A stretch of 63,807 nucleotides of DNA, from positions 1 through 63,807 of IMG/VR virus record IMGVR_UViG_3300050138_000202; one strand, written 5' to 3'. Each line of letters begins with the position of its first letter. Position 1 is the stretch's first letter. This DNA is from a virus. Shown here in pieces: positions 1 to 63,807 of this stretch. The notes under the pieces are model-generated. The model was not told the origin of the DNA. It made no database searches and saw only the letters and a program-made list of their open reading frames with translations. The position numbers and the translations under genes are program-made.

Positions 1-80
1 TTGGTGTTACCGGCGTGAATGATGATTGCGCCCTTTGGAGCTGTGAATAGGTTGCCTCGAATGGTCGTGACGTTACCCAC
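1..80 (-). CDS. Macro-domain-like protein, N-terminal fragment (runs off the window)
   Basis: Only the first 26 residues are present; the gene continues beyond base 1. The likely start is GTG at 80-78, overlapping the stop of the synthetase gene upstream, and a TGA in frame just before it excludes a longer form. The visible peptide includes IRGNLF, APKGAIIIH and AGNT, which resembles the N-terminus of macro domains (ADP-ribose binding or hydrolysing), where a GN(L/I)..AP.GAI(I/V)H..N pattern is usual. Function is inferred from this short stretch only. Confidence 0.45.
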   Translation of the reverse strand, partial: MGNVTTIRGNLFTAPKGAIIIHAGNT

Positions 81-1230
81 GCATCATCCTTTCCAGATCG
101 GACATTTCATAAGGATTGAATACAGCGTCTGGCGAACGAACGCGGTGTACGTTTTTAATATTGATACCAAGTTCCATGGCGATCCCTTCAACGAAAGAAT
201 CCTCATCGGGATGAGACACGATTTCGCCGTCTACGGTGTAGCGGTGCTCGTTTTCAACCAAATCCAGACAAGTGATTACGAGACTGCAGTCAGGGAGATA
301 CAGCCACGGCTCTTTGCTAATGCCGTATTTGAGAAGATCCAAGTCCAGCAGGGATTTCTTGAAGACTCCCTGATATGCATTCAAAACGTTGGTTTCTTTT
401 GGATTATTCTTAATATTGTGCGGAACGAACTCGTTGGTCATTGGTCCATTACCATGCCTGGTCTGGAAAGCCCTGGTGATCAAGAATGGGTGGAATTTAT
501 AAGTGCCAACCATTTCGCAGATGTTTCTGGTGCCTACATTTGATCGCGTTACGTGCGGAAAGAATCCGATGTTCTGATCTAGAAGCAGACCCTGAGATCC
601 CTCGAATATGAAATTTTTATAATCGGCGGTAGGCATCCACTTCACGAAGTGAAACGAGTGATACTGGCGCTCCATTATGAACGCGCAAGCTTCATAAAAA
701 CCTTCCATGTCTGGATCGAAATTTTTATAATAATCTTTCAGAAGCTTCATTTTTATACGAAAAATGGTGGGATGAAGAAGGTCGCCAACTTTTAACGAAT
801 ATCTGGCCTCCTCGCGCGCAAATGTAGCTCCAACACCAACGCCGCAGGTGCCGTGCTCCATTGCCTCAGAACTACGATTAGCGGCCTTCTCATAAGGCGT
901 CGTAATTGGGCAATTTTCGTCAACGTAAATTTTCGGAATGATTTTTTTAGCGAACAGGATGTTGTATTCGTTTACAAATCCAACAGGATCGAAAGAACAG
1001 AAGCGACTCCAATAAGTTGGAACTCCGTTAAGAGTGCCAGAACCAAAATTAGAAAATACATGTGATTTTCCTCCAGGTAGAGTGACCGTATGACCGGCCT
1101 GCTGGCCACCGCTATAGCGAATGACCAGTGGATCTTCAAGATTTTGACAAAGGGCATTCGTTGTGAGCCCTTTGCCTTCGTCTCCAAATCCGAGACCAAT
1201 TACTGCATGATAGTTATAATACTTCTTCAC
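73..1230 (-). CDS. Adenylosuccinate synthetase family protein (PurA/PurZ-like)
   Basis: About 385 residues when started at GTG 1230, which overlaps the end of the VWA gene by 17 nt; an upstream ATG at 1338 would add 36 residues that do not look like the family. PurA hallmarks are clear: GFGDEGKG (P-loop with catalytic Asp), QQAGHTV (catalytic His), FEGSQGLLLDQ and HVTRSNVGT. The family condenses IMP, or dGMP in phage PurZ, with aspartate. Phage copies usually serve 2-aminoadenine (Z) DNA synthesis. From memory, classical PurZ replaces the first Asp of GDEGKG, but here it is kept, so this could be a PurA, a PurZ0-type intermediate or a variant. A MazZ-like gene lies at 11829-12239. Confidence 0.85.
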   Translation of the reverse strand: MKKYYNYHAVIGLGFGDEGKGLTTNALCQNLEDPLVIRYSGGQQAGHTVTLPGGKSHVFSNFGSGTLNGVPTYWSRFCSFDPVGFVNEYNILFAKKIIPKIYVDENCPITTPYEKAANRSSEAMEHGTCGVGVGATFAREEARYSLKVGDLLHPTIFRIKMKLLKDYYKNFDPDMEGFYEACAFIMERQYHSFHFVKWMPTADYKNFIFEGSQGLLLDQNIGFFPHVTRSNVGTRNICEMVGTYKFHPFLITRAFQTRHGNGPMTNEFVPHNIKNNPKETNVLNAYQGVFKKSLLDLDLLKYGISKEPWLYLPDCSLVITCLDLVENEHRYTVDGEIVSHPDEDSFVEGIAMELGINIKNVHRVRSPDAVFNPYEMSDLERMMRG

Positions 1231-2062
1231 TGGTTGTGCTTTCTGCCACACCAGTACTGGCCGTGGTCGTACCACTTGCCTTGTGCTTGAGTACGGTATC
1301 AGCGATTGCTTTGGCCACGTCTTCTGCACGATCAACAACGAGAAGGTTTTTGCCCATCAGTTGCTTCCATCCATCGATGGTCTGGTCGTCATTTCCACGG
1401 TGGTTTACATGGATATGATAAACGTCATACGTCTCGCGAGCCTTTTTCAGGAGCGACACAGCCGTATATTCTTCGTACTGTCCTTTTCCGCACAAATTTT
1501 TCAGCGTTTCTGCGGGATAGTCTTGAAGAGTGGGCTCGTCACCAATTGTGAACAAAAGTCCTTTGCGTCCACGTTTCTCGAAAGAGTCGGTTTTAGTGCG
1601 ATATCCAGCGAAAAAGTGCGCTAAACCATAGCTTTCGCCTTCGTTTCCACCGCCGCCGCCTTCGAGGAAAACGGTAGTGAGCCATTTTTCCAGCAATTCG
1701 TCGCCAGATTCAAATTGACCAACTTGTAGCGGAGCGCCATCGCACTCGTGATCGCCAACACCCAAGAAAAGAACTTGAGGGTCTTTTTCGCCGTTTTGGA
1801 TGACTTGATCCATGATGTGCGGCAAGCCCTTTTTCACGAGAAAGTTCGGAATAGAGCCCATTGAGCCAGTGAGGTCCAATGCGATAATTATCGGGAACGA
1901 ATTCGGATGTTCTGCGGAATCGCGCGACTCGCGAACCAATACATTGTATGGGCTCATGGCGTTATTGAGTGAACGCGACTTGAAAATCTCAGCGTTGCTC
2001 TTGCCAACAAGTTTCGTTGAACGCGCAACGCTATTGGTTACTGAATATGTCCCGCTGCCCAT
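1214..2062 (-). CDS. VWA-domain protein with MIDAS motif
   Basis: 282 residues. A hydrophobic strand leads into DLTGSMGS at about residue 62, a metal-ion-dependent adhesion site of the DxSxS/DxTGS type. A Gly-rich loop EGGGGGNEGES and a GDEPT segment follow, as expected for a von Willebrand A fold. There is no signal peptide or membrane segment, so it is probably a cytoplasmic metal-dependent protein-binding module. The start ATG overlaps the stop of the preceding small gene (TAATG) and its end overlaps the PurA-like gene, so the three form an operon. The role in the phage is not known; VWA proteins often pair with ATPases or modification enzymes. Confidence 0.75.
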   Translation of the reverse strand: MGSGTYSVTNSVARSTKLVGKSNAEIFKSRSLNNAMSPYNVLVRESRDSAEHPNSFPIIIALDLTGSMGSIPNFLVKKGLPHIMDQVIQNGEKDPQVLFLGVGDHECDGAPLQVGQFESGDELLEKWLTTVFLEGGGGGNEGESYGLAHFFAGYRTKTDSFEKRGRKGLLFTIGDEPTLQDYPAETLKNLCGKGQYEEYTAVSLLKKARETYDVYHIHVNHRGNDDQTIDGWKQLMGKNLLVVDRAEDVAKAIADTVLKHKASGTTTASTGVAESTTSEEVL

Positions 2063-2421
2063 TAGAAAGCACCGCCGAACAGATACGCATAGCGCTTCTG
2101 TGCGATTTCAAGTTTGATTTCCAGGTTGCGGATTTTGAGGCCGAGTTCAATGTCTTTTGCGACATACTCTGCAGAGTTGAAATCTGACGCCAAAACTAGG
2201 CTGTCGGCGCTGGTCGGAGAAAGGTCAAGCAAGTTGCCTTGTTCCATCACGAAGCGTCGCAGTTGAACCTGCATGTCTTCGACTTGGCGCTTATACATAA
2301 GCTGCGTGTCGTCAGAAATGGTCGTTGCGCGATCTTCGCGAATTTTGGCGTTATTGCGCTTCAAGGAAGCGGCAAAAGCTCCAACTACTTTAGTGTCTGT
2401 GGTCGTTTCTGTGGATTTCAT
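2062..2421 (-). CDS. Hypothetical protein, helical
   Basis: 119 residues starting at ATG 2421 behind GAGGAGATC, a strong ribosome binding site; longer in-frame forms lack one. The protein has a Thr-rich N-terminus and then two charged helical stretches (QLMYKRQVEDMQVQLRRF and LKIRNLEIKLEIAQKR) that look coiled-coil. It is coupled to the VWA gene by a TAATG overlap, so the two products may work together. No family recognised. Confidence 0.65.
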   Translation of the reverse strand: MKSTETTTDTKVVGAFAASLKRNNAKIREDRATTISDDTQLMYKRQVEDMQVQLRRFVMEQGNLLDLSPTSADSLVLASDFNSAEYVAKDIELGLKIRNLEIKLEIAQKRYAYLFGGAF

Positions 2422-2566
2422 TTGATCTCCTCGATCATGGGTTATTAGGAGATCGTATATTAGAGGTAGGGGATTGTCAACAAAAATCTGCCACGTATGT
2501 CGGCTATGGTAGGCAAATACTGACGCCCAGAGTTGAAACATAGCGTCGCGCGAAAAACAAAAAAAA

Positions 2567-2637
2567 TGGCCCCTCCTACAGTTCGCTACTCTGTTCTACC
2601 ATCCATCACTGGCGGCGTGCGCTTACACTAAAGAGGG
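2567..2637 (-). ncRNA. tRNA-like cloverleaf element 1
   Basis: 71 nt on the minus strand. It can fold as CCCTCTT/AGGAGGG outer stem (9 bp if the flanking GC/GC is included), arm GTGT-AAGC-GCAC, a central arm, and arm ACAG-AGTAGCGAA-CTGT, followed by CCA and eight T. Element 2 has the same layout and loops with compensating base changes in three stems, which argues for a conserved RNA. The D-like and T-like loops lack the usual GG and TTC, so this is not a standard tRNA. The T-run after the stem could also act as a terminator. Confidence 0.45.
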
Positions 2638-2839
2638 GCATAAAACGGATAGACCAGTCGCTAATCTGGCTCGTTAGGTCGCGCTAACAGGTCTGCGGTG
2701 CCGCGCGCATTTGTATGGACACCAACCGCGTGCTCCAGAGATCCGTCTGGATATTCTCCAGCTGTACAACGAGATTTACTCGCAGATTAGTCTCACTACC
2801 GGCTTGAAGATCTCAGCTTCCACGCTTCTATCAAAAAAA

Positions 2840-2910
2840 TGGTCCCAATGGCAGTTCGCTACTCTGCTCACCCAGCTTTGTGGCCAAGTGCGCGCTTACG
2901 CTACAAAGGG
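2840..2910 (-). ncRNA. tRNA-like cloverleaf element 2
   Basis: 71 nt on the minus strand, two bases downstream of the tRNA at 2913-2986. Outer stem CCCTTTG/CATTGGG has two T-T mismatches; adding GT/AC gives a 5-bp GTCCC/GGGAC core. Arm GCGT-AAGC-GCGC and arm GCAG-AGTAGCGAA-CTGC covary with those of element 1 while both loops are identical. It ends ACCA followed by seven T. It may be a degenerate tRNA, a tRNA mimic or a structured terminator RNA. Confidence 0.45.
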
Positions 2911-2912
2911 AC

Positions 2913-2986
2913 TGGTCCCGAATGATGGAGTTAAACCACCGACCTCCAGCCCTAACGGCTGGCGCTCTACACTGAGCTAATTCGGG
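2913..2986 (-). tRNA. tRNA-like gene with apparent anticodon UUA (reads UAA), encoded CCA
   Basis: A full cloverleaf on the minus strand: perfect 7-bp acceptor CCCGAAT/ATTCGGG, discriminator A, encoded CCA, D arm GCTC-AGTGTA-GAGC, anticodon arm CCAGC-CGTTAGG-GCTGG, 5-nt variable loop, T arm GGTGG-TTTAACT-CCATC. Standard numbering puts UUA at 2955-2953, an ochre-reading anticodon. Position 33 is G rather than U, the D loop lacks GG and the T loop has T at position 56. Those departures mean it could be a decayed tRNA or decode differently (a one-base shift gives UAG, leucine). Confidence 0.55.
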
Positions 2987-2997
2987 TCAAAAAAACA

Positions 2998-3067
2998 TCG
3001 GCCTAGTGGCGTAGCTAAGGTGCCCCTGTAGGTACTCTACGCAGTCTACCATCGACCTGGACGCCGA
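2998..3067 (-). ncRNA. Possible third cloverleaf element
   Basis: 70 nt on the minus strand, the same size and spacing as its neighbours and followed by TG and a T-run. Outer pairing TCGGC/GCCGA, a D-like arm GGTC-GATGGTA-GACT with a normal-looking GG-containing loop, and arm GTAG-AGTAC-CTAC can be drawn. The last arm is weak and there is no CCA. Weaker than the other units. Confidence 0.3.
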
Positions 3068-3274
3068 CTTAAAATGAGGGATTGGGCGAACAATGTATAA
3101 AAAGCAATCCCTAAATAACGCCCCGTATAAATTCCCGACAATAAACAAAGACCCTGCAAGCAGGACATATTTTTTGGGAATGACAAAACAGGTTCGACTC
3201 TACTGGGTGGTTGAGTCAGCCATGTAGTTATGCCCTCTCGCCTCACTAGCTCCAGCACTATGACAGGATTGCTA

Positions 3275-3847
3275 CTACAGCAACCCAACGGACTGAAGCA
3301 AATTAACATATTCAGTACTCAAAACGATTTTAGCACCAAGATTTTTCTGTGACAAATTGTCTTCGACTTCTTCTAGGTGTTTTCTAAGCTGTAATTCTTT
3401 TGATTTGAACGATTTAACGTCATCTTCTGTTGTTACCGGAAGTGCGAAAGTAACGGATGTTTCGCCATAACGCTCTGCGCCTTTTTCAAGTTGAAGCTTC
3501 TTAGATTGTGCCAAATCAGCAGCCTCTTTGTAATCCAGTACGTCAACTCCAGAATTTGATTTCTCAAGTTGGGCAGTTAGTTGTTCACGATAATTGATCA
3601 AATCATTTATGCCTACCGCACTGTTGGCGACAGCAATACTTTTGCGAATATAAAAACGAATCAGAATCAGAGATTCTTGGGCATCAACGTCCGCTAGATA
3701 TTTTCGTCGGGCTGCGGCAAGCGCATTATGACGCTCAGTTTCATCGGCCATTGCGCGAACTTTAACGGTAGGAGAAGGAGACATAGCGTTAACATATGCC
3801 AGAATTTTTGCTTCTAATTTTCGTGCCTTGCGTAAATTCAATTCCAT
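3275..3847 (-). CDS. Hypothetical protein, mostly helical
   Basis: 190 residues, ATG behind GAGGAGATTATT. Charged helices dominate (LRKARKLEAKI, INYREQLTAQLEK, KELQLRKHLEEVEDN), consistent with an all-alpha or coiled-coil protein. No signal peptide, membrane span or catalytic motif is visible. It is the first minus-strand gene upstream of the structured RNA stretch. Function unknown. Confidence 0.65.
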   Translation of the reverse strand: MELNLRKARKLEAKILAYVNAMSPSPTVKVRAMADETERHNALAAARRKYLADVDAQESLILIRFYIRKSIAVANSAVGINDLINYREQLTAQLEKSNSGVDVLDYKEAADLAQSKKLQLEKGAERYGETSVTFALPVTTEDDVKSFKSKELQLRKHLEEVEDNLSQKNLGAKIVLSTEYVNLLQSVGLL

Positions 3848-3898
3848 AATAATCTCCTCAATCTCTGTACTCCTGTTATATCATGTAGAAAGGCATAG

Positions 3899-4357
3899 TC
3901 AATATTTATTTTTCTTTTTCATGTTCTTTTCTGCAAGCAAATATTGCAGATTCCAAGGAACATGTAGACCAGACACGTTTTTACCATTTATGGGCACAAT
4001 GTGATCTACATGATATCCATCAGGGCGATTTTCATAAATAGCATCTACGGCCTTCTTTTGATCGTTAGTCAACCAATGAGGCGTAGCCTGTTTAAGGCGC
4101 TGATCGTATCGCCTACTTCTGGCCCTAGCTTTGCCAGGATTGTTAATGCGCCACTTTCTGTCGCTTATCCTTCTTTTTTCTTTCTTTTCCTTGTCGGAAA
4201 GCTTAAGTCTAGGTTTACGATTTTTAAGTAATTGATTTTTGCGCTTCTTTTTAGAGCAGTCTTTGCAACAAGACTGTTTTCCATCTTTTGAGGTCTTTCT
4301 TGTATAAAAATCATCTGTACTTTTTACAAGACGGCAATCTGAACACTGTTTTAGCAT
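3899..4357 (-). CDS. HNH homing endonuclease
   Basis: 152 residues. N-terminal zinc pair CSDCRL..CCKDC, a Lys/Arg-rich linker, then the HNH core with VDHIVPINGKNVSGLH and PWNLQYLL, where DH supplies the first metal-binding His and N the central residue. It stands alone between unrelated small genes, like the dozen other nuclease genes in this window, and probably cuts a recipient phage genome to spread itself. The closest relative in the window is 25115-25561, which shares the GKNVSGLH segment. Confidence 0.85.
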   Translation of the reverse strand: MLKQCSDCRLVKSTDDFYTRKTSKDGKQSCCKDCSKKKRKNQLLKNRKPRLKLSDKEKKEKRRISDRKWRINNPGKARARSRRYDQRLKQATPHWLTNDQKKAVDAIYENRPDGYHVDHIVPINGKNVSGLHVPWNLQYLLAEKNMKKKNKY

Positions 4358-4366
4358 AAAAGCAAA

Positions 4367-4432
4367 AGCCCTTACTCTCGATTTACGGCTGTTACTCCCT
4401 TTCGGGCACCGCCGAGTACAGAGGTTTGGGCT
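4367..4432 (-). promoter_or_regulatory. Long imperfect hairpin in the leader of the HNH gene
   Basis: On the minus strand, nested pairings AGCCC/GGGCT, CTCT/AGAG, CGGC/GCCG and a GAAA tetraloop closed by CCC/GGG form one rod with asymmetric internal loops, ending in GGGCTTTTGCTTTT ten bases before the HNH start. It could be an attenuator, a riboswitch-like leader or a terminator for the gene at 4439. I cannot match it to a named riboswitch. Confidence 0.4.
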
Positions 4433-4438
4433 ATGCTA

Positions 4439-4660
4439 TCAGTTTAAAGGCCCAGATTCCTGGGCTTCTTTGGATTCAAGCAGCGCTTCAACTTCGTCCA
4501 GATGAGACGAAATTTCTGCAATCACTTTCTGCAAGTTAGCGGATTCTCTAGCGAGATCCGCAATATTTAGCGTCATTTCTATATGACGATCTTCTAACTG
4601 TGCTTTGGTTAAGGTGGAAACATCCACGCCGATGTGGTCGCACATTTGACACATATACAC
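4439..4660 (-). CDS. Small CxxC protein, coiled coil
   Basis: 73 residues: an N-terminal MCQMCDH (possible metal-binding CxxC with a nearby His) followed by one long amphipathic helix ending in EVEALLESKE. ATG is preceded by CCAGGAGAAGT. Unknown role. Confidence 0.6.
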   Translation of the reverse strand: MYMCQMCDHIGVDVSTLTKAQLEDRHIEMTLNIADLARESANLQKVIAEISSHLDEVEALLESKEAQESGPLN

Positions 4661-4751
4661 TTCTCCTGGTTGGAGTTAATAATGTGTCAAGATAAAACAG
4701 CGACCTTGACTTGTTTAAACTATATCACGAACGATTTGAGGAATACAAGAA

Positions 4752-6311
4752 CTATTTTTTATTTTTTTCGGATTTTGACGTAAGACTTTTCAACATTTTT
4801 TCTTGATTGAAAGATTTCTGCAAAAGCATAGTCTGACCAATAACTTGGATCTCGCCTCTACTGAGTGTTGGCATACGAGATTTCATCCACGTCTCAAATT
4901 GCTCGCGCTTATTCCAAGCCATATATTCTGTCTCTGCGCGTTGGAGCATTTCGGACTTTTGGACCTTGGTGCCCTTGAGCGGTTTTTCAGGATGGCCAAG
5001 CATAGCTCCGCCGATTTTAGCGGCGTTGGGCTTGTAGGTGCCAGCGTCAATTTGACTTTGTAATTGCTTCACTTTGGCGTCTTTTGGAGCCAATTTAGGA
5101 TTCGAGGCGTCTTTACGCAAATCTTCGCTTTTGCCTACACTAATATGTGGGGCTAAAACCTGAACGCGCGAGTCTTTTGATCTGAGGGGTTTATTGATTC
5201 TCGATGCGCCAGGATCATTGCCCGACTGTGGGTCAACGCCAGACATACCGGCTTTTTTGAGATTTTTATCAAGCTCTTCTTTACCCAAAGCAGCGCCACC
5301 AGTCAAATTAGCGGGACCTGCGAGACCTGAGCCCGCAGTCATGGCCTTGCTCATTCTTGGATCGTAAAGCTTACTCGTAGCGGGAGTATGCACTCCAGCT
5401 ATAGCACCTTGGGGTTTCGGCGCTGCACTAGTTGGCGGTTTAACCACAGAAAGTGCGGGTTTCGCGGCGGGCGTCTTCGTTGGTGCAGGAGAGGGACTTG
5501 AAATTTTTGGAAGCTTGTTGCCACGGTCGTCTTTGACCGTTACGCCAGTTCCAGTTCTGTGTTGTGTAGCTTTTTTCATTTCTTCAGATGCCAAGAGACC
5601 TCCGGCAGAGGTAGGACCGACGCCGCTAAGTGCAGATGATGCCAGACCGGCACTCTGCCCACCGCCCATGTCTTTCTGGAACGGTTTAATCCCAAGCTTA
5701 GCGGCGTGCTTATTTGGGTCCTCTTTCTTCAATAAGTCCCATAACTTAGACTTGCTGTCTATATTGAGGACTTCGATTTCAACGGTTTCGGTCTTGAAAA
5801 GCTCATCAATCGCACTTTTCTTTGCGGTCGGCGTGGCCACAGAGACCATTTCAGCGACAGCAGCCTTATTACAAGGCAGGATTGTGATTGTAATTTTTCT
5901 AGCGATGGAGCGCGTGACCGTAATTCCCTCTTTGGAGATTTTGGAGCCTTCCACGGAAAAATTCATCATGTTGCGTTCGTTCTGGCGATCTGCGTCGTAG
6001 CGGAACTTTCCGGCCACTTCCCGCGCGGAGTCGGTGTAGTCATCGGTCAATTCGCCCATAACATATAGAAAGGGCACCTTGCATTTGTTCCAAAATTTGA
6101 GCTGGTGGTCGTCTTCGCAGTCGGCGTCCGAGAAAATCTTCCGTGCTTTCAATATCTTACCGACAACCTGAGACGGTTGGTCAGCCTTGTGCTCCCAGTT
6201 GAAAACGCCATCTTTGTCGAGGCTCGAAATGTCGAGACCGGCAATCGAAACGATTTCCCCAGAAGTATCAATATTTTCGGAAGCTCCAATGCCATGAATG
6301 TACGTGCTCAT
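4752..6311 (-). CDS. Prohead protease with long C-terminal scaffold-like region
   Basis: 519 residues, ATG behind GGAGAG. The first 160 residues match phage prohead serine proteases: FNWEHKADQPSQVVGKI carries the probable catalytic His41, and MMNFSVEG carries Ser119, followed by the ITVTRSIARKITITILPC strand pattern. The remaining 350 residues are Lys/Ala/Pro/Ser-rich, low in complexity, and probably act as internal scaffold or core that is degraded during maturation. It is transcribed away from the capsid operon across the 6312-6529 promoter region; most phages have it in line with the capsid gene. Confidence 0.85.
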   Translation of the reverse strand: MSTYIHGIGASENIDTSGEIVSIAGLDISSLDKDGVFNWEHKADQPSQVVGKILKARKIFSDADCEDDHQLKFWNKCKVPFLYVMGELTDDYTDSAREVAGKFRYDADRQNERNMMNFSVEGSKISKEGITVTRSIARKITITILPCNKAAVAEMVSVATPTAKKSAIDELFKTETVEIEVLNIDSKSKLWDLLKKEDPNKHAAKLGIKPFQKDMGGGQSAGLASSALSGVGPTSAGGLLASEEMKKATQHRTGTGVTVKDDRGNKLPKISSPSPAPTKTPAAKPALSVVKPPTSAAPKPQGAIAGVHTPATSKLYDPRMSKAMTAGSGLAGPANLTGGAALGKEELDKNLKKAGMSGVDPQSGNDPGASRINKPLRSKDSRVQVLAPHISVGKSEDLRKDASNPKLAPKDAKVKQLQSQIDAGTYKPNAAKIGGAMLGHPEKPLKGTKVQKSEMLQRAETEYMAWNKREQFETWMKSRMPTLSRGEIQVIGQTMLLQKSFNQEKMLKSLTSKSEKNKK

Positions 6312-6356
6312 CTACTCTCCATATATCACGGTAAAGATTGCCCCATGTTGAATTTT

Positions 6357-6384
6357 GGCAAGTAAATCGATCTATTTACTCGCC
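6357..6384. promoter_or_regulatory. Inverted repeat between divergent head operons
   Basis: AGTAAAT-N6-ATTTACT is a perfect 7-bp inverted repeat, flanked by GGC/GCC one mismatch further out. It lies between the protease gene (minus) and the capsid operon promoter (plus), so it is placed to act as an operator or hairpin for either direction. A second weaker hairpin, TTACAC..GTGTAA with an inner CTG/CAG, lies at 6479-6509 in the plus-strand leader. Confidence 0.45.
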
Positions 6385-6428
6385 ATTGTAAAAAGGTTTT
6401 GGCAGCTTTTACACGATAAGTTGTTGAT

Positions 6429-6458
6429 TTTACAAATATATTTTCAGAGCGTTATAAT
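6429..6458 (+). promoter_or_regulatory. Sigma70-type promoter for the virion operon
   Basis: TTTACA at 6429-6434 and a perfect TATAAT at 6453-6458, 18 bp apart, inside an AT-rich stretch 71 bases before the first plus-strand virion gene. This is the best classical promoter match in the left half of the window and implies host RNA polymerase use. Confidence 0.6.
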
Positions 6459-6529
6459 CTTCCTGAAGTTACACGTACTTACACCTGACACTAAAAGCAG
6501 GTTGTGTAAAACGAAAAATAGGAGAAAAT

Positions 6530-7009
6530 ATGTATTCAAACGCAAAAGCAATTCGCCTGGTTCAAGACATTGTCGACCTTCTGAACGCTCGCCTGAAAGG
6601 CCAAACCGCCGCTCACGCACTTAACACCATTTCCCAAGGTTTCACCGTTGACGCTAATGGCGCATCGTGGCCCTATGCATTAATTTCAAATGCTACTGAT
6701 GGAACTGCCGCAGACGCACCCGTCGTATACATCCAAGTTTCCAACGTTGACATGGTTTCGAAAGACATTTTCGGCAACCAAACGTATGCTTACGCACCCC
6801 ACATTTTACAACTTGGCTATGATCCTGCTGCAACCAATGCAGTAGCTCTCGCTGACCTTTTGACCTGCGAATTCGAATCCATTAAATCTGGTGTTCGTTT
6901 GCAAGTTAAAACCGTTACGGCTCACGCACAAGTTAACGCAGCAAACGTAAACGCAGCAGCACCTGCAGCTGATTTGGATCAATTATACTGGCCTACTAAG
7001 CTCGTCTAA
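6530..7009 (+). CDS. Probable virion protein upstream of the capsid genes
   Basis: 159 residues, ATG after AGGAGA. Ala/Val/Thr-rich without charged clusters or a signal peptide; the style is that of a small structural protein such as a capsid decoration or head protein. First gene of the operon that continues with the scaffold-like and capsid genes. No family recognised, so the role is positional inference. Confidence 0.6.
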   Translation: MYSNAKAIRLVQDIVDLLNARLKGQTAAHALNTISQGFTVDANGASWPYALISNATDGTAADAPVVYIQVSNVDMVSKDIFGNQTYAYAPHILQLGYDPAATNAVALADLLTCEFESIKSGVRLQVKTVTAHAQVNAANVNAAAPAADLDQLYWPTKLV

Positions 7010-7041
7010 TTCCAAACAATTCAGACACTTAGGAGAACATT

Positions 7042-8217
7042 ATGCAGTTTACAGGAAATTTAGCAGATTTGATCGCCACAGTCGAGAAGGAATTCTCTGC
7101 TGAAATGGCTAAGTCAGAAAATGCCAGTTCCGCTGCATCTTTGAAAAAGGCTGAGGACGAAAAGAAGGACAAAAAACCTTCCGACTCGAAACCTGCCGAA
7201 GGCAAAGATAAAGCTCCTGCCGCAGAAGCTAAACCATCAGAAGAAGGCGCTCCCGAAGCACCTGCAGCTGAAGGCGATGCTCCCGCTCCCGCAATGGAAG
7301 GCGCTCCTGCACCCGCAGCTGCAGCACCTCCTGGCGCAGATCCAGCAATGGCAGCAGGTCAAGGCTCTGGTTACGACGAAGAAGATATGGAACACATGCG
7401 TCAAATGTACGCATCTATGTCACAAGAAGAGTTGATGGCTCACCACGACGCAATTCGTGACGCGCTTGACGCTTGTTCCGCAGCACCAGCCCCTGGTGCA
7501 GCAGCTCCCGCTCCTGGCGCACCTGCACCTGGCGCACCCGCTCCTGGACAAGATCCAATGATGGGTAAATCGGAAGGCAATAAAAAGGGACATTCTGAGC
7601 TTTCGCAAGAAAATCCAGAATTGAATTCGAAGCCAAAAGCCGGTGGACAGGATATGAACAACGATCCTAAAAACGGTGGTATCGAAGCCGCTCCTCCTGG
7701 CAATCCAGTCGGCGCGCGGTCAGAAGCAAGTAAAGATTCAAAAAATCTTCACGACGCAATGACCAAAACTGAACGTGAACGAAGAAATGGCGGGAAGATC
7801 GAAGCTTCTCCTGTTCGTAACTCTCCTGGAGCAAAATCTCCAGCTAGTAAAGCAGAAGGAAATCAAATGGAAAAATCTGAAAACATCGGAAACGATCTTC
7901 AAAAATCGCTCGAAGCATCAGAGGCTAAAAACGCCGAACTGAAAAAGAGCCTAGATACCGTACAAGAATTCTTGACCAAATTGGTCACGAAAGTCTCTGC
8001 CCCAAAAGGCAAAGCAGTAACTGAAATCGCATCACTCGCTAAAAACGAAGACGGCGGAACCTCAGTTGACACAAACTCTATGTCGAAGTCTGAGATTACT
8101 CAGCGCCTTCTGCAGAAAAGTTCAGACCCACGCACATCTGCACAAGACAGAGCGGCTATCAACGCCTACTACCTGTCAAATGCGAATGTTAACACTATTA
8201 GCCACCTGCTAAAATAA
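7042..8217 (+). CDS. Scaffold-like low-complexity protein before the capsid gene
   Basis: 391 residues after AGGAGA. It has an acidic/Lys N-terminus, a long Ala-Pro-Glu tract (repeats of APAP and PGAPAPG near residues 70-180), a Lys/Ser-rich middle and a helical C-terminus with coiled-coil character (EAKNAELKKSLDTVQEFL). Composition and position directly before the capsid gene fit an assembly scaffold or internal head protein. The linker repeats make it prone to length variation. Function inferred. Confidence 0.55.
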   Translation: MQFTGNLADLIATVEKEFSAEMAKSENASSAASLKKAEDEKKDKKPSDSKPAEGKDKAPAAEAKPSEEGAPEAPAAEGDAPAPAMEGAPAPAAAAPPGADPAMAAGQGSGYDEEDMEHMRQMYASMSQEELMAHHDAIRDALDACSAAPAPGAAAPAPGAPAPGAPAPGQDPMMGKSEGNKKGHSELSQENPELNSKPKAGGQDMNNDPKNGGIEAAPPGNPVGARSEASKDSKNLHDAMTKTERERRNGGKIEASPVRNSPGAKSPASKAEGNQMEKSENIGNDLQKSLEASEAKNAELKKSLDTVQEFLTKLVTKVSAPKGKAVTEIASLAKNEDGGTSVDTNSMSKSEITQRLLQKSSDPRTSAQDRAAINAYYLSNANVNTISHLLK

Positions 8218-8240
8218 GCAGTTTTTAAAGGAGATATCCC

Positions 8241-9641
8241 ATGGTTGAACAACTACAAGGATTAATGAAAGCCCTGGAAGCAGGTAGCTACCTAGCTGCA
8301 CCAGATCGTCTTGCACAAGGCGCAGCCCTCATGATTGAGGATCTGTCACCCGTTATGCAGAATGTGACCTATGACGACAGTCACATTAAACTTCAAAAGA
8401 TGTTGCCGTCGAAAGACGTCAAATCTCAACTTCACCAGTTTAACCGTCAGTTAGACTATGGTATCTTCGGTGGGTCAGCCCAGTTCGAAGGTGGCGTCGG
8501 TGAAGAAGACACCAGCACTTACGTGCGTGCAGTTGTGCCTATGGCATACTACAGCACCACTCGTAGAGTGACTGTTGCAGCAAACATGATCGGAGCATTC
8601 GACGGCCAAAAAGCTGAAGACCGCGCCGCTGCAGATGCTGCAATGAAACTCGCTGGTGATATCGAATTCGACTCTTTCCGTGGTCAATCTGACTTCTCGG
8701 ATTCGGGTGTTTTCGATGGTAACCCCGCAGTAGTTGCCAAGGTTCCGAACATGATTGGTGTTGACCAACAAGTTCGTCAATCTGACGCTCAGTCTAACAC
8801 CCAGGACTTGATGTTCGCAGAATTTGGTTCCGACCAAACTGTCGTTCTGTCAGTCGGCGGTACTCTGACTCAGTCGATTATCGAAGATAGCTCTGTTCGT
8901 TCCGCAATGAACATGGGCGCAGCAGATCGTTTGATCCTTGATCCGATCAGCTTATCAGCTTATAACAAAATCGCTCACGCAAAAGAGCGGATTATGTTGG
9001 CAGGTTCTGCTCAAGAAGCAACTGGCGCGCACTTGCGCACTCAGTGGACTTCGAGCGCAATTGTTAGTTTGGAAGCTTCACGTTTCCTTTCTGGCAAAAC
9101 CCGCCCAGCACGCGCTCGCGCAGGTTCGCCTGGCGCTCCTGGAGCCCTGACCGTCGCAGACGCAGGTGCAGCAGGATCTCTGTTAGCCGCAGGTACTTAT
9201 TGGTACTATGTGACTTCAGTTTCGATGCGCGGTGAATCGTATCCCTCAGCAGCATCTTCTGTCGCAGTGGCAGCAGCTGGTGACAAAGTCACCGTTGGAT
9301 GGACCGCAGTTTCTGGAGCACAGTACTACAACGTTTATCGTTCTGGTGCAGGTGGTTCGGCTAGCTCTGCCAAGTTCGTCGGCAAAATCGCACAAGGTTC
9401 TGGCAACCCACAGTTTATTGACTTGGGCAATCGCCAACCTGGCTCTATCACTGGCTTCCTTATCCAAGGAAACACGATGGGCTTCGCACAACTCGCTCCT
9501 TACAGCAAGTTGAAACTCGCAGTCAACGACCTCAGTTTGCCGGAAGCTCACTTCCGCTTCCTGTCGCTTGCTCTCTATCAACCACGCAAAAACGTGCTCT
9601 TGGAGAACATCACTGGTCAATTGATTCCCGGTGGCGGATAG
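8241..9641 (+). CDS. Major capsid protein with Ig/fibronectin-like insertion
   Basis: 466 residues after the strong site AAAGGAGATATCCC. The N-terminal half (SYLAAPDRL, DYGIFGGSAQFEGG, AMNMGAADRLILDP) reads like HK97-fold capsid proteins of large myoviruses. Residues about 290-405 form an inserted beta domain (GTYWYYVTSVSMRGES, VTVGWTAVSGAQYYNVYR) of the fibronectin-III/Ig type, which would project from the capsid surface. The ending QPRKNVLLENITGQL returns to the capsid fold. A terminator follows, as expected for the most abundant virion protein. Confidence 0.8.
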   Translation: MVEQLQGLMKALEAGSYLAAPDRLAQGAALMIEDLSPVMQNVTYDDSHIKLQKMLPSKDVKSQLHQFNRQLDYGIFGGSAQFEGGVGEEDTSTYVRAVVPMAYYSTTRRVTVAANMIGAFDGQKAEDRAAADAAMKLAGDIEFDSFRGQSDFSDSGVFDGNPAVVAKVPNMIGVDQQVRQSDAQSNTQDLMFAEFGSDQTVVLSVGGTLTQSIIEDSSVRSAMNMGAADRLILDPISLSAYNKIAHAKERIMLAGSAQEATGAHLRTQWTSSAIVSLEASRFLSGKTRPARARAGSPGAPGALTVADAGAAGSLLAAGTYWYYVTSVSMRGESYPSAASSVAVAAAGDKVTVGWTAVSGAQYYNVYRSGAGGSASSAKFVGKIAQGSGNPQFIDLGNRQPGSITGFLIQGNTMGFAQLAPYSKLKLAVNDLSLPEAHFRFLSLALYQPRKNVLLENITGQLIPGGG

Positions 9642-9672
9642 TAATTAGCCTCTAAATATTAGTAATTTTTAC

Positions 9673-9704
9673 AACCTCTGAGGTTTTCTTCAGAGGTTTT
9701 TTTA
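9673..9704 (+). terminator. Intrinsic terminator after the capsid gene
   Basis: A perfect 9-bp stem AACCTCTGA/TCAGAGGTT with an 8-nt loop runs into a T-tract (seven T in the plus strand). It lies 32 bases after the capsid stop codon. Confidence 0.85.
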
Positions 9705-9725
9705 TGTCACATGATATAATGGTAC

Positions 9726-10421
9726 ATGAGCAAAATAAAAATTGACTTATTGTCGGATACACACAATCGTCACGCGCGCTGCAAATGCGACGGCGGTGAT
9801 ATTTTAATCCATGCAGGTGATATGACTGGCCACGGTGATGCTCACGAAATCACGAGCTTTTTACAATGGTTCGCCGAGCAAAAATACAAACACCACATAT
9901 TGATCGCTGGAAATCATGATTTTGGCTTTGAAAAAAGTCCAGATACGTTTGCCGCAGCATGCAAGGCACTCAAAATTACCCTTTTGAATGACTCTGGCGT
10001 GACCGTAGAAGGTGTCAAAATCTGGGGTTCACCCGTTCAGCCATGGTTCCATGATTGGGCGTTTAATCGTCAACGCGGTGCTGATATTAAAAAGCACTGG
10101 GACCTCATTCCAGAAGACACCGAAATCCTCGTTACACATGGTCCTCCAGCCGGTATTTTGGATATGACGACTTTTCCCGATGGAACCCCAAACATCCCAG
10201 TTGGCTGCCAAGACTTGGTAGATAAACTAGCGAAAACACAGGTAAAACTGCATGTTTTTGGACATATTCACGAAGCTCGTGGAGTGCTATATTCTGGTCC
10301 TCGCACCTATGTAAATGCCGCATTTCTGGATCGCATGTATTGTCCGCAAGCTAAAAGGCCCATTAGGGCCACTAGGGAAGTCGTCCAGGACGGCAGTATC
10401 GTATATCTTGCAGAAGAGTAA
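9726..10421 (+). CDS. Calcineurin-like metallophosphoesterase
   Basis: 231 residues with the whole motif set in order: LLSDTHNRH (D, H), HAGDMTGHG (GD), IAGNHDFGF (GNHD), VTHGPP (H) and VFGHIHEA (GHxH). These bind two metal ions and hydrolyse phosphoesters; the substrate (nucleic acid end, nucleotide or protein) is not evident. There is no ribosome binding site, and TATAAT at 9715-9720 ends only five bases before the ATG, so the message may be leaderless. It sits alone between two terminators. Confidence 0.9.
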   Translation: MSKIKIDLLSDTHNRHARCKCDGGDILIHAGDMTGHGDAHEITSFLQWFAEQKYKHHILIAGNHDFGFEKSPDTFAAACKALKITLLNDSGVTVEGVKIWGSPVQPWFHDWAFNRQRGADIKKHWDLIPEDTEILVTHGPPAGILDMTTFPDGTPNIPVGCQDLVDKLAKTQVKLHVFGHIHEARGVLYSGPRTYVNAAFLDRMYCPQAKRPIRATREVVQDGSIVYLAEE

Positions 10422-10473
10422 TCTTAATGGTCGGAAGCAACATAAATCCGACGTTCTCTCTAAGGAGTTTTAA

Positions 10474-11442
10474 ATGGCCCTAACTACTAACACAATCATT
10501 GATATCGTAGATATGCTGACCGACAAGAAGGCTGGCAACGAATTTGCCGCCGCCGTCGTTAATGGCTCCGTACTGTCGTCCGACACTATGAAGCGATTGG
10601 TTATTGCAATGGCCGACGCGCAAGTGGCCAAGAATATCCAGGCAGCTATTTTGTGCCAACGCACTCTTAGTAGCCATGACATAGCGGTCATGGTTGATGC
10701 ATTTGCAAGTAAACCATATGCTATGGAAGTTGTAAACGCTATAAACTCTTATTGTGCCATTAACTCTCACCATGGTCCAGCGCTTGTTCCTTTGCTCACT
10801 GCTGGAAACTTCAGAATTTTGGCAGAAGCAGGAATCAGCAACGCGTCTAGCGCCACGGTTACCGGCAATATTGCAGTAAGTCCAATCGCTCACACGGCGA
10901 TCACTGGATTCACGTATACACCAAACCTAGGTGGAGCACATGGTAGCGCAACTGAAGTTAGTGGGAATGTGGATTCTCCAGACAACGCGGCTCCTACACC
11001 AGCCAATTTAACTCAAGCCGTTCTTGATATGCAAGCAGCCTACACTTTTGCTCAAGGTTTAGTTGTTCCTGCTCCAGTCGTTGGTTTAGGCGGAGGTACT
11101 CTGAACGGACAAGTTCTAGTTCCTGGTATTTACAAATGGTCCACAGCCGTGGATATCACGGGCGATATCACTATCAATGGTGGAGTTGCAGATTCGATAG
11201 TTCTTCAGATCGCAGGCACTCTCGATTTAGAGGTAGGTAAGCACGTTATTTTAACTGGTGGAATTTTACCACAGAATGTTACTTGGGCCGTTGCTGGTGC
11301 AGTAACCCTCAAAACAAGTTCAATCTTCAGAGGCGTTATACTTGGCCAAACAGCAATTTCAACTCAAGCTACTACCACGGTTCATGGCGCTCTATATGCA
11401 CAAACCGCAGTTGCTTTAATTAGCGGCAATACTGGCGCATAA
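10474..11442 (+). CDS. DUF3494 (ice-binding-like) protein
   Basis: 322 residues, RBS AAGGAG. Residues 1-105 are helical and unfamiliar. From about 108 the sequence follows the DUF3494 ice-binding fold: FRILAEAGISN, a GNIAVSP block, the helix YTFAQG, LVPGIYKW, then GDITINGG, VLQIAGTLDLE, ILPQNVTWAVAGAVTL, FRGVILG and VHGALYA. In bacteria this beta-solenoid binds ice or serves as an adhesin; here it is probably a virion protein. The same fold is inserted in the tail sheath. A terminator follows. Confidence 0.75.
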   Translation: MALTTNTIIDIVDMLTDKKAGNEFAAAVVNGSVLSSDTMKRLVIAMADAQVAKNIQAAILCQRTLSSHDIAVMVDAFASKPYAMEVVNAINSYCAINSHHGPALVPLLTAGNFRILAEAGISNASSATVTGNIAVSPIAHTAITGFTYTPNLGGAHGSATEVSGNVDSPDNAAPTPANLTQAVLDMQAAYTFAQGLVVPAPVVGLGGGTLNGQVLVPGIYKWSTAVDITGDITINGGVADSIVLQIAGTLDLEVGKHVILTGGILPQNVTWAVAGAVTLKTSSIFRGVILGQTAISTQATTTVHGALYAQTAVALISGNTGA

Positions 11443-11470
11443 TTTAATTATTACAATCTAGATTTTTAAA

Positions 11471-11498
11471 GGCTCTGATCTCTCAGGGCCTTTTCTTT
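11471..11498 (+). terminator. Intrinsic terminator after the DUF3494 gene
   Basis: GGCTCTGA-TCTC-TCAGGGCC (one G-T wobble) followed by TTTTCTTTTT. It lies between the convergent ends of the DUF3494 gene and the small coiled-coil gene on the minus strand. Confidence 0.75.
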
Positions 11499-11499
11499 T

Positions 11500-11772
11500 T
11501 CATCCGTAAGGAAACTTACGTTTGATCGTATTTTCAAGCTCATTCACGCGATTGTGAAGGCCTTCCTTCAAAGCTGTGAGCACGGTCTCAAGCTTCTCCT
11601 CAAGAGCGGCAACTTTTCCCTTCAATTCAGTAACTTCTGAACTTGCGGCTGCGCCTACTGCTGCGGCTGCTCCATCCGTTGCTACTGCTGCTGCTTCCCA
11701 TCCTGCCGCTGCGGCTGTAGGGTCTGCTGGCGTCGATGCTACCGGCGCTGATTCTGTCTGTGGACTTCCCAT
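11500..11772 (-). CDS. Small Ala-rich coiled-coil protein
   Basis: 90 residues from ATG 11772 behind TAGGAGATAAAA. A low-complexity Ala/Thr N-terminus, then a heptad-like helix (VTELKGKVAALEEKLETVL) and a basic tail. The good ribosome binding site and coiled coil favour this strand over the overlapping plus-strand frame. Role unknown. Confidence 0.6.
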   Translation of the reverse strand: MGSPQTESAPVASTPADPTAAAAGWEAAAVATDGAAAAVGAAASSEVTELKGKVAALEEKLETVLTALKEGLHNRVNELENTIKRKFPYG

Positions 11773-11828
11773 TTTTATCTCCTATTAAGGTGTTAGTGAA
11801 TGCAGAATACAACTGATCCAAAATTGGG

Positions 11829-12239
11829 TCAAGTTGTTTTTGGTTTCTTTTCCCATTTGGCGATTAATGCAGCGGCGGCACCAGGCTTAGGGCGATCATC
11901 GACTAGATTTCCCGTCTCCAAAGCGTCAACGATAATGCCAATAGAGGCCAGCGCGTGTCCTAAATGCGGTTTTTGGCTATCTGAAGCCAATTCTTCTCCA
12001 TCCAAAAACGCTTGCAGGTGCCTCATCGCGGCAGATATGTAAATTGTACAAATGACCTTGTTTTCGCGCCAATTGTATGGGCCATATTTCTTAGCGCCGT
12101 CTTCCATTGCCAGGGCTTGGTAGATGATACTGGCAGCCGGAACTAGGTGTAAATTCACCTTCTTGGCCCCCAATAGGTCCTTCGGATTAATTCCAAGGGG
12201 CGCAGGGGCTTGATTTGACTGACCATTTTCTTGTGACAT
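11829..12239 (-). CDS. MazZ-like dATP/dGTP pyrophosphohydrolase (DUF5664 family)
   Basis: 136 residues. Family landmarks are in order: DLLGAKKVNLHLVPAASI near 21-38, MEDGAKKYGPYNW near 45-57, the helix AAMRHLQAFLDGEE, and HLGHALASIGIIVDALE near 92-108. The family is an all-alpha MazG-type enzyme that turns dGTP or dATP into the monophosphate; in Z-genome phages MazZ supplies dGMP to PurZ. DUF5664 proteins also occur in ordinary phages, so the function alone does not prove Z-DNA. It is inserted on the minus strand within the virion block. Confidence 0.75.
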   Translation of the reverse strand: MSQENGQSNQAPAPLGINPKDLLGAKKVNLHLVPAASIIYQALAMEDGAKKYGPYNWRENKVICTIYISAAMRHLQAFLDGEELASDSQKPHLGHALASIGIIVDALETGNLVDDRPKPGAAAALIAKWEKKPKTT

Positions 12240-12253
12240 TGATTCTCCAGTTT

Positions 12254-12309
12254 TGGTATAAAATACCAGTATTTACCGACTTTTGGTCGATTCTTTAGGG
12301 CAAATGCCC
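12254..12309. promoter_or_regulatory. Cluster of inverted repeats between divergent genes
   Basis: Perfect TGGTAT-AAA-ATACCA at 12254-12268, then CGAC-N5-GTCG at 12277-12289 and GGGC-AAAT-GCCC at 12298-12309. They fill the gap between the MazZ-like gene (minus) and the next virion gene (plus). The first is a good operator candidate. No clear -35/-10 pair seen. Confidence 0.45.
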
Positions 12310-12355
12310 AGCAATCTTTAACCTGAATATATCGTAGATTGGAGTATGTGTCAAT

Positions 12356-12802
12356 ATGAGATTATCCTGTGACTTTATCGTAAATTATGCAAGCGTCAAC
12401 CAGTTTGCCTTTCAAGACCAATGGAAAATCCGTGCTGGAGATCCAGTTACCCTTTATTTTCAGCTGATTGACCTAGATCAACCTGCTGCAGGGTGTAATT
12501 GCTCGAACTCGTCTAATAGTGGTTCTGGGCTACGCTACATTGCCGGTATTGGCCTGGACGAGCCTGCAGTACCACTCATCATAGTAAGTTTTCCTTCCAT
12601 TGACAACTCAAAAGTGTTACAATTGATTGCAACCCAGGTCAGCCCTCTCGACGCCTCTATTTGGCAAATCACCCTTGTTCCAACCCAAGTACCTGGAAGT
12701 GGAAACGTCTTGTTTCAAATCAATGAAGGAACCTCTACTCGCACATTCAGAAAAATGAATGGTATGTCTGTAGAGTTACCTGGCTCCGATGGATCGTGTT
12801 AG
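12356..12802 (+). CDS. Probable virion protein, unknown
   Basis: 148 residues, mainly beta-strand-like with a short Cys/Ser/Gly loop (CNCSNSSNSGSG). Weak ribosome binding site GGAG 12 bases before ATG. It begins a run of head and connector genes. A homing endonuclease has inserted directly after it. No family recognised. Confidence 0.55.
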   Translation: MRLSCDFIVNYASVNQFAFQDQWKIRAGDPVTLYFQLIDLDQPAAGCNCSNSSNSGSGLRYIAGIGLDEPAVPLIIVSFPSIDNSKVLQLIATQVSPLDASIWQITLVPTQVPGSGNVLFQINEGTSTRTFRKMNGMSVELPGSDGSC

Positions 12803-12804
12803 AT

Positions 12805-13446
12805 ATGAAATGGACAGTAGAGGCTATTATAACAGAATCTAAAAAATATGACAGCGTATCTGAATGGAGAAAAAACTCCAATTCAAGCATGGTGCTTGCT
12901 TGTAAGCTTGGCATATATGGCGATCTTTCTAAAGAAATGAAAAGATGTCAAAAATGGACAAAAGATGCCGTCATTGAAGAGGCGAGAAAATATTCCACAA
13001 AAAGCGAGTGGAAAAAGAAATCTTCTGGATCTTACTATGCGGCCAATATTAATAGCTATATAGACGAATGCGCCACACACATGAAAAAAGCTGGGCGTTC
13101 TTCCGTAGCAGAATTGGAAATTTTAGCATATGTAAAAAAACACCATCCTGATGCCAAGAAGGCTAGATTTGGAAAGCGACTAAAAGGAAATTCCGGTAAT
13201 GGTCTTGAATTGGACGTATTTATCCAAAACCTAAATAAGGGTATAGAGTTCAACGGCGAGTATTGGCACGGAAAGGGATTTAAGCCAAAATCTTGGGCCA
13301 TAACCCCCAAAGAGTACTCGGCCTACAAAAAGAAGTTTTTTAATAATCTTGGAATAAATTTCATAGAAATAGAAGAAAAAGACTGGTTGGATAACAAGTC
13401 AGAATGTTTATTAAAAATTGATTCCTTCCTAAGTGGTGGTCTATAA
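12805..13446 (+). CDS. Homing endonuclease, Vsr/EDxHD-like
   Basis: 213 residues from ATG 12805, two bases past the previous stop. The first half has two modules of the type W(T)xxAxxxExxKYxxxSEWxKxSxxxYxxA, a repeated DNA-binding unit. The second half has a short-patch-repair-like nuclease core: LELDVFIQNLNKGIEFNGEYWHGKG and FIEIEEKDW, with acidic residues and the WH seen in Vsr and I-Bth0305I-type enzymes. The next gene starts on its stop codon, as at other homing-gene insertions here. Confidence 0.7.
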   Translation: MKWTVEAIITESKKYDSVSEWRKNSNSSMVLACKLGIYGDLSKEMKRCQKWTKDAVIEEARKYSTKSEWKKKSSGSYYAANINSYIDECATHMKKAGRSSVAELEILAYVKKHHPDAKKARFGKRLKGNSGNGLELDVFIQNLNKGIEFNGEYWHGKGFKPKSWAITPKEYSAYKKKFFNNLGINFIEIEEKDWLDNKSECLLKIDSFLSGGL

Positions 13447-14279
13447 TGGATTTTAGTAAAACAGGCTCTAAGGTAGACGGCACCTCCGTATATCCAGTAC
13501 ACGCCTCACAGGTTTCAGACCTGCTGTCACGATGCGAGCCCATGCTCGATCAAGAGAAATTTAGACGCATGTTTTTGAAAGGCATTCGTTTGCACTTTCC
13601 AAACGGCGATCAATATACTCCAGAAGACCTTACTGAAAAACTGAATTGGGCGATGAATGAAACCGAACTTCTTCTTAAGCTCACGATCACACGCGAAGCG
13701 TTCCAACACAAGGTTCCATTTGATTACGCGCTCTACAAAGCCTATATTCATGTGCGCGCAGAAAAGGGTCCGATCATAAGTCTTGAACAGCTTGCAATTG
13801 TGAGCGCCGACAACAACAATATTTTCACAATACCGCCAACGTGGATCGAAACCACAAATTTTGCTAAGCGTCTTATCAACGTCGTTCCACTTTTGGCAGC
13901 CTATGGTGTCAACCAAGTTTCTGGTGCAGTAGGTAACGCAGGTATCGCATTTTTAACAGTCATGGACGGTCTAAACTGGGTGCCAGCATATTGGCAGATC
14001 CAGTATACTGCCGGTCTTTCGACCGCAGAAGGTCAAGTTCCAGTTCCCGTCAATGAACTCATTGGCTGTGTTGCAGCTATCTCAATTTTGAGTGAAATTC
14101 AAGCAACTTATCGATACAACTCACAATCACAATCGCAAGATGGAATTTCTCAGAGCAGTACTGGTCCTGGACCTCGTCAATTTCAATTGCGTATTGAGGA
14201 TCTGGAGAAAAAACGTGACAGGCTTGTAAGCAAGCTAAGCGCTATTTTCTCAAACAGATTCCTGATCGACAACATCTAA
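13446..14279 (+). CDS. Virion connector-type protein, unknown
   Basis: 277 residues, ATG overlapping the stop of the homing gene (TAATG). Helix-rich N-terminus (LNWAMNETELLLKLTITREAF) and an Ala/Gly/Val-rich centre (AYGVNQVSGAVGNAGIAF) without a true membrane span; the C-terminus is a coiled coil. Position among head-tail genes suggests a neck or connector protein. Not assigned to a family. Confidence 0.55.
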   Translation: MDFSKTGSKVDGTSVYPVHASQVSDLLSRCEPMLDQEKFRRMFLKGIRLHFPNGDQYTPEDLTEKLNWAMNETELLLKLTITREAFQHKVPFDYALYKAYIHVRAEKGPIISLEQLAIVSADNNNIFTIPPTWIETTNFAKRLINVVPLLAAYGVNQVSGAVGNAGIAFLTVMDGLNWVPAYWQIQYTAGLSTAEGQVPVPVNELIGCVAAISILSEIQATYRYNSQSQSQDGISQSSTGPGPRQFQLRIEDLEKKRDRLVSKLSAIFSNRFLIDNI

Positions 14280-14288
14280 GAGGCACAT

Positions 14289-14792
14289 ATGGGAATCGAC
14301 AAAGGAATATTGTCGGCTCTGGCCGACCATCAGAAAAAGGTGCGCGGTCCTCATTTTATGTTTTCTGTGGAGCGACCACTTCATCCACAAAACGATGAAG
14401 TAAAAATGGGTCACGATCAGATTCTGAACAGCCTATTCAATGCTGGTTACGATGCCCATGAGATTCGTAGTCAGTTCGGCAAAGCTCAGAAGGGTATTAT
14501 TATTTATCAAATCACACCGGAAGTCGCAGAAGAGCTTCACCAATTGGTGGCGAAACTCGGCCAAGGACACTCCATTTACTCTACTGGATTGGCTCATGAA
14601 ATGAGATTTCACCACGGCTCTTATGCTGGCCGTTCGCATTATGGAGAAGGTACGTCGTACTGGAATTCTCCTCCTGGCGACGCTTATCATACTTTGCCTG
14701 GTGCCGCCGCACATTTTAGTCATAATTTTGACTATAAGTCGGTTCACATGGCTAAACAACTAGGTAATCGGGGTCCGCGTGGGCAGCGATAA
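14289..14792 (+). CDS. Hypothetical protein, His/Gly-rich C-terminus
   Basis: 167 residues, RBS AGAGGC. An ordered first half (a small alpha/beta domain, HFMFSVERPL to KGIIIYQITPEVAEELHQLV) is followed by a His/Gly/Tyr-rich flexible tail. Residues H..M and E..H are scattered and form no clear motif. Overlaps the next gene by 14 nt. Unknown. Confidence 0.5.
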   Translation: MGIDKGILSALADHQKKVRGPHFMFSVERPLHPQNDEVKMGHDQILNSLFNAGYDAHEIRSQFGKAQKGIIIYQITPEVAEELHQLVAKLGQGHSIYSTGLAHEMRFHHGSYAGRSHYGEGTSYWNSPPGDAYHTLPGAAAHFSHNFDYKSVHMAKQLGNRGPRGQR

Positions 14793-16149
14793 GGGAGTTG
14801 GAGTACATCAGAGCTATAAAGACGAAGCGGCCAAGGGTTGTGACGTGCTTTTTCATGTGAGTATAAAAGGTAGACATACGCTAGTGGACGATATTCCGCT
14901 GCACATGTCGATCAAAATATTCAAGAGCCTTGATGAATTTGATTTGGACGAACTGAAGGCTTATGTGAAGGAACACGATATTTCTTCACCTGATCCGCAG
15001 TGCATGATCTTTAAACCGATCATCTTCAAGTCGGAATATACTGGTCTAGAATACTACATGCTCAAGATCGAGGGTCTGCCTCCCAAATACAAGGCCCTGT
15101 ACGACAAGTACGACAAGGTGGGCAACGTATATAAGCAATTCATGACTCACGTCACCATTGACAAAGAAATATACGACGACATCAAAGAAAACGGAATCAC
15201 GGCTGATGACATCGAATTCAGCCATTTGGTTCTGGAAAAGGGTGCTGGAAATACATATCATGATTTCGGAAAGTCCGAAGGGTTCGGAAAATCGGATTAT
15301 GGTCCAAAACACATGGGTCTTTATAGTCACGCAGATAATGCGAAACGTAAAGAGGGCAGAACGGGCGAAGTTGCTCACGTTGGACCAAATAAGGCTGTGC
15401 AACATGCGGGGCCTACCAGAAATGACCAGGCGGCAGCGGCAGCTAAAGATGCGCATCAAAAGAGTCGAAAAAACCCAGTAAAGGTTTTTAATCGAAATCA
15501 GATTCGCTATTTGAATCAAAAGGCAGCTAAACATGGAAGTCTTGGCGTTCCTATAAGATCCAAGCTGGCAGCTTCTGAGGATGCTCAATTAGAAAAGGGC
15601 ATCAAACACGTTGCTGCAGCAGTTGGTACAGCCGCCGCATTGATGTCTAGCCCAATGAGAGAAGCTCCTGCAAGTGCAGCTACACCGCCGCACATAGCTG
15701 TTCACCAGCAAGCGCCAACTTACAATAGCGGTAAAATGCTTCGTACAATTGCTAGCGTAGAGACCAATAATGGTCAAAATGTGAAGCACAAGCCTGTCGG
15801 CGGCATACATGGTGGCGAGACAGCTTTCGGAAAGTATGGACTTATGCCCAATACGATTCGCGAAACCATTGGAATGAATCGCGACCTAAAGACGAAGCAT
15901 GGTAAGGCGACGAATTTAAAAGGCGACGATATGCGCAGGTACATGGAAGATAATCCTGGACTTGAGGATGCCGTCGCACAAAGGCATTTGGCAAGGCTCG
16001 AACACCATTTTGGTCAAGATCCTTCGAAGATTGGGTATAGTTGGCTTGAGGGTATTCGTGGAACATACAAGGCAATGAAAGAAAAAAAAGACATAGAAAA
16101 TCATTGGCATGTGACCAAGATAAGGGCGGCGTATGGAAAAGAGAAGTAA
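14779..16149 (+). CDS. 2H-phosphoesterase-like domain fused to lytic transglycosylase-like domain
   Basis: 456 residues from GTG 14779, the only in-frame start before the first domain. Residues 20-140 show two HxSx/HxTx motifs, LHMSIKIF (H42, S44) and THVTIDK (H124, T126), 82 residues apart as in 2H phosphoesterases, which act on 2',3'-cyclic and other phosphodiesters. A flexible Lys/Ala/Gly linker follows. Residues 318-456 (IASVETNNGQ with E328, FGKYGLMP, RHLARLEHHFG, IGYSWLEGI) resemble phage lysozyme or transglycosylase-like virion lysins. It lies among virion genes, so the protein may be packaged and injected. Confidence 0.6.
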   Translation: MGSDKGVGVHQSYKDEAAKGCDVLFHVSIKGRHTLVDDIPLHMSIKIFKSLDEFDLDELKAYVKEHDISSPDPQCMIFKPIIFKSEYTGLEYYMLKIEGLPPKYKALYDKYDKVGNVYKQFMTHVTIDKEIYDDIKENGITADDIEFSHLVLEKGAGNTYHDFGKSEGFGKSDYGPKHMGLYSHADNAKRKEGRTGEVAHVGPNKAVQHAGPTRNDQAAAAAKDAHQKSRKNPVKVFNRNQIRYLNQKAAKHGSLGVPIRSKLAASEDAQLEKGIKHVAAAVGTAAALMSSPMREAPASAATPPHIAVHQQAPTYNSGKMLRTIASVETNNGQNVKHKPVGGIHGGETAFGKYGLMPNTIRETIGMNRDLKTKHGKATNLKGDDMRRYMEDNPGLEDAVAQRHLARLEHHFGQDPSKIGYSWLEGIRGTYKAMKEKKDIENHWHVTKIRAAYGKEK

Positions 16150-16751
16150 TGGGTTGTGTTTATAAAATAACAAATACTGTGAATGGAAAGCTTTACATAG
16201 GGCTAACCACTTCCACCATTGAAAATAGATGGAAGAAACATGTCAAGGACGCCCTAGTATCGAATAGGCCCCATGCAATTCATAATGCGATTAGAAAATA
16301 TGGTGTACAAGCATTTATTATAGAGTCCTTGATTGAAACAGACAATTTGATCACTCTGAACGAAGTTGAAAAGAAAATGATAGAATGCAACAACTCAATG
16401 TATCCTAGTGGGTATAATTTACATAGTGGCGGAAATGCCCATGCAGTTTCCGAAAGAACCAGATTGCTGATGAGTGCTGTTCAGCGTGGCAAAAAGCAAT
16501 CCGACGAAACTAAAGCCAAAAGGTCAGCCAAACTTTCTGGTCGTGTGCAACCATTGCATTTGGTAGAAAAAAGAGCCAAATCTAGATCGCGCACTGTAAT
16601 AGAATTGGGTAGTGGTAGGATTTTTGAGTCGGTAAACTCTGCGGCTCAGTATTTAGGAATAAAAGCCAGAGGTATAAGTAAAAATTTACATGGACAATCC
16701 AATCATTATTTTGGATTTCGGTTCGAATTTATGGAGAGTATATGCAAATAA
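16149..16751 (+). CDS. GIY-YIG homing endonuclease
   Basis: 200 residues from ATG 16149, which overlaps the TAA of the lysin gene. VYKITNTVNGKLYIGLT is the GIY-YIG strand pair, followed by the catalytic Arg region (TIENRWKKH), NAIRKYG and the Glu/Asn segments ending in YNLHSGGN. C-terminal NUMOD repeats (RGKKQSDETKAKRSAKLSG, SAAQYLGIKARGISKNL) bind DNA. The closest relative in the window is 52308-52898. Confidence 0.9.
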   Translation: MGCVYKITNTVNGKLYIGLTTSTIENRWKKHVKDALVSNRPHAIHNAIRKYGVQAFIIESLIETDNLITLNEVEKKMIECNNSMYPSGYNLHSGGNAHAVSERTRLLMSAVQRGKKQSDETKAKRSAKLSGRVQPLHLVEKRAKSRSRTVIELGSGRIFESVNSAAQYLGIKARGISKNLHGQSNHYFGFRFEFMESICK

Positions 16752-17245
16752 CACCAAATGAAGTGGATACGGTAGAGGACGCAGGAATGATCGATGGATC
16801 GCCAGTGAAACTGATACGCACAAAAGGAGGCTTTTGGATTGCGACGGGCAAGCCGCGCGGCAAATTTCGAGAAGAGGCTATTGCGGCTGGAAGTCATCCC
16901 GCTATTGTACGATATCAGCTTGAAAAGCAATATCCTACGTTTCAGCCCGTGATGCAAAAGAGCGAAAATATGGCCGATATGGCGAAGGTTGAAAAACACT
17001 CTCACTATCTGTCTGACTCTCTACGCAAATCTGGACACGATATTTTTTCGATTCAGACTCCTGGCAAAATCGAGTTCCAGATCACTAAACAGAACGTAAC
17101 CCTACACTCCGTTGAGAGCCAACTTAGAGACGGCGCAATGGTTTTCGGTAAATTAGAAATCGGCAAAGAATTCACACGGGCACTTGCTGGCGCAACCGCC
17201 GAGAAGGCTGTTCAGTGTGGAGCGAAAATCCGAATCGGGAAATAA
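16742..17245 (+). CDS. Hypothetical virion-cluster protein
   Basis: 167 residues, overlapping the end of the GIY-YIG gene by 10 nt. The first 60 residues look like a small beta domain (VKLIRTKGGFWIATGKPRGKF), the rest mixed alpha/beta. No known motif. Position suggests it belonged directly after the lysin gene before the nuclease inserted. Confidence 0.5.
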   Translation: MQITPNEVDTVEDAGMIDGSPVKLIRTKGGFWIATGKPRGKFREEAIAAGSHPAIVRYQLEKQYPTFQPVMQKSENMADMAKVEKHSHYLSDSLRKSGHDIFSIQTPGKIEFQITKQNVTLHSVESQLRDGAMVFGKLEIGKEFTRALAGATAEKAVQCGAKIRIGK

Positions 17246-17246
17246 T

Positions 17247-17612
17247 ATGTGCGTAAAAATGATCATCGACAATCTTCCATACGCCTACGACCCACAGGGA
17301 AATTTCTTGGAACAAGCCAAAAGATGCTCTGAGGTTATTGTTGAGTATTTGCCAAACGATGAGCAAATCAAGCATTTTTTACAAGAAGTGCAAAAGTGTG
17401 CAAAAAACGGCACGAATCTGAACTTCGCCGTCAAGGTCAATTACGGCCACTATCTTTCAGGCTTCAAAACCAAAAAAGAGATCAAGCGCGCCTTAAGTGA
17501 TATATCCCTTAACGAAGTAGTGAAGTTGATGGCCCTAAGTCAACACGGCGCAGAAAAGACGCTAGAAGAACTATCTTTGATGTGCTTAAACCGAGAAGTG
17601 AATGGAAAATAA
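17247..17612 (+). CDS. Hypothetical protein
   Basis: 121 residues from ATG 17247, one base after the previous stop; a longer frame inside the preceding gene has no ribosome binding site. Mixed helices with KKEIKRALSDISL and a Cys near the start (MCVKM). No family recognised. Confidence 0.5.
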   Translation: MCVKMIIDNLPYAYDPQGNFLEQAKRCSEVIVEYLPNDEQIKHFLQEVQKCAKNGTNLNFAVKVNYGHYLSGFKTKKEIKRALSDISLNEVVKLMALSQHGAEKTLEELSLMCLNREVNGK

Positions 17613-18570
17613 TTTCAAGAAAAGAGGCAATTTAAACCGAGGTAGTCAAGAATCGATTATCATCGGGGAAGGCTCCCCATACGTTCAGGAAAGTTTTGAC
17701 CTGGATCGATTGGAGAACTTCGTCAAAGGTCTTGGTGTGCAATATTTACACTACAAGTCCATGCCTAGCCCCATTGGAAAAAAAGACCGTGGAGACTATC
17801 GTCGAAGTGACGGTGTCGACACAATCACGTCAAATGGCATGCTCTATATTCTTGCTGGCAAATTCACGGCCACTATGACTGACAATTCGCGCGAGCGCAT
17901 GCGCGGTGGAGCGGGTACCCTCGATCCTTCCGAAAGCAAACTTGTAATGCCACGATTTTACGATACTGCGGAAGGCGAAGATCCTTGCAAAACTGGTCCC
18001 CGAATTTATTTACTCCCCGGTGATCGCATTTATGTTGCCAGTCCCAAAGTTGACGATTTGGTTGCCAATACGCACGAAATCGACTACGTGGTCGACGCAC
18101 CAAATGAGGCCATGTTTCCGATAGTTAGAATGGAATACGTCACTGACAGTCAGAATATCAGCTATACGGATGGAGTTGATTTTCAATTGACCTCAGATGG
18201 AAAAATTCAGTGGATAGATGGCGGAAGAAATCCTGGCATTGATCCAGATACTGGAAAGGGTAGAATTTACGCAGTAAGGTACCTATACAAAGCTTATTGG
18301 TATATAACGCAGCTTCCCAAAGAAGTAAGAATTACAGGGTCAGTTGACGAAAGCGGCGATCCCACACCTACGCGCGCCGCTTATCACGCTATTGCGCAGC
18401 GCGAGTACATTTACCATAATCAAAATAAGGGTAGCAAGACCAATCAATTGAAGCCCAAAGATCCCAAACGGACTGTTCAAGGTCCAGCCGAGCCCCAAAA
18501 CCCTTCTAAGTACTCAGTTCCAGTCGACATATCCGCAATTGGCGAAGGCCAAGACGAAGACGACCAGTAA
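17602..18570 (+). CDS. Virion structural protein, unknown
   Basis: 322 residues, ATG 17602 overlapping the previous stop. Contains a beta-rich region (GPRIYLLPGDRIYVASPKV, KIQWIDGGRNPGIDPDTGKG) and a disordered acidic/Pro tail. Large beta proteins at this place in myovirus operons are often neck or tail-completion proteins, which I infer only from position. Confidence 0.55.
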   Translation: MENNFKKRGNLNRGSQESIIIGEGSPYVQESFDLDRLENFVKGLGVQYLHYKSMPSPIGKKDRGDYRRSDGVDTITSNGMLYILAGKFTATMTDNSRERMRGGAGTLDPSESKLVMPRFYDTAEGEDPCKTGPRIYLLPGDRIYVASPKVDDLVANTHEIDYVVDAPNEAMFPIVRMEYVTDSQNISYTDGVDFQLTSDGKIQWIDGGRNPGIDPDTGKGRIYAVRYLYKAYWYITQLPKEVRITGSVDESGDPTPTRAAYHAIAQREYIYHNQNKGSKTNQLKPKDPKRTVQGPAEPQNPSKYSVPVDISAIGEGQDEDDQ

Positions 18571-18607
18571 TCTTAGAATGGTATAACCCAAAGGAAAATA
18601 GGTATTT

Positions 18608-19123
18608 ATGGCAACACCAGTAATCAAAAGTAGACAAGTAGCAGGCGACAAATCGCGCGATCCATCAGCTATTGAATTGCTTGAATATAACGAGCAATCT
18701 GGCTCTAGAAAAAGTATCGAAGTCGGTCGAGCACTGCTCCCACTTGGTGACGGCGCTAGCGGTTTTACAACTAATGCTGTAACTCCACGAATCCTTCCTA
18801 GTGCTGGACGAAATCTTGCAATTTATAATAACGCAGCCACAGTAGGCGCAGTCACGGTTGGCGACAACACGATGACGGCTCAGGCCGCAGGCGCAGTTCA
18901 AACTTCTGGAACTAATCATTTTGTTGGCGTTCCGTGTCCCCCTAATGCTTGGACGTATCTTGCTGCCGCACAGTGGAACTGGGTTGCCGCAAATGCCGCC
19001 ACACTGCTTGTATTTTTGATTGACGACGACACATATATTATCGCTCAACCGCCTGCAGTAATCGCTGTTCAGGGAATCACTACCGCACCAAGCGGCGCAC
19101 CTGTTAACGAACCTAACACGTAA
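18608..19123 (+). CDS. Virion protein, Ala/Val/Thr-rich
   Basis: 171 residues, RBS AAGGAAAATAGG. Low charge and many short beta strands (NLAIYNNAATVGAVTVGDN), typical of small capsid or tail decoration proteins. No catalytic motif. Function not assigned. Confidence 0.5.
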   Translation: MATPVIKSRQVAGDKSRDPSAIELLEYNEQSGSRKSIEVGRALLPLGDGASGFTTNAVTPRILPSAGRNLAIYNNAATVGAVTVGDNTMTAQAAGAVQTSGTNHFVGVPCPPNAWTYLAAAQWNWVAANAATLLVFLIDDDTYIIAQPPAVIAVQGITTAPSGAPVNEPNT

Positions 19124-19135
19124 TAGGAGCACGAA

Positions 19136-20074
19136 GTGTCTTCTAGTGCTGATTCATTTTTAAAGAAAGCCCTTGGGCCTGACTTTTTCCAGTCACTGGA
19201 AAAGTTTGAGCTATTGGGAGCCTCTGATCACGAAGAGATCAAGACGGCTTTACAGATTGTGCCGCGCACACTCATGAGCTTTCTTATCAGCAATTTACAG
19301 CCCATGATGGTTGGCGAATCCAAAGAAGTCGAGCTTCCAATAAAACATGGCAAGCATCCGGTTCTCAAAGTTAGCAAACACGATAAAGACGTGTACAGTG
19401 GCGACATAGAAGACGACACTGAAAAATACACCAACAAAAAGGCTGCTGAGTTCAAGTATCGGTCTATACCTGGAATTGGTCTCGTCATTATGAAAGCTTT
19501 TGAGCTTTATAACGTGGACGATCTAGACAAGAAGCCAGAGCACAGCGTTCCAGAAACTACAATCGCGATGGTCCAAAAGATGATCGACGAACGACTTGCA
19601 CTGCACGATCTCATCGGCAAGGTAGTCGATAAAAAAATTACACAAAGAGATGCAATTCAGTCGTTGGTTTTAGCTAAACTGAGTGGCAATATGTCCCATA
19701 GAGAATCTAAGCCCACTAAAAACGAGACGAATATAAAAGTCAATGTTGATGTCTCCCCCGAGATCAAGGTTGAGCAAAAGGTGAAAATAAAGAAAAAGTC
19801 TCCTCTTAAGGACTTCCTAGAAGAAAGGAAGAAAAAACTTAAGAAAAATGAATTCAAAATAGAATTAATGAAAGGCGAACAAGTTCATTGTCCAGACTGT
19901 GGTCAAAGAGTATTTGATGGAGATATATTTGGAGCCTGTATTTGCTATGGCGATTGTGGAAAAGTTTTTCTTAAAAAAACAGAAGATGGCTTTAAAATAC
20001 GCTTTTCTAAAAATTGGGATATGGACAATATCGAAATGTTATTGGAAATTTTGAGAAAAAACAGAAATGGCTAA
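19136..20074 (+). CDS. Hypothetical protein with C-terminal zinc ribbon
   Basis: 312 residues from GTG 19136 behind TAGGAGCACGAA. Helical N-terminal two thirds, then a Lys-rich coil and CPDCGQRVF..CICYGDC, four or more Cys in zinc-ribbon spacing. The last 130 codons and the following nuclease gene are visibly more AT-rich than the neighbours, so the end may have come with that insertion. Role unknown. Confidence 0.5.
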   Translation: MSSSADSFLKKALGPDFFQSLEKFELLGASDHEEIKTALQIVPRTLMSFLISNLQPMMVGESKEVELPIKHGKHPVLKVSKHDKDVYSGDIEDDTEKYTNKKAAEFKYRSIPGIGLVIMKAFELYNVDDLDKKPEHSVPETTIAMVQKMIDERLALHDLIGKVVDKKITQRDAIQSLVLAKLSGNMSHRESKPTKNETNIKVNVDVSPEIKVEQKVKIKKKSPLKDFLEERKKKLKKNEFKIELMKGEQVHCPDCGQRVFDGDIFGACICYGDCGKVFLKKTEDGFKIRFSKNWDMDNIEMLLEILRKNRNG

Positions 20075-20867
20075 AAAAATTGATATATTTGAAATTCAAA
20101 GAAGAATTAAAGAGGCGCACGGTGACGTGGTGCAAATAGACGCTTCTACCTATAAAGGCACGCATGAAAAGGCCAGATTTATTGATGCTGATTTCGGAGA
20201 ATGGTGGGCTATTCCAAAAAACGTTTACGCTCTTAAAAATGGTCATCCCAAAAAAAGAGCAAAAAAAATCAGCAAATCAAAAACTTTAAGTATTGACAAA
20301 ATTAAAGAAAAACTATTCCAAATCTCTGGAGATCTTGTAACTATTGATGAGTCAACATGGATAAATACTACAACAAAATGTAGATTCATCGATAAAGAAC
20401 ATGGAGAATGGTTTACCAATCCATTCCATGTTCTATACGGTGGTTGTAGGCATCCAAATGGATCTCAAAAAAGAAAAGAAGAAACTACATTAAAACACTA
20501 TGGTGTAAAACATCCTTCTCAAGACAAAGAAGTTGCTTTGAAGGCTAGTCGTTCATCGAAAAACTCCTATATTAAGAAACATTGGCAAACGGGCGAAACT
20601 TTAGTTTGTACTGGCTCATGGGAAGCAAGGACAGTAGATAAGCTTAATAATGATATGATCAGATTTGAATGGCAGCCAAAAGTATTTGATATGCCAGACG
20701 GAAAAACATATAGACCAGATTTTTATTTAACTGAAGATGACAGATGGATCGAAATTAAAGGAAGATTTAGAATTATAGATAAGCAAAAATGGGATTGGTT
20801 TCAATCTATAATGCCTAATTCTGAACTTTGGAACAAAGAAGTGCTAAAAAATAAAGGTATTTTATAA
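20067..20867 (+). CDS. Homing-type endonuclease with PD-(D/E)XK core
   Basis: 266 residues, starting inside the previous gene's last codons. Two copies of a repeat with CRFIDKEHGEWFTNPFHVL (the first copy ARFIDADFGEWWAIPKNVY) form DNA-binding modules common in phage homing proteins; then the nuclease core RPDFYLTEDDRWIEIKGRF shows D...ExK. Markedly AT-rich. The next gene starts on its stop (TAATG), matching the pattern of other inserted nuclease genes. Confidence 0.75.
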   Translation: MAKKIDIFEIQRRIKEAHGDVVQIDASTYKGTHEKARFIDADFGEWWAIPKNVYALKNGHPKKRAKKISKSKTLSIDKIKEKLFQISGDLVTIDESTWINTTTKCRFIDKEHGEWFTNPFHVLYGGCRHPNGSQKRKEETTLKHYGVKHPSQDKEVALKASRSSKNSYIKKHWQTGETLVCTGSWEARTVDKLNNDMIRFEWQPKVFDMPDGKTYRPDFYLTEDDRWIEIKGRFRIIDKQKWDWFQSIMPNSELWNKEVLKNKGIL

Positions 20868-22792
20868 TGGATAGTCAAAACATAGTCTACATGGCATACG
20901 ACGGCGACAATGCTGGCAGACTATGTGGACGCGCAATTTTAGCAGACGATCCAAATGCTCTACATGAGATTTCAGATAGGATTGCTCTTGGCCATGAAAT
21001 CGTAAGGCGATGGGTTGAAGCTCACGGCGGAAATTTTATTTCTGGCGGTGGAGACGAAGGCGTTTTCAGTATTCCTGCAGATGCCATTGCTAACGTTGAA
21101 GAGCTTCGCGCAGACTATCATTTTGCTACGAATTTGACTGCTACGGTTGGAGTTGGAAAAACTCTATCTGAGGCTGGCAAAGCAATGTTGGTTGGTAAAT
21201 TTAGGGGCAAAGACACTGTTGTTCAGTACGAAAACGCTCTTGAGACTGAAATTCAACAAGCCCAGGAACGCACTCATCAAGGGACGGCTTCTGCAGAAGA
21301 AAAAAAGATTAGCGAAGCCTATTTGGAAACGGAAGGAAATGGTATGAATAAAAACGAACACGATTGCCCATATTGCAAACCCCAAGCGGGCGCGCAAGCG
21401 AGTGATCCCAACCACTGCAAGTACTGTCACGACGTCCAACAAGACGACGCATGCCCTTATTGTGCTCCAGCCGCTGATGAAAGCGGAACTCACGATTGCC
21501 CATATTGCCAAAATCCTCAAGCTGGCGACGACTGCCCTTATTGCGCAAGTGGATCTCACGACGCCACGGTTGCTGGACACCCAAGTGATTGCAAGTATTG
21601 CGCACAACAAGATCAAAGTCAATCTGTTCCAGACGCAAATGGCGGAACCGATCAACAAGTCACTCCTACGGCTGGCCCCACGGTAAATAATCCTACGACT
21701 ACTGATAGTGAGAACTACGCGGGTCAAGATTTAAACGATCCAGATCTGCCTAAGCCAGAAGCTATTCAGCACAATCCCGATGGTCTTGGTGTGACTATTG
21801 ATTCGCCAACCAATGAGAATGTAAAGTTGGATGCCGAAGGTCAGGGCGGAAACAATATCATCACTCAAGAAGGCACTCCTGGAGTTGATCCTGGAAGCGA
21901 ACAGACAGTAGAGCAAATCGCTCAAGAGATTGACTCTATTCCCGTTTATGCTCAAGCCAATGATCCTGCTGTAGAAGCAATTGACGCTTCTAACATGGCG
22001 GTCGGCACTGGCGTTGAAGGCAACGTTAGCCGTCCAGAAAACTACGCTGATGAAAACGCTCCCAAAGATTTAGGTCTTGGCGAAGACGAGCAGGCACCCG
22101 ATGTTACTCAGTTGATGCAAGAAGGGTTGGATAACCATTCCCAGAACATCAATCGTGAAAAAGTGATCGGCCTGGTTTCTGAAGCTCTACAAGGATTCAA
22201 GGCCTGCAAGCCTATTATAGAAAAGTCAAAACTGCAGGCTCCTCAATTGTATGAGTCGTCTATTGCCATGTTACGCGCAATGATCGAAATGTGCAAAATG
22301 CTTGGCTTGGATCAAGAAGCTCAAACCGGCGACGGCAGCGATCCTCTTGGAAACGGCGCTGAAAGTAATGGTGTCGATGGCGGAACTCCCGCTGGTGGCG
22401 CGGTCAGCGGTGCAGGTGCGGGCGAATTAGAATCTGCTCCACAGCAACAAGACCCAACTTCTGGTATTCCGAACTATGCTCCAAAGGACTCTTCGAGTTC
22501 TAATGGCGGACCCGCTGAAAAAAAGTCTGAAGGGGCAGTAGGCCAATCGATTGGCAAATTGCCCACTAAAGCAACAACAGAGCACGTCGCGCGGACTCCC
22601 CAGCTGCCCAACGCAATTAACGAAAAGGGACAAAAGAAAGTTATTGACCCAGTTACCGGAAAGGTGCGCTGGATTGACATGAAAGAAGGAAAAGTCCAAA
22701 GCCCAACTGGCGTACCTGTAAAACCAGGCACCGTAGAAGCTGAAGGACAAGAACAACCGGAACGACCAGATGGCCCTAAAGTTCGAAATTAA
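20867..22792 (+). CDS. GGDEF/mCpol-like nucleotidyl cyclase domain with six CxxC knuckles
   Basis: 641 residues. Residues 6-125 match the minimal CRISPR-polymerase/GGDEF palm: YDGDNAGRL at 11-19 is the first metal site and ISGGGDEG at 58-65 is the GGDE(F) signature, followed by ATVGVGKT. Such domains make cyclic dinucleotides or oligonucleotides, or act as degenerate sensors. Residues 167-245 carry six CPYC or CKYC motifs, probably three zinc knuckles. The remainder is acidic, Gly/Asn/Pro-rich with one helical bundle near 430-480. It lies in the virion operon beside the gp10-like joining gene, so it may be a virion or internal protein. Confidence 0.65.
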   Translation: MDSQNIVYMAYDGDNAGRLCGRAILADDPNALHEISDRIALGHEIVRRWVEAHGGNFISGGGDEGVFSIPADAIANVEELRADYHFATNLTATVGVGKTLSEAGKAMLVGKFRGKDTVVQYENALETEIQQAQERTHQGTASAEEKKISEAYLETEGNGMNKNEHDCPYCKPQAGAQASDPNHCKYCHDVQQDDACPYCAPAADESGTHDCPYCQNPQAGDDCPYCASGSHDATVAGHPSDCKYCAQQDQSQSVPDANGGTDQQVTPTAGPTVNNPTTTDSENYAGQDLNDPDLPKPEAIQHNPDGLGVTIDSPTNENVKLDAEGQGGNNIITQEGTPGVDPGSEQTVEQIAQEIDSIPVYAQANDPAVEAIDASNMAVGTGVEGNVSRPENYADENAPKDLGLGEDEQAPDVTQLMQEGLDNHSQNINREKVIGLVSEALQGFKACKPIIEKSKLQAPQLYESSIAMLRAMIEMCKMLGLDQEAQTGDGSDPLGNGAESNGVDGGTPAGGAVSGAGAGELESAPQQQDPTSGIPNYAPKDSSSSNGGPAEKKSEGAVGQSIGKLPTKATTEHVARTPQLPNAINEKGQKKVIDPVTGKVRWIDMKEGKVQSPTGVPVKPGTVEAEGQEQPERPDGPKVRN

Positions 22793-23528
22793 CGCTGACG
22801 AAGTTCTGTCAGCGTTTACTCAGTTTAAAGAGCAAGCTAAAAAGGCAATGGAAGAATCGTTTCAAAAAATGGTTTTCGACACCTATGCTGACGTCGTTAA
22901 ACAGGCCTCGTCACTTTCTTCTGCAACAAATCAAGTCTATATGGCTGCGCTCAAACAGCCTATGGAAATTACTTCGAATGTTTGGGTAATCGCTCTAGAC
23001 GCCAAAGCGCTTTGGATCGAAGAGGGGATTGAGGCCAACAAAGACATGAAGCCTGGCTTATTAAAGGGTGCGGACTATAAGGTCATTCCTTTCAAATACG
23101 ACAAAAAGCCAAGTGCCAGCACGCCGATGACCCAAGCTCTAATGGCAGAAATCAATCAGAAACTGCGAAAGCACGATCTGTCGCTTTCAAAAATTGAGAG
23201 GGATTCGAAAGGCAGCCCCAAACAGGGCATGCTTCACGAGTTCGACATGAGTGGCAAGGGTAGACACGTATCGTGGATCAAAAGAAAGTCTGATGAAACG
23301 CATCCTTTGACTAGGCTGCGAATTTATCAAGGACCAGATGCGTCTGGAAAAATTAAACGAGAAGCTATGGTGTTCAGAACCGTTACTAGCGGACCTGCCA
23401 GTGCTGGCAAATTTATTCATCCAGGATATGAAGCAAAGCATTTTATGGATAAGGCGATGGATAAGGCTATTAGAGAATGGGAAGACCTCAGATTGCCTGA
23501 AATTTTTGCAAAGTGGGGTAACAAGTAA
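22770..23528 (+). CDS. Head-tail joining or tail-completion protein (HK97 gp10-like)
   Basis: 252 residues, overlapping the previous gene by 23 nt. The N-terminus (FEINADEVLSAFTQFKEQAKKAMEES) followed by ALDAKALWIEEGIEA, and the final FIHPGYEAKHFMDKAMDKAI, resemble the gp10/neck family of tail-completion proteins, in which a conserved HPG..A..F segment is near the C-terminus. Good positional fit before the tail genes. Confidence 0.6.
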   Translation: MALKFEINADEVLSAFTQFKEQAKKAMEESFQKMVFDTYADVVKQASSLSSATNQVYMAALKQPMEITSNVWVIALDAKALWIEEGIEANKDMKPGLLKGADYKVIPFKYDKKPSASTPMTQALMAEINQKLRKHDLSLSKIERDSKGSPKQGMLHEFDMSGKGRHVSWIKRKSDETHPLTRLRIYQGPDASGKIKREAMVFRTVTSGPASAGKFIHPGYEAKHFMDKAMDKAIREWEDLRLPEIFAKWGNK

Positions 23529-24091
23529 TGAAAAAATGCACCACATGTAAAATATTCAAAGAAAACTCACTCTTTTCAGTAGATGGCAGCAGGCACGACA
23601 GGCTTTGCGCCTCTTGTAAGGAATGCTGTTCTATTCGAAGAAAAAATCATTACCTACTGAATACTGAAAAAACCTTGGAAAACAACAAGAAGTGGAAAGA
23701 AGATCACAAAATAGAATACCGAACATCTGAGGCGAAAAGAGAAAAGGAAAGAATTAAAAGTGACCTTAATTTTAAAATTAAAAAAATGTTGAGGTCGAGA
23801 CTTTCTGGGGCCATAAAAGAAGGTGCAAAATCGGGCTCTGCAGTGACCAATTTAGGATGTTCAATAGATTTCTTTAAATTATACACAGAAGAGCAATTTA
23901 AACAAGGAATGACGTGGGAAAACCGTGGAAACGGAAAAGACTCGTGGCAGCTTGATCATATTGTTCCTCTTTATAAATTTGATCTCACAGATCCCACTCA
24001 ATTGGCCAAGGCTTGTCATTATACTAATTTACAACCTCTATGGCATAAAGACCATATGGTGAAAACCAGATTTGATCTAAGGAGTGCGTAA
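23528..24091 (+). CDS. HNH homing endonuclease
   Basis: 187 residues, ATG overlapping the preceding TAA. N-terminal CTTCKIF..CASCKECC zinc motifs, Lys-rich linker, then SWQLDHIVPLYKFDL and YTNLQPLWHKDHMVK, the HNH core. Start-stop overlap typical of the inserted nuclease genes here. Confidence 0.85.
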   Translation: MKKCTTCKIFKENSLFSVDGSRHDRLCASCKECCSIRRKNHYLLNTEKTLENNKKWKEDHKIEYRTSEAKREKERIKSDLNFKIKKMLRSRLSGAIKEGAKSGSAVTNLGCSIDFFKLYTEEQFKQGMTWENRGNGKDSWQLDHIVPLYKFDLTDPTQLAKACHYTNLQPLWHKDHMVKTRFDLRSA

Positions 24092-24093
24092 TT

Positions 24094-25110
24094 ATGGGAA
24101 TATTCCAGGGAGACGTGATCATTAAGGCTATGGTTGATCTTGGCATCGAAGAGATGAAGAAGAACCCATGGCTATTGGACCATGCATTCGAAAGTTTGCT
24201 TGCTACCAAATATATTGCCGACAAATATGGTCGCAAGCAGATTGATGCGGCCAAAGAATGGCTGGCTAACGTAAAAATCGACGTATATCTACGTCCGCGC
24301 GAAGATAAAGATCAGCTGCCTATGGTTACGATCTTCCCTTTGCCATCCAACGAAAAACCAGAAATGAAGACTATGGGCGATATGTCGACCATACGAAAAA
24401 TTCTGATGCCAAACGAGATAGGCAAGCCGATCCCCTATATTGTCAAGCCGTTCACTCCACTCGCGTATGACGCAAGCACGGGTCTTTTGGCATTGCCTCT
24501 AGCTACAATCGGAATTGAAACCGTGGTTGCTGGTCAAGTTTTAGTTAATCCAACTGATGGTACCGGATACATCATTCAGGGTGTCATCTCGATTAATGCG
24601 ACAACGGTCGCAATTCAAATTCAACCAGGCACTCCCATTCCAAATTCGACTCAGCTTGGCGTCGTTCCAGAATACCAATACTATGAAGCGCGCGTCGAGC
24701 ACACATTCAATCAAGAGACCTATTCCATTGGTTGTTACGCGCACGGCGATGTGCAGAATTTGATATTTTTACACACTATTGTTTATTATGCCATTATGCG
24801 TTACAGACAGACTCTTCTTGAGGGTAGTGGATTTGCAGAAAGTGTTGTAAATAGTGGAGAAGTTACCGAAGATCCAAATTTTACAGGGGCGGGCGGCGAA
24901 GAAGCGTATGTGCGTTTTATTACACTGACTGGCCAAGTAGAACAAAGCTGGATTAAGGCTCCGCAGCGCTTCATTGAGAGCGTCGTAGTGGCCGACCATA
25001 CTGCTGGATTGACTGGTGGAATAAAAATTTTGACGAATGAGCCGACCCCTTCTGTGATCAATCCTCAAAACGAGAGTTGGTTCACCGTTGAAGACGGCGA
25101 CGAATCTTAA
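24094..25110 (+). CDS. Virion protein, probable tail terminator or adaptor
   Basis: 338 residues, RBS AAGGAG. Mixed alpha/beta with a long beta region (AGQVLVNPTDGTGYIIQGV, VAIQIQPGTPIPN) and HGDVQNLIFLHTIVYYAIMRYRQ, a pattern seen in phage tail-terminator-type proteins. Family assignment is tentative; position just before sheath genes supports a tail role. Confidence 0.5.
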   Translation: MGIFQGDVIIKAMVDLGIEEMKKNPWLLDHAFESLLATKYIADKYGRKQIDAAKEWLANVKIDVYLRPREDKDQLPMVTIFPLPSNEKPEMKTMGDMSTIRKILMPNEIGKPIPYIVKPFTPLAYDASTGLLALPLATIGIETVVAGQVLVNPTDGTGYIIQGVISINATTVAIQIQPGTPIPNSTQLGVVPEYQYYEARVEHTFNQETYSIGCYAHGDVQNLIFLHTIVYYAIMRYRQTLLEGSGFAESVVNSGEVTEDPNFTGAGGEEAYVRFITLTGQVEQSWIKAPQRFIESVVVADHTAGLTGGIKILTNEPTPSVINPQNESWFTVEDGDES

Positions 25111-25114
25111 GCCT

Positions 25115-25561
25115 ATGAAAACTTGTAAAAAAGGACTTCATCAATACGAGGGTAAGCAGTGTAAAGAATGCCAAAAAGTCGCCAATGCTTCTTGGTATAG
25201 GATTAATGGTGAAAAATCCAAGGCTTACAGCTCTGCCAGGAGAAGGTCTGATCCCTCCTATATATTGGGATGGGTAGAATCTAATAGGGCTAAGGTGAAC
25301 GCTTACAGTGCTATGCGTAAGGCCGCAAATAGACAGCGTACTCCAAAATGGCTTACGGAATCTGATCTGATAGAAATTAATTGGGCATATGAGATCGCCA
25401 GACAAAAGACGCTAGAAACTGGCGTCATATATGAGGTAGATCACATAATTCCCCTTCAGGGCAAAAACGTATCTGGACTGCATATTCCTCAAAATTTACA
25501 GGTAATTACCCGTACAAAGAATCGTCAAAAAACTAATAATTTCGACGATATAAAGAGCTAG
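25115..25561 (+). CDS. HNH homing endonuclease
   Basis: 148 residues from ATG 25115, two bases after the previous stop codon. CKKGLHQYEGKQCKEC zinc pair, then YEVDHIIPLQGKNVSGLH and PQNLQVITRTKN, the HNH core, very similar to the enzyme at 3899-4357. Confidence 0.85.
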   Translation: MKTCKKGLHQYEGKQCKECQKVANASWYRINGEKSKAYSSARRRSDPSYILGWVESNRAKVNAYSAMRKAANRQRTPKWLTESDLIEINWAYEIARQKTLETGVIYEVDHIIPLQGKNVSGLHIPQNLQVITRTKNRQKTNNFDDIKS

Positions 25562-25562
25562 C

Positions 25563-25850
25563 ATGCCATACAAGAGCGATCAGCAAAGAAAATGGGCTCA
25601 TACAGCCACTGGTAAAAAGGCATTAGGCGGTGAAGCCGCAGTCCACGAATGGGACGAAGCGACCAAAGGCAAGAAATTGCCCAAGTACGCTAAGAAAGAA
25701 AAGATAGTGACTAATTTTTACAAAACCGAACTCCAAAAGTTTGGGGGTATGGGCCAACTCAGTTTAAATGAGGTCGCTCCAAAGCACCCAACCCTGCAGA
25801 AGTTCAAGGCTTTTCTAGATGCTACAAAGCTAAAGAAATGTGGTCCGTAG
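25563..25850 (+). CDS. Small conserved phage protein
   Basis: 95 residues, ATG overlapping the preceding TAG. The opening MPYKSDQQRKWAHT and the segment VHEWDEATKGKKLPKYAKK match a common small phage protein type found near structural genes. Basic, no known function. Confidence 0.6.
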   Translation: MPYKSDQQRKWAHTATGKKALGGEAAVHEWDEATKGKKLPKYAKKEKIVTNFYKTELQKFGGMGQLSLNEVAPKHPTLQKFKAFLDATKLKKCGP

Positions 25851-25883
25851 CAATCTTTGTAGAGTAATAAGAGGTTTAAAGGC

Positions 25884-26909
25884 ATGGCCAACGATAATAT
25901 GAATTCTCCTAAAGACGCGGCAATGGCTATCTTAGCTAAGGCTCAGAAATTACTTGATAATAAGTCCTCGGCTGCCATTGAAGATATCAAGGTAGAGGAC
26001 ATGAAAAAGTCCGCTCAGTATACCTCTGGTCTTCACACGGTTGCTTATTATGGTCTGGATAAACATTCTGCGCAGCAAGCTGCACTGGCTGTTTTGGCTA
26101 AATCTCAAGATTTGCTATCTGCGACCGTTTCCGCTAAAACTGATGGATTTCAAAAATCCGCAGAAGCTGAATCTGGAATGCACAAGGTTGAATATTACAG
26201 CCAGCCGTTTGAAAAAGCTGAAACTGGTCACGAGAAAGGTATCCATACTCAAAGTGACCCTTCTCAGAAAAGTCGAGTGATGATGGGAACTAGCAAGGCT
26301 GGTTCACAAATGCCGCTATCGCGCGACCCTAAAACTCGCGCTGAAGATGTTCATGACGCAAAAAAGGTTCATCAAAAAGTTCGTAGCGAAATGGATCACG
26401 ATGTTCCTCACAGGCCCTTAGCCAATATGAAGTCTGAGATGCTTTGTTCGGAACACGCTCTTGGTAAAACCGAAGGCGTACAAATCGTAAAGGCTGAAAG
26501 CTGCACGAAATGTATGGGCAAGTCTGAATGGTCTGATTTATATGAAGACCTGGCCAAGATGGAAAAGTCAGAAAAAGAAGACGAAAACGAGATTGGCACT
26601 AAATTTGTAAAGTCTGATACTGAAAACAAAAAGGCCCCAAGCAATGACTTGAAGCCAAAGATCGAAGAAAAGCCAATTGAGCGCGACAATCAAGACTTCG
26701 AGACGAAGCCTGGACACGCTCCTGAAAACGATCATCGAGAAGCAACAACTTTACCCCAACCCGCACAGAATCCAGCGGCACAAGGACAGGGCAGCAATCC
26801 TCCAGCAGGAACTAAGCCCGTAAATGGTAAAGGGATTCACAAATTGTCATTTTTTATGGGTCATAGACACCACAAGAATGCTGCCAAGAAATTTAATCCA
26901 GCTGGGTAA
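25884..26909 (+). CDS. Hypothetical protein with internal duplication
   Basis: 341 residues, RBS GAGGTTTAAAGG. Two related blocks are visible: AMAILAKAQKLLDN..SGLHTVAYYG (from about 12) and AALAVLAKSQDLLSA..SGMHKVEYYS (from about 64). The rest is charged and disordered, with CTKCMGKSE near the middle and a His/Lys-rich end. No catalytic motif. Possibly an internal virion or assembly protein; unassigned. Confidence 0.5.
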   Translation: MANDNMNSPKDAAMAILAKAQKLLDNKSSAAIEDIKVEDMKKSAQYTSGLHTVAYYGLDKHSAQQAALAVLAKSQDLLSATVSAKTDGFQKSAEAESGMHKVEYYSQPFEKAETGHEKGIHTQSDPSQKSRVMMGTSKAGSQMPLSRDPKTRAEDVHDAKKVHQKVRSEMDHDVPHRPLANMKSEMLCSEHALGKTEGVQIVKAESCTKCMGKSEWSDLYEDLAKMEKSEKEDENEIGTKFVKSDTENKKAPSNDLKPKIEEKPIERDNQDFETKPGHAPENDHREATTLPQPAQNPAAQGQGSNPPAGTKPVNGKGIHKLSFFMGHRHHKNAAKKFNPAG

Positions 26910-26913
26910 CCAA

Positions 26914-27198
26914 ATGGCTAAGAAAGAAAAGGTTGAACAAATGGAAAAGAAACAAGAGATGATAGCAGAAGCAGCAAAAGCCTTCCGCGCATCGCTTTAT
27001 AAGCCAGAAGTTCGCGTTTTAACTGAAAAGGAAAAACGAGAACAGTTCAGAATTTTCTGGGCTCAAAGTAAACGTAAATACGGCAAGACCAAAAGCATTG
27101 AAGATATTATATGGTTACATCTAAAATCTTCAAAAATGGACGAACCAGAACAGTTTGAGGCTGGCGTCGCCCACTTCGGACTCAAAAAGATTAAGTAA
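26914..27198 (+). CDS. Small basic helical protein
   Basis: 94 residues from ATG 26914, three bases past the previous stop; upstream in-frame extension would overlap that gene. Charged helices (KKEKVEQMEKKQEMIAEAAK, TEKEKREQFRIFWAQSKRK). It directly precedes the sheath gene and may be a chaperone or tail protein. Unassigned. Confidence 0.5.
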   Translation: MAKKEKVEQMEKKQEMIAEAAKAFRASLYKPEVRVLTEKEKREQFRIFWAQSKRKYGKTKSIEDIIWLHLKSSKMDEPEQFEAGVAHFGLKKIK

Positions 27199-27215
27199 GT
27201 AGGAGAATTTAAAAA

Positions 27216-29996
27216 ATGGCACAACGTTTAGTAACATCATTCGTCAACACCGTAATTCCAAGCGCACCAGTGAACACGACTGTTACAAGTCAACCTGTTG
27301 GTTTGGGTGCATCCGGTATCGTAGTAATCATGGGTGAAGCTGATGCAGGACCTAGCTATGAAACGACTGTTTTATCAGCCAATTCGTTTACCCCTGATCA
27401 AATGTCAAAAGTTGTTCAGAAATATGGCAGCGGTCAGATTGTAGACGCCTTCGCGGCACTTTCTGCGCCTTCGAATGATCCCGATATTACCGGAACTGCG
27501 AATCTGATCTACATCGTTAAAACGAATAGTGGAAGTAAGGCTTCTGCAATCGTCCCAGGATACGGCACTTTAACGTCTCTGAACAATGGTACGGCTGGAA
27601 ATCTTTTCAGCTACACCGTTACTTCTACCGCTCCTGAAGTTCCCCCACAAGTTACTGGAACTACTGTTCCTGCTTTCGGCTCTCTTCTCAATGGCGACAC
27701 TTTCTCTATTCGCTTGAATGGTGGAGCAGCTAGTGTTATTACGCTAAGTTCCGCTAGTGGCGGAGCGTCTCCTTCTGCAGCACAAACTGCGGCTTCTGCA
27801 GAATATACTACTTTACAGGGCATGGCCAATTCTGGTACTTCTGGCGGTCTCATCAATTCTGAACTTGGTGGTCAAAGCTTGGGTCCTGGCGTATACAAAG
27901 CTACTTCTGGCACGGCTGGATCATTTACGTTGAATGGAACCCTTACTCTTACGGGTACCGCAACAGACGTATTCGTTTTTCAGACGACTGCATCCACCAT
28001 TATTACGGGTGGAACTAGTACTCCTACTATCATTCTTGCTGGCGGAGCATTAGCTAAAAACGTTTACTGGTTGGCTGGTTCTTCTGCCACCCTAAATAGT
28101 TCCTTCGTTGGAACATTCCAAGGTAACGTTATCGCTCAAGCAAGTATTACTAATACGCTTGGTGGAACGGTTAACGGTTCACTCATTGCTCTTACTGGTG
28201 CGGTAACCCTTAGCGCACCAACTGTTGTCAATGCTCAGAATGCTCCTCTACTTGGGGTTGCTGGAGCTTTTGGTCTCTTGGGAGCATCTGCTGTAACTGG
28301 TAGCGCTGCTGCTGGTACCATTGTTAACGGCGACGTGGGATCTTCTCCAACAAATACTATTACCAACTTTCCTCCAGGCATAGTCAATACTGGAGTTCAT
28401 TCGACACTTGCTGAACTGATCATAGAGCTTAATTCCCTTCTACCTGCAGGCATTACGGCTTCGGCGGGAGTGGCTCCAAACACCCTCAAGCTAACGATGG
28501 CTCCCAGTGCTTTTCCATACGCATCTGGTTCTGGTCTGTCTTTCGAGTTGATCGATTCTACTCCTGGCGATCTAGCTGCGCTCGGTCTAACCGCTGGCTT
28601 GTCTACTTCTAGCGAAGAACCAGCAGTTGAAGTTCAGATTGTTAATTCTACGACTGGCATCAATGAGATCCTCGGCGTTTCTCCGAACGTGGCAATGACT
28701 GTCGGATATGCCGGTGTGACTGGAACTCTGACTATCAACGGTACTACTCTTACGACTAGCGTTGCTCCTAGTAGCGCTAACCTTTCGATTGTACTTTCTC
28801 AGTATACGACCATTGGTCAGTTAGCTGCTTTCATTAATGCTCAGCCTGGGTATTCTGCGACCGCTAGTCCTTCGGCCCTTCAGCTTCCAACTTCGGCACT
28901 GGATCAAGTGACGGCTATAGGGATTGCTTCGACAACCGGAACTCAACCTGGACGTATTAAAGACTCCCTTTACGAATTCCAACAACAGATGAATAGCTCG
29001 ACCGCTCTAGGTTTCACGGCCACTGCGGTTGCTGGTCTTCCGGCTCCAGGGTCTTTGACTTACTTGGCTGGTGGAACACGCGGCGCAACGTCTGCTGCAG
29101 ATATCGTAAATGCTATCGCACAAATGGCAGGAATACAATGTAATATCATTGTTCCCCTGTTCTCTCAGGATGCAACCGAAGATATTCTTCTTGGATTGAC
29201 TGACCCAACTTCGGCTTACACGATTGCTGCAATCAACGCAGCGACCAAAAATCACTGTATTGAGTACAGCACTCCAAAGCTCGCAAGAAATCGTATCTGT
29301 ATCCTGTCTTTCTGGGACAATACGCAAAACACTTATGCAAACGCGAAAGCCGCCGCACAAGGTCTCGCAAGCTATCGCTGTTCACTGACTTGTCAGTGTC
29401 CAACTCAGGTCAACTCTGTGGGTGTCATCACCACTTTCATGCCTTGGTACAACGCAGTTGTAGCTGCTGGTATGCAAGCCGGTGGATTCTACAAGTCGAT
29501 TTGCAACAAGCTTGCAAACGTTATCAGTTTCAAAGATCCTGCTGGATATGATTCTGGAAGTCCTGGCGACGTCGAAGACGCATTGCTCGCAGGTCTTTTG
29601 GTTATGGAAAAATCTAGTGCAGGCGAATCGTGGGTTAGTGACCAAACTACCTACGGCTTTGACACCAATTTCGTCTATAACAGCATTCAGGCCGTCTACG
29701 CTTCTGACCTTATCTCTCTCGATATGGGCGCAAGCTTCAAGGCAGCCTTTGTTGGTAAATCACTCGCTGATATCAGCGCAGCAACTGGTTTGAGCTATCT
29801 GGCTCAGAAAATGGCTGGCTATATGCGAATTAAACTGATCGCCACAAGCGACGATGCACCTGCAGGATACAAAAACGCCTCGGTTCAAATCCTGGCACCT
29901 GTTATGTACGTCAACGTGGAGATCAAACTGGCAACGGCTATCTACTTCGTGCCTATCAGCATCAATATCTCGCAGATCCAACAGTCTGCGGGCTAA
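27216..29996 (+). CDS. Contractile tail sheath protein with inserted, circularly permuted DUF3494 domain
   Basis: 926 residues, RBS TAGGAG. N-terminal and C-terminal parts read as a sheath: SGIVVIMGEADAGPS, RTIKDSL-like RIKDSLYEFQQQM, SLTYLAGGTRG, then the conserved C-terminal domain ending VEIKLATAIYFVPISINIS. Residues about 181-394 are an insertion that splits a strand pair (SIRLNGGAASVITLS / STLAELIIELNSLLPAG). The insert is a DUF3494 ice-binding-type solenoid in permuted order: SLGPGVYKAT..VFVFQ..KNVYWLAGSSATL..FQGNVIA..NGSLIALTGAV come first, and the normally N-terminal block GAFGLLGASAVT..VNGDVGSSP..ITNFPPG comes last. It would decorate the outer tail surface. Confidence 0.85.
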   Translation: MAQRLVTSFVNTVIPSAPVNTTVTSQPVGLGASGIVVIMGEADAGPSYETTVLSANSFTPDQMSKVVQKYGSGQIVDAFAALSAPSNDPDITGTANLIYIVKTNSGSKASAIVPGYGTLTSLNNGTAGNLFSYTVTSTAPEVPPQVTGTTVPAFGSLLNGDTFSIRLNGGAASVITLSSASGGASPSAAQTAASAEYTTLQGMANSGTSGGLINSELGGQSLGPGVYKATSGTAGSFTLNGTLTLTGTATDVFVFQTTASTIITGGTSTPTIILAGGALAKNVYWLAGSSATLNSSFVGTFQGNVIAQASITNTLGGTVNGSLIALTGAVTLSAPTVVNAQNAPLLGVAGAFGLLGASAVTGSAAAGTIVNGDVGSSPTNTITNFPPGIVNTGVHSTLAELIIELNSLLPAGITASAGVAPNTLKLTMAPSAFPYASGSGLSFELIDSTPGDLAALGLTAGLSTSSEEPAVEVQIVNSTTGINEILGVSPNVAMTVGYAGVTGTLTINGTTLTTSVAPSSANLSIVLSQYTTIGQLAAFINAQPGYSATASPSALQLPTSALDQVTAIGIASTTGTQPGRIKDSLYEFQQQMNSSTALGFTATAVAGLPAPGSLTYLAGGTRGATSAADIVNAIAQMAGIQCNIIVPLFSQDATEDILLGLTDPTSAYTIAAINAATKNHCIEYSTPKLARNRICILSFWDNTQNTYANAKAAAQGLASYRCSLTCQCPTQVNSVGVITTFMPWYNAVVAAGMQAGGFYKSICNKLANVISFKDPAGYDSGSPGDVEDALLAGLLVMEKSSAGESWVSDQTTYGFDTNFVYNSIQAVYASDLISLDMGASFKAAFVGKSLADISAATGLSYLAQKMAGYMRIKLIATSDDAPAGYKNASVQILAPVMYVNVEIKLATAIYFVPISINISQIQQSAG

Positions 29997-30019
29997 TCTT
30001 TAGTCTATAGGAGTTTTAC

Positions 30020-30499
30020 ATGTCATATACCATTACAGGCGCTCGGGCGCTAGTTTACGTAAATAACCGTCTCGTGGGCATCTTTGAAAGCTGTACCGTG
30101 TCTAACACGACCAGCACAGAAGCTATCCATTTGCTTGGTCGCTTTACTCCCGCTGAAATCGCAATCACCGCACAAGAAGCTGTAAATATTACATGTGCTG
30201 GTTTTAGGGTCGCAGGAAACGGTGTCAACATCCTTCCAGCAGTTCCTAAAGTTCAAGATTTGCTGAATTTTCAACCTTTTACCATCACGGTCGTTGATCG
30301 GCAATCGCCTGCAAACGCTCCTATTGTTCTGGAAACAATTTTAGGTTGTGTTCCAACTTCGAACAATACGAATTATAACGCAAAGGCATCCAGCCGCGTA
30401 AACGTCAGCTACATGGGAATTATCAGTTCCAATGAAAGCGGTACACAATCAGAGAGCGGCGTAGTGCCGGATCTCGCGCCACCTTCGGCAAGCTCGTAA
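30020..30499 (+). CDS. Tail tube protein
   Basis: 159 residues, RBS TAGGAG, directly after the sheath gene as in other myoviruses. Beta-rich with SYTITGARALVYVNNRLVGIF at the start and PFTITVVDRQ in the middle, resembling tube proteins of large myoviruses. A terminator follows 34 bases later. Confidence 0.75.
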   Translation: MSYTITGARALVYVNNRLVGIFESCTVSNTTSTEAIHLLGRFTPAEIAITAQEAVNITCAGFRVAGNGVNILPAVPKVQDLLNFQPFTITVVDRQSPANAPIVLETILGCVPTSNNTNYNAKASSRVNVSYMGIISSNESGTQSESGVVPDLAPPSASS

Positions 30500-30533
30500 T
30501 TTCTACAATCCTTAGAAGTGTAAACTTTACAAG

Positions 30534-30557
30534 GCCCATGTTTTCATGGGCTTTTTT
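30534..30557 (+). terminator. Intrinsic terminator after sheath and tube
   Basis: Perfect GCCCATG-TTTT-CATGGGC hairpin followed by six T. It closes the sheath-tube transcription unit. Confidence 0.85.
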
Positions 30558-30604
30558 ATTTTCTTAGGTGTGATTGCCAGATTCAGAGCACTAATCTTAG
30601 TATC

Positions 30605-31012
30605 ATGATTAAAGATCCTTTTGTAAGAAAATGGCATGATTTGAAATATTTATATGGAATCGAGGCGGCAGATTATTTTAAAGCTCATCCAGCCTGTCAG
30701 CATTGTCCTGAGAAGCGAATTGCGGCCCTAACAGTACATCACACCAAGGGCAGGCAGGTAAACGAGTTCGAGACCTTATGCTTCAATTGCCATATGATTC
30801 ACCATGCAAAGCACAAGACATTCACCTATGAAGATCACTTGAAATTTGTCGATAAGAAACAAGACAGATTAAATGAAACTCAAGAGATGTATGATCGAAT
30901 GGTCAAAAGATATTCTGAACTTAAAAGTTTGCGACGTACCGCGAAAGAGTTCGGAGTCAGTACTGGACCAATTCGACGTGCTCTAGCCAGAATGCGCCTA
31001 CCTGTCCAGTAG
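30605..31012 (+). CDS. HNH endonuclease with C-terminal HTH
   Basis: 135 residues. CQHCPEKR, TVHHTKGR and CFNCHMIHH supply zinc and HNH residues; the C-terminus (RRTAKEFGVSTGPIRRALARM) is a helix-turn-helix that probably recognises DNA. No ribosome binding site is seen. It lies alone between the tail terminator and the fibre gene. Confidence 0.8.
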   Translation: MIKDPFVRKWHDLKYLYGIEAADYFKAHPACQHCPEKRIAALTVHHTKGRQVNEFETLCFNCHMIHHAKHKTFTYEDHLKFVDKKQDRLNETQEMYDRMVKRYSELKSLRRTAKEFGVSTGPIRRALARMRLPVQ

Positions 31013-31124
31013 GAGATCGTCGGTGCGAATACGACCAGCACCGCCACCTATTGCGCCAATCTTAACCCTGTGTCCACAGCTAATCAACGATGTAGCTTTT
31101 TCAAGGACCAATAGGACTTAAACG

Positions 31125-34100
31125 ATGGCAAACACTAAAATTTCTCAATTACCAGTTGCCACCGGCACCAGCGGTCCAGACCTATATACGCTCGTTCAGG
31201 GCGGAGTGAATAAGAGCATCTCTCTCTCGGTACTGGCAGCCGCCATAGGCGTTGGCAGCGGCATTACGCAACTGACTGGCGATATCGCTGCCGGTCCTGG
31301 CTCTGGCTCCCAAGTCGCATCTTTAGTTGCCACGTCGAATAGCACACTCGTTACTCTATCCGCGCTCGCTCTTCCTTGGGCACAGCTGTCTGGCACCGTA
31401 CCTACTTTTAATCAAAATACGACCGGAAACGCTGCAACCGCAACTTTCGCAACTTCTGCTAGCACCGCAGCAACCGCTACACATGCCGTCACTGCTGGCA
31501 CGGCTAGCACAGCTCTAGTTGCTATAAATATGCCATACAGCGGTCTTACGGGCACCGTTCCTACTTGGAATCAGAATACGACTGGAACTGCAGCAAACAT
31601 TACTGCGACTTCAAACTCGACGCTAACTACGCTGTCAAGTTTGTCACTTCCATATTCTCAGCTGACGGGAACAGTTCCCACTTGGAACCAAAATACCACT
31701 GGGAATGCTGCGACCGCAACCACTGCTGTAAATATTACTGCAACTACAAATAGTACGTTGATCACGCTGTCGGCATTAGCACTTCCATATTCACAATTGA
31801 CTGGTACGGTCCCAACCTGGAACCAAAATACAACTGGCACCGCTGCTAATATTACAGCAAGCTCTAACGCTACGCTGACGACATTGTCAAGTTTGTCACT
31901 TCCTTATTCACAAATCACTGGTGCTCCAGCTTCTGGGGTTTCATCTGTCAACTCGTTGACTGGCGCTCTGAATATCGTTGCAGGTGCAGGTATTTCTGTA
32001 ACTCCTTCTGGAACAAATATTACAATCGCAATGACGGGTAGTAGTGGTATCAACCAATTAACTGGCGACGTTACAGCCGGTCCTGGTACTGGTTCCCAAG
32101 TTGCAACCTTAGTCGCAACATCTAATAGTACACTCGTTACTCTATCGAGTTTAGCGCTTCCTTATTCTCAGTTGACAGGAACAGTACCTACTTGGAACCA
32201 AAATACTACCGGCACTGCAGCGAATATCACTGCAAGTTCAAATAGTACCCTTGTTACCCTGTCTAGTTTAGCTTTGCCTTATTCGCAATTGACTGGTACT
32301 GTTCCGACGTGGAACCAAAATACAACTGGCACCGCTGCTAATATTACAGCAAGCTCTAACGCTACGCTGACGACATTGTCATTATTGAGTCTGCCATATT
32401 CTCAGCTATCTGGTACGGTCCCAACCTGGAACCAAAACACAACCGGAACAGCGGCCAATATTACGGACGCTTCGAATTCAACTCTGATCACATTATCAAG
32501 TTTGTCGCTTCCGTATTCACAAATCACAGGTGTTCCCGCTAACGTTTCGTCCCTGAATTCACTTGTTGGTGCTTTGACCTTGGTTGCTGGATCTGGAATA
32601 TCGATCATTCCTTCTGGCTCAAATATTACCATCACTGCGACTGGCGGTGGCGGTGGCATCAATCAATTAACTGGCGATGTAACTGCTGGACCTGGAAGTG
32701 GAAGTCAGGTTGCAAGCTTAGTCGCTACATCCAACAGCACGCTTGTTACGCTATCTGTATTGGCGCTTCCATATTCGCAATTAATCGGAACAGTACCTAC
32801 TTGGAACCAAAATACGACTGGTAACGCTGCCACGGTTACAACCAATGCTAATTTAACAGGTCCCGTTACAAGCGTAGGAAACGCAACCGCTATCGCTAAT
32901 GGCGCTATCTCTAACGCCATGTTGGCAAACAGCGCGGTCGCCAACCTCTCTGGAACAAATACTGGCGACGTCACCCTAACTGCTGTTGGTGCGACTCCTA
33001 ATGCCAACGGCGCTAGTCTATCTGGTCAAGTACTGACTCTACAGCCAGCAAACGCATCATTCCCTGGCGTACTTACCGCTGCTGACTGGAATACGTTTAA
33101 CAATAAGCTCGACGCTTCTCGTGGCAATTACATAACCAATCCAGACGCTGAAGTAAATACGGCTGGATGGAACCTGTATAATAATCAGGGTAATCCTGCA
33201 CAAGCTTTTGTTGTAGCAAATGATATCACCTATACGGCTGTCGCAGCTGGCAGTGCCGGAAACGGCATCAATATTGACTATATTTTCCATCCTACTCAGA
33301 GCTATCTTACTCCTCTCGTTACGGTCGTGTCGTCAACGCACGTCACCGTTGCTTGGTATAACGGTCCTACGATTGCGAACAATCCTACAGCGACACAGCT
33401 TAAGGCTGCGTGGGACGCTGTTCCTGGGGCGGTCGCTCTAGCCACGGCAGCTATTACTGGCGTTGCAGGAAATCTACAATACATCACCGGCTCACACATC
33501 ACGGCACTTGGCGGAGACGCCTCTCCTGTTGATGGAACTGGCGGAGCTGTCACTGGTGTTACATTTACCAGAAGTCTGATCAATCCACTAGTCGGAATTG
33601 CATCTTTTGATCTTGGTAAAGACGGAGTATCTCGCCAAGGCGAGGGCGTAAGTACAGATTTCATGATCAACAGTCTCGACAAGGGTCAAACACTTCAGGT
33701 GAGTTTTGCCTATAGTGGATCGTCTGGAATGGTGCTTGGTGCAAATTCTGATGTTCAGGTGTTCGTGTACGATATTACGAATGCAGTTTTGATCCCCGTA
33801 ACTCCACTTCGAACTATTGCAGGTCCTGTCAGCACGGCCAAGACATTCACTGGTCAGTTTAAGGCTTCTGCGACCAGCGTAAATTACCGACTCATTCTCC
33901 ACATTGCGACTGCAAACACTACTGCGTGGGATCTACAATTAGATAATTTTGTTCTCAACAGCGTTCTAAGTGCAGTGGCAGCTACGCAAGTTCCATCACT
34001 TGTTCTTTTAGCCAATCCTGTCAGCGGCGCTGTAACAGATCACATGGTCGTAATGTGGACAGATGGAGCGCAGCAATGGGTTCCGGCCACCATCACTGGT

Positions 34101-35837
34101 GCCGCTGGTTCAATTTCTGGCGATCCAGGCGTTATGTTGGGATTTGCCACAAACATCGTGGGACTGACTGCCGATATTTATATTCGCGGCTACATGAGTG
34201 GATTTAGTTTTGGTCCATTTGTCGGCTACGAACAATACATAGACAATACCGCTGGTCAAATTTCTCCCTTACCTTCGCCATTCAATGACACATACGTTGG
34301 AGTTGGTAAATCTATCAGTTCAACCGAACTCAATATTGATTTCTACAAACATGTCGACGCAGTTGGCGTCAAAGGTGGATTGCTTTCACATAGCGCAGTG
34401 AATGACGGTACAGGAGATCAGGTTCTTGCTGTAGGCGGTAATGGTAACGTTCTAGTAGCAAACTCTGCTGCAGCTTTAGGCATCAATTGGGCACCAGCTG
34501 TTGTCGCTGGTACAGGTTTGACCTATACCACTGCTACTCGCGCTCTTGCCTTATCAAACTTAGCTGGTGATGTTACTGGTGCTCCTCAAGCAAACACAAT
34601 TGCTGCCGCTACGGTGACTGGTAAATTAATTACAGGGTTTGTTTCTGGTGCTGGCGTTGTCGCAGCAACTGACACGATTCTTCAAGCAATCAACAAACTA
34701 AATGGAAACATCGCGCTTAAACAATCAAGCACTCTAACAAGTGGCCATATTTTGGTTGGAAACGTATCAAACGTAGCTACAGACGTTGCTATGACTGGCG
34801 ATATCACCATTACAAATGCGGGCGTAACCGCTATTGGTGCCAACAAGGTCACCAACGCCCTACTTGCTCAGATGCCTGCCAATACCTTCAAGGGTAATAA
34901 CACAGGATCAACCGCAAACGCTCTCGATTTGACTGCCAGCCAACTTTCTGCTGCGTTGAATTCTAGTATCGTAAATAGTTCTGCGGTGAGCGGAGCAACT
35001 GTCACTGACGCCCTCAACACCCTAAATCAGTCTGTCCAGGAAGTTCTTTTAAGCGCCATAAATAATGGATCTGCCGTTACAGCAAACACGACGATTGCGA
35101 CTTGGACTACGGTAAACGTGGATACGTTGTCGGGTTTCGTCGCCTCAACTGGTATTTACACTGTTGCTGTTGCTGGAGATTATCTAGTAGATTTCTCAGC
35201 CGCCACTACCATCGGCACGCCTTTAGCACAGGTTTACAAAAACGGAGTGTTGGTTCAAACTGGAATCGGCTCTGGAGTTAGAACAACTGTCAATACCGTA
35301 ATTACTGGATGTATCGTAGGCGACACCATCACTGTCGCCCTAGACACGTCTTTGACTTTGACGTCGACAAATACAGACACGATCTTGAATATCAGTAAGA
35401 TTTCGGGATATGCTAGTCAGACGATTAATGCTCGTTATCATTCTTGCGCGACCACGATCACTAGTGTTTTGGCAACCGTTACATATACGGTCACTGATTT
35501 CGCGACTAATCCAGCAGCATATTCAGCTGGAGTATATACGATTGCAAGTGCTGGCAAGTATTTAATCAAGGCAAGCTTGAGCTTGACCGCTGCGGCTGCA
35601 GTCGCAGGTAATAACTACGACATCATTATCCGTAAAAATGGCGTAGAAATAGCCAGAAACAAATATGTCGTCGGTGCTGCAACACAAAAACCCAATACGG
35701 TTGTGGTTGATGACTTGGTCTCTTGCGCAATAGGCGACACAATAGACATTCAAGCTTCAGCAGCAGGAACTACGCCAAGTATCAGTAACGGTACGACTAG
35801 TTTGAATTTTTTCTACGTCATGAAAATGAGTAATTAA
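31125..35837 (+). CDS. Large repetitive tail fibre
   Basis: 1570 residues, RBS TAGGAC. The N-terminus MANTKISQLP is typical of fibres and adhesins. Residues about 75-630 hold about ten copies of a 38-40-residue unit with SNSTLVTLSSLALPYSQLTG and TVPTWNQNTTGTAANITA, interrupted three times by INQLTGDV.AGPGSGSQV blocks. A carbohydrate-binding-type segment begins near 665 (YITNPDAEVNTAGWNLYN). The last 270 residues contain two jelly-roll or C1q-like modules (STGIYTVAVAGDYLVDFSA; AGVYTIASAGKYLIKAS), likely receptor-binding tips. DNA repeats differ at many synonymous sites, so the array is old. Confidence 0.8.
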   Translation: MANTKISQLPVATGTSGPDLYTLVQGGVNKSISLSVLAAAIGVGSGITQLTGDIAAGPGSGSQVASLVATSNSTLVTLSALALPWAQLSGTVPTFNQNTTGNAATATFATSASTAATATHAVTAGTASTALVAINMPYSGLTGTVPTWNQNTTGTAANITATSNSTLTTLSSLSLPYSQLTGTVPTWNQNTTGNAATATTAVNITATTNSTLITLSALALPYSQLTGTVPTWNQNTTGTAANITASSNATLTTLSSLSLPYSQITGAPASGVSSVNSLTGALNIVAGAGISVTPSGTNITIAMTGSSGINQLTGDVTAGPGTGSQVATLVATSNSTLVTLSSLALPYSQLTGTVPTWNQNTTGTAANITASSNSTLVTLSSLALPYSQLTGTVPTWNQNTTGTAANITASSNATLTTLSLLSLPYSQLSGTVPTWNQNTTGTAANITDASNSTLITLSSLSLPYSQITGVPANVSSLNSLVGALTLVAGSGISIIPSGSNITITATGGGGGINQLTGDVTAGPGSGSQVASLVATSNSTLVTLSVLALPYSQLIGTVPTWNQNTTGNAATVTTNANLTGPVTSVGNATAIANGAISNAMLANSAVANLSGTNTGDVTLTAVGATPNANGASLSGQVLTLQPANASFPGVLTAADWNTFNNKLDASRGNYITNPDAEVNTAGWNLYNNQGNPAQAFVVANDITYTAVAAGSAGNGINIDYIFHPTQSYLTPLVTVVSSTHVTVAWYNGPTIANNPTATQLKAAWDAVPGAVALATAAITGVAGNLQYITGSHITALGGDASPVDGTGGAVTGVTFTRSLINPLVGIASFDLGKDGVSRQGEGVSTDFMINSLDKGQTLQVSFAYSGSSGMVLGANSDVQVFVYDITNAVLIPVTPLRTIAGPVSTAKTFTGQFKASATSVNYRLILHIATANTTAWDLQLDNFVLNSVLSAVAATQVPSLVLLANPVSGAVTDHMVVMWTDGAQQWVPATITGAAGSISGDPGVMLGFATNIVGLTADIYIRGYMSGFSFGPFVGYEQYIDNTAGQISPLPSPFNDTYVGVGKSISSTELNIDFYKHVDAVGVKGGLLSHSAVNDGTGDQVLAVGGNGNVLVANSAAALGINWAPAVVAGTGLTYTTATRALALSNLAGDVTGAPQANTIAAATVTGKLITGFVSGAGVVAATDTILQAINKLNGNIALKQSSTLTSGHILVGNVSNVATDVAMTGDITITNAGVTAIGANKVTNALLAQMPANTFKGNNTGSTANALDLTASQLSAALNSSIVNSSAVSGATVTDALNTLNQSVQEVLLSAINNGSAVTANTTIATWTTVNVDTLSGFVASTGIYTVAVAGDYLVDFSAATTIGTPLAQVYKNGVLVQTGIGSGVRTTVNTVITGCIVGDTITVALDTSLTLTSTNTDTILNISKISGYASQTINARYHSCATTITSVLATVTYTVTDFATNPAAYSAGVYTIASAGKYLIKASLSLTAAAAVAGNNYDIIIRKNGVEIARNKYVVGAATQKPNTVVVDDLVSCAIGDTIDIQASAAGTTPSISNGTTSLNFFYVMKMSN

Positions 35838-35847
35838 GGGAGAGGCG

Positions 35848-36069
35848 ATGCTAAAAGAACAGGTAATCAGCAATACGTGGGAATGTGACTCCTGTCACAT
35901 TCAGTCTACGGCGCAAAACAATCCATTTTACAATATTGTCGTTAGTTTACCTAGTGGTCCTAACACCAATCCTTGCTCAATGGATCTGTGCCAAACTTGT
36001 GTCAAGCTAATTACGCTTGAGCCCGTAGCGGATTTGATCACAAGTTTAGCTCTATTTCCTAGCGAATAG
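35848..36069 (+). CDS. Small zinc-binding protein
   Basis: 73 residues, RBS GGGAGAGGCG. CDSCHIQ near 14 and CSMDLCQTC near 43 give four or more Cys in zinc-finger spacing. Last gene of the fibre unit, convergent with the minus-strand cluster. Unknown role. Confidence 0.6.
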   Translation: MLKEQVISNTWECDSCHIQSTAQNNPFYNIVVSLPSGPNTNPCSMDLCQTCVKLITLEPVADLITSLALFPSE

Positions 36070-36070
36070 A

Positions 36071-36457
36071 CTAGACTTCTAGAATTGAATCTTTGAGCTT
36101 TCGAACTTCTTCAACAGAAATGTTGTCGACCTTTTCGATAATGTCGGAAAGCTTGATCTTTTCCATTTCAACTTCCATGGCCAGCAATTCGGAATATTCC
36201 TTGGCGAATGATGCTGCGTCTTCTTCAGATTTGAATAAAACGCTACGCTGCTCATCTTCTACGAAAGAGCCGTCTTCTTTAAGTTGACCGTATTTTTTCA
36301 AAGCGGCAATACGAGTGGCCTCGAATTTCTTCAATTCGACTTTGACGGCGCTATCGATACCATCAAGTTTATACGAGACTTTCATCGGAAGTCCTGCGTT
36401 GATTAACTTAGCTAGACCAGTATGGAATGCGGGTTCTAGCAATGCTTGTAGTTTCAT
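36071..36457 (-). CDS. Hypothetical helical protein
   Basis: 128 residues, RBS TAGGAGATAAA. Helices with VKVELKKFEATRIAALKKYGQLKEDG and EYSELLAMEVEMEKIKL. The A-x-x-K-Y-G-x-x-x-E-D-G stretch recalls DUF1617-type phage proteins, weakly. Convergent with the fibre unit. Confidence 0.5.
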   Translation of the reverse strand: MKLQALLEPAFHTGLAKLINAGLPMKVSYKLDGIDSAVKVELKKFEATRIAALKKYGQLKEDGSFVEDEQRSVLFKSEEDAASFAKEYSELLAMEVEMEKIKLSDIIEKVDNISVEEVRKLKDSILEV

Positions 36458-36465
36458 TTTATCTC

Positions 36466-36879
36466 CTAGGTTCTAAATTGAACCAAATCGTTTAAGTAGT
36501 CTAAAAACTCTTCATAACTCATAGTGTGCTTGGCGTGATTACAAATTGAGCAACACGTTACCGTATTTTCAGCCGTATATCCAGCGCCATTATCTTTTCT
36601 GTCCAGCCCGTTTACTAAAATCCAGGCTCTTTCCACGTTTTCTTTCCTAATCACCAATTTGCCGTTAGCCTCGACAGGAGAGCCGTCTTTCTTCAGGTAT
36701 TTATTATACGGTCTAGGCTTTCTGCCACAATAATGGCAGGCGTCCTGTGTCATCACTCTAAACGTTTCAAAAGAAAGACCAAAGCTGTAATCTCTTGCTG
36801 CGGCTGATCTTCTATATATCAGGAAAAAACTTCTAAAACTAGCTTCTCCTGGTTCCCGAAAATGACTGGCGTACTTCAC
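36466..36879 (-). CDS. HNH endonuclease
   Basis: 137 residues when started at GTG 36879, overlapping the TAG of the membrane gene upstream; a longer frame would run 79 nt into that gene. CHYCGRKP, NGLDRKDNGAGYT and CCSICNHAKHTM form the zinc and HNH core of a larger-domain HNH type. Free-standing homing enzyme. Confidence 0.75.
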   Translation of the reverse strand: MKYASHFREPGEASFRSFFLIYRRSAAARDYSFGLSFETFRVMTQDACHYCGRKPRPYNKYLKKDGSPVEANGKLVIRKENVERAWILVNGLDRKDNGAGYTAENTVTCCSICNHAKHTMSYEEFLDYLNDLVQFRT

Positions 36880-37271
36880 TAATGCGCTCTGGATAGCTGT
36901 GCGGCAGTCATGCCCAGCCCTACTGCGCTCAATATGCCAAGCCCAAACCAGATCCACTCGTTCTGCTTCTTAATCGAATCCATTTTTTGAACATTATCTT
37001 CAAGCTTCAAAGACGTATCCATCCAGTTCTGTGCGCGTGCATCGGACTTCGTGATAGCCAAATCCTTGAGAGTAATCGCCTGCTTGTAATCCTGAATCTG
37101 CTTGTCCTTGGTGGCGTTGTCCTGCACTGACTGTCCGACACAGACGTGGTCAGCTTTGGAATAGGTTACGGTCCCATCGGGATTGTGAACCAAATCCTTG
37201 AAGTTGCAGTCTGCAAGGCAAAGATTCGAAAACAAAGTAAATGCTGCTATAATAGAGATTAGCTTTTTCAT
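36879..37271 (-). CDS. Exported or membrane protein, lysis-cassette candidate
   Basis: 130 residues from ATG 37271 (ATGA overlap with the gene upstream). N-terminal signal sequence KKLISIIAAFTLFSNLCLA, a periplasmic coiled-coil region (NATKDKQIQDYKQAITLKD), and a C-terminal membrane segment WIWFGLGILSAVGLGMTAA. This Rz-like layout suggests a spanin or other lysis protein, but no family was recognised. Confidence 0.5.
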   Translation of the reverse strand: MKKLISIIAAFTLFSNLCLADCNFKDLVHNPDGTVTYSKADHVCVGQSVQDNATKDKQIQDYKQAITLKDLAITKSDARAQNWMDTSLKLEDNVQKMDSIKKQNEWIWFGLGILSAVGLGMTAAQLSRAH

Positions 37272-37567
37272 TTTGGGCATTCCGCTGGTTTGAAGTTTGG
37301 ATTACGAAGCTCGACAAACGCCACTGGACCCTCTTGTGTGTTGGCACTAGAGGTTGCTGACACTTCTGAATATCCACCTAAAATATCGTTTCTAACAACT
37401 TTCGCAATCACACCCTGTCTGGGAGCTGCGAAGCATTCCCCGACCTTGTATGGTGGCACATGCTCGTATACGAATCCAATCGCATTGGCGAGTGAAAACA
37501 GAACGCAAAGTACAATTGCAACTTTAAGGAAACCTTCAGTTCCCTTACTTTTTATCCCAGTCGTCAT
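37268..37567 (-). CDS. Single-span membrane protein
   Basis: 99 residues from ATG 37567, RBS AAAGGTCG. One N-terminal membrane segment (VAIVLCVLFSLANAIGFVY), then a periplasmic domain with two Cys. Overlaps both neighbours, so co-transcribed with the other small membrane genes. Role unknown. Confidence 0.55.
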   Translation of the reverse strand: MTTGIKSKGTEGFLKVAIVLCVLFSLANAIGFVYEHVPPYKVGECFAAPRQGVIAKVVRNDILGGYSEVSATSSANTQEGPVAFVELRNPNFKPAECPK

Positions 37568-37883
37568 CGACCTTTCCTTGTTGCGCGGGTAGCGCATCTG
37601 CTTTTTTTACGAGCGCGTCAGCCTGCTGATTTGCGGCGTCTTCTTGTGCTTTCAGTTGTGTGTCGGTCTTCTGAGCCGCCTCTATATCCTTCTTGGATGC
37701 CGAAGCTAGAAGGCTCATGGCAATATCGCCGAATTTGGCTATCAGCAGTCCTGCGCCGACCAATATGAAAAGTATGCCGTATTTCGACCACATCTCTTTG
37801 ATTATTGAGGGGGTCGGCGTTGCTGCGGGTTGAGCCGCAGGTGCTGCGGGTGAGGCCGCTGGAGGGGTCTGTTCGTCTGCCAT
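37545..37883 (-). CDS. Membrane protein with Ala/Pro N-terminus and coiled coil
   Basis: 112 residues. Pro/Ala-rich first 25 residues, one membrane segment (YGILFILVGAGLLIAKFG), then an Ala/Lys/Gln coiled coil. Start overlaps the upstream stop (TAATG). Possible holin partner or spanin-like protein. Confidence 0.5.
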   Translation of the reverse strand: MADEQTPPAASPAAPAAQPAATPTPSIIKEMWSKYGILFILVGAGLLIAKFGDIAMSLLASASKKDIEAAQKTDTQLKAQEDAANQQADALVKKADALPAQQGKVDDDWDKK

Positions 37884-38161
37884 TACGGGTTATCCTGTGG
37901 TGGTGTATCTGGGGTTTTAGGTGCAACACCGGCCATATTAGACTTGTTGTCCCAGTAGTTTTTGGCCATAGCTGTAAAATGTTCAACTGAATTTCCGGCA
38001 AAAAAGGCTAGGGTAACATTTTTCGCTAAATCAACAAACCCTGGACCATCTATCAAATTAATGACCCTGAACACTATAGCTACCATTAGAATTAGGGAAA
38101 ATGCAATCATTTTCCTAAATCCCATAAGGATATCAAGTAGTTCTGCCAATCTTTGTCTCAT
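37883..38161 (-). CDS. Holin-like small membrane protein
   Basis: 92 residues. Two hydrophobic stretches (MIAFSLILMVAIVFRVI and VTLAFFAGNSVEHF) and a Pro-rich polar tail, the usual size of phage holins. The ATG lies inside an isolated copy of the palindrome (38155-38169) that fills the right end of the window, with GGAG just upstream. Confidence 0.5.
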   Translation of the reverse strand: MRQRLAELLDILMGFRKMIAFSLILMVAIVFRVINLIDGPGFVDLAKNVTLAFFAGNSVEHFTAMAKNYWDNKSNMAGVAPKTPDTPPQDNP

Positions 38162-38169
38162 TTTGGGAC
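38155..38169. promoter_or_regulatory. Isolated copy of the GTCTCA-N3-TGAGAC palindrome
   Basis: GTCTCA-TTT-TGGGAC, one mismatch from the inverted repeat that is dense at 58.8-63.6 kb. It covers the start codon of the holin-like gene in the divergent gap 38162-38229, a natural operator position. Confidence 0.45.
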
Positions 38170-38229
38170 TCCTTAGTCTTCAGGGTGAGTATATCATGTA
38201 TGGGCACGAAGTCAAGCAATCTTTATTAC

Positions 38230-38613
38230 ATGGATATTACTCAAATTTCTGAACTTCAAGCTTATGGTGGCCTTGGTATTGCAATGGGCGTAGCCACGCT
38301 TGTTGTCACTCTTCAAAAGGTCGTAAAAAACTTCAAAAAGGACCGCGAAGAGCATGCGGCAAAGATCTTGCAAGAGGCCAAGGAAGAGGACAATCTCCTT
38401 AGAATTCGGCTAGAAGCCAAGATCACAGAAATTGACGCAAAAGTCAAGAACTTAGAGACCAGTGTCAACAAGGATATCAAACATCTGCAAGACGTTTATT
38501 CCGCCGAAATCAAAAGCCTGGGCGAAAAAATAGAAGTCTTGCGTGACGAGCTTCGCGACCAACATTCTCAGATGGTCGCTCTTTTGACCAAACTGGTCGA
38601 ATCTAAAGACTAA
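38230..38613 (+). CDS. Membrane-anchored coiled-coil protein
   Basis: 127 residues from ATG 38230. A short N-terminal membrane segment (GGLGIAMGVATLVVTLQ) and then a long continuous coiled coil to the C-terminus. Divergent from the holin-like gene. Could be an XhlA-type or holin-related protein; unassigned. Confidence 0.5.
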   Translation: MDITQISELQAYGGLGIAMGVATLVVTLQKVVKNFKKDREEHAAKILQEAKEEDNLLRIRLEAKITEIDAKVKNLETSVNKDIKHLQDVYSAEIKSLGEKIEVLRDELRDQHSQMVALLTKLVESKD

Positions 38614-38966
38614 TGGGCCAAGTAAGTCCTTATTTGCGTAAAACAACAGATGGCCATTCACATTGGTGTCCAGCCTGTAAAGAAATGCACAAGCTTCCCA
38701 ATACTTGGACTTTCAACGGCGACCTGAATAAACCCACATATTCCCCAAGTTTCAAACATTCCGGCGTACAGACCGTAAACGATGAAAACGGAAAATGGAC
38801 CGGCGAGTGGAAGCTCGACGCTAACGGAAAGGGCATACCTTTCATTTGTCATTATATCTTAACAAATGGCATCCTGAACTTCTGCGGCGACTGCACCCAT
38901 TCAATGTCTGGCCAGTCTGTCCCGCTACCCGAATTACCACTCTACTATCAAGACTCTAAAAATTAA
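38613..38966 (+). CDS. DUF6527-type phage protein
   Basis: 117 residues, start overlapping the previous stop (TAATG). HWCPACKEMH, WTFNGDLNKPTYSPS, CHYILTNGIL and FCGDCTHSMSGQSV match a widespread small phage family of unknown function, with Cys and His that could bind zinc. Confidence 0.75.
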   Translation: MGQVSPYLRKTTDGHSHWCPACKEMHKLPNTWTFNGDLNKPTYSPSFKHSGVQTVNDENGKWTGEWKLDANGKGIPFICHYILTNGILNFCGDCTHSMSGQSVPLPELPLYYQDSKN

Positions 38967-39253
38967 TTAGTCGAACAGCTGCAAGCAGTTACAGACGGAT
39001 GATTTGGATAAGGCCAATTTGTCGACCCATACCCGTTGATGAAGGCGTACTCCCACGCAACGCATTCGGCTTCGGCAGTATTCTGATCACTATTACTGAA
39101 CGAACCAGCGTGAGTGCTGTATCCGTAGCCAGAGTTTGCACATGACACGTTACCGTTGCAATTATACTGCATATTGCAGGTAGTCACGGGATCTTTCTTA
39201 GCGCATCCCGCCAAAAATCCCGCCAAAATGGCGCAATACAATAAATTTCTCAT
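38963..39253 (-). CDS. Small lipoprotein
   Basis: 96 residues. Signal sequence MRNLLYCAILAGFLAGC with lipobox LAGC, then a Cys/Asn/Ser/Tyr-rich mature part with seven more Cys, probably disulphide-bonded in the periplasm. First of five lipoproteins in the window. Overlaps the upstream gene stop by ATGA. Confidence 0.65.
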   Translation of the reverse strand: MRNLLYCAILAGFLAGCAKKDPVTTCNMQYNCNGNVSCANSGYGYSTHAGSFSNSDQNTAEAECVAWEYAFINGYGSTNWPYPNHPSVTACSCSTN

Positions 39254-39531
39254 ACGTCAAATCCTGCTTCCTGTGCTTCTTTCTTTGAGAGCACTGTTCC
39301 ACCACGCTCACCAGTAAGCGCTGTGCGTTTAAATGTAATAGTACGATATGCGACGAACGTGCCTTCCGGCTTAACGGTCTTATAAACTGCACGAGTTTCA
39401 GGATCTTGCGCATATTTGTCGTAACCCAAAGCCAGCATCGATTGCTCAAGTTCTTCACGGATAGTCTCCGCCAAATCCTTCTGGGCCTCGTATTCTTTGG
39501 CTAATTTAATGAAGTTTTCTTCCTTTGTCAT
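39250..39531 (-). CDS. Hypothetical protein
   Basis: 93 residues, RBS GAGAGATAAAA. N-terminal helix (FIKLAKEYEAQKDLAETIREELEQ) and a short beta C-terminus. No motif recognised. Upstream neighbour is an inserted GIY-YIG gene. Confidence 0.5.
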   Translation of the reverse strand: MTKEENFIKLAKEYEAQKDLAETIREELEQSMLALGYDKYAQDPETRAVYKTVKPEGTFVAYRTITFKRTALTGERGGTVLSKKEAQEAGFDV

Positions 39532-40442
39532 TTTTTATCTCTCCTGTGTCCTTTATATTTCATATGTTTACACACCAAATCTATCAATCCACGACTGTGG
39601 GCTAAAGAATACGCTGAGCTATTGCCCTTTGCGAAATCACTTTTTGTTTCGTATTTTTTTGCTTCCAGAGCTATTGCTTCCGCAGTCCATTTGAGTATTG
39701 GTCTGCCCTTTATTGGCATATGGTAGCATACATCTTCAAAAATACAAAGCTCTTTTGCAGCAGCGTAAGCGCCACGAGCATTCTTGTAAAAATCGCCTCT
39801 TTTTGTATATTTGGGAGCCTCTTTACGAATTTTGTCCTCTGTCCATATTTTTCTGTCGCCGCCTAATTCTCCGCCCCTTCTGATGTTTAATACAGTCCAT
39901 CCATTATCTTTGTATTCTGCGATCATTCCGATTTCAGCCTTGGCGGCCTCTTCAGGAGAATACCAAATATTAAAACGGACGAATTTTTGATTTAGATTTT
40001 TCTTTGATATCAATATTTTATTGGTGTTCATATGCTGTTTATAACGCAATTCGTAATTCCAGGTAACGCCCACATAAACAGACTTATCCGAATACTCAAA
40101 CGCATACAGCGCTCTTTGCATAACATTCGATTTTGGAACCATGTGTTCGCTTACTTTATCCACAATGCCACGATAAAGGGCAATCCAGTATGATTTTGGC
40201 GAGCCATTTTTCCAATCAACCTTATGATCGTATTTTGCTGTTTCCTTCATTATCATCTCTTCGGTCCATTGAATATTTTTCCTCTTGAGTCCTGCCTCTT
40301 TGTAAATTTTCTTTGTCCATCCCTTCTTATAAATGATATTCCTAACAAAACTGGATCTAAAATCTTCTACAAACTCATATTTTTTAGCTTCCGATAGACA
40401 TCTATCATAAGTCCAATATCCTATTGGCTTCCTATTTTTCAT
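39528..40442 (-). CDS. GIY-YIG homing endonuclease with repeated DNA-binding modules
   Basis: 304 residues from ATG 40442 (a TTG at 40454 is possible). Two N-terminal and two C-terminal copies of a module of form W(T)xExIxxEAxKYxxxxDFxxxxxxAYxxA...CxHM surround a central GIY-YIG domain (LYAFEYSDKSVYVGVTWNYE, RYKQHM, Glu in EEAAKAE). The same module occurs in 12805-13446. The order module-module-nuclease-module-module is unusual. Confidence 0.75.
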   Translation of the reverse strand: MKNRKPIGYWTYDRCLSEAKKYEFVEDFRSSFVRNIIYKKGWTKKIYKEAGLKRKNIQWTEEMIMKETAKYDHKVDWKNGSPKSYWIALYRGIVDKVSEHMVPKSNVMQRALYAFEYSDKSVYVGVTWNYELRYKQHMNTNKILISKKNLNQKFVRFNIWYSPEEAAKAEIGMIAEYKDNGWTVLNIRRGGELGGDRKIWTEDKIRKEAPKYTKRGDFYKNARGAYAAAKELCIFEDVCYHMPIKGRPILKWTAEAIALEAKKYETKSDFAKGNSSAYSLAHSRGLIDLVCKHMKYKGHRRDKK

Positions 40443-40450
40443 CGAAATGC

Positions 40451-40732
40451 TCAATGTACAGTCTCCCTTTTGATCCTGAACGTAAAAACGAAACTTTTAT
40501 AAATTCCAAATTCAGCAGCGTTATGCCCTTCATTAAAACGCTTCTCCATTTCGTCAACTGCAATTTCCAATTCCTTGAAAGGAAAGCCAAGTTTGACAAC
40601 GGCATAAGTGCATATTTTTTTCAAATCACCCTTAAAGACTCCACTTGGACCATGCAATTCCCAATGTGAGCCAAGATTCAATAACTGATATCCTTTTGAA
40701 GGGGCTCGTTCTAATGTGTGAAACATTTTCAC
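40451..40732 (-). CDS. Hypothetical protein
   Basis: 93 residues, RBS GAGGAGTGAAA. Small alpha/beta protein (GYQLLNLGSHWELHGPSG, ELEIAVDEMEKRF). First minus-strand gene at the divergent gap 40733-40927. Unknown. Confidence 0.5.
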   Translation of the reverse strand: MKMFHTLERAPSKGYQLLNLGSHWELHGPSGVFKGDLKKICTYAVVKLGFPFKELEIAVDEMEKRFNEGHNAAEFGIYKSFVFTFRIKRETVH

Positions 40733-40927
40733 TCCTCAACCAAGATGTTAAACCAAGTGAGTAAGAATTGCAAGGAAATATTTATTTTCATTTCTTTAAA
40801 AATATTCGGTTCTCAAAGTGTCTTTAGATGATATAGAGTAGTGTCAGGTCAAGTCTTGGCGGAACGCCATAGTGACTTAATCAGTCTTTAATTTTATACA
40901 CAGCTTAGCAAAACTTTTGAAGGCAAA
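40733..40927. promoter_or_regulatory. Divergent intergenic region with small hairpin
   Basis: 195 AT-rich bases between divergent genes. Contains TGGCG-GAA-CGCCA at about 40857-40869 in the plus-strand leader. No clean -35/-10 pair, but promoters in both directions must lie here or upstream. Confidence 0.4.
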
Positions 40928-41431
40928 ATGGAAAAAGAAACCGAATTACGAGAAGTTATCAGAGATGACATTCAGATCGTTGGCTCCGTGGCTACATGGA
41001 CTATGCGTCTTGACGGGAACGTGTCGGGAACTTTCACTGGCACATTCCAGTTCCGTTGCTTCCTGACTCCACTCCAACGCATCGCTGCAGGCCGCGAACA
41101 ACGCGCTCTCCTAGGCGAATCACGCACATTCGTTGAAACTCCCGACTATGAGCACGAGGCCTATCTCGCATATATATTGACGCAACTCAAATATCGCATT
41201 ATCTCAGCCCCTCCTTTCTGGACAACCGCTGGTATAAACAAGAGCCATGAGGGCGATATCCCTGATGAAAACGTATTAGAGAAAGTCATCGACGCCGCGA
41301 CCGACGCGGAACTCATCTACAAACAACGCTTGCGAAAACTCAAAGAAGAAGCAATTGTCAGGGCCAATCTTGGTGCTAAAGCCGTGGAAGAACAGCTTAA
41401 AAAAGAAGATCCATCAGAGGCTATGGAGTGA
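40928..41431 (+). CDS. Hypothetical protein
   Basis: 167 residues. A beta-rich first half (SVATWTMRLDGNVSGTFTGTFQF) then helices ending in acidic residues. Overlaps the next gene by GTGA, suggesting coupling. The pair may be tail-assembly proteins, but I see no diagnostic motif. Confidence 0.5.
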   Translation: MEKETELREVIRDDIQIVGSVATWTMRLDGNVSGTFTGTFQFRCFLTPLQRIAAGREQRALLGESRTFVETPDYEHEAYLAYILTQLKYRIISAPPFWTTAGINKSHEGDIPDENVLEKVIDAATDAELIYKQRLRKLKEEAIVRANLGAKAVEEQLKKEDPSEAME

Positions 41432-41901
41432 TCTCTCTTGACGACATCATAGACTACTGCAAGGCCGAAGCTATCTCGGGTAAATTTTATCCTACAGAGG
41501 TTTCTAACTGGCGTTGGTTTTGTCGTGAGTACTCAAAGACGTTTCACACTCCACTGCTTACCGTTATGAGTATGGACCCAGAACATGTAATCCTTACAGT
41601 GTTCGAAGATGGATATGATTCGCGCAGACTTCGCAAAGCAGAAGACGTTGAGTTCATAGTTACCGAATTGCGCAGACTTGAAGATCCAGACTACGATGCA
41701 AATCAAGAAAAAGTAATGAACGACTGGTCAGCAGGCATCGAACAGTGGGAAGAAAATCGTGTTGCCAAGGGCGCACCAATTCCACACAAGAACGATCCGA
41801 AACCCATACCGCCAAAGCCGCTTCCAAAAGAAGGCGGCATCAACTTGGATTACATGTCCCGAGAAGAAGAAGGCGATCCCGAAAACGGTTTTGACGAGTA
41901 G
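41428..41901 (+). CDS. Hypothetical acidic protein
   Basis: 157 residues from GTG 41428, translationally coupled to the gene before it. Helical first half (LDDIIDYCKAEAISGK), Pro/Lys-rich linker and acidic tail. No family recognised. Confidence 0.5.
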   Translation: MISLDDIIDYCKAEAISGKFYPTEVSNWRWFCREYSKTFHTPLLTVMSMDPEHVILTVFEDGYDSRRLRKAEDVEFIVTELRRLEDPDYDANQEKVMNDWSAGIEQWEENRVAKGAPIPHKNDPKPIPPKPLPKEGGINLDYMSREEEGDPENGFDE

Positions 41902-41903
41902 AT

Positions 41904-42221
41904 ATGGCTAAATTCACCATGAGAGAAAGGATCGAACGCTCTTGGATTCGTACCCACAATTACTTAGAAGCCTATCTATCAAATCATCCATGCGTGAAGT
42001 GTGGCGAGACAGATCCGATTCTGTTGGACTTCGACCATATCGATCCTCATACAAAAACTAGAAATATTTCGGAGTACAGACATGGCACCTGGAGCATAAA
42101 GTCTCTGGAAAAAGAAATAGCTAAATGCCAAATACTTTGTGCGAATTGTCATCGAAGAAAAACTCGCACGGAGACCAGACATTTAGTAACCCGCGTGCAT
42201 AAGCTAGAGAGATCCCCATAA
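41904..42221 (+). CDS. HNH endonuclease
   Basis: 105 residues. CVKCGETDPILLDFDHIDP and CQILCANCHRRKT form the zinc and HNH core of a compact HNH enzyme. Two bases after the previous stop. After it, AAATGGGTTAC occurs twice (about 42224 and 42250), a possible insertion scar. Confidence 0.8.
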   Translation: MAKFTMRERIERSWIRTHNYLEAYLSNHPCVKCGETDPILLDFDHIDPHTKTRNISEYRHGTWSIKSLEKEIAKCQILCANCHRRKTRTETRHLVTRVHKLERSP

Positions 42222-42287
42222 ATGGGTTACTTTAGCAAGAGTCACACACAAATGGGTTACCCTATTTTAGGATGATATCTGCCTAAT

Positions 42288-42446
42288 TTAGGCAAGTTTC
42301 GCAATGCGAGCTTCAGTCTTTCTCAAATCAATTTCCAATACAACTCGAAGCTCCTTGTTGAGTTCCTTATTGCTCAGGCGTTGCTTTAGGCCTTCAGCAT
42401 AAACCTTGAGTTTTGCGGCTTTATCACTTGGTACTGGGGCTGCCAT
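42288..42446 (-). CDS. Small helical protein (52 aa)
   Basis: Encodes 52 residues, charged and helical (KVYAEGLKQRLSNKELNKEL), ATG 42446 behind AAGGATAAAA. It overlaps the end of the next upstream gene by 23 nt. Too short for function inference. Confidence 0.55.
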   Translation of the reverse strand: MAAPVPSDKAAKLKVYAEGLKQRLSNKELNKELRVVLEIDLRKTEARIAKLA

Positions 42447-42606
42447 TTTTATCCTTCACTTTCTTTAATTGTAGTTTTAGTTTCCAGTTTTGTTTTTCTA
42501 ATTCTTCTATAAGTTCTTGTTTTTGCGTTACGGTTTCGCGCAGATTAGATTCGTCAAGCTCCTCTTGTTTGCAGCGAGCACAGGAGTTGTTATTACAGCA
42601 CGCCAC
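42424..42606 (-). CDS. Small Cys-rich coiled-coil protein
   Basis: 60 residues: MACCNNNSCARCK at the N-terminus (possible metal site), then one coiled-coil helix. Overlaps the Thg1 gene end by 14 nt. Confidence 0.5.
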   Translation of the reverse strand: MACCNNNSCARCKQEELDESNLRETVTQKQELIEELEKQNWKLKLQLKKVKDKNGSPSTK

Positions 42607-43381
42607 GATCTTCTCCTAGTGTCGGCGTTCGTGTTCCTAAAAAAGCTCTGTCTTGCGAAAATATTGGCGGCTCAGCAGATATCCAACGATTTCTCTTGGT
42701 CATCCCGCTATTGCCGGTCTCTGGATTATATGCGGGAGCGTCGTACTGCTCTCTGATAATGACGCGTCCACGCTTGAATCCAACCGGATAGTCGTTCCAG
42801 TTCTGGCCCTTCTGCCACATCAACTCCTGCAGCTGCGAAGTATCCTTGCCGTCCAACTCTTTTTGCTTATAGAGCTTCTGCGCACCCATCTGAATGCTAT
42901 TGCGAGTCGCGTCCTGCTGTCTCCACAGGAAGTAGTTGAACACTTCATTGCGGTCAGGAATGGTCCATACTCGCGAATCAAAGTACGCGATCTTATCCAT
43001 GTTAGCCAAGATCTCTTCGTCAAGGTACATGCCATTGTTAAAGTGCGCTGTCGCAATCGAGGCACTCACAGAAACGATTTTCTGAATGTTGCCCTTAAAC
43101 CAAGCGTCTGTGTGTATGTTGTCGAAGTCAGTCATCAAGATGCTGATCTCATCAGACTGCACGTAGGCGTACCTAACGTGCTGCAGGCGCTCACAAAGGG
43201 CGATTGCAGTCTGATCCATGATGCGCATAAGACGCAGGTCATACGGACGCGCGAAGCCTTTGGTATATGTGTGGAAGGCCTTACCGTCCAATCGAATCAC
43301 GGTATAGGTGCGCGGAGGTAGACTGGTGCGAGTTATGTTCTCGTACCGCTTCATTCGTTCGCCAAGTTCGTCATTTTTCAT
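42593..43381 (-). CDS. tRNA(His) guanylyltransferase / Thg1-like protein
   Basis: 262 residues, close to the full Thg1 core: MKRYE..TRTSLPPRTYTVIRLDGKAFHTYT with the first metal Asp, YAYVQSDEISILMTDF with the second, then KIVSVSASIATAHFN, FDSRVWTIP, NYFLWRQQDATRNSI and NWNDYPVGFKRGR. Thg1 enzymes add nucleotides in the 3'-5' direction to tRNA 5' ends, either G-1 of tRNAHis or template-dependent repair in Thg1-like proteins. Part of the long minus-strand operon. Its target may include the odd tRNA-like elements at 2567-3067. Confidence 0.9.
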   Translation of the reverse strand: MKNDELGERMKRYENITRTSLPPRTYTVIRLDGKAFHTYTKGFARPYDLRLMRIMDQTAIALCERLQHVRYAYVQSDEISILMTDFDNIHTDAWFKGNIQKIVSVSASIATAHFNNGMYLDEEILANMDKIAYFDSRVWTIPDRNEVFNYFLWRQQDATRNSIQMGAQKLYKQKELDGKDTSQLQELMWQKGQNWNDYPVGFKRGRVIIREQYDAPAYNPETGNSGMTKRNRWISAEPPIFSQDRAFLGTRTPTLGEDRGVL

Positions 43382-43608
43382 ACTGCTCCCGATCTAGGTA
43401 CGTCTGGATCGTCGTCACCTTGGCCAGCCCACTTCCTCTTTTTCAGTTCTGTCATCAACTCACCGATGCGCCAGAGACTGAAGCACTCCACTATCACCTT
43501 ATAGATCATCCTGCGCGTAGTGTGATCTGGAGGATTGTATGAGAACTCAACCTCGCGCAATAGGCGCACGGCCTCCTGAAGTTTTTCTAGGCGCTCGTTG
43601 TCTGTCAT
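43378..43608 (-). CDS. Hypothetical protein
   Basis: 76 residues from ATG 43608 behind GGTGGAGGAACA. Helical (ERLEKLQEAVRLLREVEFS). Overlaps Thg1 by 4 nt. Unknown. Confidence 0.5.
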   Translation of the reverse strand: MTDNERLEKLQEAVRLLREVEFSYNPPDHTTRRMIYKVIVECFSLWRIGELMTELKKRKWAGQGDDDPDVPRSGAV

Positions 43609-43847
43609 TGTTCCTCCACCAAGCACGCAGACAATTCATCTGCGCGGACCACGGTTTTTATGAAGCCAGTCTTTTTCAAAGCGCATGCGATCAAGCGCTT
43701 TTGACACGATCTTTGCATATCCATACTTCTCTGCAGCATTATTTTATGATGTGCCAAGATCGTGTCTTCGAAACCATACTGTCCGCCCATTCCCATCGAG
43801 CCAACTTGGCACGCCATGATGATTACTTTAAGGATTTCGAGTGTCAT
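43605..43847 (-). CDS. Hypothetical protein
   Basis: 80 residues, RBS GGAGGCGA. Met/Gly-rich centre (VGSMGMGGQYGFEDTI) and Cys residues; no motif recognised. ATGA overlap with its neighbours keeps it in the operon. Confidence 0.5.
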   Translation of the reverse strand: MTLEILKVIIMACQVGSMGMGGQYGFEDTILAHHKIMLQRSMDMQRSCQKRLIACALKKTGFIKTVVRADELSACLVEEQ

Positions 43848-44332
43848 AAATCGCCTCCAAATTCTTTGTTTAAAAACCGCAGCTTAGACTGAATGCGATC
43901 ATGCAGGTATTGGCACCAAATAGCGTGCTTCTGTTCCTTGGGCATCTCCGCAGACAGTTGTGGGTTTACGTACCCAGCGAAAAGAAAGTCGATCCAGACC
44001 ATAGGCAGGTTCTCGCGCTCGATCATGCTGGGAATATCTAGGTCAGGACTGATGATGAACAGAGCGTCCGCATTGAGCGCCCTCTTCATCCAAGACTCAT
44101 CGGTCTCTGCATGTCCGGCGCGAGTCACGATCTGGTAGCCACGAGCCTCGATCTTCTTGGCCAAGGCTGCCCCTATACTTTCGTCAATCGCGACTTTGAT
44201 TTTGACTTTACTCTTTGTCGCAAGTGGCATGAACTTGGGTGGGGACCTAAGCTCCTCTTCGTCATATTGGCGCACAGACTCATTCTTGCCTATGCTGTAT
44301 CTAGTGAAGAAATTTATAATGGCCGTGATCAT
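43844..44332 (-). CDS. PIN-like (DUF5615-type) protein
   Basis: 162 residues, RBS GAGGAAAACAA. VKIKVAIDESIGAALAKKIEARGYQIVTR, then NADALFIISPDLDIP: the Asp-Glu start, paired helices and late Asp pair recall DUF5615/Mut7-C PIN-like nucleases of toxin systems. The active-site set is not fully certain. ATGA overlap with the AAA+ gene. Confidence 0.45.
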   Translation of the reverse strand: MITAIINFFTRYSIGKNESVRQYDEEELRSPPKFMPLATKSKVKIKVAIDESIGAALAKKIEARGYQIVTRAGHAETDESWMKRALNADALFIISPDLDIPSMIERENLPMVWIDFLFAGYVNPQLSAEMPKEQKHAIWCQYLHDRIQSKLRFLNKEFGGDL

Positions 44333-45336
44333 TTGTTTTCCTCGAATCTTGCTCCGATGCCCAACGACTTTTCTTCAGCCTGTGGCATTCTGAACAGGGT
44401 GCGTAGGCGCAGGATCTCGTCTCCCATCACCTTCTTCTCACGATACACCGCATTAACCAATGCAGTCAAGTGGTCAATGGAGAAGCCAGCACTGTTATCG
44501 ACTATGTAATCGATATCCCTGTGATTTTTCAGTATCGCTTTGAGATAAGCCGCACGCGCCGCAGCGCCAGGATAGCCGATCTTGATTACGTGACTGAAAC
44601 GACCAGGGCGATTGTAAATGCGCGGGTCCAAACGCTCTGGATAGTTCGTGGTCGCAATAAACAGTACGTTGTCAATGGACTGCGCGCTGTCGAGCATGGC
44701 GAGGTAGTGAGCCTCACCGTAGTTTGCAATCAGAGAATCAAAATCCTCAAGAATAACAATGCTCTTGCGATCTTTTTCAATCGCGGAGAAGTCACTCAAA
44801 AAGCTCATCACATTGGCTGGGTGATTCGATGCATAGAATACCGTGCCGCCTCTCTCAATTAGTTTGTTCGAGACCAGCTTGACAGTGCAAGTCTTGCCAG
44901 TGCCCGGAGGTCCGTAGATCATGATGCCAGCTTTGTAAGCAGCGCCGCCAATAACGAACTCGTTGCCTTCCTTGTAGTCCTTCTCTGAGGCCCAGAAGTT
45001 CTCGATCACTTGAATTACTTGCTCGGATCTCATTTCAGGAAGCTCCATCAGCAATCCACTTGGCTTAGGGGCTGGTACCACGTATGTGCAGCGAGGATCG
45101 GAAGTAATGTCGTAGCATCCAGACGGAAGCCGCCCAACGGTTGATGCCGTAGCGGTGTACCCACGACCGTATATCGCGTACTGGCACACTTCATCAGGCT
45201 CTGCAACCTCGTCAGGATTCTTGGTCTTGACGGGAGCCGCAGCTTTGCCAGCCTTGAGAGTTGCCGCAGGCTTCTCTTCTTTGAACTTCTCGTTCGCTTC
45301 AACCCAGTCTTTTGCATCGTCAATTTCGTCGCTCAT
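44329..45336 (-). CDS. AAA+ ATPase
   Basis: 335 residues, RBS GGAGAAAGT. Low-complexity N-terminus of about 100 residues, then Walker A YGPPGTGKT, Walker B SIVILEDFDSL, sensor 1 VLFIATTNYPERLDP and arginine finger RIYNRPGRF, the classical AAA (FtsH/Cdc48-like) order. One ATPase domain only. Likely remodels a protein partner; the VWA protein at 1214-2062 is a conceivable but distant partner. Confidence 0.85.
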   Translation of the reverse strand: MSDEIDDAKDWVEANEKFKEEKPAATLKAGKAAAPVKTKNPDEVAEPDEVCQYAIYGRGYTATASTVGRLPSGCYDITSDPRCTYVVPAPKPSGLLMELPEMRSEQVIQVIENFWASEKDYKEGNEFVIGGAAYKAGIMIYGPPGTGKTCTVKLVSNKLIERGGTVFYASNHPANVMSFLSDFSAIEKDRKSIVILEDFDSLIANYGEAHYLAMLDSAQSIDNVLFIATTNYPERLDPRIYNRPGRFSHVIKIGYPGAAARAAYLKAILKNHRDIDYIVDNSAGFSIDHLTALVNAVYREKKVMGDEILRLRTLFRMPQAEEKSLGIGARFEENK

Positions 45337-45767
45337 ACTTTCTCCGTGAATTTGTTGGCTGCTTTAATTGCGCTACTCGAAACATGAACTAAACTTCTAT
45401 CAGAAATGATGTGGAATATCGGCATTTTGAGACCCAAGTCTTGATACCAGTATGTGAGGATTTGCTCTTCGCAGAAATCTTTTTCGTTGCGCATGCCGCG
45501 AATGATTGCGAAGCTCGGGCGCTCCAGATCGTCTGCGAATCCAATAACGTAATTGCCGATTGCCTTAACAATCGACATCTCGGGACGATATAGGTACTCG
45601 GCGCGAGGATGGTTTGGATTAGACTTCTGCGGACCAGCGTCGTCTTTGCCAAAGGAACTCATTTGCAAAATAACGATTTTGTCAAACAGCATCAATGCTT
45701 TATTTAAAACATCCTGGTGCCCATCGTGCCATGGATTAAAAGAACCTGGGTAAAAAGCGATTTTCAT
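45333..45767 (-). CDS. CoaD-like nucleotidyltransferase
   Basis: 144 residues from ATG 45767 behind AGGAAGGCAA. IAFYPGSFNPWHDGHQDVL with the HxGH site, FADDLERPSFAIIRGMRN, and VSSSAIKAA in place of the ISSTxxR motif: the pattern of phosphopantetheine adenylyltransferase and related adenylyltransferases. It would make dephospho-CoA or a NAD-type product. Coupled by ATGA overlaps on both sides. Confidence 0.8.
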   Translation of the reverse strand: MKIAFYPGSFNPWHDGHQDVLNKALMLFDKIVILQMSSFGKDDAGPQKSNPNHPRAEYLYRPEMSIVKAIGNYVIGFADDLERPSFAIIRGMRNEKDFCEEQILTYWYQDLGLKMPIFHIISDRSLVHVSSSAIKAANKFTEKV

Positions 45768-46012
45768 TTTGCCTTCCTGGGTTTGCGTTTCTTCTTGGGC
45801 TCCGGCTCCCATTGTGTACGTGGGATTACGTGACCAACCGTCCTGCCCATGTAATCAGTATCTGTGCAATCCTGAAACCAAATGGGCGGCTGCATCTTGA
45901 TCTTTTCCTCGATTACCTTCATTACGGCTTCAGCGGTGCGAATCTCGATCTTGGAGCTTTCCCACGGCAGAAGTACTTCTAGAATTTCTTTTAATGCGTC
46001 TGAGCGTTTCAT
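45764..46012 (-). CDS. Hypothetical protein with basic tail
   Basis: 82 residues. Helical N-terminus, PPIWFQDCTDTDYMG in the middle, and a Lys/Arg-rich end (PKKKRKPRKAK) that might bind nucleic acid. Overlaps both neighbours. Unknown. Confidence 0.5.
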   Translation of the reverse strand: MKRSDALKEILEVLLPWESSKIEIRTAEAVMKVIEEKIKMQPPIWFQDCTDTDYMGRTVGHVIPRTQWEPEPKKKRKPRKAK

Positions 46013-46611
46013 GTGTTCACCAAGATCAAATAGATCAGGAGGTAATGGGTTAAGTGATGGACCATCTGGTCAAGGCCCAACGACCACCAGAATAACACAT
46101 TGGATCGCATTTTTACAGCAAATGTTGCTTCGCAGTCTACGAGTCTATGCTGAAATTGCTTCATGCCTTCTGCGTTAGGCAATCTGTACGGTTCATTTGG
46201 GTCCATCATCATCTTAAGATGCTCTACGTCCCTGACATGATTGTGGTATTCGCCCTTACTTATGGCCTGAAAGCGACCAAGCAAATCTGGGCTAGCCTTG
46301 ATGCGATCCATAACAAAATGTATGGCGGCGTCCAACATTGAGAGACCTAGCGAGAACCAGCATATTTCGCCCATAGCGACGAGTGGCGCGTTGTGAAGAA
46401 TTCCTTGGTAGGTTTGGGTGTAGTGGTAAAGGGTGAATCCAAATGCGATCACAAACGTGAACGCGGCGTGTACGCCTACGTGCGCGAGCAACGGCATGAT
46501 CCACGCAGTGCCACCCTTGAACTTGCCAAGCATGTACTTACCCTGCAATGGGTAATCAGCCAGGAAGTGTTTGACTTGATAAATGATGAGCAGCAAAAAA
46601 ACAGTTTTCAT
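46009..46611 (-). CDS. DUF3307 membrane protein
   Basis: 200 residues from ATG 46611. FLLLIIYQVKHFLADYPLQG, WIMPLLAHVGVHAAFTFVIAFG and further hydrophobic helices give a multi-span inner-membrane protein of the DUF3307 family, where the LADxxLQ motif and H-x3-H are conserved. Function unknown; found in several phages and prophages. Confidence 0.75.
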   Translation of the reverse strand: MKTVFLLLIIYQVKHFLADYPLQGKYMLGKFKGGTAWIMPLLAHVGVHAAFTFVIAFGFTLYHYTQTYQGILHNAPLVAMGEICWFSLGLSMLDAAIHFVMDRIKASPDLLGRFQAISKGEYHNHVRDVEHLKMMMDPNEPYRLPNAEGMKQFQHRLVDCEATFAVKMRSNVLFWWSLGLDQMVHHLTHYLLIYLILVNT

Positions 46612-47036
46612 AAATAGTCTCCTGGCTGTGCATGCGGCAATTCTTGCATGTACTCGCTTAAGTGCAGCGAGAAGCACGGATCTCCGAATACGTAAGGGTA
46701 CATTATCGAAGCAGGGCAGCCATCGGCCAAGAGACCTCTGCTATGCAGGCGATTGAATATACAGTGCCCTAGCTCATGATCTATCAATTCGCACTGAGTG
46801 TTCGCATCGATGCTGGCCCAGTAGTCTGGATCAATCTCTATGTCTTTGTAGCCATCGCTGTACGTCTTGCATTCACCAACTGTTAAGCCAGACTGTGGAC
46901 GAAAGCCTATTGATACGCTCACGTTCATATTGAACTGTTGCCCAAACTTTTGGTAGCACGAATTGAATGCGGGATCTATGCCAATACTTGGCGCGCATCC
47001 AATTAGCATGAGCGGCAGGATCAACAGCAGTCTCAC
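46608..47036 (-). CDS. Lipoprotein with HExxH zincin motif
   Basis: 142 residues from GTG 47036. Signal sequence RLLLILPLMLIGC with lipobox LIGC; mature part has LIDHELGHCIFNRLHSRG, a HExxHxxxxxxH zinc-protease signature, then SIMYPY (Met-turn-like). It should be anchored in the periplasm and may cleave envelope or incoming-phage proteins. ATGA-type overlaps with both neighbours. Confidence 0.65.
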   Translation of the reverse strand: MRLLLILPLMLIGCAPSIGIDPAFNSCYQKFGQQFNMNVSVSIGFRPQSGLTVGECKTYSDGYKDIEIDPDYWASIDANTQCELIDHELGHCIFNRLHSRGLLADGCPASIMYPYVFGDPCFSLHLSEYMQELPHAQPGDYL

Positions 47037-47212
47037 ACACCCTCCAAAATCATTTCAGCAATGCCACACAAGTGAACCAAAACTTCATCCCGTCCACCTT
47101 CGTGTCCGTTTTTCCATGCCAAGCAATAAGCCTCAGCGGCATGTGGATGCCCTTCGAGGCCCACTGCCTTGATTGCTTGGATTCTGAATAGCTCCCATGC
47201 AATTGCGTCCAT
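47033..47212 (-). CDS. Small protein (59 aa)
   Basis: 59 residues from ATG 47212, ending in the GTG start of the lipoprotein gene. Helical with EGHPHAAEAYCLAWKNGHEGG, two His pairs and Cys. Its start overlaps the stop of the HNH-AP2 gene. Unknown. Confidence 0.55.
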   Translation of the reverse strand: MDAIAWELFRIQAIKAVGLEGHPHAAEAYCLAWKNGHEGGRDEVLVHLCGIAEMILEGV

Positions 47213-47736
47213 TAGTTACCTTTCTTTTCTGGAAAATTCAAATTTGCGAATTCTCCAAACAATTCTTTAGCCTTAGCGTCATATGCTTTGGCCGCATCAA
47301 TTTCAGAAGCAAATACTCCCAAATAATGTTGCTTTTTCTTGCCATTTATTGATCTTTGAACAAAGGCTCTCCAAGGCTTTTGTCTACCATCCTTAAAAAA
47401 TACGACACCTTTATATATCGATGAAGTTTTTCTTACTTGTTTGCGCTGATTGCGAGAATTTTCCATTGATGAGGCTATTCGTAGATTTTCCTTACGATTA
47501 TTTAATCCATCTCCGTCTCTATGGTCGCCCTTCGTTTTAGTATCAGCTATTCCCAAGATTATCCTATGCATTAGCACGCTTTTTCTGCCGCTTGGCGTAT
47601 AGGCAAATCTATGAGCATAAAATCCAGTAGCACTACGATCTTTTGGCAATGCGTGCCATTTCCACTGATTGAGGAATTCAAAATCTTCATCATCAACCGT
47701 GGCGAATTGTCCTCTTGTCAATGGAATGGTTTTCAA
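47212..47736 (-). CDS. HNH endonuclease with AP2-type DNA-binding domain
   Basis: 174 residues from TTG 47736 (TTGA overlap with the upstream stop). VLMHRIILG, KGDHRDGDGLNNRKENLRI form the HNH core; SIYKGVVFFKDGRQKPWRAFVQ..HYLGVFASEIDAAKAYDAKA is an AP2/ERF-like domain. This pairing is a well-known homing endonuclease design. Confidence 0.85.
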   Translation of the reverse strand: MKTIPLTRGQFATVDDEDFEFLNQWKWHALPKDRSATGFYAHRFAYTPSGRKSVLMHRIILGIADTKTKGDHRDGDGLNNRKENLRIASSMENSRNQRKQVRKTSSIYKGVVFFKDGRQKPWRAFVQRSINGKKKQHYLGVFASEIDAAKAYDAKAKELFGEFANLNFPEKKGN

Positions 47737-47936
47737 TTCAGACTCTCTTTGTTCGTTTGGTTTAAGGCTACTATCTCAAAAACGATTTCGCGCATATCGT
47801 CATAACTTTCACCTTCGCATACCAATAGGCCATTGGCAAGCACTTGGAACGTCACGATCTTATTTGGTATATCAACGTGGCCAACTATGTCCAGTTCGCC
47901 TCGCTGGTTACCCAACGATACGCTTAGCAGTTTCAC
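47733..47936 (-). CDS. Hypothetical protein
   Basis: 67 residues from GTG 47936 behind AAGGAGTTGGATA. Small beta protein (LDIVGHVDIPNKIVTFQVLANG). Overlaps the end of the upstream gene by 29 nt. Unknown. Confidence 0.5.
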   Translation of the reverse strand: MKLLSVSLGNQRGELDIVGHVDIPNKIVTFQVLANGLLVCEGESYDDMREIVFEIVALNQTNKESLN

Positions 47937-48234
47937 TATCCAACTCCTTAATGGCGTCACCATCGTCACCATACTCTGACATATGGGCGACGATTAAGGC
48001 CAATGCCGTCAACTCTTTCCTGATAGGCTTGTCGTGTATGATGTGAAGCTTAACGAGGCGCTGACTCTCGGTCTTTCTCGCGGTAGCCAAGATCTTTTGT
48101 AATCGCCTATTGCTGTTAGCATCGACCAAAGTAATCTCAAGCGTACCATCGGCAATCAGGCTCGTCAGTTCGTAGAACGCCATGTTGATAGCGTCCTCTT
48201 TCTTTTCCACGTTGAGTTGATCAAATGCTTTCAT
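47908..48234 (-). CDS. Hypothetical protein
   Basis: 108 residues, RBS GGAGGAAC. Helix (INMAFYELTSLIADG), short beta hairpin, then helices. No motif recognised. Confidence 0.5.
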   Translation of the reverse strand: MKAFDQLNVEKKEDAINMAFYELTSLIADGTLEITLVDANSNRRLQKILATARKTESQRLVKLHIIHDKPIRKELTALALIVAHMSEYGDDGDAIKELDSETAKRIVG

Positions 48235-48605
48235 GTTCCTCCAAGGAAATCAAGTTCGGCGTCGTCTTCGCCTCTAAATACGCAGGTTGAATCTTTGGTC
48301 ACTAAGGGCTTGATTCGTCCCCACAAAATGTAATCGTCGCCGATCTTTTCGCCCGTGAACTCTTTGATCACGTAGAATTCCTCTTCCTCTGTCAGTTCAT
48401 AGCGAAAGGCTTCAAACATTTCAGCAAGATCCGTGGAGTATTCAAACTCATCGGCCCAGCAATAGACCTTCTTTCCCGGTCCACGCTGCACACTACCAAG
48501 CGTATCGCGCTCTTCGCGCAGCTTCTTGAATACGTTCAGTAGTTTTAGACGTTTCGATTTTGGGATACGAACGCACAATTCTGTGGGATTGATGCAGTAC
48601 CCCAT
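48231..48605 (-). CDS. Hypothetical protein
   Basis: 124 residues from ATG 48605 behind GGAGGCTAGT. Basic start (RIPKSKRLKLLNVFKKLREE) and acidic second half (YELTEEEEFYVIKEFTGEKIGDD). Typical phage accessory protein; unassigned. Confidence 0.5.
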   Translation of the reverse strand: MGYCINPTELCVRIPKSKRLKLLNVFKKLREERDTLGSVQRGPGKKVYCWADEFEYSTDLAEMFEAFRYELTEEEEFYVIKEFTGEKIGDDYILWGRIKPLVTKDSTCVFRGEDDAELDFLGGT

Positions 48606-48606
48606 A

Positions 48607-48900
48607 CTAGCCTCCGATTTGCGGTTTAGTAGCTTCGTACAACTCGACAAACTTTTGGTTGAGACGCGAAATCTCGTTCACGATAGATCGATAGCCATCT
48701 CCTGTGCCAGTAAACGTGCTCAGTTCGCCATGTAGTCTCTCTAGCTCATCACTAACTGCATCTGTCAAGACCTCAAAATCACTTCTGGGACCTTTTGGTG
48801 CAGGCTGCGGTGTTGGTAGCAGTCCCTCAGCAATTCGGTAGGCTACGATGCTGCCGACTATCAGGCCAATAACCACTACGACCGTTGTTGTGGGCTCCAT
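48607..48900 (-). CDS. Single-span membrane protein
   Basis: 97 residues. N-terminal membrane segment TVVVVIGLIVGSIVAYRI followed by a cytoplasmic or periplasmic coiled coil. Start overlaps the upstream stop (TAATG). Unknown. Confidence 0.5.
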   Translation of the reverse strand: MEPTTTVVVVIGLIVGSIVAYRIAEGLLPTPQPAPKGPRSDFEVLTDAVSDELERLHGELSTFTGTGDGYRSIVNEISRLNQKFVELYEATKPQIGG

Positions 48901-49100
48901 TACTTACCTGCCTGTTTGATCATTAGCTTCGTGCGGACCTTGGAACTATTGCGCTGCATCTTATGATCGAACGATAGCTTGGCATAAGCGGCCTGACGCG
49001 CCTCAGCCTCCGTGCGTTTGCGAAGTTGATTCGCAGCCTTTGCGCCGCTCTTGCGGTTGTTTAACTTCTTGCCCGTCTTGACCAATGAATCGATTGCCAT
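48900..49100 (-). CDS. Small basic protein
   Basis: 66 residues, strongly basic and helical (KTGKKLNNRKSGAKAANQLR), RBS AAGGCGGC. Could bind nucleic acid. Unknown. Confidence 0.5.
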   Translation of the reverse strand: MAIDSLVKTGKKLNNRKSGAKAANQLRKRTEAEARQAAYAKLSFDHKMQRNSSKVRTKLMIKQAGK

Positions 49101-49478
49101 TTAAGCCGCCTTTAGTTCTGGTTGTACTGGAATACGTCGTATGTCCAGGTTATGTGGATCGAAAATTCGCTTTCCATCTAGAGCAATTGTCTCGTTCACT
49201 TCGTGCATCTCCAGGAGTATCAGACTATCTCTGATGTGAGAAATGTGCGACGATTCGTTGCACTGTTCTAAATCCTTGATAGCACTTAAACTTCCTACTT
49301 CGATTTTGGTTTCACTGCCATTATCGACGTCAAACGCGTGCATCCAAATGCTGAAGTACACGTAGCCGTCAGGACATGGAGCCCACGCGTTGCGCCAACT
49401 CCTGTGCTCTATCCTGAAACATCTCCTACCTTTGTAGGTCAGACTGAGAGAAAGCTTTTCAAGTTCTGCCATTGTCAT
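49101..49478 (-). CDS. Hypothetical protein
   Basis: 125 residues from ATG 49478 (a second ATG at 49472 is possible); the longer frame would overlap the membrane gene upstream. Beta-rich (LSLTYKGRRCFRIEHRSWRN, YVYFSIWMHAFDVDNGSET). No family recognised. Confidence 0.5.
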   Translation of the reverse strand: MTMAELEKLSLSLTYKGRRCFRIEHRSWRNAWAPCPDGYVYFSIWMHAFDVDNGSETKIEVGSLSAIKDLEQCNESSHISHIRDSLILLEMHEVNETIALDGKRIFDPHNLDIRRIPVQPELKAA

Positions 49479-49483
49479 AACGC

Positions 49484-49723
49484 CTACTTGGTTAAAAAGT
49501 CCACGAGCATCTGAGCTAGGTCCTTGTGGAAAAACATCGCCACGACGCCAATAACGAACGGAGAAGGCTCCACAACTAATACGATGATACCAAGAACGAT
49601 TGATGCGCTGAATGCAAGATACAGTCCGTAAACAGACGCAACCAATGCGAATACAATCCACGCTAAAATCATCAGGTATCCAACTACTCCAAGACTTACC
49701 AAAAGACCAAATAGCGCTTTCAT
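49484..49723 (-). CDS. Small multi-span membrane protein
   Basis: 79 residues from ATG 49723 behind AAAGGAAC. Three hydrophobic stretches (LFGLLVSLGVVGYLMILAW, ALVASVYGLYLAFSASIV, LGIIVLVVEPSPFVIGVVAM). Unknown role, possibly holin-like or an exclusion protein. Confidence 0.55.
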   Translation of the reverse strand: MKALFGLLVSLGVVGYLMILAWIVFALVASVYGLYLAFSASIVLGIIVLVVEPSPFVIGVVAMFFHKDLAQMLVDFLTK

Positions 49724-49736
49724 GTCCGTTCCTTTG

Positions 49737-50273
49737 TTAAATGGTTTTGTCTTCCGTTGCAATCAAACGCTTGGGGAAATTCTGTTTCACAAACTTCGCA
49801 AGTATCTTTCTCAAGCGCTTGTTTGCCAGTTTTGTTTTCGGAGTGCGAAAACGCTTTTGGGAAAACAGGCCTTCAAAGAGCATGCTGAGGGCAGATAGGT
49901 GCAGGCCCTGTTTAGATGCCAAGGTAGCGATCTTGAAAAGCTTTTCGGGATCACGCGTATTGGTTAATTTTAATCCGCGAGTATTACCTGCGAATTCATT
50001 AGCGAAGCTTTCCACGGTCGCATTCGTGACAATGGCTGCGGCGAAATCGCTCAAAGGTCCAACCTCTTCTTTTTTACCAAGAGCGCAATCCAGGATGCCA
50101 CCAACCGCACATACAGCGCATTTGCTGTTGTTGGTCAATTTCTTGTCGGCCTTTCTGAATGGCACTACGCCGCCAGTGATATCGTCACGCTTGATGTGGA
50201 ACCATTTATTACCACGAAGCGGCTCAGTGCGAATCGCTTGCAGCACCTGTTTGCGCGTTACATTTAGTCTCAT
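49737..50273 (-). CDS. Hypothetical protein
   Basis: 178 residues. CAVCAVGGILDCALG near 52 is Cys-rich and could be a metal or redox site; the C-terminus is basic (TPKTKLANKRLRKILAK). Overlaps the receiver gene by ATGA. Unknown. Confidence 0.5.
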   Translation of the reverse strand: MRLNVTRKQVLQAIRTEPLRGNKWFHIKRDDITGGVVPFRKADKKLTNNSKCAVCAVGGILDCALGKKEEVGPLSDFAAAIVTNATVESFANEFAGNTRGLKLTNTRDPEKLFKIATLASKQGLHLSALSMLFEGLFSQKRFRTPKTKLANKRLRKILAKFVKQNFPKRLIATEDKTI

Positions 50274-50605
50274 ACTTGCTCCTTTTTGTAAAGTTTATCA
50301 ATCACCAATTGCATTCTCTTACGTCCCACTGGATTCGAGGATACTATCTCGATCTTGCCAGGCAGAATACTCTCGCGTCCAGCCGCAACCTCTTCCTCTA
50401 AGAAGCACATTATATCGTATCCAGTCCACTCTTTGCCATTTGCATCAAATGAATTCAGATCATGGTCCAGTAATAGCAAGTCCCATGGTCCCATCTTAGA
50501 TAGTGCATCAAATCCTGCACGAGCATTACGTGCGATGAGATCGATTCGCCTCATTATGTTTGGCGCGTCTTCCATTCGTGTGTCGTCGATCAGTAGCACT
50601 CTCAT
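50270..50605 (-). CDS. Receiver-like protein (cREC type)
   Basis: 111 residues from ATG 50605 behind AGGAGGCACG. MRVLLIDDTR, WDLLLLDHDLNS and IEIVSSNPVGRKRM place acidic residues and a Ser/Asn strand as in response-regulator folds of the cyclic-phosphate-processing receiver (cREC) group. There is no histidine kinase nearby, so a classical two-component role is unlikely; cREC proteins have been proposed to process cyclic phosphate ends. Confidence 0.6.
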   Translation of the reverse strand: MRVLLIDDTRMEDAPNIMRRIDLIARNARAGFDALSKMGPWDLLLLDHDLNSFDANGKEWTGYDIMCFLEEEVAAGRESILPGKIEIVSSNPVGRKRMQLVIDKLYKKEQV

Positions 50606-50708
50606 CGTGCCTCCTGACATATGGCTATTGCGATAAACATGCCACAGCTAACTTGAGGGAATAATTGGGTTATCACAATAGAACGGCGTCGAACTTTTAG
50701 ACTAAAAG

Positions 50709-50748
50709 AATAGTCCAAATCAGCATTATTCACTGATTCTGGACTATT
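50709..50748. promoter_or_regulatory. Long inverted repeat in a non-coding gap
   Basis: AATAGTCCA-AATCAG pairs with CTGATT-C-TGGACTATT: 15 bp with one bulge and a 9-nt loop. The gap 50606-50944 otherwise holds no convincing gene. On the minus strand CTTTTAG follows, so it may end transcription from the lipoprotein side or serve as a leader hairpin for the receiver operon. Confidence 0.55.
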
Positions 50749-50850
50749 AGAGTAGTGTGGCGAACTTTTGGGCGGTGTCATCGGCTTATACACCCTATGA
50801 TCTTGCCAAGCCTAGATTTGAGGAATTGGTATTTGTGGTAGCAGAAGGTA

Positions 50851-50880
50851 GAACAGAAAACTGGGCCGACAAGAGGCCCA
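50851..50880 (-). terminator. Intrinsic terminator after the PA14 lipoprotein gene
   Basis: Stem TGGGCC/GGCCCA (6 bp, 7-nt loop) followed on the minus strand by GTTTTCTGTTC. It lies 64 bases past the lipoprotein stop codon. Confidence 0.6.
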
Positions 50881-50944
50881 GCGTAAACAGCTATTGAACA
50901 ATGGTAGCATCGTCTGGAATGAGGCACCTGGAGCGGCTTGTCCA

Positions 50945-51652
50945 TTAGTGATACAGATTAGCCGCAGGCAACGCTGCGCCGTCCATTTTGATAACGAGAG
51001 CAAACTGTCCCGCTCCACTTTGAGCATACAGAACGCTGAGAGTGTGGACGCCTGTGCGTAGGTTTTTAGTGCCTACAGCGGTCGTTATGCCGTGATTGCC
51101 ATCGTTGTTGGTCACTTGGGCACCATCGACCGTCAAGATCGCGCCATCGTCGCTTGCCACGCTAAAACCGTGGTAGCCATCCTCAGTCACCACCAATTGG
51201 CCTGAGCAGCTAATTCGGTAGTTATTACTGGTGAATAGGCTTTGAATCTGTGGATCGATAATGTTGTTAGGGCCTGAGTTGCTATTAGGTTGATTGAATC
51301 CGTTCACTCCCAAGAATGCAAACGATGTGCCAGTTAATACGATGCCGCATGCTGCGCTCAATGGATTGGCAGTGCAAGTCGCAGCTACATAGTTCGGGCT
51401 CGAAGTGGATAGGAATCCTCCAGAGCTAATCGCCTGCACTGAGCATGCCATTCCAGAGGACAATTCTGTTTGACCAAGGGTTTCGCGGTATGCGTTTTCT
51501 GAATCAACCAGTTGCTGCACTGTGGTTTCGGGAGTCACGGGAGCGGCAGGACCTTGCGGACCTTGCGGGCCAGTAGCACCTGTGTCGCCAATAGGCGCTG
51601 CGCAAGCGGTTAGCATACCGATGACCAGGATGGTCCATAATACATTCTTCAT
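50945..51652 (-). CDS. Lipoprotein with collagen-like stretch and PA14-like domain
   Basis: 235 residues, RBS CTAGGAGGATAA. Signal sequence ending MLTAC (lipobox), short collagen-like run GDTGATGPQGPQGP near 22-35, a Cys-containing spacer, then from about 115 a PA14-like carbohydrate-binding fold (FTSNNYRISCSGQLVVTEDG, GFSVASDDGAILTVDG, RTGVHTLSVLYAQ). It should be displayed on the host cell surface, perhaps masking the receptor. Such collagen-like lipoproteins are typical of some Gram-negative hosts, so it may have been acquired from the host. Confidence 0.7.
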   Translation of the reverse strand: MKNVLWTILVIGMLTACAAPIGDTGATGPQGPQGPAAPVTPETTVQQLVDSENAYRETLGQTELSSGMACSVQAISSGGFLSTSSPNYVAATCTANPLSAACGIVLTGTSFAFLGVNGFNQPNSNSGPNNIIDPQIQSLFTSNNYRISCSGQLVVTEDGYHGFSVASDDGAILTVDGAQVTNNDGNHGITTAVGTKNLRTGVHTLSVLYAQSGAGQFALVIKMDGAALPAANLYH

Positions 51653-51858
51653 TTTATCCTCCTAGGATAATAGTTAATCGACCTGATGAGATATTGCACT
51701 GTTCCAAAACCTTTATCAATAAAAATCGGCAGCTTTCTCGAATGTATACGCTTATTGTTTTGATACAAGCTTGCTCTTAAGTACGAGCCAAAGTCTTGCC
51801 ACACCACTCCGTATTCGAGCCCATCGACCGAGTACGGTTGTGCTATTGGATTGAGCAT
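51649..51858 (-). CDS. Hypothetical protein
   Basis: 69 residues with a strong ribosome binding site (GTGGAGGTAAATTATT before ATG 51858) inside the end of the upstream gene. Contains VVWQDFGSYLRASLYQNN and a basic end. ATGA overlap with the lipoprotein gene. Unknown. Confidence 0.5.
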   Translation of the reverse strand: MLNPIAQPYSVDGLEYGVVWQDFGSYLRASLYQNNKRIHSRKLPIFIDKGFGTVQYLIRSINYYPRRIK

Positions 51859-52279
51859 AATAATTTACCTCCACTTTATCAAATGCTTGAACCATCGCTT
51901 GCGTTGGCGTCATTGCCTTTGCGGTCTCAACTACTGGGCAAACGATGGTTGTATCGAGTTTGGGGTTTTCCTTATATTCCTGCATGATTGTTTTTGGCAT
52001 TTTTGCAGCCTTCTTTGCAGCAATGCATAGTGGGCATAGCTCAGCAGACTTCTTGCGATTCTTAAGCTTGCGCTCGAAGTTTCGATCACCATCGGGCCAT
52101 GTGCGCGCGACCTGAAATCCAATTCCAGCTTTTGTCACAGCGGCCATTAGCCTAGAGCCGGTTCCTTTCTTATGATGATTCAGTCTTTTAGGAAGACCTT
52201 CCATATTTTGGACAAACCCAATATAATGTTTGGCATGTCGGAATTTTTTATCAAAACAAAGCAAATACACTGGCATAAA
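51752..52279 (-). CDS. GIY-YIG-superfamily nuclease-like protein
   Basis: 175 residues from ATG 52279. PVYLLCFDKKFRHAKHYIGFV is a GIY-YIG-type strand pair, followed by LPKRLNHHKKGTGSRL (the Arg-containing helix) and a CPLC zinc pair. It lacks homing-type DNA-binding repeats and resembles small URI-type proteins of phages. Its last 107 nt overlap the next gene. Confidence 0.6.
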   Translation of the reverse strand, partial: FMPVYLLCFDKKFRHAKHYIGFVQNMEGLPKRLNHHKKGTGSRLMAAVTKAGIGFQVARTWPDGDRNFERKLKNRKKSAELCPLCIAAKKAAKMPKTIMQEYKENPKLDTTIVCPVVETAKAMTPTQAMVQAFDKVEVNYYAQSNSTTVLGRWARIRSGVARLWLVLKSKLVSKQ

Positions 52280-52307
52280 TCCACCCTTCGTGGTAATCTT
52301 ACCTACT

Positions 52308-52898
52308 ATGATTCTATATAAAGTAACCAACAAAGTCAATGGTAAATCTTACATAGGGCAATCCACGCGTTCTATTGAGACGCGTTGGAAGCAGCATTGC
52401 AGAAAAACCAAATCCAGATATAAATGCACTCTTTTGTATTACGCTATTCAAAAATACGGTCCTGAAGCTTTTGAAATAAAATTGCTTGCCAGATGCAATT
52501 CTCTCAATGAGATGAATCACAGAGAAGAATATTATATAAAGCTTTTTAATACACTGTCCAAAAATGGATACAATTTGACGACTGGCGGCGAAAGTAGAAC
52601 GCCTTCCGCAGAAAGTAGGAGAAAAATGTCTAAGGCCGGTAGAGGAAGGAAGAAATCTGAAAAGCATAGAGCGAGTATATCTAAGGCCCTCAGTGGAAAG
52701 TCGAAGTCTGTTTCTCATAGATTAAACATCTCCAATTCTAGAAAAGACAAGAAGGCTATAATTTGCAATCAAACCGGCGTAATCTATGCTTCCATTGTGG
52801 AGGCAGCCAAAATTCTGAAACTCAATCGAGGTCATTTAAGCAATATGCTTTGCGGTAGAAACAAAACCTGCAGAGGCTTAACCTTTAGTTACGTTTAG
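52308..52898 (+). CDS. GIY-YIG homing endonuclease
   Basis: 196 residues from ATG 52308; a longer frame would run into the divergent gene. ILYKVTNKVNGKSYIGQST, SIETRWKQHC, YYAIQKYGPEAFE, and NGYNLTTGGE are the GIY-YIG core; C-terminal KMSKAGRGRKKSEKHRASI and AAKILKLNRGHLSNML repeats bind DNA. It interrupts the minus-strand operon on the opposite strand, an unmistakable recent insertion. Confidence 0.9.
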   Translation: MILYKVTNKVNGKSYIGQSTRSIETRWKQHCRKTKSRYKCTLLYYAIQKYGPEAFEIKLLARCNSLNEMNHREEYYIKLFNTLSKNGYNLTTGGESRTPSAESRRKMSKAGRGRKKSEKHRASISKALSGKSKSVSHRLNISNSRKDKKAIICNQTGVIYASIVEAAKILKLNRGHLSNMLCGRNKTCRGLTFSYV

Positions 52899-53170
52899 TC
52901 CTCTTCTTCGATTTCTAATTCATCTTCATCTTCATCGGGAGCGTTATCAAAATCCCATTTTTCTTCAAAGACAATTTCCTCTACGCGCTCGTCGAACTCG
53001 GATTGTTGGTCGTCGCTCAGTTCCTCTTCGTGATTAGTTTCCCAGCTACCAACCAAGGGTGGAGTTTCGCCATTGAAATCCTCTTCAACAAACTCTGTGA
53101 CCTTCAATACGGCTTCGATCACCGTACCATCGTCGAGTGTTATCTCAATATCTTTTTTACAACGCTTCAC
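52895..53170 (-). CDS. Small acidic protein
   Basis: 91 residues from GTG 53170 behind AAGGAGTTAAC. Beta hairpin (IEITLDDGTVIEAVLKVTEF) then a very acidic tail. Could be a DNA mimic or regulator, but that is only a composition argument. Confidence 0.5.
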   Translation of the reverse strand: MKRCKKDIEITLDDGTVIEAVLKVTEFVEEDFNGETPPLVGSWETNHEEELSDDQQSEFDERVEEIVFEEKWDFDNAPDEDEDELEIEEED

Positions 53171-53179
53171 GTTAACTCC

Positions 53180-53338
53180 TTATGCCCAATAGCAGCAAGC
53201 TTGCGCTATTAGGCCCAGCATCGAAAGACCTAACAAAATGCGCTTAGTATTTGTGTCGCGCATCAAAGGGATTATTACAAAGCAATTCAATGCGCTCACG
53301 AATGCAAGCGCATCACCAAGTAAAACTTTATCCACCAT
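53180..53338 (-). CDS. Small two-span membrane protein
   Basis: 52 residues from ATG 53338, overlapping the end of the PhaR-like gene. Two hydrophobic stretches (ALAFVSALNCFVIIPL, ILLGLSMLGLIAQACCYW). Unknown. Confidence 0.5.
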   Translation of the reverse strand: MVDKVLLGDALAFVSALNCFVIIPLMRDTNTKRILLGLSMLGLIAQACCYWA

Positions 53339-53648
53339 GGCCAGCTTGCGGACCTTGAAGCATTGCCGCCACATACTTGGCTAATCCACCGGCTTTAATA
53401 ATGCCACGCAACGTCTCTGTCTGGCTAGACAGATCGGTCTCTGTCTCAACCATTGCTTGCATGAATGTTTGGCCCGTGATATCGCTCTTGTCGCGATTGT
53501 CGATTACGCGCACATCGCGTCCAGCAGTCACGAAGCCAACCAAGTCACGAAGAGTCACGTAGCATGACTCTTCGGTGTCGTACAGCTTGCGATTCTGGTA
53601 GCGCTTCACGATCTTCGTTCCATTAGCACTAACTTGAGTCGTGTCCAT
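53328..53648 (-). CDS. PhaR-type DNA-binding-domain protein
   Basis: 106 residues from ATG 53648 behind CTTGGAGGATAA. KRYQNRKLYDTEESCYVTLRD, FVTAGRDVRVID and DITGQTFMQAMVE match the N-terminal DNA-binding domain of PHA/PHB accumulation regulators (PhaR). No PHA-binding C-terminus is present. It could repress phage promoters or interfere with host polymer storage control. Confidence 0.7.
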   Translation of the reverse strand: MDTTQVSANGTKIVKRYQNRKLYDTEESCYVTLRDLVGFVTAGRDVRVIDNRDKSDITGQTFMQAMVETETDLSSQTETLRGIIKAGGLAKYVAAMLQGPQAGHGG

Positions 53649-53669
53649 TTTATCCTCCAAGGATAAGGT

Positions 53670-54434
53670 TTATTTCGAGCGTCGAGCAGTTTTCTTCTTT
53701 GCAATGAATGCACCATTCGGTCCACGTTTTGCGTGGTTGTTTTTATAGCGCAGAGTGCGCTGTCTTTTTTGTGCAGGTGTTAGCTTATGGGTGTCGAGGA
53801 AGAGTTTCAACGCAGCGCCTTTGATAGGAGCGCCAGTAGGTGCAGGCGTCATACCTTCGTCTTCGTCGTCCACAAACTTCTCGATCTTGGTGCCCTTTGC
53901 AGTGACCACAGTCTCTTGCAATGCGGCCTGTGCCTCTGACAGAACTTCAAATCGGCATACGCGCAGTTTGTTGCCAGCATATGCGTCTGGCACTGCGACC
54001 ACGTCCTTCGGATTCACTTTTACGATAACCATCTTAGGTCCGAAGCCCTTAGCCATCTCGTACCCACCAACGTGCAGGCCATGTGAGCAGCTTTTCGTGT
54101 GGTCGTCGTCAACCAATGAACGATCCATTTCACAAACTTGGCCAGGGCGATTGTCAAACTTTCCGCTGTGTGAATCTTTGAAGTCTTCACGCACACCACG
54201 ATAACCAATGAAGTGCCCGTCTTCGGTGATAGCCGCCTTTTGTGTCTCCAAGAATTTGAAGAGGAACTGGCGCGTGTGGAATGAGGGATTGGCCTGCAAA
54301 TTTGCCCAGAAGTTGAGCAATGATTTGAAGGGAATGTTTTGATTCTTGTATTCGATGATCCTCGAATTCAATTCTGGAGGCATTGCTTGGCCCTTGAGAG
54401 TCACAAACTGAATTCCTTTTACGTCGAAGTGCAT
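53670..54434 (-). CDS. rIIB-like protein
   Basis: 254 residues from ATG 54434 behind AAGGGGAATGAG. FWANLQANPSFHTRQFLFKFLE, ITEDGHFIGYRGVREDF, DSHSGKFDNRPGQVCEM and CSHGLHVGGYE follow T4 rIIB closely; the C-terminus is basic. T4 rIIB acts with rIIA at the membrane against lambda Rex exclusion. No rIIA homologue is recognisable in the window. Confidence 0.75.
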   Translation of the reverse strand: MHFDVKGIQFVTLKGQAMPPELNSRIIEYKNQNIPFKSLLNFWANLQANPSFHTRQFLFKFLETQKAAITEDGHFIGYRGVREDFKDSHSGKFDNRPGQVCEMDRSLVDDDHTKSCSHGLHVGGYEMAKGFGPKMVIVKVNPKDVVAVPDAYAGNKLRVCRFEVLSEAQAALQETVVTAKGTKIEKFVDDEDEGMTPAPTGAPIKGAALKLFLDTHKLTPAQKRQRTLRYKNNHAKRGPNGAFIAKKKTARRSK

Positions 54435-54524
54435 CTCATTCCCCTTCTGCGCACTCAGCGCCTCACATACACAGATTAGCACAGTATCAACGCATTGCAA
54501 AATTAATTTACGCATTGTATCAAT

Positions 54525-54818
54525 TTACTTCGCTGCTTCGTATATGCCAATGATTTTGAGTTGGCCAACCCATTCGTTCGTATATGAGCCAATCAGTTTC
54601 TCGCGCACATCTAGCTCAGCCTTGTCAAGCCAAAACTGACTGTATTGCCAAGTAACTGGCTCAGCCATGCCTGGCACCAATGGAATAGCGCCCATGATTT
54701 GCACAAACGAATCAGGACCTACCTCGTACACTTTAACCATGCTGCCAGCATCTTGGTTTATTTTGAGGCGTCCCATAATGTCACGCACCGTGATTAGCAG
54801 TGTATTGATATCGCTCAT
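54525..54818 (-). CDS. Hypothetical protein
   Basis: 97 residues, RBS GAGGCATC, ATGA overlap with the upstream gene. Alpha/beta (SFVQIMGAIPLVPGMAEPVT, FWLDKAELDVREKLIG). No family recognised. Confidence 0.5.
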   Translation of the reverse strand: MSDINTLLITVRDIMGRLKINQDAGSMVKVYEVGPDSFVQIMGAIPLVPGMAEPVTWQYSQFWLDKAELDVREKLIGSYTNEWVGQLKIIGIYEAAK

Positions 54819-55345
54819 GATGCCTCATCTTTCTCTTTATCGAACGGACGCACAGCAGGACAGCATTTGCAATGAAATTCTGTGGTGCGAAACAAATCGA
54901 CACGTTTCCAATCGTGCGCGATACACAGAGAGCCGTGCGCATTCCGTCCAGTGTCGATTGCCAAGCTAAGCTTATCGCGATCAACTCCAGAGAACATCGC
55001 ACCGCTCTGCTCATGCAATAAATTTACCTGATTGCCGTCTCCATTGAATGATACAATTTTATAAACGTGTGTATTGTTGCCGGTGCTCTTAACAATGTCG
55101 CCAGCCTTAAGAGTATTGGCGCGAGTACCAACGGGAAAGAAGTTTTTATGCCAAGACGTGGGCGGTAGTGCGGTGCCTGGTGTGCGTACCATGATGAGAC
55201 CAGTCGTGGAGTTATTGTCCTGTGGATAGACACATAGCTCGCCTAAATTGCTCTCAATTAAAGTGTATGGATGATTCAAAATGAAACCAATGCTTGCAGC
55301 GGTTGCGTCCTGGACAGCGTAAATTAAAATGTCCCCAGCCTTCAT
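54815..55345 (-). CDS. Hypothetical beta-rich protein
   Basis: 176 residues from ATG 55345 behind GAGGAGGCTTAA. Starts KAGDILIYAVQD, an SH3-like or KOW-like beta opening repeated later (LKAGDIVKSTGNNTHVYKIV), with FHCKCCPAV near the end as a possible metal site. Unknown. Confidence 0.5.
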   Translation of the reverse strand: MKAGDILIYAVQDATAASIGFILNHPYTLIESNLGELCVYPQDNNSTTGLIMVRTPGTALPPTSWHKNFFPVGTRANTLKAGDIVKSTGNNTHVYKIVSFNGDGNQVNLLHEQSGAMFSGVDRDKLSLAIDTGRNAHGSLCIAHDWKRVDLFRTTEFHCKCCPAVRPFDKEKDEAS

Positions 55346-55346
55346 T

Positions 55347-55598
55347 TTAAGCCTCCTCGTCGTATATCTTTGAGTCACCTGGCTCATAGTTTCCGCGCGC
55401 ATGTCTCAAGTCTGCAATACTCTTGCCACCCTGAATGCAATGCAAATAGGTGCCAGTTTTAGTTCTGTAGTGCGTCACATCAGTTGGTTCAAATTGAGCC
55501 ACTGGGGGTACCTGAAGGTATGCGTACACGAGTGTCGATACCGTACCAATTAGAGAAAATAACATCACGCACAAAATCACTTGATTATCGTAGTCCAC
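55347..55598 (-). CDS. Single-span membrane protein
   Basis: 83 residues from GTG 55598 behind GGGAGAACAC; an upstream ATG at 55658 is possible. Membrane segment VILCVMLFSLIGTVSTLVYAYL then a periplasmic tail. Its start overlaps the end of the small lipoprotein gene, an arrangement seen for spanin pairs, though the order is reversed here. Confidence 0.45.
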   Translation of the reverse strand: MDYDNQVILCVMLFSLIGTVSTLVYAYLQVPPVAQFEPTDVTHYRTKTGTYLHCIQGGKSIADLRHARGNYEPGDSKIYDEEA

Positions 55599-55755
55599 CG
55601 TGTTCTCCCGTGTGAAAAATTGCGCTGCAATATCCTGGTGACGCTCCGTAATGTGCATAACAATCAGGATCTTGCGTATCCTCACTGTTGTAAGGATCAT
55701 TACTAATACTAGCACACCCAGTCAAAAATACAACGCATAAGATCAATAATCTCAT
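55585..55755 (-). CDS. Small lipoprotein (56 aa)
   Basis: 56 residues from ATG 55755, which overlaps the stop of the zinc-ribbon gene (TAATG). RLLILCVVFLTGCAS is a signal sequence with lipobox LTGC; the mature 43 residues are acidic, with three Cys. It could be a superinfection-exclusion lipoprotein or an o-spanin-like protein. Confidence 0.55.
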   Translation of the reverse strand: MRLLILCVVFLTGCASISNDPYNSEDTQDPDCYAHYGASPGYCSAIFHTGEHGGLR

Positions 55756-56063
55756 TACGATACCTTCTTTAATTTGGTTTTACCTGTCCCATATACGAAC
55801 GTATTGTTTATGGACTCTTTGCCCATTGGCACTTCGACAAAATAGGTTAAGCCATTCTCAAATTGAACCAATGCATCTTTGCCCTTGACCACAGCCATCT
55901 CACTCTCGAATTCGATTGTGAGAACGTATCTGTGCGTCTTGACTTTCTCGTCCCACTGGTGGGAGCAATCATGGCACGTTACTTGCAATAGGCCATTTTG
56001 AGACGGGCCTTCGTTTGCAACATTCGTGCTACCGCATTCTGGGCACTTATCCTTTTTCGCCAC
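55755..56063 (-). CDS. Zinc-ribbon protein
   Basis: 102 residues from GTG 56063. KCPECGSTNVANEG and VTCHDCSHQW form a TFIIS-type zinc ribbon; the rest is a beta domain (RYVLTIEFESEMAVVKG). Probably binds nucleic acid or a polymerase. Overlaps both neighbours. Confidence 0.6.
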   Translation of the reverse strand: MAKKDKCPECGSTNVANEGPSQNGLLQVTCHDCSHQWDEKVKTHRYVLTIEFESEMAVVKGKDALVQFENGLTYFVEVPMGKESINNTFVYGTGKTKLKKVS

Positions 56064-56256
56064 GGCATTGCTCCAGTTCTTGCATGTTGGCCAGCATCTC
56101 ATTCGCCTCATCCATATCAGACTGTTCGTTATTGATCCAACGATTCAGTTTCTCAATATCCAAGCGCAACTCTTCGATTTGCATGGACCACCCATCAATG
56201 CGCTTGGCACACTTCTTGATTTTGTTCTGCACTAAGTCGTATGCCGCGTCACTCAT
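56047..56256 (-). CDS. Small coiled-coil protein
   Basis: 69 residues, one long charged helix (MQIEELRLDIEKLNRWINN). ATGA overlap with the upstream gene. Unknown. Confidence 0.5.
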   Translation of the reverse strand: MSDAAYDLVQNKIKKCAKRIDGWSMQIEELRLDIEKLNRWINNEQSDMDEANEMLANMQELEQCRGEKG

Positions 56257-56408
56257 TTGGGCACCGCAATGATTTTCTTAATATGATCCGACACATGCTC
56301 ATACTTGGTCCATGCTGACGTTAGCGCCTCAGCGCGCGAATTCACATGCACTTCGTATGCCACTGGCTGAGCATCGTAATAAATCACTACAACCACAAAT
56401 GTTTTCAC
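56253..56408 (-). CDS. Small protein (51 aa)
   Basis: 51 residues from GTG 56408, ending in the ATGA start of the next gene. KTFVVVVIYYDAQPVAYEVHV is a beta hairpin, followed by a helix (EALTSAWTKYEHVSDHIKK). Coupling on both sides supports it as real. Confidence 0.55.
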   Translation of the reverse strand: MKTFVVVVIYYDAQPVAYEVHVNSRAEALTSAWTKYEHVSDHIKKIIAVPK

Positions 56409-56411
56409 AAC

Positions 56412-56552
56412 TCACCACCAACCAAAGATGCGGCCAAAGATGGGCAAATAGATTAATGAACTGACCACCAGCGCAAATCGGTCTTTGCCTTCGTCTGCTG
56501 CGGCCACGAGTATCACATTGAGAACTGACAGGATAACGCAATAGGTAATCAT
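56412..56552 (-). CDS. Small membrane protein (46 aa)
   Basis: 46 residues from ATG 56552, overlapping the stop of the zinc-finger gene upstream. Two hydrophobic stretches (CVILSVLNVILVAAA, ALVVSSLIYLPIFG). Fills an otherwise empty gap in the operon. Confidence 0.5.
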   Translation of the reverse strand: MITYCVILSVLNVILVAAADEGKDRFALVVSSLIYLPIFGRIFGWW

Positions 56553-57169
56553 TAGCTTGCTCCCCAGCCAGCAACAAGTGTGCCAACTTTTCCGTGTTTC
56601 TTCAAACCCTTTTCACGCTCTGATTTAACTTGAGCATCACGCGCCTTTTCCGCCAATTTGATTTTCGCATTTAGTTTCGCAATCTTGCGCTGCAAACCCA
56701 GTGGGCGGAAATCACCCTCGCCGCATACTGGGCATTTGGTGCTACCTTGGCGCAAATTCTGCGTAGCGACCTTAGAGTGACAGCCTTCGCACGTTGCAAA
56801 CTTCGGCAACTTAACAGGAGCGCGGACCAAGGTTAGCATTTGCGTATTCAGCGCCGTAAGTTTGGCCGATAACTTTTCAACCTTGGCACTGTATTTGAAT
56901 GCGGTTTTATCCAAGAATTTGTAGCGCACAGCTACCACGAAGTCCCATTTCTGGGCAGTCTTCATGCAATATTCATGCGCAGCGTTGTAATCATCGAACA
57001 TCAAATTGGTATGATCTTTGACATCATGAACAGTTTGAAAATCGCCTGAATAGCCTTCTTGGTGCCCGTTATAGTCGCGATTTTCTTTGCGTAAATCGTT
57101 AAACTTCTCTTTGATTGCATGGAACGAAGGTGCTCCAGCCATCTCGAATTCGATATTGTGCGCGCCCAT
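56552..57169 (-). CDS. Zinc-ribbon and coiled-coil protein
   Basis: 205 residues, RBS AAAGGGGTAA. N-terminal alpha/beta region (NLMFDDYNAAHEYCMKTAQK), a coiled coil, a treble-clef or ribbon CEGCHSKV..KCPVCGEGDF, and a second basic coil. Probably nucleic-acid-binding. No family recognised. Confidence 0.55.
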   Translation of the reverse strand: MGAHNIEFEMAGAPSFHAIKEKFNDLRKENRDYNGHQEGYSGDFQTVHDVKDHTNLMFDDYNAAHEYCMKTAQKWDFVVAVRYKFLDKTAFKYSAKVEKLSAKLTALNTQMLTLVRAPVKLPKFATCEGCHSKVATQNLRQGSTKCPVCGEGDFRPLGLQRKIAKLNAKIKLAEKARDAQVKSEREKGLKKHGKVGTLVAGWGAS

Positions 57170-57189
57170 AAATTACCCCTTTGTTTCGT

Positions 57190-57540
57190 TTAGTTGCTTA
57201 AAACCAATGTTCCGTTACTAATTGTGTAATTGTCCGTAACTGGTCCCAGATGTCCAGTACATGAATTGTACGTGCTGGTAAAAGTAACGGTTCCACTATT
57301 AGCGCCAGGATTGTGGTCTACCCACGTTCCCGCCTCAACGCAAGTCGTCGGCGATGTTTGACTAAGGGTGAATGTTCCTGAGCCATCAATCTGAGCAACA
57401 GCACCAACGAAGTCCCAAGTATTGATAAGCAGCGATTTGGGAGCAGGACTTGAATCATTAGAGCCGCCGCTAGAGCCACAGGCGGTCAATCCAAAACCAA
57501 TCAAAGACAAAATCATTAGACGTTTCGTATTATTTAGCAT
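57190..57540 (-). CDS. Lipoprotein, lipocalin-like
   Basis: 116 residues, RBS AAGGGGA. Signal sequence LMILSLIGFGLTAC (lipobox LTAC), Ser/Gly linker, then a small beta-barrel-like domain (NTWDFVGAVAQIDGSGTFTLS, GTVTFTSTYNSCTG). Its leader contains a pseudoknot-like fold and a sigma54-like site. Possibly a superinfection-exclusion protein. Confidence 0.6.
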   Translation of the reverse strand: MLNNTKRLMILSLIGFGLTACGSSGGSNDSSPAPKSLLINTWDFVGAVAQIDGSGTFTLSQTSPTTCVEAGTWVDHNPGANSGTVTFTSTYNSCTGHLGPVTDNYTISNGTLVLSN

Positions 57541-57552
57541 ATAATCCCCTTA

Positions 57553-57602
57553 TTCCCCGCGTTTAGAAAGGGCGCAGTCCAGCGGGGGAACCAGACTGCG
57601 CC
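57553..57602 (-). promoter_or_regulatory. Predicted H-type pseudoknot in the lipoprotein leader
   Basis: On the minus strand a 9-bp hairpin GGCGCAGTC/GACTGCGCC (57602-57594 with 57579-57571) encloses a loop containing TTCCCCCGC. This loop can pair with GCGGGGAA at 57560-57553, ten bases beyond the stem. The downstream strand lies next to the ribosome binding site AAGGGGA. This is the layout of small riboswitches or translational control pseudoknots; ligand unknown. Confidence 0.5.
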
Positions 57603-57661
57603 ACAAATTGTCTGTTCTGTTGTTGATTCGCTTGCAGCGACCGACAGACACAAATAGGTAA

Positions 57662-57677
57662 TGCACGCGATGTGCCA
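57662..57677 (-). promoter_or_regulatory. Sigma54-like -24/-12 element upstream of the lipoprotein gene
   Basis: On the minus strand TGGCACATCGCGTGCA, with GG-N10-GC spacing. The start would be near 57651, giving a leader of about 110 nt that includes the predicted pseudoknot. It is the leftmost clear member of the family dense from 58.86 kb on. Confidence 0.45.
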
Positions 57678-57710
57678 ATCATAACTAATTGAATTCATTG
57701 TGGTATCGTA

Positions 57711-57728
57711 ATGAGAAGCTGTCGAACT
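57711..57728. repeat. 18-bp direct repeat, first copy
   Basis: ATGAGAAGCTGTCGAACT, in the gap between the lipoprotein gene (minus) and the endonuclease VII-like gene (plus). Identical to 62982-62999, 5.3 kb away. Confidence 0.55.
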
Positions 57729-57797
57729 TATGAGCATTTTTATTGCGATAAACCAAATTTACAGCTATCACAATAACTTACCTATCTGAATAACTTG

Positions 57798-57827
57798 TTG
57801 ACATTTTTCATATGTTCGACGTATGAT
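57798..57827 (+). promoter_or_regulatory. Sigma70-type promoter for the endonuclease VII-like gene
   Basis: Perfect TTGACA and TATGAT (one mismatch) 18 bp apart. The predicted start falls at or next to the ATG at 57834, so the message may be leaderless; no ribosome binding site is seen. Confidence 0.6.
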
Positions 57828-57833
57828 AGTGAG

Positions 57834-58376
57834 ATGAAACGCTGCTATGTGTGCGAAGCGACTAAGCCACTCATTGAATTCTATAAAAACGTCTCAACAA
57901 AAGACGGTTTGCAATCCATGTGCAAAATATGTACCAAACGCACTCAACGTGCTACTCACATACTAGATCCATCGCGGCGCTCAGAAGGCAATAAAAAGCG
58001 CTATTATAAAAACCACGAATTAAGCAAACAGAGAGCCCGCAAGAAACATGCCAAGTTTCGTTCAGACAAACCAAATGAATTCGCAACGTATCAAGCTAAG
58101 CAAAAGCTTGCTGGATATGGTTTATCGCTAGAAGAATACGATAAAATGCTATTAGATCAAGGACATAAGTGCAAGCTATGTCCTATCATGCATATTAAAT
58201 CTAAAAGCCTATGCGTAGACCACAATCACGCGACTGGTTTGGTACGCGGTTTGCTGTGTAGATCATGCAACTCAATGCTTGGCCTTGCAAAAGATAGTCC
58301 AATCACATTGGCTAATGGTATCGCATACCTAGAAAACGATTCTCTAAAAAACACTTTTGTAAAAAAACAGTTTTAG
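57834..58376 (+). CDS. Endonuclease VII-like HNH nuclease
   Basis: 180 residues from ATG 57834. N-terminal CYVCEATKP..CKICTKR zinc pair, basic linker, then YGLSLEEYDKMLLDQGHKCKLC, LCVDHNHATGLVRGLLC and CNSMLGLAKDSP, the recombination endonuclease VII (T4 gp49-like) core. Could resolve branched DNA for packaging or be a homing enzyme of that family; the extra N-terminal zinc domain and its own promoter in the opposite orientation favour a mobile origin. Confidence 0.8.
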   Translation: MKRCYVCEATKPLIEFYKNVSTKDGLQSMCKICTKRTQRATHILDPSRRSEGNKKRYYKNHELSKQRARKKHAKFRSDKPNEFATYQAKQKLAGYGLSLEEYDKMLLDQGHKCKLCPIMHIKSKSLCVDHNHATGLVRGLLCRSCNSMLGLAKDSPITLANGIAYLENDSLKNTFVKKQF

Positions 58377-58435
58377 GACTACCCTATTAACCACTCCCCA
58401 TCGAACCCACTGGGTACCCCCTGCAAGTTTTATGC

Positions 58436-58762
58436 CTATTTGATTTCGTGTCTGAATTCTACTTCGTCGCACCATTCGTGCATTGCTTTAACGGGCTTGC
58501 CTACGAGCCTATAGACCATAGCGTCGTATAGCATGCGTAGCTCGCGCAGTGCCTTAAAATACTCGCTAGCGTCGTCACTGGTGAATATTAAGCGCTGCTG
58601 TAACCTATTATCGACATACAACTTCATGTCGTCAATACCACGCTTATCATTCCAGAATAGCGGAGATACGCAACCGATGTTTATCCACTTGTTTTCTTTG
58701 GTGTATATGCGAACTGTTGCGCCAGCTTGGTACATCTCTTTTTCAACGACAATCATAGGCAC
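58436..58762 (-). CDS. Hypothetical protein
   Basis: 108 residues, RBS GAGGTGCCT. Beta-rich start (QAGATVRIYTKENKWINIG) and a helical end (EYFKALRELRMLYDAMVYRL). First gene left of the motif-rich region. Unknown. Confidence 0.55.
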   Translation of the reverse strand: MPMIVVEKEMYQAGATVRIYTKENKWINIGCVSPLFWNDKRGIDDMKLYVDNRLQQRLIFTSDDASEYFKALRELRMLYDAMVYRLVGKPVKAMHEWCDEVEFRHEIK

Positions 58763-58862
58763 CTCAACTCAATCATGCCAAAAATCCCCAATTCTGCAAG
58801 AAATCTCTAAATGATACGCCTCAAAATCGAACGTCTCAGAATGAGACAATCCCAAAATGAGA

Positions 58863-59004
58863 TGGCATGAATATTGCATAGTCTCAATTTGAGAATCCCA
58901 ATATGAGACGTGGCCTGGAAATTGCAGAGTGCAATCCGCGTGCCAATCCCAAATTGAGACTGGCACCGATCTTGCATGCGCCTATATGTGGCACCGATCT
59001 TGCT
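58863..59004 (+). promoter_or_regulatory. Cluster of sigma54-like elements (four plus, one minus)
   Basis: Plus-strand TGG..GC[A/T] elements at 58863-58878, 58911-58926, 58961-58976 and 58989-59004, each GG-N10-GC; the last two share GGCACCGATCTTGC and are 28 bp apart. A minus-strand element, TGGCACGCGGATTGCA, lies at 58930-58945. TGGCAC..TTGC is the sigma54 -24/-12 consensus. No plus-strand gene follows, so any product would be a non-coding RNA. Confidence 0.55.
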
Positions 59005-59155
59005 TTGAGCGATTATGAGAATCTTTAATGATATCATATAGTTCCGAGCGCCTCTTATAACGCGTTTAAAACGATCAGTCTCTAATTGGTGCGTCTCAAA
59101 ATAGTCACATCCAATTTGCGAAATTAATGTGGCATGGCCTTTTGAATTCCTATTG

Positions 59156-59505
59156 ACCGCGCCACGCGACGCGCGCAAAATTTAGTGCCGACGATACGCG
59201 GCCACTCGAAGGCCAAATCCGGCCCAACGCCCCAAAATGAGACGCGTTATTCGCCCCGCCATTGCATTTTGCCGATCAGGTCCATGCATCGGGACCCGTT
59301 CAAATTCTCGTCGCGCCACGCGCGCCACGCGCGCTCAAGATGCCACGCCACGCGCCACAATTGATGCGCCACGCGGTGTCGCCACGCCACGCGATCTTTG
59401 CCCAGCCTCGCGGTCACGCGCCGCGCGAAATCCAGCCACGCGCCGCGCTGCGCGGTTTAAAGGCCTATTCACGCGCTGAACAATAGGGCCACGCGCCGCG
59501 CGTGG
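59156..59505. repeat. GCCACGCG short-repeat array
   Basis: About ten copies of GCCACGC(G), often overlapping GCGCGC, in 350 bp that is far more GC-rich than its surroundings. Frames through it give only Arg/Ala-rich low-complexity peptides. Further copies are at 63217 and 63453. Candidates are an origin, a partition-type site or a recombination hot spot. Confidence 0.5.
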
Positions 59506-59512
59506 CAGTCTA

Positions 59513-59616
59513 TGCAAAATCAGGGCCAACACAAAATCCAATGCAAGTTCTATGCCAAGTCTAAAAACGTATGCAAATCCCATGCCAAGCCTCCAGTTTA
59601 TGCAATTTTCGTGCCA
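59513..59616 (-). promoter_or_regulatory. Four tandem sigma54-like elements at 29-30 bp spacing
   Basis: Minus-strand elements at 59513-59528, 59542-59557, 59572-59587 and 59601-59616, all GG-N10-GC and all in the same orientation, repeat at 29, 30 and 29 bp, close to three helical turns. The last overlaps the end of the gene at 59598. Such phasing suggests cooperative protein binding as much as promoter function. Confidence 0.55.
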
Positions 59617-59765
59617 ACTAAAGAAATTGTCGTATAATAATGCGCCTTAAAATGATACGAGTCTTCAGCCTGCAATCGCTGTGCCACAACTCTATATTTC
59701 TCATTTTGAAACGTGATCTCTTGTCCCACACTGAGACGCCGCTTGCACCAAATATTGCGACTCAT
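59598..59765 (-). CDS. Small protein (55 aa) of the motif-rich region
   Basis: 55 residues from ATG 59765 behind GGAGGT. Beta-rich (GQEITFQNEKYRVVAQRL). FQNE is encoded by a copy of the palindrome, and the start codon also lies in one. A sigma54-like element (59779-59794) is just upstream. Unknown function. Confidence 0.6.
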   Translation of the reverse strand: MSRNIWCKRRLSVGQEITFQNEKYRVVAQRLQAEDSYHFKAHYYTTISLVGTKIA

Positions 59766-59786
59766 TTTGATACCTCCATGCAAAAG

Positions 59787-60014
59787 TTATGCCAACACTG
59801 CCTGTTTTTCGATTGACAGGTCTGTCTCATATTCATCCGTATAATAATCGAGCAGTTCAGAGTGTTTCGCTTTGAAACGTACCATTTTGACACCTTCATC
59901 GGCATATTCTTTTATGAGACGTTTCAAACCAATGCGTGCCAATTCGAGACTGGAATAGACCTCCAGCCAATCGCTCGATCCTGAGACATGTCTCAAAATG
60001 AATACGTGTTTCAT
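59787..60014 (-). CDS. Small protein of the motif-rich region
   Basis: 75 residues, RBS AAAGGATATC. Alpha/beta (KHVFILRHVSGSSDWLEVYS, LARIGLKRLIKEYADEG), acidic end. Start codon in a palindrome copy. It resembles the 42-residue neighbour at 60050-60178 in its first strand. Unknown. Confidence 0.65.
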   Translation of the reverse strand: MKHVFILRHVSGSSDWLEVYSSLELARIGLKRLIKEYADEGVKMVRFKAKHSELLDYYTDEYETDLSIEKQAVLA

Positions 60015-60049
60015 ATTGATATCCTTTCGTTATGCAAGAGTTATGCCAA

Positions 60050-60178
60050 TCAATGTACCATTTCGAGACGCAATTCAAACTCAATACCATCGCGCCTCAA
60101 AATGAGACATACCGCCCAGACCTCGGCCTCTGTCTCGTAATCGAACGTCTTACCTTGATACACCACAATGTGTCTCAT
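60050..60178 (-). CDS. Small protein (42 aa) of the motif-rich region
   Basis: 42 residues from ATG 60178 behind AAAGGGG: MRHIVVYQGKTFDYETEAEV.. ending RLEMVH. The palindrome covers the ATG and recurs inside (CLILRRDG). A sigma54-like element sits 19 nt upstream of the ATG. Its small size makes it easy to miss, but start signals are as good as its neighbours. Confidence 0.55.
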   Translation of the reverse strand: MRHIVVYQGKTFDYETEAEVWAVCLILRRDGIEFELRLEMVH

Positions 60179-60204
60179 ATTGAAACCCCTTTGTTATGCA
60201 ATAT

Positions 60205-60876
60205 CTATGCCACTTTGTCCCATTTGGTATTCTCAAAATTCTTCGTCCCATGGTAGCACAGTCCCACTTTGAGACACGAACCCAGCGCGGCGACCATATC
60301 GTCGTCTGTCCCATTTTGATACCCTGCCGCCTCTAATTGATCCATTGTCTCAAAAACGCGCGCATGGAAATCTGTCTCAATTTGAATCAGTTTGTCTTGT
60401 TTGCCACCAAATGAGAATATGGCACGGAAATTGCTAGGCAATCGCGCTTTCTCATTTTGAAACATCTGGACCTGTTTCGTGTACGCATAGAACGAGACAC
60501 GTTTGTCCGCCTCAAAATGAGACATGATCTTAACCCATCGGTTTAGATATTCCATGGAGTAAAAGTCGCCCGCGTCATGAATTCTCACAACGAGACGTTT
60601 GGTTGATCTCTTATTGAGCCACTTTTCAATGTCTGCAATCATCATGCCAACGAATGTATCATTTTGAGTCAGTGCCAGTTTGGCTTCGTGGGCGCGCTTT
60701 ACATTCCCAAATTGATACGCGCCTTGCCGCGCATAACATCCCACAGCGCACAATCCCGCATTGGGACACGTTTTAATCCCACTTTGAGACATAAACGCTG
60801 GGATGGTCCAATTCACGTTGGTAATCCCATTTTGAGACGATTTCTTCATCTTGCTATTCTGCGTTAAAAGATCCAC
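60205..60876 (-). CDS. GP88-family phage protein
   Basis: 224 residues from GTG 60876 behind AAAGGGGG. LLTQNSKMKKS, GIKTCPNAGLCAVGCYARQGAYQF, VKRAHEAKLALTQ and VVRIHDAGDFYSMEYLNRWV match the gene product 88 family found in mycobacteriophages and others, function unknown; three Cys in CPNAGLCAVGC suggest a metal site. Six or more palindrome copies are written into it (SQNG, MSQSG, TQND, FQNE), altering residues outside the conserved core. A sigma54-like element lies upstream at 60905-60920. Confidence 0.8.
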   Translation of the reverse strand: MDLLTQNSKMKKSSQNGITNVNWTIPAFMSQSGIKTCPNAGLCAVGCYARQGAYQFGNVKRAHEAKLALTQNDTFVGMMIADIEKWLNKRSTKRLVVRIHDAGDFYSMEYLNRWVKIMSHFEADKRVSFYAYTKQVQMFQNEKARLPSNFRAIFSFGGKQDKLIQIETDFHARVFETMDQLEAAGYQNGTDDDMVAALGSCLKVGLCYHGTKNFENTKWDKVA

Positions 60877-60921
60877 ACAATCCCCCTTTGATACGTTTAA
60901 ATTTGAGATCCAATGCAATTC

Positions 60922-61380
60922 TTATGCCACAACTCGCGTGTCTCGAATTGAGTCAGGTATCCGTACCTTTTTGAGACCGACCAAAGACCTTGCAAGAGTC
61001 AGGCCATCGGCCCAATCTGATGCGTCTCCATCTGAGGCGATATCAATTGCATCGCCCAAATAGTGTTTCAAAATGAGAAGACATGCCACCACGACCGTAT
61101 CATAAGGATACTGTCTCGTTTTGCAAAAATTGAATGCCTCATTTTGAGACATGTGCTCCCTAAACGACATGGGCTCACACGAACCGACTCGTTCTGAGCC
61201 ATTCACATTGAGACCACCATATGTCTTAGAATGAGCCGTGTATCCAGATAGACCACCATGTGTCTCAGAATAGTCACGTATCAATTTGGCACATTTTACA
61301 ATCGCGGTCTGATATTTCTTCTCATTTTGAGACGTTTGGCCGCGTTGGCCCTTAAAAGTCCAGTAGTGTGTATAACCCAT
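60922..61380 (-). CDS. MGYTHYW-type phage protein
   Basis: 152 residues, RBS AAAGGGGG. The opening MGYTHYWTFKG and the segment YDTVVVACLLILKHYLGDAI identify a common phage protein family of unknown function. Palindrome copies encode TSQNEKK and MSQNEAF. The upstream spacer has a GAGACAC-N6-GTGTCTC hairpin (61394-61413) and no sigma54-like element. Confidence 0.75.
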   Translation of the reverse strand: MGYTHYWTFKGQRGQTSQNEKKYQTAIVKCAKLIRDYSETHGGLSGYTAHSKTYGGLNVNGSERVGSCEPMSFREHMSQNEAFNFCKTRQYPYDTVVVACLLILKHYLGDAIDIASDGDASDWADGLTLARSLVGLKKVRIPDSIRDTRVVA

Positions 61381-61601
61381 AAAATCCCCCTTTGAGACAC
61401 GTTATTGTGTCTCTATTTAATACTAACACGATACGTCAAAAAAACACAATAGCGATTCTCAATTTGGGACAAATGCCCTGAATATATCCATTATGAGACA
61501 GTACCAAAGAAAGACAACGAATATCTTTTGTCCCATTAGGAGACATTTCCACGAAACAGCTTGACTTCTCATTTTGGTACGCCTAATCCTATTTCGTCCC
61601 A

Positions 61602-61997
61602 TTATGCACCACGCTTGAACTGTCTCGTATTGAGACCAAATACCTTCGCCGAGCCATTTTGAGCCACCATATATGCCGCCTCAGATTGAAACACTGGTGT
61701 ATCAAACTGTTTCAGCACGAATGTCTCATAAAGATACGGGTTATATGTAACAATTTCACACGCATCAATCTGAGACTGATCGTGCGCCACATCTAATGCA
61801 ATTAGTGTGCCAACGACGCCAGCGTGTACGTTTTTGCGACGTTCCAATAAGACACGCTCCCTGCCTCGTTTTGAGACTTTATAGTCGCAGTCTCGTAATG
61901 AGACGAAGTTGGCATGCGCTATAACGCGTCCCGTTTTGAGACATTTAACGCTCCATACCTTCTTATGCAGGTTAAAGTAGACGAACACGCGTCCCAT
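61602..61997 (-). CDS. Hypothetical protein of the motif-rich region
   Basis: 131 residues from ATG 61997, which overlaps the stop of the gene upstream (TAATG) and lies in a palindrome copy. Beta-rich start (GRVFVYFNLHKKVWSVKCLK), later VAQNGSAKVFGL. Unknown. Confidence 0.6.
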   Translation of the reverse strand: MGRVFVYFNLHKKVWSVKCLKTGRVIAHANFVSLRDCDYKVSKRGRERVLLERRKNVHAGVVGTLIALDVAHDQSQIDACEIVTYNPYLYETFVLKQFDTPVFQSEAAYMVAQNGSAKVFGLNTRQFKRGA

Positions 61998-62161
61998 TAT
62001 GAGACCAATCGTTTCATTATAAGCCAAGTCGCGCGCAATGCCTCAAAATGAGATGGTTGGGCAGGCTGAGGAATTGTCGCATTTTGAGACTCTTTACCAC
62101 TCAAGCCACCTTGGATCAAAATGAGATAGTTTCCCGTTTTGGTACGTTTAGCGTTGACCAT
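61997..62161 (-). CDS. Small protein (54 aa)
   Basis: 54 residues from ATG 62161 behind AAGGGGGG. VNAKRTKTGNYLILIQGGLSG, then KESQNATIP, another palindrome-encoded SQN. Translationally coupled to the next gene. Unknown. Confidence 0.55.
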   Translation of the reverse strand: MVNAKRTKTGNYLILIQGGLSGKESQNATIPQPAQPSHFEALRATWLIMKRLVS

Positions 62162-62200
62162 AAAATCCCCCCTTGAAAATGTTTCAATCTGAAACACTAG

Positions 62201-62226
62201 CCAGCGCCCCAAAAATGAGACGCTGG
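62201..62226. promoter_or_regulatory. Spacer hairpin built around a palindrome copy
   Basis: CCAGCG-N14-CGCTGG between the genes at 62239 and 61997-62161; the loop contains most of a GTCTCA-N3-TGAGAC copy. A similar hairpin, GACCGTC-N9-GACGGTC, is at 62598-62620 in the next spacer. No T-run, so not simple terminators. Confidence 0.45.
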
Positions 62227-62238
62227 TATTGTCCCAAA

Positions 62239-62538
62239 TTAAGCCGCTACCGACTCTTTGCGTTCCACATTGAGACGCTTCGCGGTAGACACGTTAATTA
62301 GTCCCAATTCGTTACACTTAACGAATCCCACTTTGAGAAGAAGTGTCTCAGCATCGCACACACGGTTTGTCTCATATTGAGTCGTGGTGACGCTGAATTG
62401 GGCTGTCTCAAAATTACCCCCAGCCGCCTCAATACGAGACTTGATGGCTGCGCGTTCTTTTTCGAGACGCTTCATTTCTTGTCCCAAAGCGATAAACTGT
62501 GCCAAATCGGCGTCAGTAGGTTTGATAGCTTTTCCCAT
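62239..62538 (-). CDS. Small coiled-coil protein
   Basis: 99 residues from ATG 62538 behind AGGAGTATCAAA. Coiled coil (QEMKRLEKERAAIKSRIEAA) then a beta/alpha end (FSVTTTQYETNRVCDAETLL). Start codon inside a palindrome variant. Unknown. Confidence 0.6.
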   Translation of the reverse strand: MGKAIKPTDADLAQFIALGQEMKRLEKERAAIKSRIEAAGGNFETAQFSVTTTQYETNRVCDAETLLLKVGFVKCNELGLINVSTAKRLNVERKESVAA

Positions 62539-62640
62539 TTTGATACTCCTGTGCCTCATTTTGAGGCAGTTTAGTGGACCATTTTGGCACACCACAAGAC
62601 CGTCCCACCATGAGACGGTCCTAGCTGTGTCAATTTAAGA

Positions 62641-62883
62641 CTATTTAGTGAAAACCCCAAAGTGTCTCACTTTGGTACGACGTACCGTTTTGATAATGTA
62701 TTGATCTAAGACAATGGACCATCTGGCTTGAATTGAGACAAGCTCACCAATCTCAAAACGAGACAGGTCCTGATAAGTCTGCAATTCGTGGCCATTGACC
62801 TCTATAGTGCCGCCTAAATCGGCTAAGCGATGTTTCGTTTTGATACGCCCTTTGGCGCTGTGGGTTTTATCTGGATTTATCAT
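62641..62883 (-). CDS. Small basic protein
   Basis: 80 residues, RBS TAGGGGG. Contains GGTIEVNGHELQTYQDLSRFEIGE and a basic C-terminus (TVRRTKVRHFG). It is the first gene of the minus-strand run as read from the right and might be the regulator, but no helix-turn-helix is evident. Confidence 0.55.
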   Translation of the reverse strand: MINPDKTHSAKGRIKTKHRLADLGGTIEVNGHELQTYQDLSRFEIGELVSIQARWSIVLDQYIIKTVRRTKVRHFGVFTK

Positions 62884-62981
62884 TATGAGACCCCCTAAAG
62901 ATCCTGTCTTAATTAACAGGACACAATAGACTAATGCATGGAATAGGCCAAAGAATCCTCAATGATTTCAATAGCCTCAGT

Positions 62982-62999
62982 ATGAGAAGCTGTCGAACT
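62982..62999. repeat. 18-bp direct repeat, second copy
   Basis: ATGAGAAGCTGTCGAACT is identical to 57711-57728. A shorter copy, TGTCGAACTA, recurs at 63651-63660. Both long copies lie in non-coding gaps beside sigma54-like elements. Confidence 0.55.
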
Positions 63000-63136
63000 A
63001 GTATACGTCTCATCACTGTGAGACATGCTAACCCTGCGAAACAGTTCTGAAAAAACGATTTTGTATAACTATTAGTCGATGCACTGGGCGTAGACACCTG
63101 GATGTACCATTATGAGGCTATGCAATCTTTACCATT

Positions 63137-63213
63137 GAATAGAGGTCTATTCCCCTAAGTCTTAACAGACCGGCATGAATAGACCGCGCCACGGGCCTTA
63201 TAACACGTTATAA
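63137..63213. promoter_or_regulatory. Two perfect palindromes, operator candidates
   Basis: GAATAGA-GG-TCTATTC at 63137-63152, with a half site GAATAGACC at 63177-63185, and TTATAAC-AC-GTTATAA at 63198-63213. A relative of the second, TTATAACGCGTTTAA, is at 59055-59069. They differ from the main palindrome and suggest at least two more DNA-binding proteins. Confidence 0.5.
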
Positions 63214-63807
63214 CATGCCACGCGCGCCTAAGTCCTAAGCTTAGTCAATTTAATAGGGCTAGACAAAATAGATCAGGACCATGACTCATTATGGGACAGT
63301 CGAAGAGTTTGTCTACCTGCAAAGGCTGTGCCAAGTCTCGTTATGAGAATAGCATGGTGACGGGATGCAATAGGTGCGCCAGTCTCAATTTAATACGGGA
63401 TAGGTGGGTTTTCCCCGCCTCACTTATGGTCTGTCCCACCTTGATACACCTGGCCACGCGCTGGGTTTTTGTGTTTCAAATTGAGATAATCTCTTATTGA
63501 GAATCCCTGAATGAGACTGAGTTGGCATGGCACGATAAATGCACCGCAATAAACGTCACAGCCTCACATTGAGACTAAGTTGGCATGGTCCAGAAATTGC
63601 ATAGCGTAGAGTGGCATGTCTCATATAGGGATGGCACGCTTTTTGAGGTCTGTCGAACTAACAGTGACTGAGTTTGAGACGCTATTCCCTATACACCTTA
63701 GTTCTCGCTATAAGCGCCGTGGTAAGGTGTGTGTCTAAAGTTTCGTCGCACCATAATGAGCCGCTATCTCGTTGTATTCAATAGGGAATGTCAATTTTAA
63801 GGCCCTT

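Follow-up and report, generated by a model that had tools for sequence, protein, structure and literature searches.

A palindrome array fills the last operon of the contig

The window analysed here is an entire IMG/VR virus record of 63,807 bases (63.8 kb), a phage contig that has no end repeats and is therefore probably a fragment. Its right end carries a leftward operon of small genes, including members of the L5 gp82 and gp88 families, which are typical of phage right arms and not of virion genes (Table 1). Copies of the palindrome GTCTCA-N3-TGAGAC run through these genes and the spacers between them. Allowing up to three mismatches, the pattern occurs 116 times in the window against 23 times expected from dinucleotide shuffles, a number reached by 0 of 100 shuffles, and about 90 of the matches fall within the final 5 kb. 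Graded by mismatches (0, 1, 2 or 3), the sites number 1, 15, 40 and 35 between 58.8 and 63.7 kb, compared with 0, 1, 4 and 20 in the remaining 58.8 kb. An independent position weight matrix, built from four other phages with the window excluded and applied at a score of at least 8, found 97 sites in the array versus 0.9 in shuffles; in the rest of the contig it found 21 versus 9.8, an approximately twofold excess.

The earlier note on this sequence had described more than fifty copies in under 5 kb, far above chance. Both points hold, and the real number is higher, with 56 non-overlapping copies at ≤2 mismatches and 91 at ≤3. Neither an equal density across the genome nor comparable counts in shuffled sequence was seen. 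The note had placed the copies at 58833-63620 and called their spread even. The location is confirmed, with the limits moved to about 58,803-63,680 and a sparse tail beginning at about 55 kb. The even spread is not: with a mean gap of 54-57 bp, or about one site per 55 bp, spacing is random or slightly clustered and is interrupted by one wide gap, and no 10-11 bp phase or other regular or helical spacing was found among the array sites. A site contains the start codon in about five genes of the window and in 11 of the 15 called array genes of the related contig G001 (one doubtful).

Table 1 Array, genes and associated elements in the window.
Feature	Position	Strand	Remarks
GTCTCA-N3-TGAGAC array	58803..63680	.	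91 non-overlapping copies at ≤3 mismatches, 56 at ≤2
Perfect copy, GTCTCAGAATGAGAC	58833..58847	.	Pattern match
Site over the SD-to-start region of ORF 62239-62538, aggagTATCAAAATGGGAAAA	62532..62546	-	
Site over the start codon of ORF 62641-62883	62877..62891	-	Pattern match, sequence reading
Site over the start codon of ORF 60050-60178, aaaggggTTTCAATATGAGAC	60172..60186	-	
Site over the start codon of ORF 59787-60014	60008..60022	-	
Site over the start codon of ORF 59598-59765	59759..59773	-	
GP88-family gene (PF17338)	60205..60876	-	12 sites; 0 in array-free homologues
MGYTHYW-family gene	60922..61380	-	11 sites, many at alignment columns shared by 3-5 phages
L5 gp82-family gene (PF25735)	61602..62027	-	
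Small array gene	62239..62538	-	
Small array gene	62641..62883	-	Also in contig G004
Array gap over a CCACGCG-rich non-coding stretch	59244..59643	.	
Sigma-54-like elements (TGGCAYR-N4-TTGCA), interspersed	58850..63650	.	Both strands; about 24 in the array at ≤2 mismatches
PhaR-type DNA-binding domain protein (PF07879)	53328..53648	-	Rival candidate binder
Sparse tail of additional sites ahead of the dense array	55186..58800	.	

The site resembles a dimeric protein-binding site in double-stranded DNA

The site is a 15-letter palindrome with both halves conserved and three centre bases that are mostly A/T. Its consensus is slightly longer than the 12-bp specification, as position -8 disfavours G and position +8 disfavours C. 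Read on the plus strand, the left half is the more degenerate one, partly because TGA on the coding strand becomes CGA or TGG where it would be an in-frame stop. A mobile repeat (MITE-like) origin was rejected, since the flanks past ±8 are not common to the copies except for a ribosome-binding-site signal.

Each palindrome could fold in RNA into a hairpin with a 6-bp stem and thereby control translation or mRNA stability, a reading that would suit the many sites overlapping start codons and the coding-strand bias at positions 4/12, where T-G outnumbers C-A. However, replacement of TGA by TGG in the one reading frame that would make it a stop accounts for at least part of this bias. Double changes are no commoner at partner than at non-partner positions, with the exception of 3/13, whose most frequent double change, A-A, gives no pair, and position 6/10 shows A-C mismatches. 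The absence of Watson-Crick compensation between paired positions argues against hairpins, as does the non-coding location of many good sites, and we give the RNA reading hardly any credence. On sequence grounds, the array is more readily understood as a putative field of dimeric protein-binding sites of the double-stranded DNA type.

Related phages carry the same array

Relatives were collected with the GP88-family protein (G001, G002 and G003), with the MGYTHYW protein (G004 and G006) and with a pattern combining the ribosome-binding site and the palindrome (G005 and again G006); the window itself is G000. As the earlier note had proposed, the motif was sought in these relatives, and the same array is present in at least four other phage contigs, G001 (118 kb), G004 (176 kb), G005 (78 kb) and G006 (58 kb). 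Each has 48 to 75 copies at ≤2 mismatches, versus 1 to 7 for a reversed control, gathered in a single cluster in an equivalent gene neighbourhood. Beyond these four, weaker or truncated arrays were found in three additional contigs, and the palindrome clusters of G003 and G007 are of the weaker kind (G003, G005, G006, G007 and G024 are fragments). The capsid protein of G004 is 90% identical to that of the window, whereas G001, G005 and G006 form a separate group at about 30%. A tyrosine recombinase is encoded in the G001/G005/G006 group and was not found in G004.

The array is absent from G002, although the GP88 proteins of G002 and the window share 64% identity, and from Myxococcus phage Mx1, which is related more distantly (52% to the window). 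A nucleotide search of the array against annotated phages gave no match, and a literature search for the site gave no relevant match. A search for the host among prophages, made with the capsid, returned only two distant matches. Among array-free contigs with an HTH_8 or MGYTHYW protein, no other palindrome formed anything comparable, and the stronger residual palindrome signals resembled coding repeats.

Evidence for selection on the DNA word inside genes

Frame and codon tests were based on our own simple gene calls. The called array genes of G000, G001, G004, G005 and G006 contain 30, 38, 32, 41 and 26 sites at ≤2 mismatches, about sevenfold more than the 4 to 6 sites in synonymous-codon shuffles of the genes of the five arrays. 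Sites are found in all three reading frames, with in-frame TGA swapped mostly for CGA or TGG; since all three frames are used, a protein-repeat origin of the array is ruled out. In array phages, genes of three homologous families carry 6-13 sites each, whereas every array-free homologue examined has 0. The site columns shared within these families number 15, 49 and 11, versus 2.2, 4.9 and 2.6 expected, and peptides imposed by the word, such as SQNE, are missing from the array-free homologues. Survival in three frames, the excess over codon shuffles and the conserved columns together indicate that the DNA word itself is under selection inside genes. The palindromes persist across at least four related phages even where this comes at the expense of the encoded protein sequences.

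A small HTH_8 protein is a candidate binder

A Fis/NtrC-type protein was first spotted by reading the proteins of G001 and was then confirmed as HTH_8. Matches to PF02954 above the cut-off occur in both long array contigs, G001 (3.1e-12) and G004 (4.4e-11); none was found in complete Mx1, G002, G014 or G016. The window encodes no HTH_8 protein. G005 and G006 also have none, but neither covers the relevant region. The window stops just upstream of the array and its HTH_8 gene would therefore lie several kilobases beyond the contig end at base 63,807, so that the assignment for the window depends on the contig being truncated.

A search of IMG/VR starting from HTH_8 returned only 10 loci, with G001, G004 and G024 among them. 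The G024 protein was recognised through its similarity to those of G001 and G004. Synteny between G024 and G004 reaches up to the array, with 35 G004 proteins matched in G024, and the last 550 bp of G024 hold 5 sites, as in a contig end entering an array. The HTH_8 gene lies about 7 kb from the array-side end in G024 and about 8 kb and 20 kb from the array in G004 and G001, respectively; in the latter two, no site cluster was found at its own promoter. HTH_8 proteins are also encoded in G018 (135 kb) and G025 (116 kb), which have no array. The gene is thus not sufficient for an array, and the association is suggestive and not proof.

The HTH_8 proteins are only 66-98 residues long, with 98 in G001, and carry no AAA+ or receiver domains. 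Along its length the G001 protein can be aligned with Fis (E 4e-4), and it also aligns with an NtrC-family domain. The helical part of the structure model, which is of low confidence outside residues 50-90, superposes on the NtrC1 domain at 0.6 Å over 44 residues and on Fis at 0.7 Å over 43 residues, with Foldseek E-values of 8.7e-3 and about 8e-2 that are weak for so short a domain. The model accordingly predicts a Fis/NtrC three-helix DNA-binding fold for the candidate binder, and site geometry together with co-occurrence is suggestive of specificity for the palindrome, the published sites of NtrC and lambda NinH, both of this fold, having a matching frame.

Other binders were considered. 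In a Pfam scan of the 146 G001 proteins, an Rrf2-type regulator and a protein with a PhaR-type DNA-binding domain came up. The Rrf2 gene adjoins the array in G001 and G005 but is absent from G004, despite the 176 kb of that contig, and was rejected as the common binder. The PhaR-type gene is present in the window, G001, G008 and G004, and in G004 it overlaps an rIIB-like gene downstream of the array. Known PhaR sites, CTGCNNNGCAG, are palindromic around a centre of 3 bp (PMC12542648), but the array site lacks their conserved GC pairs. The array consensus has no CTGC/GCAG halves, the phage proteins retain the conserved NRKLY core, and eight further PhaR-bearing phage contigs have no such array, which leaves this protein a quite unlikely binder. 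The claim that no obvious regulator lies in the window must be amended to include the PhaR-type gene; it keeps its force in that this gene suits the site poorly and the better candidate lies outside the contig.

Alternatively, a host protein, for example Fis or an NtrC-family enhancer-binding protein, may bind the sites, with the array recruiting it or acting as a decoy. The window itself has no good binder gene, and in the arrays of the window and G004 sigma-54-like elements are interspersed in numbers well beyond the reversed-pattern control, which finds 2 in the entire window contig. NtrC-family sigma-54 activators bind palindromes of this geometry, the NtrC site being TGCACCAnnnTGGTGCA with the frame TG-N3-CA-N3-TG-N3-CA (PMC8743547). 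PF00158, the activator domain that stands beside the DNA-binding domain in the sigma-54 enhancer-binding class, was absent from the four contigs G000-G003, in keeping with a host protein, and no genes for the Sigma-54 activator (PF00158), Sigma54_DBD or Sigma70_r4 scored above the cut-off. However, the palindrome persists in G001, G005 and G006, where there are few sigma-54-like elements and sigma-28-like ones instead. A shared host cannot be assumed for phages at 30% capsid identity. Nor does a decoy need start-codon positions or fixed positions in conserved genes. We regard a host binder as rather unlikely and retain the HTH_8 protein as the main candidate.

Possible function of the array

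Our working interpretation, held tentatively, is that the array comprises about ninety sites for a homodimeric HTH protein, likely the small phage HTH_8 protein, which would coat and repress the operon. The HTH_8 protein of G001, G004 or G024 would bind GTCTCANNNTGAGAC as its putative target. Bound sites would extend from promoters and start codons into the gene bodies of one leftward operon, called early-type on the basis of its gene content. A dimer on even part of the sites would hinder both initiation and elongation, and coating could in this way lower or time transcription, with repression set up or relieved at some point in the infection. We favour coating and repression because start codons, promoter-like elements and gene bodies all contain sites, on average one in about 55 bp. 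The earlier note had supposed a DNA-binding protein across the operon, whether repressor, roadblock or nucleoid-like. This remains the best-supported explanation, given double-stranded-DNA-type, selected and conserved sites and the Fis/NtrC association, though overall the support is partial. Coating may serve lysogeny, in line with the tyrosine recombinase of the G001 group, or timing in the lytic cycle; against HTH_8 coating, a lytic phage would need a use for it other than lysogeny.

With one dense cluster per contig, the array might instead be a partition, packaging or replication element, such as a parS-like or iteron-like field, and some spread-out centromere systems do have very many sites. 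Against this stand the concentration of about 90 sites over 5 kb in one operon, their overlap with start codons and the lack of regular or helical spacing. No ParA/ParB or initiator is among the matches listed for the 146 G001 proteins (first 25 per library), and such an element seems improbable to us.

Returning to coating by the HTH_8 protein, it is conceivable, if speculative, that a phage Fis/NtrC-type nucleoid protein and about a hundred dedicated sites create a site-programmed silenced chromatin domain, whose site code would have reshaped codons and amino acids. To our knowledge, this would be the densest case of a regulatory protein having its sites embedded in an operon's coding sequence, with an effect large enough to set peptide motifs (SQNE, TQSE) in proteins. 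With a candidate binder and a site in hand, it offers a natural system for silencing of bacterial or phage DNA by sequence-specific coating. It also bears on how polymerase traffic tolerates roadblocks and on how a binding specificity stays fixed despite divergence to 30% capsid identity.

Comparison with known systems

Among proteins of the same fold, the NtrC-family enhancer-binding proteins include the closest solved DNA-binding domain (NtrC1) and share the site frame, but NtrC has few sites, placed upstream of promoters, and the phage proteins are without the AAA+ and receiver domains. Escherichia coli Fis shares the fold, a G-N13-C palindrome with an AT-rich centre and the coating of DNA. 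It differs in being far more degenerate and chromosome-wide, and the phage model has no ordered N-terminal part. Lambda NinH, a phage mimic of Fis, is likewise a small phage Fis-type HTH protein, and its target is a 15-bp palindrome that starts with G and ends with C, G-N13-C; its specificity is degenerate, in contrast to the present case, and the available excerpt of the source mentions no array of sites (PMC7166090).

The stoperators of cluster A mycobacteriophages such as L5 and Bxb1, named in the earlier note as the nearest analogue, resemble the array in placing one short site in many copies inside and between phage genes; they serve to block elongation, which the array may also do. They are 13-14 bp long, have no dyad symmetry, are bound by a monomer and occur 20-30 times per genome, genome-wide (PMC6550527), mostly in one orientation. 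Here, by contrast, about 90 palindromes of 15 bp, for which orientation is undefined, are confined to one 5-kb stretch. The array site shares neither the asymmetry of the L5 sites nor their number and dispersion. No L5 Rep-type immunity repressor was recognised among the families listed, the window being probably a fragment. The analogy is useful for a possible mode of action and does not extend to membership of the class: dyad symmetry, a count 3-4 times higher and restriction to one operon set the array apart. A further likeness to L5 lies in the genes themselves, since the operon of the window carries members of the gp82 and gp88 families.

Promoter-like elements of the array genes

Sigma-28 (FliA)-like elements lie immediately in front of array genes in G001, G005 and G006, three other phage contigs with the palindrome array, and in G003, which has a weaker cluster. 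Therefore, judged from sequence motifs, the same gene cluster seems to use two promoter types, sigma-54-like in one phage group and sigma-28-like in another.

Some of the sigma-54-like elements form a tandem subset with a period of 29-30 bp (59,528-59,616). In the window, start codons are too near several elements for a normal sigma-54 leader, and in the array-bearing contig G004 many occupy a position 40-55 bp upstream. The window stretch at 59,130-59,510 is non-coding, rich in CCACGCG/CGCGTGG words and almost devoid of the palindrome.

Features of the window and of related phage contigs
Feature	Location	Copies
Sigma-54-like -24/-12 elements, TGGCAYR-N4-TTGCA	window 58,850-63,650	dozens (window and G004)
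Same	G004 48-72 kb	dozens (window and G004)
Sigma-28 (FliA)-like elements, TAAAGTTT-N11-GCCGATAA	G001, L005 8,980-14,770	
Same	G003, L017 8,110-9,300	
Same	arrays of G005 and G006	
PhaR-type DNA-binding domain protein, phage-encoded	window 53,328-53,648 (-)	
Adenylosuccinate synthetase family protein	window 73-1,338 (-)	
tRNA-His guanylyltransferase (Thg1) family protein, phage-encoded	window 42,593-43,381 (-)	
GGCGACGCTCGGGTATAC-like units in a long, nearly perfect repeat	G002, L006 10,880-11,283, reaching contig end	

Other genes and repeats

In G004 the PhaR-type gene and a rIIB-like gene overlap by four bases. The adenylosuccinate synthetase-type enzyme PurZ gives rise to 2-aminoadenine DNA in some phages. 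The repeat in the array-free contig G002 is apparently within an open frame.
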